DNA of 35,564 nucleotides from Methanoregula sp. (GTDB lineage Archaea; Halobacteriota; Methanomicrobia; Methanomicrobiales; Methanospirillaceae), in contig JAPKXU010000223.1 of NCBI GenBank assembly GCA_026394655.1, positions 1-35,564 of the forward strand, given 5' to 3'. The translations under genes and the position numbers were made by a program. The notes under the pieces are model-generated. The model had not been told where the DNA came from. It ran no database searches and was given only the letters and a program-made list of their open reading frames with translations. Shown here one piece after another: positions 1 to 35,564 of this stretch. Positions within the stretch are counted from its first letter, which is position 1. Every line of letters begins with the position of its first letter.

Positions 1-1
1 C

Positions 2-355
2 ATGGGCATTGCCGGGCCATTTGTTGCCTACGGAATATACCGATGCGGAAAAGCGGTACGGCTGAACACCTTTGTCACCATCTTTATCGCTTCGGCGATG
101 GCAGACCTTGTCACGTACCTCGTCACCTCGTTGCAACTTGCGCTTGCATTCCCTGCCCAGAGTGGCGGTATCACCGGCGCCTTTGTCGGGTTTGCGGTGA
201 TCTTTGCGGTGACACAAATACCGCTTGCGATTATCGAAGGAGTCATTATTGCGCTCACGTTCAAGTATATCATCCAGTCGCGCCCGGACATCCTTGTACG
301 TCTTAATGTGCTGTCAGAAGAACAGGTCAAAAAGATCAGTGAGACGTTCGAATGA
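2..355 (+). CDS. cbiM: Cobalt ECF transporter substrate-specific component CbiM, C-terminal part (5' truncated by window edge)
   Basis: Hydrophobic protein ending ...TQIPLAIIEGVIIALTFKYIIQSRPDIL..., typical of the CbiM C-terminus; directly followed by cbiN, cbiQ, cbiO. Confidence 0.88.
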   Translation: MGIAGPFVAYGIYRCGKAVRLNTFVTIFIASAMADLVTYLVTSLQLALAFPAQSGGITGAFVGFAVIFAVTQIPLAIIEGVIIALTFKYIIQSRPDILVRLNVLSEEQVKKISETFE

Positions 356-654
356 AAAAATACATGCTGGAGATCATTACCGGCATTGTGATCATTTGTT
401 TTATCGGCGTTTTCCTTATCCAGAACGTACACCTGTCGTCAGCAACCCAAACCGGGGAGAGCCCATGGGGCGGGACTGATGACAAAGCCGCACAGGCAAT
501 CCGGGCTACGGGATACGAACCATGGATCAGACCCTTGTGGGAGCCCCCGGCGGGAGAGATGACTACCCTGTTCTTCTCGCTGCAGGCAGCAATCGGGGCG
601 CTCGTCATCGGTTATTTCTTCGGTTATTACCGTGGCAGACGGGAGCGGGACTGA
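352..654 (+). CDS. cbiN: Cobalt transport protein CbiN
   Basis: 100 aa, two predicted TM segments flanking a short loop with GTDDKAAQAI...GYEPW; 4-nt overlap with cbiM. Confidence 0.85.
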   Translation: MKKYMLEIITGIVIICFIGVFLIQNVHLSSATQTGESPWGGTDDKAAQAIRATGYEPWIRPLWEPPAGEMTTLFFSLQAAIGALVIGYFFGYYRGRRERD

Positions 655-676
655 TACCGGCAGGGGGTGATTGTGA

Positions 677-1459
677 GTGGAGCAAATCCTTGATGTTTAT
701 GCCCAGACGAATGCACTGCGGGATGTGGATACCCGGCTCAAACTTGTAATCGGAGTCTCGGCTATCATCATTGGCGTGGCATCCCAGAGCCCGGCTGCGC
801 CACTCTTCATCGCGTTGAGCATGGTAGTGATCACTGTTGCCCTCGCAAAGATTCCGGCCCGGCTGTATGCATCACTCATTGCAATCCCGATTTCATTCTC
901 GGTCTTCAGCGGAATTATCATCCTCCTGATGAGCGGAGGGGGCGAACCCATCATCACGTTCTCTTTGTTGGGCTTTTCAATAAGTATCACCACATCGTCG
1001 GCAAACCTTACCCTGCTTGTGGTCATGCGGACGTTCAGCGGCATGTGCTCACTGTACTTCATTGCCCTGACTACGCCCATCACTGAGATCTTCTCTGTCA
1101 TGAACACTCTCCGGCTTCCCCGGGGTTTGATCGATCTATCCATGCTGATCTATCACTTCATCTTTGTCCTCATCGGAGAGACTATTTCGATTCACACCGC
1201 ACAGGTACTGAGGCATGGCTACGACTCCTTCAAAAACTCGGTGCAGTCGTTCGCGATGCTTGGGGCGATGGTTTTTATCCGCGCATGGCAGCAGGGTGAA
1301 GAACTGGTCATCGCAATGGACGCCCGTTGTTACGATGGCAAACTGGAGCTTGCAGGTGAGAGCCGGAAGCCGGGACGGATTGCTGTAAGCGCGACAATCG
1401 TCTACCTTGCCGGATGTGCATGGCTCGCATGGTTCACGGCGACGATGAAAATATTTTAG
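677..1459 (+). CDS. cbiQ: Cobalt ECF transporter T component CbiQ
   Basis: 260-aa membrane protein; CbiQ-like region ...VLRHGYDSFKNSVQSFAMLGAMVFIRAWQQGEELVIAMDARCYDG...; operon position. Confidence 0.87.
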   Translation: MEQILDVYAQTNALRDVDTRLKLVIGVSAIIIGVASQSPAAPLFIALSMVVITVALAKIPARLYASLIAIPISFSVFSGIIILLMSGGGEPIITFSLLGFSISITTSSANLTLLVVMRTFSGMCSLYFIALTTPITEIFSVMNTLRLPRGLIDLSMLIYHFIFVLIGETISIHTAQVLRHGYDSFKNSVQSFAMLGAMVFIRAWQQGEELVIAMDARCYDGKLELAGESRKPGRIAVSATIVYLAGCAWLAWFTATMKIF

Positions 1460-1468
1460 AGGAATACT

Positions 1469-2638
1469 ATGTGCCCGGTTCTTGAATTCAAAAATATTCA
1501 CTATGCGTACCCGAACAGCCAGGCGTCTTTGAATGGTGTGAACTTTTCAATCAAAAAGGGCACAAAGGTGGCAATTGTCGGTCCGAACGGCGCCGGGAAG
1601 ACCACGCTTCTCCTCATGTGCAACGGGATCCTGCACCCGAATGAAGGCACTGTGGTGTTCAACGGTGAGCCGATCCGGTATGACCGGGCAAGTCTCCGTG
1701 AAGTGAGAAAAAAGATTGGGCTTGTCTTCCAGAACTCTGACTCCCAGCTCTTTGCTCCTACGGTATACCAGGATGTGGCATTTGGTCCGGTGAACCTTGG
1801 CATGGATAAAACGGAGGTCAAGGCACTTGTTACACGGGGGCTCAACGCAGTCGGGCTTGCCGGTTATGAGAGACGTACCCCGCACCAGCTCAGCGGAGGG
1901 GAGAAAAAGAGAGCCGCCATTGCCGGCATCCTTGTCATGGAGCCGGAAGTCCTTATCTTTGACGAACCCACGAGTTCGCTCGATCCCACGGGCGCCGCAG
2001 ACCTGATGGAACTATTGGACGAGTTGAATACCCAGGGGAAGACCATCATCATCTCCACCCACGATGTGGAGCTGGCGTACAACTGGGCGGATGATATCAT
2101 CCTGATGAACCATGGCATGATCGTGCACCAGGGACTACCGGAAGCGGTTTTTACCGATCCGCAGTTGATCATGACTACGAGCCTCCGCACTCCGGAGATC
2201 ATTGAGATCTATTCTGAACTTGTGGCGCGAAAGATGCTGGATGCGTCAGGAGCTCCGAAATCCATTCTTCACCTGGTCAATACCCTTGAACAGCGGTTCA
2301 ACCGTTGCGAACATCCGGGTGATTACGGGTCTATCACGGTGTGCAACGTGGATGCGGTGCCGGGGGATATGATCCATGATTGGCTCGATCGGTTCCCGGT
2401 TCACCGTCGTGGTGCGATGGGCAGCCGGGCGAAGAGCCTTGCAGAGCGGGAAAAGATCGTGCTAGACTTCACGTATGGGGTGATCGATAAATGCATCTTA
2501 CGGGCACTTATCGGGGAATCCTCGCTCATCCTGACGAGTGTTGGCATGGTCAAACGGGTGGAGCGGCGGGTGCTTGCCTTTGACGAAGAGAGCGGGATTA
2601 GAATACCGGTACACATGATGGAGGCGGGCAACCCATGA
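1469..2638 (+). CDS. cbiO: Cobalt ECF transporter ATPase CbiO with a long C-terminal extension
   Basis: Walker A GPNGAGKTT, signature LSGGEKKRAAIAG, Walker B VLIFDEPTSSLDP; about 110-130 residues beyond the usual ABC domain. Confidence 0.9.
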   Translation: MCPVLEFKNIHYAYPNSQASLNGVNFSIKKGTKVAIVGPNGAGKTTLLLMCNGILHPNEGTVVFNGEPIRYDRASLREVRKKIGLVFQNSDSQLFAPTVYQDVAFGPVNLGMDKTEVKALVTRGLNAVGLAGYERRTPHQLSGGEKKRAAIAGILVMEPEVLIFDEPTSSLDPTGAADLMELLDELNTQGKTIIISTHDVELAYNWADDIILMNHGMIVHQGLPEAVFTDPQLIMTTSLRTPEIIEIYSELVARKMLDASGAPKSILHLVNTLEQRFNRCEHPGDYGSITVCNVDAVPGDMIHDWLDRFPVHRRGAMGSRAKSLAEREKIVLDFTYGVIDKCILRALIGESSLILTSVGMVKRVERRVLAFDEESGIRIPVHMMEAGNP

Positions 2639-3957
2639 TGATCCCGCGGATTGTCATCGCCGGTACGCACAGTGGCTGCGGGAAGACGACTATCGCAAGC
2701 GGCATCATGGGGGCGCTTACCGCACGGTATATGACCGTCCAGCCATTCAAAGTCGGTCCTGATTTTATCGATCCTTCCCATCATACCCACATCTGCGGCA
2801 GGCACTCCCGCAATCTCGATCCCTTCATGATGGGTGAGGATGGTGTTTTGGATAGCTTCACCCGTGCATGTGAAGGCGCTGACATCGCCGTTATTGAAGG
2901 CGTGATGGGGATGTTTGATGGCGTGGATGGTTCAGATCTCTCAAGCACTGCCCATGTCGCCAGACTCCTGCAGGCACCGGTGATCCTCGTTGTCGATGCA
3001 CAGGGGATGTCGCGGAGTGTCCATGCGCTCATCAAGGGTTTTTTGGAATTTGATCCCACGATCACGATTGCCGGCGTGATCGTGAACAAGAGGGGGAGTG
3101 ACCGGCACCAGCGTATGATCGAATCCGGGCTCGCCGTCCCGTCGTTCGGGTGGATTCCAAAGCGTGAGGACATTAAAGTGAAAAGCCGGCACCTCGGTCT
3201 TTTAATGGCGCATGAGTCTGGCTCAATGACAGGTACCGGAAAGGTGATTGAGGAGTATTGTGATCTGGAGGCAATTGTCAGAGTAGCGAGCTTGGCGTCA
3301 GATTTACGCGCCCCCTCCGTACATACCCCCCACGTATCTGTTCGTGCAACGATCGGTGTGGCAATGGATCCTGCTTTCTGCTTCTACTACCAGGATAATC
3401 TTGACCGTCTCCGCGATTGCGGTGCGAACCTGGTCTTTTTCAGCCCGATTGCCGACCGGTTACCGGTAGTTGATGCAGTATATCTTGGAGGGGGATACCC
3501 GGAACTCCACCTCCCGGAACTTGAGTCTTCAATCTGCACGAAAGAATTGAAGGATGCCGTTGACCAAGGTATGCCGGTATATGCGGAGTGCGGCGGGCTC
3601 ATCTATCTTTCACGGGAGATCTTCGCAGAAAAGACTTACCGGATGTGCGGCATCCTTCCTGCGCAGTCAGACATGACCACAAAAATTCAGGCACTTGGTT
3701 ATGTACGGGGCGAGAGTGCTGGCAATGGCTCGTTTCTCTTGCCAGCCGGACAAATTAGAGGTCATGAATTCCATTACTCGCGGACGAACCCGGACAGAGA
3801 TGCACGGTATGCGTTCAGCTTATCGCGTGGCAAAGGGATCTACGATGGCAACGATGGTCTTATTTCGGCAAATGCGATTGGCAGCTATACGCACGTATAT
3901 TTTTCACAAAAATTTGCTGATCTGTTCATTGATGCTGCGGCAAATTTCCGGAAGTAA
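2635..3957 (+). CDS. Cobyrinate / Ni-sirohydrochlorin a,c-diamide synthase family (CbiA/CfbB)
   Basis: N-terminal AGTHSGCGKTTIASGIMGAL P-loop, KVGPDFIDPSHH, glutaminase-like YAECGGLIYL. CbiA versus CfbB not resolved from sequence alone. Overlaps the cbiO stop. Confidence 0.88.
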   Translation: MMIPRIVIAGTHSGCGKTTIASGIMGALTARYMTVQPFKVGPDFIDPSHHTHICGRHSRNLDPFMMGEDGVLDSFTRACEGADIAVIEGVMGMFDGVDGSDLSSTAHVARLLQAPVILVVDAQGMSRSVHALIKGFLEFDPTITIAGVIVNKRGSDRHQRMIESGLAVPSFGWIPKREDIKVKSRHLGLLMAHESGSMTGTGKVIEEYCDLEAIVRVASLASDLRAPSVHTPHVSVRATIGVAMDPAFCFYYQDNLDRLRDCGANLVFFSPIADRLPVVDAVYLGGGYPELHLPELESSICTKELKDAVDQGMPVYAECGGLIYLSREIFAEKTYRMCGILPAQSDMTTKIQALGYVRGESAGNGSFLLPAGQIRGHEFHYSRTNPDRDARYAFSLSRGKGIYDGNDGLISANAIGSYTHVYFSQKFADLFIDAAANFRK

Positions 3958-4049
3958 CATTTCCGGGACGTTCTTTTTGGAATTGGAAAAAGAGCACGCT
4001 ATCCATCACATTCATGCATCATGGGATATAATCATCTGTGACGATGATT

Positions 4050-5693
4050 ATGCGGAGTGATGAGGTAAAATCAGGGTACCAGCGTGCCCCCAACCGGGCA
4101 TTGCTGAGATCGTTGGGCGTTACCGATCGTGAGATGGCGCTCCCGTTTATCGGGATAGCCAATGCCTGGAATACGGTTGTGCCCGGGCACACGCACCTCC
4201 GGCAACTTGCGGAGAAAGTGCGGGAAGGCATCGCGGCAGCCGGTGGGGTGCCGTTCGAGTTCGGCGTGATTGGTATCTGCGATGGGATTGCGATGGGGCA
4301 TGAAGGGATGCGGTACTCCCTTCCGTCGCGGGAGAATATCGCAGACTCGATCGAACTGATGGCTGAAGCGCACCGGTTCGACGGGCTGGTCTGCATCGGG
4401 ACGTGTGACAAGATTGTTCCGGGGATGCTGATGGCAGCTGCACGGTGTAACATCCCTACGGTTATCGTGACCGGCGGTCCGATGCTCTCCGGGTACCAGG
4501 AAGGAAAGGAACTCTCGCTCATCGATATCTTTGAGGGCGTGGGAAAAGTTGCCGCAGGAGCGATGAGCGAGGCAGCGCTTGGTGAACTGGAGTGTTCTGC
4601 GATGCCGGGATGCGGGAGCTGCCAGGGGCTCTATACGGCGAACACGATGGCATGCATGACCGAGGCGATGGGGATGTCTCTTTCCGGGTGTGCGGCAATC
4701 CCTGCCGTGGATGCAGCGAAATTGCGTATCGCGCGGGAGAGCGGCGAAGCGATCCTTCGTCTTGTTAAAAATGGTGTGAGACCCCGTGACATCATCACAA
4801 AAGAGAGCCTCAAAAATGCTATCCGCGTGGATATGGCACTCGGGGGATCAACGAACACGGTTCTTCACCTGATGGCGATTGCCACAGAAGCGGAGATCCC
4901 GCTCTCGCTCGAGGACTTTAACAAACTCGCGGATATCATCCCGCACATCTGCCATATGCAGCCCGCTGGGCAGCACTCGATGCAGACGCTGTACCGTGCC
5001 GGGGGTATCCCGGCAGTCTTAAAGCAACTTGCCTCGTATCTTGACGATTGTCCCACCGTATCCGGCAAAAGCACAAAAGAGATCTCCCGTGATGCGGTTG
5101 TGAAAAACCCGTCGGTTATTAAGAGTGTAGATCACCCTGAGAGTCCTGCGGGGGGGCTCAAGATCCTGTTCGGGTCTCTTGCCCCGGATGGGGCAGTGGT
5201 GAAATGTGCCGCAGTGCCACAGGAGATATGGAGACATGCAGGACCCGCCCGCGTCTTTGATGGGGAGCAGCCAGCAATGAGAGCGATCCTCGCACGGGAG
5301 ATCCAGGAGGGGGATGTGGTCGTGATCCGGAATGAGGGTCCACGCGGCGCTCCGGGGATGCCGGAGATGCTTTCACCCACGTCTGCCCTGATGGGGTTCG
5401 GGTACAAAAAAGTGGTGTTGATCACGGATGGACGTTTCTCCGGAGGGACGCGCGGACCCTGCATTGGACATGTCGCACCGGAAGCCGTCGTAGGTGGTCC
5501 GATTGCGTTCGTGCAGGAGAACGACCGTATCGAGATCGACCTGTACGCGAAAACGATTGATCTCAAAGTGGAACAAAAGACCTTAGAAGCACGAAAGAAG
5601 AATTGGAAACCGGTAAAAAAGGCACTCACTGGTGTGCTTGCCCGGTATGCAAAGACGGTGGAGCAGGCGAACTTTGGCGCCGTGCAGCGATAG
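4050..5693 (+). CDS. ilvD: Dihydroxy-acid dehydratase
   Basis: IlvD motifs [68 protein letters not shown] at 4050 preferred over 4038 (MRSDEVKSG...); both in frame. Confidence 0.95.
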
Positions 5694-5796
5694 TGTGCAG
5701 TGATGTGAGGCGATCCAATATCCTAATTTCACGAATTTCACCACTGCTGTCAACAGTTGAACGATCCAGAGAAAAGTGAAAAATTGGTAATAGAAT

Positions 5797-6045
5797 TTAC
5801 ACTCGCGAGGCGAGTGCGCCCGTGATCATATCTGCCACACCGGGCGGGAGATTCAGGCTGCCAAGCAGCTGTGGCAGAATACCTGCAATTACTTTTTGAC
5901 CTTCGGATGTTGAAGCGAAATTTTTCAACAGGGCTACCCCGTCAGGAGAACTCAAAAATTTCTTTACTATTTCCTGTCCTTCGGGGGTGGAAATATAACT
6001 GGCAACTGCGCCTCCCATTCTCCCAATATTTCCAAAATTCATCAT
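5797..6045 (-). CDS. Small (82 aa) protein with three tandem 13-residue degenerate repeats
   Basis: MMNFGNIGRMGGAVASYI-STPEGQEIVKKFL-SSPDGVALLKNFA-STSEGQKVIAGIL-PQLLGSL...; repeats in exact register. Confidence 0.7.
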   Translation of the reverse strand: MMNFGNIGRMGGAVASYISTPEGQEIVKKFLSSPDGVALLKNFASTSEGQKVIAGILPQLLGSLNLPPGVADMITGALASRV

Positions 6046-6264
6046 TTTTCTATCCTCGATTTTGAGTTTTTACATTAGTCTTTGAAACGATTAAACCTGA
6101 TGGACAGGTAAATTCCCTGCCGGTGTGTGACTTGTGGGTTTAAGGCTCCCGATTTTTTGGAGAACATTCCGCCAAATGACAGAGTAGATCCCCAGAATAA
6201 CCGGTTTGCCTAAAAAAGTGGTCAATCAGGGCTGTAATATCAGCCCATCGGATCCTCGTTGGCG

Positions 6265-7650
6265 TTACAGCTTCTTGAGGGACTGCACGAGTTTCCCAAC
6301 GGTCTCCTGCGCGTCACCATAAAGCATCCGCGTGTTGTCCCGGTAGAACAGGTCATTCTCTATTCCCGCAAAGCCTTTTCCCTGACCGCGCTTGAGGACG
6401 ATGACGTTCTTTGCCTGTTCGACATCGAGGATTGGCATGCCGAAGAGCGGGCTGCCCTGGCGATGCGCTGCTGGGTTGACGGTATCGTTGGCACCGATTA
6501 CGAGGACGACATCCGTGCTCGAGAACTCCGGGTTTACCTCGTCCCGGTCGAAGAGTTTGTCATAATTAACTCCTGCTTCAGCAAGCAGGACATTCATGTG
6601 CCCGGGCATTCGCCCGGCGACCGGGTGGATCGCGAATTTCACCTGAATATCCTTGCTTTCGAGTAGATCGGTCAGTTCCTTGACCTTCTGCTGGGCTTGG
6701 GCGACCGCCATGCCGTAGCCAGGGGCAACGATTACTTTGTTCGCGTAAGCAAGCAGGATCGCCACGTCGTCAGCACCGATCGACTTCATGCTACCCTGGA
6801 TCTGCATCTCTTTCTCATCCGTCGCGCCGAATGCACCGAAAAAGACGTTCGAGATGGAGCGGTTCATTGCCTGCGCCATATTGAGCGTGAGCAGCGAACC
6901 CGCTGCACCGACAATGATACCCGCAATGACCATTGCATAGTTGGGAGTCGCGAACGAAAACCCGTCGAGTGCGACAGCGAGCCCGGTGAAAGCGTTGTAC
7001 ATCGAGATCACGACGGGCATGTCTGCCCCGCCGATCGGGAGCGTCATGAGGAGTCCGAACCCGAGCGAGAGGATGAAGAACAATGGGAGGTACATGGCGA
7101 CCGTGAGCGGAACCCATGTCGGCTGCAGTACTACGAGGACTCCGGAAACAATAGCGAGAGCCAGAACCGCCATGTTGACGATCTGCTGACCCGGAAAGGT
7201 GATTGGTCGCGGGCGCATCCAACCCTGGAGTTTCAGGAACGCGATTAGGCTCCCCGCGAACGAAACGGCTCCGATAAGACCGCCGATGACAGCGAGGGAG
7301 CTGGTGGTGACGTTTGTTGTGCCGAGGAGTGCGACTGCCGAGATCCCAGCCGCCGCGCCACCTCCCATTCCGTTATAGAGCGCAATCATCTGGGGCATAT
7401 CGGTCATTGCGACGCGCTTTGCCGCGATGTAGCCAAAGCCCCCGCCGATGACGATCGCGATCGCCATCAGGGCGAAGTTGGTGAGGTTAGGAGTAAGGAA
7501 CGTGACGAGCGTTGCGATCAGCATCGCGCCGCCAGCCCAGACAATCCCGCTTCTCGCAGTGAGTGGGTGACTCATCCGCTGGAGACCGACGATGAAAAAG
7601 AAGATCGTCGCGATATAGATGGGGTCGATCGCCCAGGTAAGGTCGATCAT
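6265..7650 (-). CDS. pntB: NAD(P) transhydrogenase beta subunit
   Basis: 461 aa; C-terminal NADP-binding domain IVAPGYGMAVAQAQ, HPVAGRMPGHMNVLLAEAGV, VIGANDTVNPAA, GKGFAGIENDLF, preceded by many TM segments. Confidence 0.96.
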   Translation of the reverse strand: MIDLTWAIDPIYIATIFFFIVGLQRMSHPLTARSGIVWAGGAMLIATLVTFLTPNLTNFALMAIAIVIGGGFGYIAAKRVAMTDMPQMIALYNGMGGGAAAGISAVALLGTTNVTTSSLAVIGGLIGAVSFAGSLIAFLKLQGWMRPRPITFPGQQIVNMAVLALAIVSGVLVVLQPTWVPLTVAMYLPLFFILSLGFGLLMTLPIGGADMPVVISMYNAFTGLAVALDGFSFATPNYAMVIAGIIVGAAGSLLTLNMAQAMNRSISNVFFGAFGATDEKEMQIQGSMKSIGADDVAILLAYANKVIVAPGYGMAVAQAQQKVKELTDLLESKDIQVKFAIHPVAGRMPGHMNVLLAEAGVNYDKLFDRDEVNPEFSSTDVVLVIGANDTVNPAAHRQGSPLFGMPILDVEQAKNVIVLKRGQGKGFAGIENDLFYRDNTRMLYGDAQETVGKLVQSLKKL

Positions 7651-7651
7651 C

Positions 7652-7963
7652 TCATGCCCCCCTGCCGGGCTTCTTCCCGCTGCGGTCGAACATCTGGAGG
7701 ATCCGTTCCGTGACTACGTAGCCACCGGTAACGTTCGCAGCGCCGAGTATGACCGCGACAAAGCCGATTGCCTGCTCAAATGGGGTCGTCGCGAGACCGA
7801 GCGCGACCATCGCGCCGACAAGCACGATCCCGTGGATGAAGTTCGAGCCGCTCATCAGCGGCGTATGGAGGATAACCGGAACCCTGCTGATGACGACATA
7901 GCCAGTGAACGCGGCGAGCATCACGATGTATACCGCGGTCCAGAGCATTGTAACGTCGGTCAT
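7652..7963 (-). CDS. pntAB: NAD(P) transhydrogenase alpha-2 (membrane) subunit
   Basis: 103-aa membrane protein ...VILHTPLMSGSNFIHGIVLVGAM...FVAVILGAANVTGGYVVTERILQMF; lies between pntAA and pntB. Confidence 0.94.
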   Translation of the reverse strand: MTDVTMLWTAVYIVMLAAFTGYVVISRVPVILHTPLMSGSNFIHGIVLVGAMVALGLATTPFEQAIGFVAVILGAANVTGGYVVTERILQMFDRSGKKPGRGA

Positions 7964-9171
7964 GGTTTCCCTCCGCTTAAGAGTTCGCGTGTCGGTCCGT
8001 GGCGTACCTCACCGGCGTGGACTAAAAGGCTCGCGACCAGGATCTCGTCTGTGAACCCCTTGACGAGCGCCCCATCCTTGTCGACAAGGAGTGCCAGGAA
8101 CGACTGGAGATTCTTCGCGTACATCTGGCTCGAGTGGAACGGCACCCGGGCCGGGAGGTTCTGCGGACCGATGATCGTAACTCCATGTTCGTGGATTGTC
8201 TTACCGGACTGGGTCATCTCGCAGTTGCCTCCGGATTCAGCGGCAAGATCAACAATGACAGCACCCGGTCGCATTGTCGCGACGGTCTCCTTGGTGACGA
8301 GAAGTGGAGCCCTCCGACCGGGGATGGCAGCCGTCGTGATTACGACATCAGCCCGTGCAACTGCGGCGGAAACCATCTGCTGCTCTTTCACCTTCTCCTC
8401 GGGCGTGAGCTCGCGGGCGTAGCCTCCCTGACCTTCAGCATTGATCTCGAGCTCGAGGAACTTGGCGCCGAGGCTCCTGACCTGCTCTCCGGCAGCGCGC
8501 CGGACGTCATAAGCATCGACAATGGCGCCGAGTCGCTTAGCCGTAGCGATCGCCATGAGACCAGCGACTCCGGCTCCAAGGATAAGCACCGTTGCCGGTC
8601 GTATCGTGCCCGCGGCGGTTGTCAGCATAGGGAAGAACTTCGGGCAGTTGTTGGCTCCGAGGATGACTGCCGTGTACCCGGCAGCCGTTGCCTGGGAACT
8701 GAGCGCATCCATACTCTGGGCGCGGGTGATCCTCGGGACGAGTTCGAGGGCAAAGGCAGTGATCTTACGGTCGCGCATCCGGGCGATAGCTTCGAGGTTG
8801 TTTGTCGCGTTCATAAACCCGATGATAATCGTACCCTCAGCGAGCTGATCGACTTCGGCAACGGTCGGGGGCTGGACCCGCAGAACAATGCGGGCACCTT
8901 CGAGGAGCTCAGTTCGGCTGGATATGATCTTCGCACCAGCAGCCGTGAAGAGATTGTCAGGATAGTACGCGCCCGTTCCCGCGTCGTGCTCGATCCGGAC
9001 CTCGTGACCCGACTTCGTGAGCTTCTGGACGACCTCAGGTACGGTTGCCACGCGCTGTTCTCCCGGAGCCAGTTCCTTTGGAACAGCGACCACGACCGGC
9101 GTGACTGTCGTGCCTACCGGTCCGCCCGGGATTACACCCTTTACCTCCTGTCCAATGCCGGGGGTGGTCAT
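7960..9171 (-). CDS. pntAA: NAD(P) transhydrogenase alpha-1 (soluble NAD-binding) subunit
   Basis: VAVPKELAPGEQRVATVPEVVQKL, GAGVAGLMAIATAKRLGAIVDAYDVRRAAGEQVRSLGA, GGNCEMTQSGKTI. Start at 9171 or 9180. Confidence 0.95.
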   Translation of the reverse strand: MTTPGIGQEVKGVIPGGPVGTTVTPVVVAVPKELAPGEQRVATVPEVVQKLTKSGHEVRIEHDAGTGAYYPDNLFTAAGAKIISSRTELLEGARIVLRVQPPTVAEVDQLAEGTIIIGFMNATNNLEAIARMRDRKITAFALELVPRITRAQSMDALSSQATAAGYTAVILGANNCPKFFPMLTTAAGTIRPATVLILGAGVAGLMAIATAKRLGAIVDAYDVRRAAGEQVRSLGAKFLELEINAEGQGGYARELTPEEKVKEQQMVSAAVARADVVITTAAIPGRRAPLLVTKETVATMRPGAVIVDLAAESGGNCEMTQSGKTIHEHGVTIIGPQNLPARVPFHSSQMYAKNLQSFLALLVDKDGALVKGFTDEILVASLLVHAGEVRHGPTRELLSGGKP

Positions 9172-9249
9172 AATTTCCACCCGTCTTGTACGATTTTTTC
9201 GATACGCAACCTTTTCACTCCATTGATGATCTGCAATGTATCGTACACC

Positions 9250-10887
9250 TTAGCCGTCAAGCCTCTTTATTTTACGCACCCGCACTGCCACACCACGTTT
9301 TGACGCTTCCATCTCCCACGCTGGCATCGCCGCCCGCCCGGTTGCCTGAGTCCGTGCACCGACGACCAGCACTTCGTCCCCCTCACGGATCTCCGGATCG
9401 GCTTTCACTACACCGGGTGCAAGCACGTCCCCTTCTGGAATAAAATCGTCGATATAAACACGGTAGCCATCTGGGATGAGGTTCCAGCCATCGAAGGTAG
9501 GGCGTAGCATACCGGTGCCGGTGTCTATCGAGAAGAGCTGTGTCGCGCCTTTGCTGTAGAAGAGTTCCGGGAAGTGTCCGCGAGCGGTGATGCCCCGGGT
9601 ATCCATATTTACCGCAAACTGCCACGATGCCATGCCATGCAGCCGGTCATCCTTGACCCGGCGTTCTCCTGACAGAGCCTCGTTTAAGTGGGCAAGTGCT
9701 GCGTCGCTTGCCGGATGCTCCCTGCAGGAGTACTCGAGCGGGATCCCGCATTCCTGCGCTGCCAGTTCTGCGACTTTTAATGCCCCGCCTTCAAGGTGGG
9801 CAATGACCCGTTCATAATGGTGCCGGGTAAAGTACCGGGAAAGAATACCGGAAATGACCGCACACTCTTCTGCGTCCCAGTAGCCGGTGACCGGGACGTC
9901 ATAATGTCCTGCCGGGTAGCAGCATTCCAGCTCCCGGGGCACAAGCCCGAGCGGGGAGGTTACGATGAGCTCGTGTGCCCGCCCTGCGATCGCCAGCTGG
10001 AACCTGCGGTGGCTTTGCGACAGCGAATAGGGTTTTTTTGCAGAGCAGGGAAGGAGTACCGCAACTCCGGTTTTTGGCGGGTGGTACCGGGTGATCAGGC
10101 GCTCGGCAAACCTGCGCATCTCTACCCTCTGCATCGATTCCCCGGAGTTTGCCTGCAAAACCCCGCTCCGTGCTGTTGGTGCATACCGCTCGGTGAACGC
10201 ATATTGCTGGTCAAGGTGCCTTATTATCGCCACATGGTTTGCATTCATCCGGCAACGGGATTCGACGAGTTCGCGCAACCGGGAGTCTCCAATGAACTGG
10301 CGGACAAGCGCCGTTTCGTGGAGGAGCGCCTGCCGGTTGTGGGTTTTGAGATCCTGGTTCCGGCACCCCTCACAGGTACAGATACCGCTCTTTAAGGCAT
10401 CGTGTGGAAACTCCCCTTCAGGTGTGCAAAATATTCCCTGTGCAGATTTGAGGTCCACGGCAAGGAAGTCAAAGAGGTCAAAACCCGAATAACAGAGGAT
10501 ATGGACATTCGAGGGAAGCGCCGAACCGGGTGCATACCAGACTGTGTCAGGCGGTGTTTTCTCTTTTGTTGTCACAAGCCAGCTGGCATAGGAACGGGGA
10601 TTAAAGAACGCCGTGTGCCAGTTCGGGACGATGACACAGTCGCCGCTCGTTACCGGGTTGTCCAGTGCCGGGTGGATGGTGAACGGTTGTTCCCCGGTAT
10701 TTGTGCAGTATGTCCGGACAAATCCCGCAGCTGCAGACAGGGAAATATTGGTGCCGCCCCGCGTCTTCAATGCAGGGAAGAGCGATTCTGTGTCAACGGC
10801 AGCCGGAAGTTGTACCATCGATCCATCAACCGTAAGCATCCCGGAACGGGCAAGCCCGTCCCGTCGACGGATCTCCACACGGATCAA
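9250..10887 (-). CDS. arcS: Archaeosine synthase (TgtA2/ArcS-type, C-terminal PUA domain)
   Basis: 545 aa; [47 protein letters not shown]-terminal PUA-like [34 protein letters not shown]; 4-nt overlap with upstream tgtA. Confidence 0.88.
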
Positions 10888-12332
10888 TCGATCACCTCAA
10901 TGGTATCGCCGCACACTTCTCGTATGATTCCTCTCCAGTCCCGTAAGCCGGCAACTGCGATCCTGCTCTCCGGGTGACCTGTGACGAGTGCCTGTATTCC
11001 CCGGCAGCCCTGCCGCACCATCGCTTCGTCCCAATCCGGGATCTCGCTCTGTCCAATGGGGAATGTCTCGGAAAGTTCCTGTGGATAGGGACCGAACGGG
11101 GGTTTGAAGAGGAGCACGTCATCGTAGCCCTCCCGCACTCCGCCATCACACGCCACAAGGACATCAGTCCCGAGGCGCAACCGGGTGAGTGAACGCTGGT
11201 ACCGGAGGATCTCGGTACGTGCACAACTCTCATTGCCCCGGTAAAAGAACCGTCGTTTTGAGACACGGTCATGCGATTCCAGCGTTTCGGTGTGGTTCAA
11301 TAGTTCACGGTACCCTGCCAGTAATTGCGGGTGGTTTCTGCACCGTTCATCGACAAGTTCCCAGAGCGTTCCGTCAATGATCGCCTGACGGATGCGGGCA
11401 ATCTCCGCAAGCGTGACAGCAAGGTTGTGAAGTGCGAGGAGGCGGATGCGATCTTTTGCGGTGCGGATCTCTTCTGCGGTATGAGTCCGGCAGACCACAC
11501 AGGCACAGGGAAGCTCGATGAGCTCGTCAATTTTGAAACTGCCATGCGTGGTGAGATACCTGCCCTCTTTTGCGTAGAGTGCATAGGCAGCAGAGTCAAA
11601 GAGATCGCAGCCCATTGCAGCGGCAAGCGCGAACATAGATGGGTGCCCGGCGCCAAAGAGGTGGACGCAGGCAGATGACGGGATTGTGCGTTTTGCAGCA
11701 AGGACAACCTGCACCAGATCCTTATACCGGTATGATTCCATGAGCGGGACAACAGCCCCAATGGGACAGAACGAGAAGTTCAGGTTACCGACCTCTCTTC
11801 CCGCTTGTTCCCGGAGATCCGTATAGATGCCGCCCTGCACCGGTCCAGCAATTGGTGCATCGGCACCGAACACTTCTTTTGCCTCTCTCAAACGTTCCAT
11901 GGTAATGGCGAGTTCCTGTGCTGCGGTAGTGTGATCAGCCATCGGTGATGTGGGGATATCGAGAGGTACCCAGATATCACTGCCGATATCCCGCTGGAAC
12001 GTGAGGGTCTCGATATTTGTGATCGTAACATCGCCGTACACGGATAACTGGAATGACCCGGAGTCGGTCATGATGACGCCGTCGAAATCGAGCACGGAAT
12101 GGAGCCCTTTTTTTAGTACCTGATCGCGGTACTCGCTGCTCTGCGAGAAGATGTAGGCGTTTGTGATCAGTGCTTCAACACCCATCTGCTGCATCTCTTT
12201 CGGGCTGACCAGCTGGAGGTGCGGATTGATAACCGGGAGGAGCGCCGGTGTCCTGATGATCTTTTTTCCGGCGACAAGCCTTCCATTACGGCTTGCTATA
12301 TCACTATATAGACTTTCAAACGCGATCGCCAT
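10884..12332 (-). CDS. tgtA: tRNA-guanine(15) transglycosylase
   Basis: [74 protein letters not shown], zinc motif [10 protein letters not shown]. Confidence 0.94.
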
Positions 12333-12360
12333 GCAGTACAGGGACTCCTGTGGTGATCTT

Positions 12361-12954
12361 TTATGCTGTATTTGGGGTTAAACGGTTCTCCCTTTCCCTT
12401 TCGGAGAATATCTGTCCTTCGAACGTGAGCACTTCGACATTTTTATTCGTCCAGCATTGGGTGGGCAGCCCGGCTTTCTCGCAGCTATGGTCAAGGAACG
12501 TCCGGCTGTCCCAGTTATAATCGGTTGCCACTTGAGGAAGCAAAAGCCCGCTCGTGCCCATGCCCCGCACGACCAGTCCATGCCGTCCCACCAGAACGTG
12601 CGCCGGTCGGTCTTCCGGTTCGCATTTCAACGGTTCCGGGACGGTCAGGACTGTGACCTCGACTTCGAGTGTGGCAACTTCATCTCTTCTTACTTGAGGA
12701 AATCGCGGGTCTTCGAGTGCTGCGGCGACAGCTGCATGCTCGATGGCTTCCCCCAGTGGCATAACCGGATAAGGAAACCCGATGCAGCCCCGTAGCAACC
12801 GGTTCTTTGTGAGGGTGACAAAGACGCCTCGTTTCTCCCCGAATACCGGGGTGAGGGGGAGTATTGTTTTTGGCTTTTTTACAATCGTATATTCGATGAC
12901 GCCACGGGCGAGCCCGAGTGCCAGTGTTCCTTCCTCTGCGGTGAGTTTCTCCAT
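12361..12954 (-). CDS. AMMECR1-domain protein
   Basis: [86 protein letters not shown]; start taken as MEKLTAEEG. Confidence 0.9.
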
Positions 12955-13133
12955 TCTGTGCTGCACCTCGCTTGTGCCATTTTATGTCAGGTTCCTATAA
13001 TTACCTGTCGAACCCCCAGCAGATCGCCCTCATGCATGCTCATGTGTATCTATTTTGTCGATCCTCATGAAGATCGACTCCTGACCCGGTCAGCGGCGCT
13101 GCACTTATCAACTGACTTCGCGTATAATATTGC

Positions 13134-13469
13134 GAGAGGGAGAGAGCGGCTGACGGTGGCGAAGAGCTGCTGAGGAAAGTCCCCCCACTCACCGGGCACG
13201 CAGCCATACACAAGTATGGGTGGCGAGAGTCACGGCAATGGCACAGAAACGACACGCCCTGTTCTTAGTGATGATGCGACCGAGCCTTTACGGCGAGAAG
13301 CGCAATTCGAGCGTGAGTAACTCGTTGAGCAAGAGGAACAGGATACGATGAAACGGCGAATCCCTGCGGGTGCAAGCCAGAACAGGGCAGATGGATCGCT
13401 CGGTATCCGCCCGGGTATGGCGCATAGCTGAATGCCGCTAAAACAGAAGGAGGCTTACTCCTCCCACTC
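13134..13469 (+). ncRNA. rnpB: RNase P RNA (archaeal type A-like)
   Basis: CR-I GAGGAAAGTCCCCCC (about 13171), ACAGAAACGACACGCCC, GAAACGGCGAATCCCTGCGGGTGCAAGCCAG, and 3' ACAGAAGGAGGCTTACTCC. P1 pairing GAGAGGGAG (13134-13142) with CTCCCACTC (13461-13469). Confidence 0.93.
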
Positions 13470-13660
13470 ATTTGTTTTGAGTATGTTTTTCATGTTTTTC
13501 GAGTGTGAACGCTTATTCGTTCATATGCGTTTTTATGTAAAATCACTTCATCTGAACGTGCTTTTTTGAACTGCCCACCTTCTCCACTGCAAAACGCAGG
13601 CTTAGGAATTACACAAAAAACCGGTGAATGTAAAAGAGAGTTGGAGATGATGAAAAATGT

Positions 13661-14797
13661 TTATCCCAGTTCATCCCACCGTGAACGCTTGCGGTAGATA
13701 ATGACACCGACGATAACTAATACAACAACAATCACACCTACAACAATGATAATGACGCTGGAGCTAAAGATTTTTCCAACACCCGCTAATGGATTCCAGC
13801 TTGATTCAAGTTGTTTCTTGAAATCGAGTGCATCGTTATAGGACTCATTCCCCTTCGCAAATGCGTCCTGTGCCTTTATCCGTGCCTGCGCATAGTTCCC
13901 ATTGGCAATGTCATCATTTGCATTAGAAATATATCCCGCAGCCAATTCACGTTTCGTCGTGATGGGCGCCAGTCGTGCATCGTTTGCAGTGCTCTGGTTA
14001 CCCTTGAAATAGCCGATCAGGACATCAACATTGTTGATCGGCACCTGTGCATTTGCTACTTCATTCTCTGCCCACGACTTGTCGAGAAGTTTTTCACCAT
14101 CGGCAATCGAAGTCTGTGCGGCATTGAGGTAATTCAAAGCAGTGGTGAACTGGGTTGAAGGGAGTGCCTGTGCGGCATCGATCTTCTGTTTGGCTTCGTT
14201 GTATTTTGCTTCAGCCGCAGAGGTGTCGATGTCCATCGCTGCCTTCTCTTCAATGTGTGCCCTGTATGTCTGGAGATCGCTGTTCCGGGAGGAGATTAAG
14301 GTCGTTACCTCCCCGGTGTTGACGACCAGACGGGTGTAGCTAACTAATGAACTTGTTATGGGATTATTGCGGCTATCCATTTCCTGAATTTTGATTAATG
14401 TCTTATTGGACGTTGAAGTCACCGAAGGGGCCTTACCCTCAAGGGTCACCCGTACGGACTCTTCGATACTTCTTGACGGATATGAAAGATCCCACCCGCT
14501 CAGTTCAAGCATCTTTCCTCCCGCTTGTGGGCGGGGATTCTCAACACCGTTCAATAACAGCGTCCATGTCCATTTGGGTGATTCAAGATCCGTGAGCATC
14601 TGCAACGAATCAGATGAGGGGAATGTTTCAGTACCGGAGTCGGCAAAATCAGCCTTGAAGGACACAATGACCGGGGTGCCCGGTACCAGATCCCCAGAAG
14701 GATCTATCGATACGGTTGAGACAGAAAATGCCGAGACTGCTGAAACACAGAGGACAAGAACTATCCCAAGAATTATGCACTTAGTTAATCCCTTCAT
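13661..14797 (-). CDS. Secreted/membrane-anchored protein: signal peptide, beta-type N-domain, helical/coiled region, C-terminal TM and short basic tail
   Basis: MKGLTKCIILGIVLVLCVSAVSAFS signal; ...SSVIIIVVGVIVVVLVIVGVIIYRKRSRWDELG C-terminus. ATG at 14797 is preceded by GAGG overlapping the cetZ stop. Confidence 0.75.
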   Translation of the reverse strand: MKGLTKCIILGIVLVLCVSAVSAFSVSTVSIDPSGDLVPGTPVIVSFKADFADSGTETFPSSDSLQMLTDLESPKWTWTLLLNGVENPRPQAGGKMLELSGWDLSYPSRSIEESVRVTLEGKAPSVTSTSNKTLIKIQEMDSRNNPITSSLVSYTRLVVNTGEVTTLISSRNSDLQTYRAHIEEKAAMDIDTSAAEAKYNEAKQKIDAAQALPSTQFTTALNYLNAAQTSIADGEKLLDKSWAENEVANAQVPINNVDVLIGYFKGNQSTANDARLAPITTKRELAAGYISNANDDIANGNYAQARIKAQDAFAKGNESYNDALDFKKQLESSWNPLAGVGKIFSSSVIIIVVGVIVVVLVIVGVIIYRKRSRWDELG

Positions 14798-14805
14798 TAT
14801 CAACC

Positions 14806-15984
14806 TCACTCAAACAAAGGCTCAATGCCTTCCTCGAACATAGTGGATTTTTTCTCCTTTGACTTAATAACATCTTCCTTTGTCTCCTTGGCAATATCGA
14901 GGAGTTCCTTGATCCGTGGGGCATTGCCAACGGTTGCAAGCATCACGACAGCTGCAATATATTCGCTATCTACGGGGTAATCTCCGCCCCGGACTTCGAC
15001 ACCAGCAATATTCTCCTCCACCCAGCTCTTTGCTTTTTCCACACCCTTCCGGTCCATCTCATCAGGGGGTCCGGCAATAAGGACAAGTGCACGTTCGGCA
15101 GTCGAATAGTCACAAGGGAGTGTCAGCCTGCCGAGCATAGCCCTCCGCACGAGTGCGACAACCTTTGCAGATTTATCCTCGCCCATGAGGACTTCTTCAT
15201 TCGTCTCCCGTTTGGGACCGAACCGATCTTTCAACCCCCCGATCAGCCCACGTTTCTGCTTGGAACGCTTGCTCAGTACCTCGCTCACGGCATATCCGAC
15301 TGATGTGATGCCACCACCACGGAGCGTATTGATGATCTCACTGGAATCGACCACCATTTCTCCGACGCCAAACTTGCCCACTTCACCGGCACGGAACAGG
15401 ATGGCAAAACGTCTCACCACCTCATTATTCAAGCGCTGGAAGGCACTCTTGACCGTCTCACCTTCGTTTTTCCAGGCACTGTTATCAAAAATAAAGGTAT
15501 TATCCGCTTCATTCACGAGAGTGGTAAGGCTTCTGGCGGCGTTGTACGAATAAAGTCGTCCTTCTTCGGGTGCCGGGATAATGCCAAGGGCATATACCGG
15601 CTCACGGTAGATGCGTTTGAGATGTCGTGCCAGAACCGGGGAACCTCCGGAACCGGTACCCCCCCCTAACCCTGCGACGATCACAAATGCATCCACATCA
15701 TGCGTTCCACGGGTATCTATCGCATTAATTATACTGTCGATCTCATCAGCGGTGACCCGTGCACCGGTGACATTGTCTGTCCCAACCCCGTGACCTTTGA
15801 CCAGTGTCTGCCCGATTAGGATGCGGTCTTTCATCTCGATGTTTTTTAGTCCCATGAGGTCAGTGCGGGCGGTATTTACTACAATCCCGCGGAAGCTGTT
15901 TGTTCCGAGCTTCTTGTCCTGCTCGATAAACATATCAACTATTTTGCCGCCCGCCTGACCAAAACCAATAAAAAATACCCGCAT
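14806..15984 (-). CDS. cetZ: CetZ-like tubulin/FtsZ superfamily GTPase
   Basis: Tubulin signature GLGGGTGSGGSPV; N-terminal FIGFGQAGGKIVDMF; IVVNTARTDLMGL; 392 aa. Confidence 0.88.
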   Translation of the reverse strand: MRVFFIGFGQAGGKIVDMFIEQDKKLGTNSFRGIVVNTARTDLMGLKNIEMKDRILIGQTLVKGHGVGTDNVTGARVTADEIDSIINAIDTRGTHDVDAFVIVAGLGGGTGSGGSPVLARHLKRIYREPVYALGIIPAPEEGRLYSYNAARSLTTLVNEADNTFIFDNSAWKNEGETVKSAFQRLNNEVVRRFAILFRAGEVGKFGVGEMVVDSSEIINTLRGGGITSVGYAVSEVLSKRSKQKRGLIGGLKDRFGPKRETNEEVLMGEDKSAKVVALVRRAMLGRLTLPCDYSTAERALVLIAGPPDEMDRKGVEKAKSWVEENIAGVEVRGGDYPVDSEYIAAVVMLATVGNAPRIKELLDIAKETKEDVIKSKEKKSTMFEEGIEPLFE

Positions 15985-16181
15985 CCGGTGACACCATCCA
16001 ATGGGCTAACAGATAACTATTTCCTTTTGATTCTTTTAAGTCCTTTTGCTTTTAAGAACTTACATCCCTACAGTACAAAAACTTTCCCATAAATTACCCC
16101 GATAATCTGTCGCATTTTTACAAAAAACATGTTCCGGAGCCTTTTTCATTTCTCCCTTGATAATAGTACAGGTAACGTAAC

Positions 16182-17420
16182 ATGAAGATAGCAATCGTCG
16201 GTGGAGGGTTGACCGGGCTTGTAGCTGCCCATGCACTTGGTCACGAGCACGAGGTAGAACTCTTTGAAAAGATGCCAGTTTTAGGTGGGTGCCTCTCCTC
16301 CTACCGGGTCAACGACTACTGGATCGAACGGTATTATCACCATTGCTTCTCCGACGACGTGCATCTATTTTCTCTTATAAAGAAACTTGGTCTGACAGAC
16401 CGGCTCGAATGGCATAACGGCACCACCGGGTATTACAGCCGGCATACCATCTACCCGCTGAACACCCCCATGCAGATCCTGCGTTACCCGGAACTTTCGC
16501 TCATAGATAAAGCAAAACTTGCAAGGCTCACACTGAACGCCAAAAAAATTGATCTCTTGGCACTTGACGATATCCCTGCAGAGACGTATATCCGGGAAAA
16601 ACTCGGTGACCGGCTCTACTCATCCTTCTTTGAACCGTTGTTGAAAAGCAAGTTTGGGGAACGAAGGGGCGAAGTCTCTGCGGCATGGCTTATCAGCCGT
16701 ATTGCCATACGGTCAAACCGTGGAGTCTCCGGAGAATCGCTTGGGTATATCCGTGGAGGTTTTCACCTAATCATTGACGAGCTTGAGCGTGATATCCAGG
16801 TGAACGGCGGAAGAACGAATACACAGTGCCCTGTCAATTCCATCTCGCAGAAGAACGGTGCATGGGAAGTGAACGGAACTGCCTTTGATGCGATCGTCTC
16901 CACAATACCTCCGCAGGAGTTGTGCCGACTCACCAATCTCTTAATGCCGGAAATTCCGTACCAGGGTGCTGCCTGTATGACGCTGGGTCTCGAACGGGAT
17001 GCATGTGAAGGTGTGTACTGGCTTAATATGAAAGACGAAGCCCCATATGGTGCGGTGGTTTCCCATACAAATTTTATCCCGGTTAATCAATATGATGAGC
17101 ATATAGTTTACCTTGCCTCGTACTTTGCACGGGGCGTCCCTGCTAATATTGATACGAAGATGCTTGCAGACTTCCAGACCCGGTTTGGCATCTCCGACGC
17201 CGAAATTCACTGGCACCGGATGGCGGTGGATCCGTGGGCGGGACCGGTCTACACGACGGGTTACCGTTCCCTGATCCCCGCATACGAAAAGCACGGCATC
17301 TTTATTGCAGGTATGTTCTCTATAGAGAATTATCCAGAACGAAGTATGGAAGGGTCGATACGAGCCGGGTATGAAGTGGCTCGACGCATAAACGAACGGA
17401 GCAGAGATGACCGAACCTGA
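16182..17420 (+). CDS. NAD(P)/FAD-dependent oxidoreductase (protoporphyrinogen oxidase / UDP-galactopyranose mutase-like fold)
   Basis: MKIAIVGGGLTGLVAAHALG dinucleotide-binding motif; FEKMPVLGGCLSSYRVNDYWIERYYHHCF; C-terminal GIFIAGMFSIENYPERSMEGSIRAGYEVA. Confidence 0.85.
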   Translation: MKIAIVGGGLTGLVAAHALGHEHEVELFEKMPVLGGCLSSYRVNDYWIERYYHHCFSDDVHLFSLIKKLGLTDRLEWHNGTTGYYSRHTIYPLNTPMQILRYPELSLIDKAKLARLTLNAKKIDLLALDDIPAETYIREKLGDRLYSSFFEPLLKSKFGERRGEVSAAWLISRIAIRSNRGVSGESLGYIRGGFHLIIDELERDIQVNGGRTNTQCPVNSISQKNGAWEVNGTAFDAIVSTIPPQELCRLTNLLMPEIPYQGAACMTLGLERDACEGVYWLNMKDEAPYGAVVSHTNFIPVNQYDEHIVYLASYFARGVPANIDTKMLADFQTRFGISDAEIHWHRMAVDPWAGPVYTTGYRSLIPAYEKHGIFIAGMFSIENYPERSMEGSIRAGYEVARRINERSRDDRT

Positions 17421-18123
17421 AGTGACTGCCATCATTCCGGTCTATAACGATTGTGCCGCCCTCAAGAATGCCATCCCAAAATCCATCGAAGTATTATCCA
17501 AAATTACCGATGGCTTTGAACTGATCGTTGCCGAGGATGGAAGTACCGATGGCAGTGCCGATCTCGTCAAAGAGTTTAGTCGTTCTGATTCCCGGGTACA
17601 CCTGATGCACAGCGACGAACGGCTGGGGCGGGGGAAAGCGCTCAACCGTGCGTTTGGCACTGCAAAAGGCACGATTGTCTGTTACTATGATGTCGATCTT
17701 GCCACCGATATGCGGTACCTCCCCCAGCTTATCGGAGCAATACGGGCAGGTGCCGATATCTCGACCGGTTCACGACTTCTCCCGGACAGCGATATCCGGC
17801 GTACCGGGGGACGGGAGATAGCGAGCCGGAGTTATAATTTTCTCGTCCGGCTCTTTCTTGGCAGCCGGGTCATCGATCACCAGTGCGGTTTTAAAGCCTT
17901 CAGTAAGAACCGCATCCTCCCGGTGCTCCCCCGGATACGATCAGATCACTGGTTCTGGGACACCGAGATCCTCGTCCGGGCCCAGCGACAGGGTTACACG
18001 GTGACAGAGTTTCCGGTCCGCTGGCGTGCGGGGAAAGGAACAACGGTAAAGGCAAAAGACGTGTTCAGCATGGGATCCGCAATCCTGCGCTTGTGGTGGC
18101 AGATTCATGTACAAAAAGATTAG
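17407..18123 (+). CDS. Family 2 glycosyltransferase (dolichyl-phosphate sugar transferase-like)
   Basis: TAIIPVYNDCAAL, LIVAEDGSTDGSADLV, YYDVDLATDMRYLPQLI, HQCGFKAFSK, DTEILVRAQRQGYTVTEFPVRW; overlaps upstream gene. Confidence 0.88.
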   Translation: MTEPEVTAIIPVYNDCAALKNAIPKSIEVLSKITDGFELIVAEDGSTDGSADLVKEFSRSDSRVHLMHSDERLGRGKALNRAFGTAKGTIVCYYDVDLATDMRYLPQLIGAIRAGADISTGSRLLPDSDIRRTGGREIASRSYNFLVRLFLGSRVIDHQCGFKAFSKNRILPVLPRIRSDHWFWDTEILVRAQRQGYTVTEFPVRWRAGKGTTVKAKDVFSMGSAILRLWWQIHVQKD

Positions 18124-19078
18124 CGCGATCGTTATCCCGACGCTCATTGCCGTTGGGATCATCGCGTATATGCTCACCCGTGTGTGGGGCGATCTGCTTG
18201 AAGCCCTCCAGCACATGATCCCTTCCTACCTCGTGATCGGCATCCTTATCTGCCTTCTTGCCTGGTGGCTGCGTGGGTGGCGGTACCACTATATCCTGCA
18301 AAGCCTCAATTACAAGGTGCCGGTTATTGTTGCTACCGCCTGCATTTTTGTCTCGCAGACCGTGAATCTTGTCGTACCGGCCCGGCTCGGGGATTTTGTC
18401 AGGATTTTTATTTTAAAACATGATTACAACACCACGTACTCCGAAGGTATCTCCTCAATTGTTGTCGAACGGGTCTTTGATATTGTCACTGTTGCCCTGT
18501 TGGGTGGCGTTGCACTGTTATTTATCCCGAATGTGCCCTCATGGTTTTACACGGTCATTGTCGTCCCATTGATCATCGGGGCAGCATTTTTTGTCTTTTT
18601 GATATTCTCCGGGAAATTAACAGCTAAAAACAAGTATATTCGCATCATTCTGACGATGCTTGACGAGATCCGACGGGCATCCCTCACCATAAAATCCATC
18701 TTTATCCTCAGCATTTCATCTATCGTCATATGGCTTTTGGATACGCTTGTCTGCGTCGCTGTCATCACGATGTTCCAGCAGCAGATCCCGTTTGCGGTGG
18801 TTCTCCTTGCGATTGTCATAGGCAACCTCGTGAAGGCAGTGCCACTTACGCCGGGGGGTGTCGGTACCTACGAGCTCTCGCTTGCGGTCACCTTTGAGAT
18901 GTACGGCGTCTCACCGGCAATTGCGTTTTTGATTGCTGTGATTGACCATCTCATCAAGAATATTGTCACCCTTGTTGGGGGAGTTATTTCGATCTACTTT
19001 TTGGGAGACTGGGTGATCCCCACCATACGAAAAGCGGTGAGCGACAGGTTCGGGAGGGGGGAGCGCACTGACCATTGA
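18107..19078 (+). CDS. Lysylphosphatidylglycerol synthase TM / UPF0104 flippase-like integral membrane protein
   Basis: VPARLGDFVRIFILKHDYNTTYSEGISSIVVERVFDIVTVALLGGVALLF, VPLTPGGVGTYELSLAVTFEMYGVSPAIAFLIAVIDHLIKNIVTLVGGVISI; multiple TMs; overlaps GT2 gene. Confidence 0.87.
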   Translation: MYKKISAIVIPTLIAVGIIAYMLTRVWGDLLEALQHMIPSYLVIGILICLLAWWLRGWRYHYILQSLNYKVPVIVATACIFVSQTVNLVVPARLGDFVRIFILKHDYNTTYSEGISSIVVERVFDIVTVALLGGVALLFIPNVPSWFYTVIVVPLIIGAAFFVFLIFSGKLTAKNKYIRIILTMLDEIRRASLTIKSIFILSISSIVIWLLDTLVCVAVITMFQQQIPFAVVLLAIVIGNLVKAVPLTPGGVGTYELSLAVTFEMYGVSPAIAFLIAVIDHLIKNIVTLVGGVISIYFLGDWVIPTIRKAVSDRFGRGERTDH

Positions 19079-19124
19079 GTTACAGTTCCTTTCGGTTATT
19101 TCATGGCTGATCGTTCTCTCATTT

Positions 19125-21068
19125 TTGCAGCTCTCGCTCTACCCCGCTCTCAAAAAGACCTTTAAGAGTTTTGCCTTTCCGGTGGCATTTGCCGCATCGC
19201 TCCTGCTATTCACCCTTTTTTCCTGGTACTGCGGACTTTTTGCGCTCCCTGTACATCTTGCACTCCTGCCGTTTGCTGCCCTGTTCGCCTTCCATGTGTA
19301 CCGGCGCGAGTACTCCATTGACGGACTTAAAAGCGAGTGGCGTTGGGAACTGGTCTTTCTGGTCTTCTTTTTTCTGATGCTCGATATCCGGTTCGTTAAC
19401 CCGACCATCTCCTACGCGGAAAAATTCATGGATCACGCATTTCTTGCGTCCATCATGCGAACGCCGGTTGTGCCCCCGCTCGATCCCTGGTTTTCGGGGG
19501 GAACTCTCAACGTGTATTATTATCTTGGGTACTGGATCTTCGGGAGTCTCGGCATCGTCAGCGGTGTTCCTTCAAATATTGTCTTTAACCTCGGGTTGCC
19601 AACGGTTTTTGGGATAACTGCGGTGACCCTGTATGCTTTGGGCACCCTGATCCTCGACCGGTTCCGCTGGCTCCCGCTCCTTGTACTTTTCATCCCAAAT
19701 CCGTCCTTCTTTTACCAGGCAATCCTTGGAAAGGGATTGAACGCAATGCTCTGGGACAGCACCCGTACTATCACAAACACGATCAACGAGTACCCGCTCT
19801 TCTCGTTTATCTGGGGAGATCTCCACCCCCATGTCATCTCCCTCTTCAACCAGGCATTTTTATTGTTCATCCTCGTCTTTGCCTATAAGCGTTGGGAATC
19901 ACTCGAATTACGGGGCAGGTGGCTTATCTGTATCCTCGCGGCGGTTAGTCTTGGTTCCATGCCGCTCATCAACACATGGGATGTCCTTCTCTACGCACCC
20001 ATCACCCTCTTCTTCGGTGTGTTAATTTTGTGGCGGAACCGGGCAACGGTGAAACAATCACTCGCGTGGCAGTTCCTCGTTACCGTTCCTCCTTTGGCGA
20101 TCCTGTGCTACGTGCCCTTTTACCTGGTCTTAAAGACGAACACCGGCAGCATTGCGCTCGTTCACATGCCATCAGATCCCTTCCAGTTTCTGCTCGCTAA
20201 TGGGATCTTCATCGTCATCTTTATCGCACTGCTTGCACGGGAGATCATAAAGCGCCCGTATCTCCTTCTCGTTGCCGTCCCGTTTGCCATTGCGGGTTAC
20301 AGCGCCGCAGCGATAGCAGTCATCCCTCTTATTTATTTTATTGCAAAGAAACACCGTGATATTCCGGATCTCCTCGCCATTATCGGGCTTGGCATCCTCG
20401 TAATCGTTGAGATCATCTATCTCTCGGACAGCATGGGGGAGACCTATTTCCGGATGAACACGGTCTTTAAGTGTTACCTCCCTGCATGGATCATCCTTGG
20501 GACTGCTGCATTCTCGATGGTTGCCCAGTGGTTCGCCAAACCCGGGAGGATACCGAAGATCCCCCCTTGGAGAACCGCTGTCGTTGCCGTGCTCGTGATT
20601 GGCACGCTCTTTGTCATCCCGTTTTTTGTCCCGCTCGATCTCAATTATGGGAGCCGATCGCTGGACGGGCTCGCATACCTTGACGCCCAGCATCCCGGTG
20701 ACGCCGGTGCCGTAGCCTACCTGCGGACGCTCACCGGGAATGAACGGCTCGTGGAATCTGAAGGAGGGGACTATACGTATTATTCACGGATCTCGTCGTT
20801 TACCGGTATTCCTGCGATCATCGGTATGCCATTCCACGAGTACATGTGGCGCGGGGATGGGAATGGTTGGTACAGCACGCGGGTAGCGGATATAAAAACG
20901 CTCTATGAGCAACCGGATCAGACTATCCCTCTCCTGAAAAAATACAACACTACGCTGCTCTATGTGGGGGACTCGGAGCGCACGCGTTACACGGTGAACA
21001 TCCCGACGCGCAACCTTACGCAGATTTATTCGAACGACGGCACAGAAATTTATCGTTTCAACGGGTGA
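19125..21068 (+). CDS. DUF2298 (YYY-type) multi-TM membrane protein
   Basis: PTISYAEKFMDHAFLASIMRTPVVPPLDPWFSGGTLNVYYYLGYWIFG, FIWGDLHPHVISLF, ETYFRMNTVFKCYLPAWI. Start uncertain: ORF call uses TTG; frame is open upstream to about 19068. Confidence 0.85.
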   Translation: MQLSLYPALKKTFKSFAFPVAFAASLLLFTLFSWYCGLFALPVHLALLPFAALFAFHVYRREYSIDGLKSEWRWELVFLVFFFLMLDIRFVNPTISYAEKFMDHAFLASIMRTPVVPPLDPWFSGGTLNVYYYLGYWIFGSLGIVSGVPSNIVFNLGLPTVFGITAVTLYALGTLILDRFRWLPLLVLFIPNPSFFYQAILGKGLNAMLWDSTRTITNTINEYPLFSFIWGDLHPHVISLFNQAFLLFILVFAYKRWESLELRGRWLICILAAVSLGSMPLINTWDVLLYAPITLFFGVLILWRNRATVKQSLAWQFLVTVPPLAILCYVPFYLVLKTNTGSIALVHMPSDPFQFLLANGIFIVIFIALLAREIIKRPYLLLVAVPFAIAGYSAAAIAVIPLIYFIAKKHRDIPDLLAIIGLGILVIVEIIYLSDSMGETYFRMNTVFKCYLPAWIILGTAAFSMVAQWFAKPGRIPKIPPWRTAVVAVLVIGTLFVIPFFVPLDLNYGSRSLDGLAYLDAQHPGDAGAVAYLRTLTGNERLVESEGGDYTYYSRISSFTGIPAIIGMPFHEYMWRGDGNGWYSTRVADIKTLYEQPDQTIPLLKKYNTTLLYVGDSERTRYTVNIPTRNLTQIYSNDGTEIYRFNG

Positions 21069-21239
21069 AAGTTCTCGCGTTTCGTGCGCCGGTATGCGGA
21101 CCACTGACGATACCCGGATCCACGGCTGGAAACGACGGGTTCACAAACCTTTATTTCTCCTCCTGATGAAATGATATAGCTGCATCACTGCTACTGATGA
21201 GTAATGAAGGGGCAAAAAAGCTCCTGAATGAGGTGAGTT

Positions 21240-21608
21240 ATGGCAAAAAGTTACGTTAAGACCGAGGCTCCCGAGGAGCTCCAGAACAAGGCGCTTGAAG
21301 CCCTTGAAGTTGCAAGAGACACCGGAAAGATCAAGAAAGGTTCGAACGAGGCAACAAAAGCCATCGAACGGAGTATTGCAACACTTGTTTTAATCGGTGC
21401 GGATGTCGAACCCGAAGAGATTGTTATGCATCTTGCGCCACTTTGTGAAGAGAAGAAGATCCCGTACATCTTCATCAACAAACAGAACGATATCGGTGCC
21501 GCGAGCGGACTTGATGTCGGTTCTGCTGCTGCTGCCATCGTGAAGCCCGGTAAGGCAAAAGAAGTTATTGATGATCTCGCAAAGCAGCTGGTCGCCTTAA
21601 AGGCGTAA
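21240..21608 (+). CDS. rpl7ae: Ribosomal protein L7Ae
   Basis: [51 protein letters not shown]...DLGxx-type L7Ae sequence. Confidence 0.97.
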
Positions 21609-21618
21609 AGGTGCGATC

Positions 21619-21828
21619 ATGGCAGACGACGCAACGCCCGCTGAAGTGATCGAGGTCGTCGGTTCCACCGGTATGCACGGGGAAGCGATGCAGGTCAAGT
21701 GCCGAATCCTCGATGGCAACAACAAGGGGCGCATTATCACAAGAAACACGGTCGGACCGATCCGTGAAGGGGACATTGTCATGCTCCTTGAAACCGAACG
21801 TGAAGCAAAGAAAATGTCGAGGCGGTGA
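21619..21828 (+). CDS. rps28e: Ribosomal protein S28e
   Basis: [62 protein letters not shown]. Confidence 0.97.
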
Positions 21829-21834
21829 GCCCCG

Positions 21835-22053
21835 ATGGTCGAACAGCGCAACTGTAGTTTTTGCGGTTTACCGATCGAGCCCGGCACCGGCAAGATGTTC
21901 GTCAAAAAGGACGGAACCATCTACTACTTCTGCAGCACGAAGTGCCAGAACAACCACAAGCTTGGCAGGGTTCCCCGCCGGGTTGAGTGGACGGTTGCCG
22001 GTAAAGCTGCCGCAAAGGCGAAATTGTCTCCCGGCTGGAATCCAAAGGATTGA
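21835..22053 (+). CDS. rpl24e: Ribosomal protein L24e (3' end apparently fused out of frame into ndk sequence)
   Basis: [49 protein letters not shown]; terminal ...[12 protein letters not shown] lies on DNA that encodes Ndk-like [11 protein letters not shown] in another frame. Confidence 0.93.
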
Positions 22054-22415
22054 AACTGGTGGCTGCCCGGTTCGAAGTGCTTCCCGAAGCACGGGTGACC
22101 GAGCAGTACCGGGAACATCTGTCCAAACCGTTCTTCCCATCGCTTAAGCAGTATATCATGGGCGGACCCTGTTTTCTCATGATCTGGGAAGGACACAATG
22201 CCGTCGCGATCGTCAGAAAGCTGATCGGTGCGACGAACCCGCAGGAAGCGGCACCCGGCACCATCCGTGGGGATATGGGGATTGATATCGGGAGAAATGT
22301 CATCCACGCCTCCGATTCACCGGAGAGCGCGAGCCGCGAGATCGCCATTCATTTCAAACCCGCTGAATTGTTCGCATACGCCCGGATTGACGAATCCGTG
22401 TTATACGAATATTAA
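22017..22415 (+). pseudogene. ndk: Nucleoside diphosphate kinase lacking the N-terminal ~18-20 residues (apparent 5' deletion); ORF from TTG at 22050
   Basis: In-frame reading [40 protein letters not shown]...[33 protein letters not shown]; catalytic His region present, MxxTFVMVKPDGVQRGLV-type start absent, upstream in-frame stop TAA at 22002. Confidence 0.8.
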
Positions 22416-22631
22416 TCCATTTTTATCTGGAAATACCTCGCTGCGTTTTCATGTGCTGTATGCATGTATCCGCTGGGGAATCTGGTGCGTTTATTACTTT
22501 TCTGGCGGGGCAACACTACGCTTATCAATCAAACAGTACTGCACGGTATCGGTAGTGCCCGTGTCATCCAACGCGGTATGCCGAAGCAATGAAATAACCC
22601 CGGCACCGAATTTTTATCTGGAGCGGTTGGG

Positions 22632-23426
22632 ATGATCTGTTGCAGCGCACAAGTAGCAAGTGTCTGGGAAGACCCGGAAAAGACCCTTCAAAAGGCAGAT
22701 CTGTTTATTATGAATGCATCATGTGCAGGTGCATCCCTGATCGCGTTTCCCGAACAGTTTGTTACCGGCTGGGATCCTTTATCCCACAACCATGTCGAGG
22801 AGTGCACGGGCAGGACGGTCAGCAGCTTACAAAATCTTGCAAGGAGATACTCCATTGCTATCATTGGATCATTTCGCGAACGCTTTAACTCCTCACCGAG
22901 AAACACAGCGGTTGCGATAGGAAAAGATGGAAAAATCCTTGCCATGTATGCAAAGATGCACCTATTCTCCCCGGCACGTGAAGATACCGCATATACCCCG
23001 GGAACCACCCTTCCTACGTTTTCCCTTGAAGGAGTTAAATGCGGTATGGCAATCTGTTATGACCTACGGTTCCCTGCTCTCTTCCGTATTTATGCCCGGC
23101 AGGGAGTGCACGCAGTTATTGTCCCTTCTGCGTGGCCGGAAAGCCGGATCCGGCACTGGGAGCTCTTCCTGTCTGCACGGGCGGCAGAGAACCAGATGTA
23201 TGTCATCGGGATCAATACCATTGGGACAAATCCAATAGACCGGTATTCGGGGGCTTCCATGACAGCAGACCCGTATGGGAATATCGTGGCTCGCGCCGGT
23301 AACCGGGAAGAACTAATTTTCTCTGAACTCGACCCCTCCCTTGTGGACACTGTACGAAACGATTTTCCGGTCGAGAAAGACCGAAAAGATGCGCTGTATC
23401 ACACGCTACTCACGGATCGGGTCTGA
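22632..23426 (+). CDS. Carbon-nitrogen hydrolase (nitrilase/omega-amidase-like)
   Basis: Catalytic triad context: FPEQFVTGW (Glu), YAKMHLFSPARED (Lys), GMAICYDLRFPALFR (Cys). Confidence 0.9.
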   Translation: MICCSAQVASVWEDPEKTLQKADLFIMNASCAGASLIAFPEQFVTGWDPLSHNHVEECTGRTVSSLQNLARRYSIAIIGSFRERFNSSPRNTAVAIGKDGKILAMYAKMHLFSPAREDTAYTPGTTLPTFSLEGVKCGMAICYDLRFPALFRIYARQGVHAVIVPSAWPESRIRHWELFLSARAAENQMYVIGINTIGTNPIDRYSGASMTADPYGNIVARAGNREELIFSELDPSLVDTVRNDFPVEKDRKDALYHTLLTDRV

Positions 23427-23507
23427 AATTACGAGGGCACTGGTGAAGATTTTTTTAGGTTTTTTTAGTATACGCGGTCTTCCCCAAATATTCAGACGCT
23501 CGCCTAT

Positions 23508-24740
23508 ATGTACCCGGAAAACCAATACGTTCCCATGTACCATCTCGTGTGCGTCCAGTGCGGAGCAACCTATCCCGCTGACGAGATCATCTATAATTGT
23601 AAGAGATGTGGACACCTCCTGGCGGTGAAATACCCGCTTAACGAGATCACCATCAATAAAGCCGCGTGGGACAAACGCCCTCTCTCGGTGTGGCGATATC
23701 GCGAACTGCTTCCAGTGCAGATTGAACCTGTCACTCTCCAGGAAGGAGGCACTCCGCTCTATCACTTAAAACGCCTTGGTGACGAAATGGGGCTTCGTCA
23801 TCTCTACGCAAAACACGAGGGGATGAACCCGTCCGGGTCGTTTAAGGACCGGGGTATGACTGTGGGTGTTTCGATGGCGCTCCAGCTAAAAATGAAAAGT
23901 GTTGCCTGTGCAAGTACCGGGAACACCTCGGCGAGTCTCGCGGTCTATGCGGCAAAAGCCGGTATCCCTGCTGTCGTGCTGCTGCCTGCAGGTAAAGTGG
24001 CGGTGGGAAAGATCGCACAGGCACTCATGCACGGTGCGAAGGTCATATAAATACGGGGCAACTTTGACCGTGCGCTTGAGATGGTCCACGAGCTCTGTCT
24101 CACCCACGGACTGTACCTGTTGAACTCGATGAACCCCTACCGGCTGGAGGGACAGAAGACGATCGGTTTTGAAGCGGTTGACCAGCTGGGGTATGTGCCC
24201 GATCGGTTTGTCCTGCCGGTGGGCAATGCTGGGAATATCTCCGCAGTCTACAAGGGACTCCTCGAACTCGAAGAACTTGGCTTTGTCGATCGCCTGCCGA
24301 TGATGACGGGTATACAGGCAGCAGGGTCATGCCCGATTGTGCGGGCGATCCACGAGAATCTCCCCACTGTGATCCCAGAAGAACATCCTGAAACCGTCGC
24401 CACCGCAATCAGGATCGGTGCCCCGGTGAATGCAGAGAAAGCCCTCACCGCCATACGGAAGACCGGCGGACTTGCCGAATCGGTGACTGATGATGAGATC
24501 CTCCGGATGCAACGGGATCTCGCCAGAAAAGAAGGGATCGGTGTAGAACCTGCATCCGCTGCATCGGTCGCTGGCATACGAAAACTGGTGGAACAGGGTA
24601 GGATCGACCGTGACGAACGGATTGTCTGTGTGGTTACCGGGCACCTGCTAAAGGACCCGGATACGGTGATAAAACAATGCGAACCCCCAGTAGAGATCGA
24701 CGCAGATTTGCCCTCTTTACTCTCTGCGCTGCACTTGTAA
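23508..24740 (+). pseudogene. thrC: Threonine synthase interrupted by an in-frame TAA stop at 24048-24050
   Basis: ORF 23508-24050 (CVQCGATYPADE...CKRCGHLL, GSFKDRGMTVGVSMA) continues in the same frame after TAA: ...ALMHGAKVI*IRGNFDRALEMVHELCLTHGLYLLNSMNPYRLEGQKTIGFE... to 24740. Confidence 0.88.
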
Positions 24741-25312
24741 TCACGCTCACGGTGCTGTCCCCGGTGGGAGCACTGTCAGCGGATTATACTGTCTTGCCCA
24801 ACGGTACAGCGTATACCGCATCGGTGCAGATCAGCGATGTGGCACGCTACGAGTTTGCTGATGTCGGATTACTGGGAGAGAATGTTCCCATCAACGCCGG
24901 CAACATCCGGTTATCGGGCAACTGTTCTCCGTGCGAATATAACTGGAGCAGCCCGTGGGGGAGTCCTCCTTTCATCACCTTCCCGCAGGGCAACTATACC
25001 ATCTCGTACATGGCACCGCTGCGGGACAATCACCTGCAGGCAAATTATGGTAAAGCATATCTCGTCAACGTCACGCTCCCGCAGGAATTTGATGTGAGAA
25101 ACCCGCTGCTCGCCGGTATCAGTATTGGCGCAAATGTCACCCGCCATGAGGACAATACCACGCAGGTGACTTGGAACAAGACCGCATCATTTGACCTACG
25201 GTTCTACACCCAGAGCAGGGAGTCACTTCTCTACATGTTCGGGAATTTCATGATCATTGTCGCTATCGCCCTGCTGCTGCCATTCCTGCTCATGAGAAAA
25301 AAGTCAGAGTGA
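24677..25312 (+). CDS. Secreted, C-terminally membrane-anchored protein (DUF5803-like)
   Basis: N-terminal hydrophobic signal ALVITLTVLSPVGALS, several N-glycosylation sequons, C-terminal TM FMIIVAIALLLPFLLMRKKSE; overlaps the thrC 3' end. Confidence 0.65.
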   Translation: MRTPSRDRRRFALFTLCAALVITLTVLSPVGALSADYTVLPNGTAYTASVQISDVARYEFADVGLLGENVPINAGNIRLSGNCSPCEYNWSSPWGSPPFITFPQGNYTISYMAPLRDNHLQANYGKAYLVNVTLPQEFDVRNPLLAGISIGANVTRHEDNTTQVTWNKTASFDLRFYTQSRESLLYMFGNFMIIVAIALLLPFLLMRKKSE

Positions 25313-25562
25313 CTGATACCCTGTCACGGTGATGTACGATACTTGCGGGGTGCGAACCGGGAACAGGCTGGTGTTTGGGGAAGATCTCCCCCGCCTCCAC
25401 TTTTTATTGAATACCCGTTCACATTGAATGATTGCTGACAATGCGTTGAGCCAATTGCAGGGATGAGAGATTCCTGTCCGGATCTGGGAATGAAATATGC
25501 CGGATATCCGGTTGGGAGCTTGCGAATGAATTTGGGAAGAATAAAAAAGGATATGGACCGGA

Positions 25563-26510
25563 TTACTTCACGAGCCCAAACGACTTCAGCGTAACCTCGG
25601 TATTGACAGCACCGACATGATACACCGCGCCTTCAGACAACTCGTTGATGACAACTTCTGCGGGCGAGAAGAGCGACGTATCGATCTTGTAAAAGTCGTA
25701 CCCAGCCTCCTTGAAGATGTCGTTGAACGGTTTGCCGTATCCCTTTGACTTGTTGCTCGGGATCTTGTCAAGATAGTCCTTGATCTCCGGAGCTTTCATT
25801 GTAAGAGTAATCTGCCCGTGATAGATAGTGGCGTCATTTGTCACACCCATCGCAAGTTTTGGTCCCCGTACCGGTGGCACGGGTGCGGTTCCCATGGCGC
25901 AGATAATCTTTCGTGTATCAAAGCCGAGCTCGTTTAACTTGTAGATCGCAGTCTCAACACAGCGTCCTGAGACCTGAATGGAGCCGACGACTGAAGAAGT
26001 CGGGGCGACAACTGCGCAGACGTTTGCCACGTCAACGTGACATTCCTCGGCAATCTTCTCCATGACCTCCGCATTCGGCAGGTGGTCGCTCTCGAGACAC
26101 ATCACTGCACAGTCGTAGTCATCCTCATATTCGATCACCTCGTAGGTGTGCTTCGGTTTGAGCGAGAGTGCCCGTGCAGGACCGCTCCCCATCGCAAAGA
26201 AGTTCCCCACCTTCACCGTCCAGCCGGCTTTCTGCGCACCAAGGCAGGAGATCGACGGGAAATCGGTGCTGACCTCAATAAAAGGCATCGGGATTCCTTT
26301 TATCTGCCCCATGCGGAAGTTGACCTCACCAAGTCCACCCATGCAGATCTCGGTAAATGCCCTTCCTGCTGCATATCCCCCGCGGGTGCTCACACCACAA
26401 TCAACGATACGTGCGCCATTGTCCAGCTCATGGTAGGCAGCGTTAAACTCCTCTGCGAGTTCGGCTAAATTATCAAATATCTCAAGTGCCAGTTCGTTAA
26501 CACTCAGCAT
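25563..26510 (-). CDS. mch: Methenyltetrahydromethanopterin cyclohydrolase
   Basis: MLSVNELALEIFDNLAELAEEFN, NGARIVDCGVSTRGGYAAGRAFTEICMGGLG, CAMGTAPVPPVRGPKLAMGVTNDATIYHG, SKGYGKPFNDIFKEAGYDFYKIDTSLFSPAEV. Confidence 0.97.
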   Translation of the reverse strand: MLSVNELALEIFDNLAELAEEFNAAYHELDNGARIVDCGVSTRGGYAAGRAFTEICMGGLGEVNFRMGQIKGIPMPFIEVSTDFPSISCLGAQKAGWTVKVGNFFAMGSGPARALSLKPKHTYEVIEYEDDYDCAVMCLESDHLPNAEVMEKIAEECHVDVANVCAVVAPTSSVVGSIQVSGRCVETAIYKLNELGFDTRKIICAMGTAPVPPVRGPKLAMGVTNDATIYHGQITLTMKAPEIKDYLDKIPSNKSKGYGKPFNDIFKEAGYDFYKIDTSLFSPAEVVINELSEGAVYHVGAVNTEVTLKSFGLVK

Positions 26511-26577
26511 TACAAAAACCCCTGTATCATAAAAAGAGGGTTGCATTACAGATAATATTTTTCAAAGTGATCGGGAC

Positions 26578-27705
26578 TCATTGGAGATACTGGAGCACCA
26601 TTTTTGGATCGTAGCGGAAAGTGACGAGCCGGGTCCTTCCCCGCCCGTAACGGTAATGGAGGTCGATGATGCGGACTGCATGCAGTTTTGCGGCGATCTC
26701 ATAGAACCGGGTGTACCCGATACCTACCTTTTCCTTGATGGATTTGTGTGCCTCGCCCATCGTCATTTCGTTTCTCTCCGTGCTGATCTCTGCAAGTGCC
26801 TTCAAGAGCTGCCGGTCTTCATCTTTGAGCGCTTTTATGGTGTGGGCAAGGTGCATGAAACGGGAAACTTCATACGCCTGGGTGATATCTTCGATATTGA
26901 TCTGGCGTCGGGTGGCACGCTCTGCGTTCAACGCCGCCCGTTTGAAGAGATCGAGTCCGACACGAATGTCCCCCGCGTTAACGGTATATTCTACGACAAC
27001 ACGAAGCAGTTCGTCACTGATCACATTCGGGAAGAACCCTTGGTTTACCCGCATTTTTAAGATCTCATGGACTTCCTCAGGTCCGTAGGGAGAGAAATAA
27101 ATATCTGTGGGTTGGAAGACCGAAGCGACGCGGGCGTCAATCACCCGTGACATGTCGACATCCGTGTCACTGATGATCACGATCACGCTGATGCGGGTGC
27201 CTTCGTACGTCTCGTGGGAACGCAGGAGCGTATAGAGCACCCGGTTGATCTCGTTCTCATAGAGCAGGTAGTTTGCATCGTCCAGTGCAACAATGAGCAC
27301 GATCTCCTCGTCCTGGAGGATACGGGCAACCGAATCGAAGACCTGTTTGAACGATGTGCCGGAAGCCGGGGGGAGGTGCCCGGAGAGCTTCCGGTAAATC
27401 TGGGAGACGATGGCGTATTTTGTGTTATCGATCTGGCAGTTGACATGGACAGGTACCAGTTTTTTGGTCGTCTCCTCAAGCTCGGCAAATAGTTTTCGTA
27501 TACTTGTGGTTTTTCCGGTTCCGGGTAACCCTTTGCAAACCGTATTTAGTGGTCTGCCTCCCCGTAATCCGGGGCGGATCTGGAATGCGAGTTCCCGCAT
27601 CTGGGTATCACGGAACTCGAACTGATCGGGGACGTAATCGATCTCAAAAACGTCCGGGTCCCGAAAGAGCGATTCATCCCACATCAGCAGATTCTTTGTT
27701 GTCAT
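26578..27705 (-). CDS. cdc6: ORC1/Cdc6-type replication initiator
   Basis: AAA+ Walker A KGLPGTGKTTSIRKL, Walker B IVLIVALDDANYLL, YVPDQFEFRDTQMRELAFQIRPGLRGGRPLN, C-terminal winged helix. Start could be 27705 (MTTKNLL) or 27804. Confidence 0.92.
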   Translation of the reverse strand: MTTKNLLMWDESLFRDPDVFEIDYVPDQFEFRDTQMRELAFQIRPGLRGGRPLNTVCKGLPGTGKTTSIRKLFAELEETTKKLVPVHVNCQIDNTKYAIVSQIYRKLSGHLPPASGTSFKQVFDSVARILQDEEIVLIVALDDANYLLYENEINRVLYTLLRSHETYEGTRISVIVIISDTDVDMSRVIDARVASVFQPTDIYFSPYGPEEVHEILKMRVNQGFFPNVISDELLRVVVEYTVNAGDIRVGLDLFKRAALNAERATRRQINIEDITQAYEVSRFMHLAHTIKALKDEDRQLLKALAEISTERNEMTMGEAHKSIKEKVGIGYTRFYEIAAKLHAVRIIDLHYRYGRGRTRLVTFRYDPKMVLQYLQ

Positions 27706-28157
27706 CCCAGTACTCCTCTCTCTGCGATCGGTAATAACAGCATCTGCATTGCGTTTCGGGGTTTCTTTGGCATGGTTACGTGCTGGAATCTCTTTCATTG
27801 ACATGCTGCTGCACGGAAATTTTGAAGTGCTTATGGGAACCCATACCGCGGAACGCCATTGTCATGTCTGGAACTAACATCTTGGTGAGGGGGGTTCGGG
27901 ATGGAGTGGCAGACCGTGGATTCGATGCAGGAGAATCTCCTGATTGTCAAAGGGTTGTCCCGGTACCATATCAAATATACGGGAACCGGGGAGAATGGCG
28001 GAGAAGCCGGGGGTTGATAATATATATCATTTCAGAAGAAGAAACGAACAGTGAGCAGGGTGTGGTGCGTGATGAAAGTTACCGCGCATTATTAGTGGCA
28101 GATACTATGAATTTTTGGTCGTGTCACAAGATCGGCTAAAAAATCACCAAAAAAGTA

Positions 28158-30224
28158 TTACCAGATGACCGGCCGGTCGCTGACGTTCCGGTACAGGGCA
28201 TCGCCAGGCTGGATCTCCGGGAAGGTATCGTAGAACTCCGGGATATTGAACAGGACACCGTTCACCCGGTACCTGTTTGCAGTGTGGGGGTCTGTATAGA
28301 CCCGGTTGCGGAGGGAATCCTCCCGGTCGTTTGACTGCCATATGCGTGCAGCCGCGGAGAAGAACTGCCGGTCCACGGTACTGTTGGACACTCCGGGGCC
28401 CGATGACGGGTTCCCGTACTCCTTCCATGCATGATAGGAGAGGGTCAGACCCCCGAAGTCAGCGATATTCTCGCCAAACGTGAGGTTGCCGTTGTTAAAG
28501 ATCCCGGGGAGGATCTCGAAACTGTTGTATTCCTTCACCAAAAGGTCAGTCCGGTTGGCAAAATTCTTCGCATCCTCCTGTGTCCACCAGTTCTTCAGGT
28601 TCCCGTCCTTGTCGAACTGCCGTCCCTGGTCATCGAACCCATGGGTCATCTCGTGCCCGATTACCCAGCCGAGACCCCCATAATTGGCTGAGGAATCTGC
28701 ATCCGGGTCAAAGAAGGGTGGCTGGAGGATGCCTGCAGGAAATACCATCTCGTTTTTGGTTGGATCATAAAAGGCGTTGACGATCTGCGGGGAGATATCC
28801 CAGGTTGTCCGGTCAACCGGTTTTCCGATTTTGTCCAGCCCATAGGTGCCGTGGATAAAGTCGAACACCGAGACAGAACGGATATTTCCGGCATACGAGT
28901 TCGACAGGTTCAGCCCGGAGTAATCTCTCCATTGGTCAGGATACGCGATCTTCTGCCTCATTGCAGCAAGCTTTGCATGGGCTGCGGCTTTGGTGGAAGG
29001 ACTCATCCAGGTCAGGTTCGAGATCCGCTGGTCAAGCGTCTTTCGGATATTGAGGAACATGGCCGAGACCATGTCCCGGGTCCGGGGGTCGACATACCGG
29101 GTAACATATTCCCTGCCGACAAGATCCCCCAGCATATCACTCTCGGTATTTGTGACGCGTTTCCACCGGGGCCGCATCTCCTTTACCCCGTATAGGGTCT
29201 TGCTGTAGAAGGAGAAGTCCTCATTTTCGAACGGTGAACTGAGCGACGCGGCTGCGCTGTTGATCAGCTGGTACCGCAGGTAGACTTTCCAGTCTTCAAC
29301 CGGCGCAGTCCGGAGGAGCGTGTCGAGTCCCTGTACGAACCGCGGCTGGTGGACATTCACCTGGTCTACCGGACCGGAGCCCGGGATCGTGCTCAGGGCT
29401 TTCCACCCGATAGAGGGATACTGATCGTCCAGTGCAGCAATGGAGTACAGGTTGGTGGTATCCTCGGGGTTACGGTTCTCCTCTGCACTGAAATGGGACG
29501 TGGCAAGGGTCTTCTCCATGGCATAGACGGTTTTTGCATCAGCCGCAGCCTGGTCATCAGGCTCGCCCGTCAGATTGAAGATCCTGGCGATATGGGCGAG
29601 GTAGGCCCCTTGAATCTCCTGGCTTTTGTTGTCGGTCCTGAGGTAATAGTCCCGGTCCGGCAGCCCGAGCCCGCCCTGCGTGATGCCCGGGACCATCTCG
29701 GTGCTGTTCCGGGGATTGATCTCCGCAGAGTAATAGTACACCGGGCGGAACCCGTGCTGCAGGAGAATGATCGTGGCATTGGTCAGATCTGAGCGGGATT
29801 TAATGGCATCGATCATCGCGAGATCATCGGACAAGGGGAGTATTCCCTGCCGGTCGATCAGTGCAGTATCCATCCCGGACCGGTAGAACTGCCCGATGAG
29901 GGATATATTCCTGTCAGTTGTCCCAGACGATGCATTTGCTGCCTTTTCAAGGAGCGTATGCAGGTCATCATCAACCTTGTCGCTGAGCACGGCGAATGTC
30001 GTGTAACTCGATTTATCGGCTGGGACTGGATGCTCTGCAATCCAGGCATCATTCACGTAGCCAAAAAAATCGTCGCCCGGCTTTACGGACTTGTTGAGGG
30101 TGAACCCGCTGTCAGGTACCTGGGTTACGTTGCCCGGTACCTTTGTTACGGTACCGGCGGGCCCGGAACACCCGGCCGATACGAGACACAGGATCACGAT
30201 GAGGATCAACGCGACATGTTTCAC
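28158..30224 (-). CDS. M13-family zinc metallopeptidase (neprilysin/PepO-like), predicted lipoprotein
   Basis: Lipobox-like LCLVSAGCSG, active-site VIGHEMTHGFDDQGRQFDKDGNL, NEMVFPAGILQPPFF, ENIADFGGL, NIPEFYDTF. Confidence 0.95.
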   Translation of the reverse strand: MKHVALILIVILCLVSAGCSGPAGTVTKVPGNVTQVPDSGFTLNKSVKPGDDFFGYVNDAWIAEHPVPADKSSYTTFAVLSDKVDDDLHTLLEKAANASSGTTDRNISLIGQFYRSGMDTALIDRQGILPLSDDLAMIDAIKSRSDLTNATIILLQHGFRPVYYYSAEINPRNSTEMVPGITQGGLGLPDRDYYLRTDNKSQEIQGAYLAHIARIFNLTGEPDDQAAADAKTVYAMEKTLATSHFSAEENRNPEDTTNLYSIAALDDQYPSIGWKALSTIPGSGPVDQVNVHQPRFVQGLDTLLRTAPVEDWKVYLRYQLINSAAASLSSPFENEDFSFYSKTLYGVKEMRPRWKRVTNTESDMLGDLVGREYVTRYVDPRTRDMVSAMFLNIRKTLDQRISNLTWMSPSTKAAAHAKLAAMRQKIAYPDQWRDYSGLNLSNSYAGNIRSVSVFDFIHGTYGLDKIGKPVDRTTWDISPQIVNAFYDPTKNEMVFPAGILQPPFFDPDADSSANYGGLGWVIGHEMTHGFDDQGRQFDKDGNLKNWWTQEDAKNFANRTDLLVKEYNSFEILPGIFNNGNLTFGENIADFGGLTLSYHAWKEYGNPSSGPGVSNSTVDRQFFSAAARIWQSNDREDSLRNRVYTDPHTANRYRVNGVLFNIPEFYDTFPEIQPGDALYRNVSDRPVIW

Positions 30225-30455
30225 AATGACTAATTGTTATTTTTATTCGGGGAAAAGAGTTGGGGGACATCACCGAGTACGGGTATTCAGTGAATGATGT
30301 CATCAACAAACTGCGTGCAGACGTCTCCTCAGCGGAGCAGATGAAGGCACAGTTCAATCTCAACCCAATCAGCATCATCGTAGTAACTGCAGGAAGGTAC
30401 CGGACCGGGTATGCAGCCGTAATGACCGGACCGGTGAAACCCACCATGCAGCAGA

Positions 30456-30650
30456 GAATAGGTACTGGTTAAGCCAGCCGAGCTCTTCCTGCACCTTGCG
30501 TGCCTGTGTCTCCGGGGTCTTCATGTGGTGTGGCTGGCCCTTGAAGACGACGAACCGGACGGGCGCTGTACTCCCTTCTTTATAGGCCCGGTATGTGACC
30601 CAGGCGCTCGCTGGATCGACCCACTGAGCGTAAGGCACTTGCTCGATCAA
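30456..30650 (-). pseudogene. C-terminal remnant of a prolyl oligopeptidase (S9)-family peptidase
   Basis: ...SAWVTYRAYKEGSTAPVRFVVFKGQPHHMKTPETQARKVQEELGWLNQYLF resembles the S9 C-terminal tail around the catalytic His; no full-length ORF upstream on this strand. Confidence 0.6.
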
Positions 30651-30891
30651 CAGCGAGGAACGCGATGCGTAGCATGGCGTGAGGAGCGTGCGAGAGCAGC
30701 CGTCATCACCGGAACGGTGCCGTAGTGGAGTGACAAGATGAGGGCGTCATCGGCTCCTTTGGTACACCACGAGAAGGACAGTGAGATGAGGTGAAGTACG
30801 CTGAACCTGATGCCTTAACAGCTGGTGCCTGATATTTCACAGCATTAATATACGTTACTTGAAAAAATCATAAAAACTCGATATCAGAATA

Positions 30892-32376
30892 GTGATTCCT
30901 ATAATGCCCTCAGACCTGGACAACGGAACGACCGCAGATGTGCCGGCAATCTGTCATACGCCAAATATTCCCATCACCCCGGCTGACAAGAAGATCGTGC
31001 TCTTTATCGCTATACTGGCCGCAGGTCTCACCGGGTTCGATATATCAGCAGTCACCATCGCGCTGCCGACCATCGGCGCGGAATTTCACATGGATGCTGT
31101 CGCACTCTCGTGGATCACGACCGGATACCTCCTTGCAGCGGCCAGCCTTCTGGTATCGATCGGGAAGGTAGCCGATATCTACGGGAGAAAACGGGTCTAC
31201 CTGTACGGGATTGCGATCTTCACCCTTGCATCCGTTCTCATGATCGTAGCGCCCTCAACCGACCTGCTCATTGCGATCCGGGTCCTCCAGGGAGTTGGTG
31301 CCGCCATGATCTTCGGAACCGGTATTTCCATCATCAGCTCGGTCTTTCAGCCGGGTGAACGGGGAAAGATCCTGGGAATTTACGTATCTTCTGCCTATAT
31401 CTCGCTGACCGTCGGGCCGTTTTTGGGGGGCATGCTCACACAGCACATCGGCTGGAGGAGCATATTCGTTGTCAACGTACCGATCGGCATAGCCGCCTGC
31501 CTGCTCATTCTCTGGAAACTGAAAGGTGAATGGGCAGAATGCGTGGGTGAACGCCTGGATCTCGTTGGGTCTGCCATCTATGCGTGCGCTCTTGTCCTGG
31601 TGATGATAGGTCTCTCCCAGGTCCCGCATCCCGGAGCCCTGCTGCTCATTGCTGCAGGGTGCGCCACCGGGATCGCCTTTGCCCTGTACGAGATGCGGAT
31701 CCCCGTCCCGGTCCTGGACATACGTCTCCTGACGCAGAATCGGGTCTTTGCGTTCTCCAGCCTTGCCGCACTCATCAACTTCACCGCAACCTTCGCTGTT
31801 ACCTTCCTGCTCAGTCTCGACCTCCAGTATACGAAAGGATATTCCCCGGTCATTGCCGGATTAGTCCTGATCGCCCAGCCCGTGGCCATTGTCCTCGTCA
31901 CGCTCATTTCCGGCCGACTCTCCGACCAGATCGACCCGCAGGTACTTGCCTCCTCCGGCATGGCGCTGACGGCAATTGGCCTGTTCGCGCTCGCCTTCCT
32001 GACCGAGTCGACTCCCCTCTGGTACATGCTGACCTGCCTGGTAGTGCTCGGGGTGGGATACGGACTCTTCTCTCCTCCAAACATCCACGCGATTATGGGT
32101 TCAGTGGATAAACGGTACTACGGTATGGCCAACGGCATCAACGGTACAGTACGGCTGCTGGGCCAGATGCTCTCCATGGGAATCACGATGATGATCTTCT
32201 CAGTCGTGATCGGCCGTGTGGAGATTACACCGGACTGCTACCCGCAGTTTATTACCAGCCTGCACTATGCATTTGCCCTCTTCACGGTCTTATGCATCAT
32301 CGGGACCTGGGCCTCGCTCAAGCGGGGAAAGAGGCAGCCGACTCCGGTACCGGGAACTCCGGCTTCAGAGAAGTAA
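30892..32376 (+). CDS. MFS transporter, DHA2 (EmrB/QacA) drug:H+ antiporter-like
   Basis: LDIxx-type opening GFDISAVTIALPTIGAEFHMDAVALSWITTGYLLAAASLLVSIGKVADIYGRKRVYLYGI; RVLQGVGAAMIFGTGISII; GPFLGGMLTQHIGWRSIFVVNVPIGI; about 14 hydrophobic segments. Confidence 0.93.
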   Translation: MIPIMPSDLDNGTTADVPAICHTPNIPITPADKKIVLFIAILAAGLTGFDISAVTIALPTIGAEFHMDAVALSWITTGYLLAAASLLVSIGKVADIYGRKRVYLYGIAIFTLASVLMIVAPSTDLLIAIRVLQGVGAAMIFGTGISIISSVFQPGERGKILGIYVSSAYISLTVGPFLGGMLTQHIGWRSIFVVNVPIGIAACLLILWKLKGEWAECVGERLDLVGSAIYACALVLVMIGLSQVPHPGALLLIAAGCATGIAFALYEMRIPVPVLDIRLLTQNRVFAFSSLAALINFTATFAVTFLLSLDLQYTKGYSPVIAGLVLIAQPVAIVLVTLISGRLSDQIDPQVLASSGMALTAIGLFALAFLTESTPLWYMLTCLVVLGVGYGLFSPPNIHAIMGSVDKRYYGMANGINGTVRLLGQMLSMGITMMIFSVVIGRVEITPDCYPQFITSLHYAFALFTVLCIIGTWASLKRGKRQPTPVPGTPASEK

Positions 32377-32492
32377 ACGGAAATCTTTTTTTTTCAGGTA
32401 AGTTATCCCGATGAACTCTTTTTTAGGGAAACTCGGCAAACAAAATTTTAGTGCCTATCCTGCCAGAAAGGAGTATGAACAGAGAAGTGTAA

Positions 32493-32585
32493 ATGACCGA
32501 ATCTCAACATTCTGACGCACTGAAAAATCTTGTGATATTCCTGATAGCGCTGGCAATTCTCGGCACTATCATTGCACTCGCATGA
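32493..32585 (+). CDS. Possible 30-aa single-TM microprotein
   Basis: MTESQHSDALKNLVIFLIALAILGTIIALA*; polar N-terminus then a TM helix; not in the supplied ORF track because of size. Confidence 0.4.
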   Translation: MTESQHSDALKNLVIFLIALAILGTIIALA

Positions 32586-32876
32586 TATTTCGCCGTGGAT
32601 CTCCCCATACAGCAGACTGCGCTCGACGCGCCAGCGAACCGGTTGGGTGGGATAGGGAATAGTAGCTGAAAAAAAATTTCTAATTTTATTACACCACAAG
32701 GAGATGCCCCACACCGGCTCGCGGACGCACCACCCTATTGTTTTGTTGGTGTTTCTCATGACGTGTAGGTGATTCCTTACGATGAAAGAAACGCTGTTTA
32801 TGGTGTGGGATTTTGGAAAAAAGAATTCGGGTATCCCCAATAATATTTCTTTTGACGGACTACATCGTAAGGGACG

Positions 32877-33878
32877 TTACATCAGAACCACGAGCAGCCA
32901 GAATGAAACGACAGGCAAGAGGATGGACACCAATATACCGCATCGGTTGATGGGTTTCACCAGTTCGGGTCTCTCCCATTGTTGCTGAGCGAGATAACAG
33001 ACGGTAGTAACCGCGACGGTTACGGCAAGGAACAGGTACACGGCTATCATGAATTTGTCGAACAGCTTGAGTACCCCGAGACCCGGGATCAGGGCGAGCT
33101 GGCCGAAGTGGTACATCACAGCGGAGATGAACATGCTTGTTGTAAGGACGTACCGCAAGTGGACCAGTTCGGGGTGATCGACCCGGATCAGGAAGGAGAG
33201 TCCGGCGATGATACAGAAGATGAGGGGCGGGACGATAGTCTGGAGAAGCGAGGCTAACGCATCATTTGTTATCGGGATATTGTACGCGAGCTGGGAATAG
33301 GTCTGGTTCTCGGGATACGAATGGTCGCTCACGGAAAACGAAGGGGTGCCGATCTTCCAGCCGGGGATGACAAACCCGGGTTCCATCCCGCTTTCTTCTG
33401 TAAAGGGGACATAGGTGAGTTGTGAACTTTGTAAATTAGCAGGTTCGATCTTGATCGGCAGGATCCCGGATTCGAATGGGTAATCCATGTTATTGGGAGT
33501 AATCCTGAAATCAGCCCTGACCCGGTAACCTTCTTCCTTTACCGGACCGGATTTGCTGTCGTATATTCTCTCCACCGAATTTGCACCGGAAGAGGGCTGA
33601 CCGTTCATGAACTCGAAGCGGGCGGTCTCGATACTGGGATCAGTCCACCGGAAAGTGAGGTAACAGTCTATTGTGTAGGTTCCTTTGACCATCTCGAGGT
33701 TGTCAATCGAGTTGATAAAGACCGCGACCTGCATTTTGGATGGAGAGTTGGATGATGAGTTCACCGCAGGAGGAAGTGACGGTAAGGCTTCTACTGCCTG
33801 AACTGAGGATATAAGTAATAGCAGGGTCATTACCAGAAACAGGAGAATAACTGCGATTTTCCGGGGATTGTACCGCAT
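32877..33878 (-). CDS. Pentameric ligand-gated ion channel (Cys-loop receptor superfamily) homolog
   Basis: Signal peptide; extracellular domain VAVFINSIDNLEMVKGTYTIDCYLTFRWTDPSI, pLGIC-like YPFESGILPIKIE and GWKIGTPSFSV; four C-terminal TM helices starting LQTIVPPLIFCIIAGLSFLI. Start ATG at 33878. Confidence 0.75.
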   Translation of the reverse strand: MRYNPRKIAVILLFLVMTLLLLISSVQAVEALPSLPPAVNSSSNSPSKMQVAVFINSIDNLEMVKGTYTIDCYLTFRWTDPSIETARFEFMNGQPSSGANSVERIYDSKSGPVKEEGYRVRADFRITPNNMDYPFESGILPIKIEPANLQSSQLTYVPFTEESGMEPGFVIPGWKIGTPSFSVSDHSYPENQTYSQLAYNIPITNDALASLLQTIVPPLIFCIIAGLSFLIRVDHPELVHLRYVLTTSMFISAVMYHFGQLALIPGLGVLKLFDKFMIAVYLFLAVTVAVTTVCYLAQQQWERPELVKPINRCGILVSILLPVVSFWLLVVLM

Positions 33879-34218
33879 AATAGGGTTTTTTCTTTGAAAA
33901 ATAAAATGTTGCCGAGTTTGGTTTAAATCCAGATTTGCATTCCCTGCATCACTGGTGAGGAAAAGACTGCTTCTGTTTTGGGGTCTGAAAGAAAAGTAGG
34001 GGGTTTGGGGCGGGAGATCCCTGCCGATAGACAACTATAAGGAACGGACCGGGGTCAAGCAAGTACGTACCCGTAGGAGGGCCTCTCTTATGGATAGGGC
34101 GGGACGGGGGTCCGGACCCGGGAAGATCGCAGGGCGGCTGGTCCGGCAGGAGAACAGGTAAGGTCTTTCCGGTTACTTTCATCCAGTCAAACCTGCTCCG
34201 GATATCACCAGGAGACCG

Positions 34219-35004
34219 CTATCCCGGGATAAATGCTTCATACTGAAGCCCGATCGATGGAATACGAAGAGTTCCGTTATCATCCGCGGGATATCTGCTC
34301 ACCAGAACGTCGACCACGTCCTTGAGAAAATCTTCTCTCATAGGGAAGGGAACTCTCTCCAGTGCCGGGAGAAACGCAGCCCTTATCATACCCGTAAGCC
34401 CGTCCCTGTCCTTGTGCACCATCTGTCTCGGGATGGTCTCAAGCCGGTTTATCCTGAACTCGGCTCCTTCAAGAATAGAGCGGTACTCTTCAATAGAATA
34501 ATATTGGAACGGATGGACATAGCCCTCAAAATATCTGCTCCAGAAAGGTTTGCCTATCACCTCATCGCTGGCATCCAAGACCGCCGAAGAACTTCCCCTG
34601 GCACTCATCTGTACAAGTACTCTCCCTTTCGGGCGAAGTGCGCAATAGATCCCTGCGAGCAACTGGTAATGATTGGGTACCCAGTGAAGAGCATAATTGG
34701 AAAAGATAACGTCAAAGGTATTGTAAAACGGGAGTGATTGTGCATTTCCGTTGACAAATGAAATATTGTCCACCGATTTAAAATTCGAATGGGCATATCG
34801 TACCATATCCCCGGAGAGATCAAGGCCCACTACGTAACCCCCGGGTACTTTTCCTGCAAGATCCAGTGTGATCTTTCCGTCACCACACCCGATATCAAGA
34901 ATCTTATCGGTTTTATTGAGCGTCAGGTTCTGGATAAAGTCGTTTGCACATGACTTTTGATACGTAGAATTCGCGGCATATTCTGCAGGGTTCCAATGGT
35001 ACAT
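34219..35004 (-). CDS. SAM-dependent class I methyltransferase (trans-aconitate methyltransferase-like)
   Basis: ILDIGCGDGKITLDLAGKVPGGYVVGLDLSGDMV motif I/II, FDVIFSNYALHWVPN, LRPKGRVLVQMSARG. Confidence 0.9.
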   Translation of the reverse strand: MYHWNPAEYAANSTYQKSCANDFIQNLTLNKTDKILDIGCGDGKITLDLAGKVPGGYVVGLDLSGDMVRYAHSNFKSVDNISFVNGNAQSLPFYNTFDVIFSNYALHWVPNHYQLLAGIYCALRPKGRVLVQMSARGSSSAVLDASDEVIGKPFWSRYFEGYVHPFQYYSIEEYRSILEGAEFRINRLETIPRQMVHKDRDGLTGMIRAAFLPALERVPFPMREDFLKDVVDVLVSRYPADDNGTLRIPSIGLQYEAFIPG

Positions 35005-35372
35005 AGCAGACGCTATGTTCTCTTTGTTTTTAATCCTGTCCAGAATATAAAATATTTTCCCTGTTCCGGACGAACATCTCGTCTTGAATTCCTGCCATAA
35101 TCGGGATCCATTTCAAAGGCTAAGTGTATAGTTGTAAAGTGCCACAATTAATGTCCACTTTGTCGACGGAGTTTATGTCCGCTTTTCACCCGCAAGCACT
35201 TATACGGTGCTGTTGAGTTTACGGTTGGTGACGGATTTTCGACTTCGAAAGAATTTGCAGATCAACCACAGACGCAACAGAACCATTAAAAGGGACATGC
35301 CGGAAAAACAGCATAAAGAATATGGCTGGGGTAGGAGATGCTCATCCAAGCAATATCGAAAAAAAAGTGGAT

Positions 35373-35564
35373 CTAATACCCGCTCTTGACGATGGGGACC
35401 GCCCCGATATCGAGATACTGGCTCCCGTCACGGGTATACTTCGGCCAGGTAACATTCATCCCGCCGTTCGGGTTTCCGGTCTTTGCAAAACGGGTCCAGA
35501 TATCGATCAGGTTGTCACCGACAGAATCTGTTACTTGATCCGAAGGAATCGGGACCTTGAATAA
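35373..35564 (-). CDS. Type-B carboxylesterase family protein, C-terminal end (truncated by window edge)
   Basis: Read from the window edge: LFKVPIPSDQVTDSVGDNLIDIWTRFAKTGNPNGGMNVTWPKYTRDGSQYLDIGAVPIVKSGY*; W..FAKTGNPN...WPKYT...YLDIG is the typical carboxylesterase tail. Not in the ORF track (no start in window). Confidence 0.75.
   Translation of the reverse strand, partial: LFKVPIPSDQVTDSVGDNLIDIWTRFAKTGNPNGGMNVTWPKYTRDGSQYLDIGAVPIVKSGY

Follow-up and report, generated by a model that had tools for sequence, protein, structure and literature searches.

Pentameric ligand-gated ion channels (pLGICs) have been reported previously from methanogens, in Methanosarcina (Tasneem et al., as cited in PMC4795631) and in Methanobacterium formicicum (PMC4795631, 2016), and at the time of the latter survey a biological role was known for no unicellular pLGIC (PMC4795631, 2016). 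Two positions are close to universal among 561 superfamily sequences, an Asp in the Pro loop (93%, with Glu in 3%) and an Arg preceding M1 (94%; PMC4795631 Table 1), and the two residues form a salt bridge (PMC4795631). In ELIC, the amine-gated channel of Dickeya/Erwinia, the alanine mutant of either residue is non-activating; in GLIC, the proton-gated channel of Gloeobacter violaceus, the Asp mutant fails to activate and the Arg mutant was not expressed (PMC4778918). The salt bridge couples the ligand domain to the pore. Our search of the open-access literature found no characterised archaeal pLGIC and no pLGIC from any Methanoregula.

The DNA analysed here (the window) is a stretch of 35 564 nucleotides from Methanoregula sp. 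(contig JAPKXU010000223.1). It carries a gene (table 1) which, judged from the protein sequence and a structural model, is likely to encode a functional channel of the pLGIC type. Methanogen pLGICs having been described before, this gene is not new in kind; what is new is the definition of a rare subfamily that is under purifying selection without having the coupling salt bridge. A preliminary description had presented the product as an archaeal member in a methanogen; the family has been borne out, while methanogen pLGICs had already been published (PMC4795631). The label ‘methanogen’ is taken from the genus, in which 22 of 23 good genomes have mcrA; neither mcrA nor mcrB was seen in the window's own metagenome-assembled genome, which is 82% complete.

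The gene and its assignment to the pLGIC superfamily

The frame is intact from the ATG at 33878 to the end of the stop codon at 32877 on the minus strand, and upstream it stays open as far as a TTG at 34034. Because two relatives, L002 (86% identical) and L003 (55% identical), have their starts in line with the ATG, it is the more credible start codon. The existence of these relatives in other genomes, the closer of them full length with a dN/dS of 0.25, also places the ORF far from chance. The predicted signal peptide, probably cleaved near residue 28, would direct the N-terminal domain outside, and the closeness of a TATA-like element to the ATG suggests that a leaderless or short-leader transcript is possible. 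The neighbouring genes encode an MFS transporter and a methyltransferase.

Table 1. Features of the pLGIC-family gene and its product, in window coordinates.
Feature	Position	Strand	Basis or remark
pLGIC-family gene, 333 aa	32877..33878	(-)	ATG start, stop included; ORF, relatives, homology
candidate TATA-like element TTTTATTTTT	33897..33906	(-)	19-28 bases before ATG; like stretch in L002
predicted signal peptide, residues ~1-28	33795..33878	(-)	hydrophobic helix 5-23, then low-confidence linker in AlphaFold model
extracellular beta-sandwich, ligand-binding-type domain, residues 47-205	33264..33740	(-)	AlphaFold strands 47-62 to 192-205; Foldseek
Pro loop YPFE, residues 133-136, Glu136 for near-universal Asp	33471..33482	(-)	alignments
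pre-M1 Asn205, position of conserved Arg (GLIC Arg191/192, ELIC Arg199)	33264..33266	(-)	alignments
M1 helix 207-230, conserved kink proline (PP 217-218)	33189..33260	(-)	AlphaFold, alignment
M2 helix 236-263, pore-lining	33090..33173	(-)	AlphaFold; anchoring on M2-M3 proline
M3 helix 272-299	32982..33065	(-)	AlphaFold
M4 helix 304-332, C-terminal	32883..32969	(-)	AlphaFold

The window protein matches the NCBIfam models TIGR00860 (LIC; 7.7e-10) and LGIC_1 (1.4e-4) with scores far below the curated cut-offs (38 versus 280 bits), and both models match all 32 aligned relatives. In Pfam, PF02931 is matched below threshold (0.0031, 17.4 bits against a cut-off of 26) and PF02932 (Neur_chan_memb) gave no match; PF02931, TIGR00860 and NF033918 all scored beneath their curated cut-offs. 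With Pfam alone sub-threshold, membership is therefore drawn from profiles and fold. A four-sequence profile searched against the PDB found GLIC (~1e-12, with the extracellular domain (ECD) and M1–M4 aligned) and the GLIC/GlyR chimera 4x5t (5.7e-17, both domains aligned). The structure was modelled with AlphaFold from a 32-sequence alignment (pLDDT 80.9), giving an all-β extracellular domain that begins some 20 residues past the signal peptide, followed by four helices (table 1) with an M3–M4 linker of only ~4 residues and no cytoplasmic signalling domain. The best 50 Foldseek matches listed were all pLGICs (best E-value 1.6e-19, range 1e-19 to 1e-17, probability 1.00), among them GLIC, GlyR, ELIC, GABAA and GluCl, and the alignments to GLIC, GlyR and GABAA covered 309–328 columns.

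With profile similarity extending over both the ECD and the transmembrane domain (TMD), and a β-sandwich predicted ahead of four transmembrane helices, we consider membership of the pLGIC (Pro-loop receptor) superfamily secure on sequence and model. The protein departs from the superfamily in having Glu136 for the Pro-loop Asp and Asn205 for the pre-M1 Arg; these residues are highly conserved yet not defining, because 7% of members lack the Asp (PMC4795631 Table 1). The preliminary description, which had identified a pLGIC homologue, thus stands as to family, and the signal peptide, β-rich extracellular region and M1–M4 layout that it read from the DNA agree with the model. Its quoted motifs are all present in the ORF: VFINSIDNLEMVKGTYTIDCYLTFRWTDP (residues 53–81), YPFESGILPIKIE (133–145), GWKIGTPSFSV (173–183) and LQTIVPPLIF in M1, together with the terminal M4. 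Its placement of M2 within LVHLRYVLTTSMFISAVMYHF matches both the model helix and the anchoring on the M2–M3 proline. Of the two outcomes it had named as fatal to the assignment, the wrong fold did not materialise, and the absence of Pfam matches was half realised, PF02931 being found below threshold and Neur_chan_memb not at all. Its comparison with the [FY]PFDxQ motif picked out a genuine stretch but treated YPFES as ordinary, where the Asp is substituted and its Arg partner is substituted too.

Other superfamily residues are kept and form invariant columns of the 32-sequence alignment, namely Pro134 of the Pro loop (32/32), where the superfamily is absolutely conserved, Trp174 in β9, Pro217 in M1, Arg242 at M2 0′ and Pro265 between M2 and M3. 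No cysteines flank the Pro loop at 133–136, the sole ECD cysteine being Cys72 in strand 2, and by its sequence the protein would not be classed with the eukaryotic Cys-loop receptors, which have a disulfide there. It shares with animal glycine, GABA-A and nicotinic receptors a homologous ECD and M1–M3 (phmmer, Foldseek) and the basic 0′ residue that most members possess, but has the compact prokaryotic form, with neither Cys loop nor cytoplasmic domain. GLIC, one of the best solved full-length matches, is similar in fold, length, short loop C and the absence of both a Cys-loop disulfide and an M3–M4 cytoplasmic domain, whereas identity is 17% and both salt-bridge residues differ. ELIC gives an ungapped, recognisable match over β1–β2 and again differs in the salt bridge, which the window protein has lost.

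A rare archaeal subfamily among methanogen pLGICs

All 232 genomes of the class were surveyed for relatives, which fall into three groups, each forming one clade (support 100/99, 100/99 and 100/100 for types A, B and C). Type A, to which the window protein belongs, is a rare subfamily distinct from types B and C. It is intact in four genomes of the 232, the window's own (G000), G009 (86% identity), G010 (55%) and G006 (33%), and in one more (G017) only a TMD fragment was found. Type B is common across genus and family, and type C, with proteins of 620–690 aa, occurs in other families of the order; pLGIC genes are absent altogether from many genomes of the genus. Types A and B group as sisters with support of 96/81 when all rows are used, but the SH-aLRT value falls to 20 without the long branches, including L005, so we do not claim this relationship. 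Type B proteins resemble the window protein in layout, in Arg 0′ and in being free of acidic residues at −2′ to 2′ (~23–28% identity), and differ in lacking the WxD Trp and the M1–M2 linker insertion.

Several relatives merit description in their own right. The single-contig genome G010 has, ~1.7 kb downstream of its intact type A gene, a frame-broken second copy (C1:402617-402893; L024, L025). In the closed genome G017, the fragment L004 (C1:2459834-2460238; 142 codons, TMD only) adjoins an Asp/Glu racemase-family gene. A type B gene in the single-contig genome G015 (C1:1544203-1545009; L019, L088) is interrupted by a stop codon and frame shifts and is apparently a pseudogene. In type B the M2 hardly varies (SRLGLNASMFLAAVLIHWRxADAIP, every row shown having His 15′ and Trp 16′), a stronger constraint than that on the M2 of type A. 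Type C loci (L058, L059, L020, L069, L071-L086) come from further families within the order and the phylum. Their ~300 additional N-terminal residues are predicted to form two β-rich domains, and their profile matches bacterial DeCLIC (6v4a) over its full length (1.8e-180), consistent with a large archaeal DeCLIC-like group. The window protein shares the pLGIC core with these DeCLIC/sTeLIC-type relatives from the same order, but has neither the ~300-residue domains before the ECD nor the acidic 2′ residue.

A scan of genome contigs with type A as the query yielded only two relatives, both already found. A viral origin was discarded, as no relative of type A was present in IMG/VR viral contigs or phages; a plasmid origin likewise, since the matches were only distant pLGICs on replicons of megaplasmid size in Azospirillum and Streptomyces. 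These two plasmid homologues, L090 (NZ_CP059450.1) and L091 (NZ_CP109428.1), carry no channel name, being either unannotated or a ‘hypothetical protein’. Nor does type A belong to an operon or conserved neighbourhood: the contexts of its genes are, variously, an MFS transporter and methyltransferase, a histidine kinase and HTH protein, a PAS/response regulator, PEGA proteins and an Asp/Glu racemase. As these neighbours are not shared, genomic context gives no function.

Loss of the Asp–Arg pair under purifying selection

The residues at the Pro-loop and pre-M1 positions are E/N in the window protein and L002, E/K in L003, N in the fragment L004 and D/R in L005. Asp and Arg are both kept in 25 of 25 type B sequences, 19 of type C, GLIC, ELIC and the two plasmid-borne bacterial sequences. 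Because L005 and all these outgroups keep D/R, the loss arose within type A. The GLIC triad has Asp31 as its third residue, a Thr in ELIC; the window protein has Met63 there, with Glu62 adjacent. A Pro-loop Glu is also seen in the nematode secondary Cys-less clade, whose loop reads YPFE (PMC4795631); that lineage is unrelated, however, and its motif is reportedly shifted by one residue (PMC4795631).

The window gene is under purifying selection. Between it and L002, dN/dS is 0.247 overall and ~0.14 in the TMD (dN 0.036, dS 0.26), the most constrained part; for L003, over a large distance, the value is 0.26. These figures bear on the possibility that the gene is a decaying or non-gated relic, type A being in the course of losing function with the salt-bridge loss an early step. 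As the ELIC alanine mutants of either residue are non-activating (PMC4778918), loss of the Asp or Arg could mean loss of gating; type A genes do get lost, as the broken second copy in the closed genome G010 and the solitary fragment in G017 illustrate, and pLGICs are missing from many genomes of the genus. The dN/dS ratios and the constraint on the TMD nonetheless disfavour decay, the ORFs are full length, and the substituted residues are themselves retained, both E and N in L002 and N in L004. The salt-bridge loss thus does not look like decay, and we judge a relic unlikely; were it one, this would be an ordinary lineage-specific loss.

A second alternative is that type A provides an accessory subunit, working only in heteropentamers with type B, which would supply the Asp–Arg pair. 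Heteromers are frequent among animal pLGICs, type A has no coupling pair of its own, and types A and B coexist in G010 and G006. The window genome and G009 (82–84% complete) have no type B match, however, and in G010 the two genes are unlinked (at about 400 kb and 984 kb), and we think this arrangement improbable.

We favour a channel made by type A itself. In the Methanoregula-type archaeon, the product would sit in the cytoplasmic membrane as a subunit of a pentamer, probably a homopentamer. Five copies would assemble round M2, and the pore would be opened by a signal from outside the cell that acts on the outward-facing β-sandwich. With the salt bridge gone, coupling would run through remaining contacts, such as those of the Pro-loop Pro/Phe with Pro265 between M2 and M3, or else be weak. 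The fuller proposal, that peatland methanogens harbour a natural pLGIC lineage which gates without the Asp–Arg salt bridge and is possibly an anion-permeable prokaryotic member, is put forward tentatively, and we hold it to be somewhat more doubtful than not. If true, type A would contradict, as a wild-type case, the rule that coupling needs the pair. The subfamily is a natural experiment on which contacts are truly required to connect receptor domain and pore.

Pore and putative ligand site

With M2 numbered from the M2–M3 proline, the window protein has His at −2′, Leu at −1′, Arg242 at 0′, Val at 2′, Ser at 6′, Ile at 9′, Met at 13′ and Phe at 16′, and none of the positions −2′ to 2′ is acidic. 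Cation-selective channels of the nAChR, ELIC and GLIC kind have an acidic residue at −1′ or −2′. Since the window M2 has no acidic ring like Glu −2′ of GLIC or Glu −1′ of ELIC, classic cation selectivity is not predicted. Pre-M2 residues are generally insufficient to predict selectivity in prokaryotes (PMC4795631), so we only lean, at about even chances, towards a pore that is anion-permeable or poorly selective rather than cation-selective. Type A is in this respect a candidate non-cation-selective prokaryotic channel.

The pore also raises the question of a receptor-like protein of pLGIC fold that does not conduct and signals by another route. The pore positions V2′, I9′, M13′ and F16′ are very hydrophobic, and two of the type A genes have a histidine kinase or response regulator nearby. 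These neighbours are not conserved between copies, however, the ~4-residue M3–M4 linker leaves no cytoplasmic signalling domain, and Ser 6′ and Arg 0′ are kept; a non-conducting receptor therefore seems to us highly improbable, and a conducting channel is the reading we retain.

In the extracellular domain, loop C spans six residues, against seven in GLIC and 13 in ELIC, and 54 residues separate the WxD motif from the Pro loop, compared with 71–75 in GLIC and ELIC (~17 fewer than in GLIC), a shortening also seen in other archaeal and bacterial members. In ELIC, the residues F19, Y38, F133, Y175 and F188 form the agonist site. Four of these positions are aromatic in the window protein (F54, Y73, Y188 and Y194 for F19, Y38, Y175 and F188), whereas Ala147 replaces F133 of loop B and the region of loop A is shorter. 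Because loop C resembles that of GLIC in its shortness and ELIC's aromatic in loop B is missing, a proton or other GLIC-like stimulus may be somewhat likelier than a classic amine agonist, at close to even chances.

Other genes in the window

Elsewhere in the window, threonine synthase is split into two ORFs (23508-24740, plus strand) that encode the first and second halves of the enzyme ~30 bases apart; this is a frameshift, either an assembly error or real. A full-length peptidase of the M13 (neprilysin) type, its N terminus resembling that of a lipoprotein, is encoded at 28158-30224 (minus strand), in an archaeon. Close to the pLGIC gene, where the contig stops, lies the C-terminal end of a carboxylesterase-family (COesterase) gene (35376-35564, minus strand). 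The COesterase family includes cholinesterases, and its proximity to a pLGIC is probably a coincidence.
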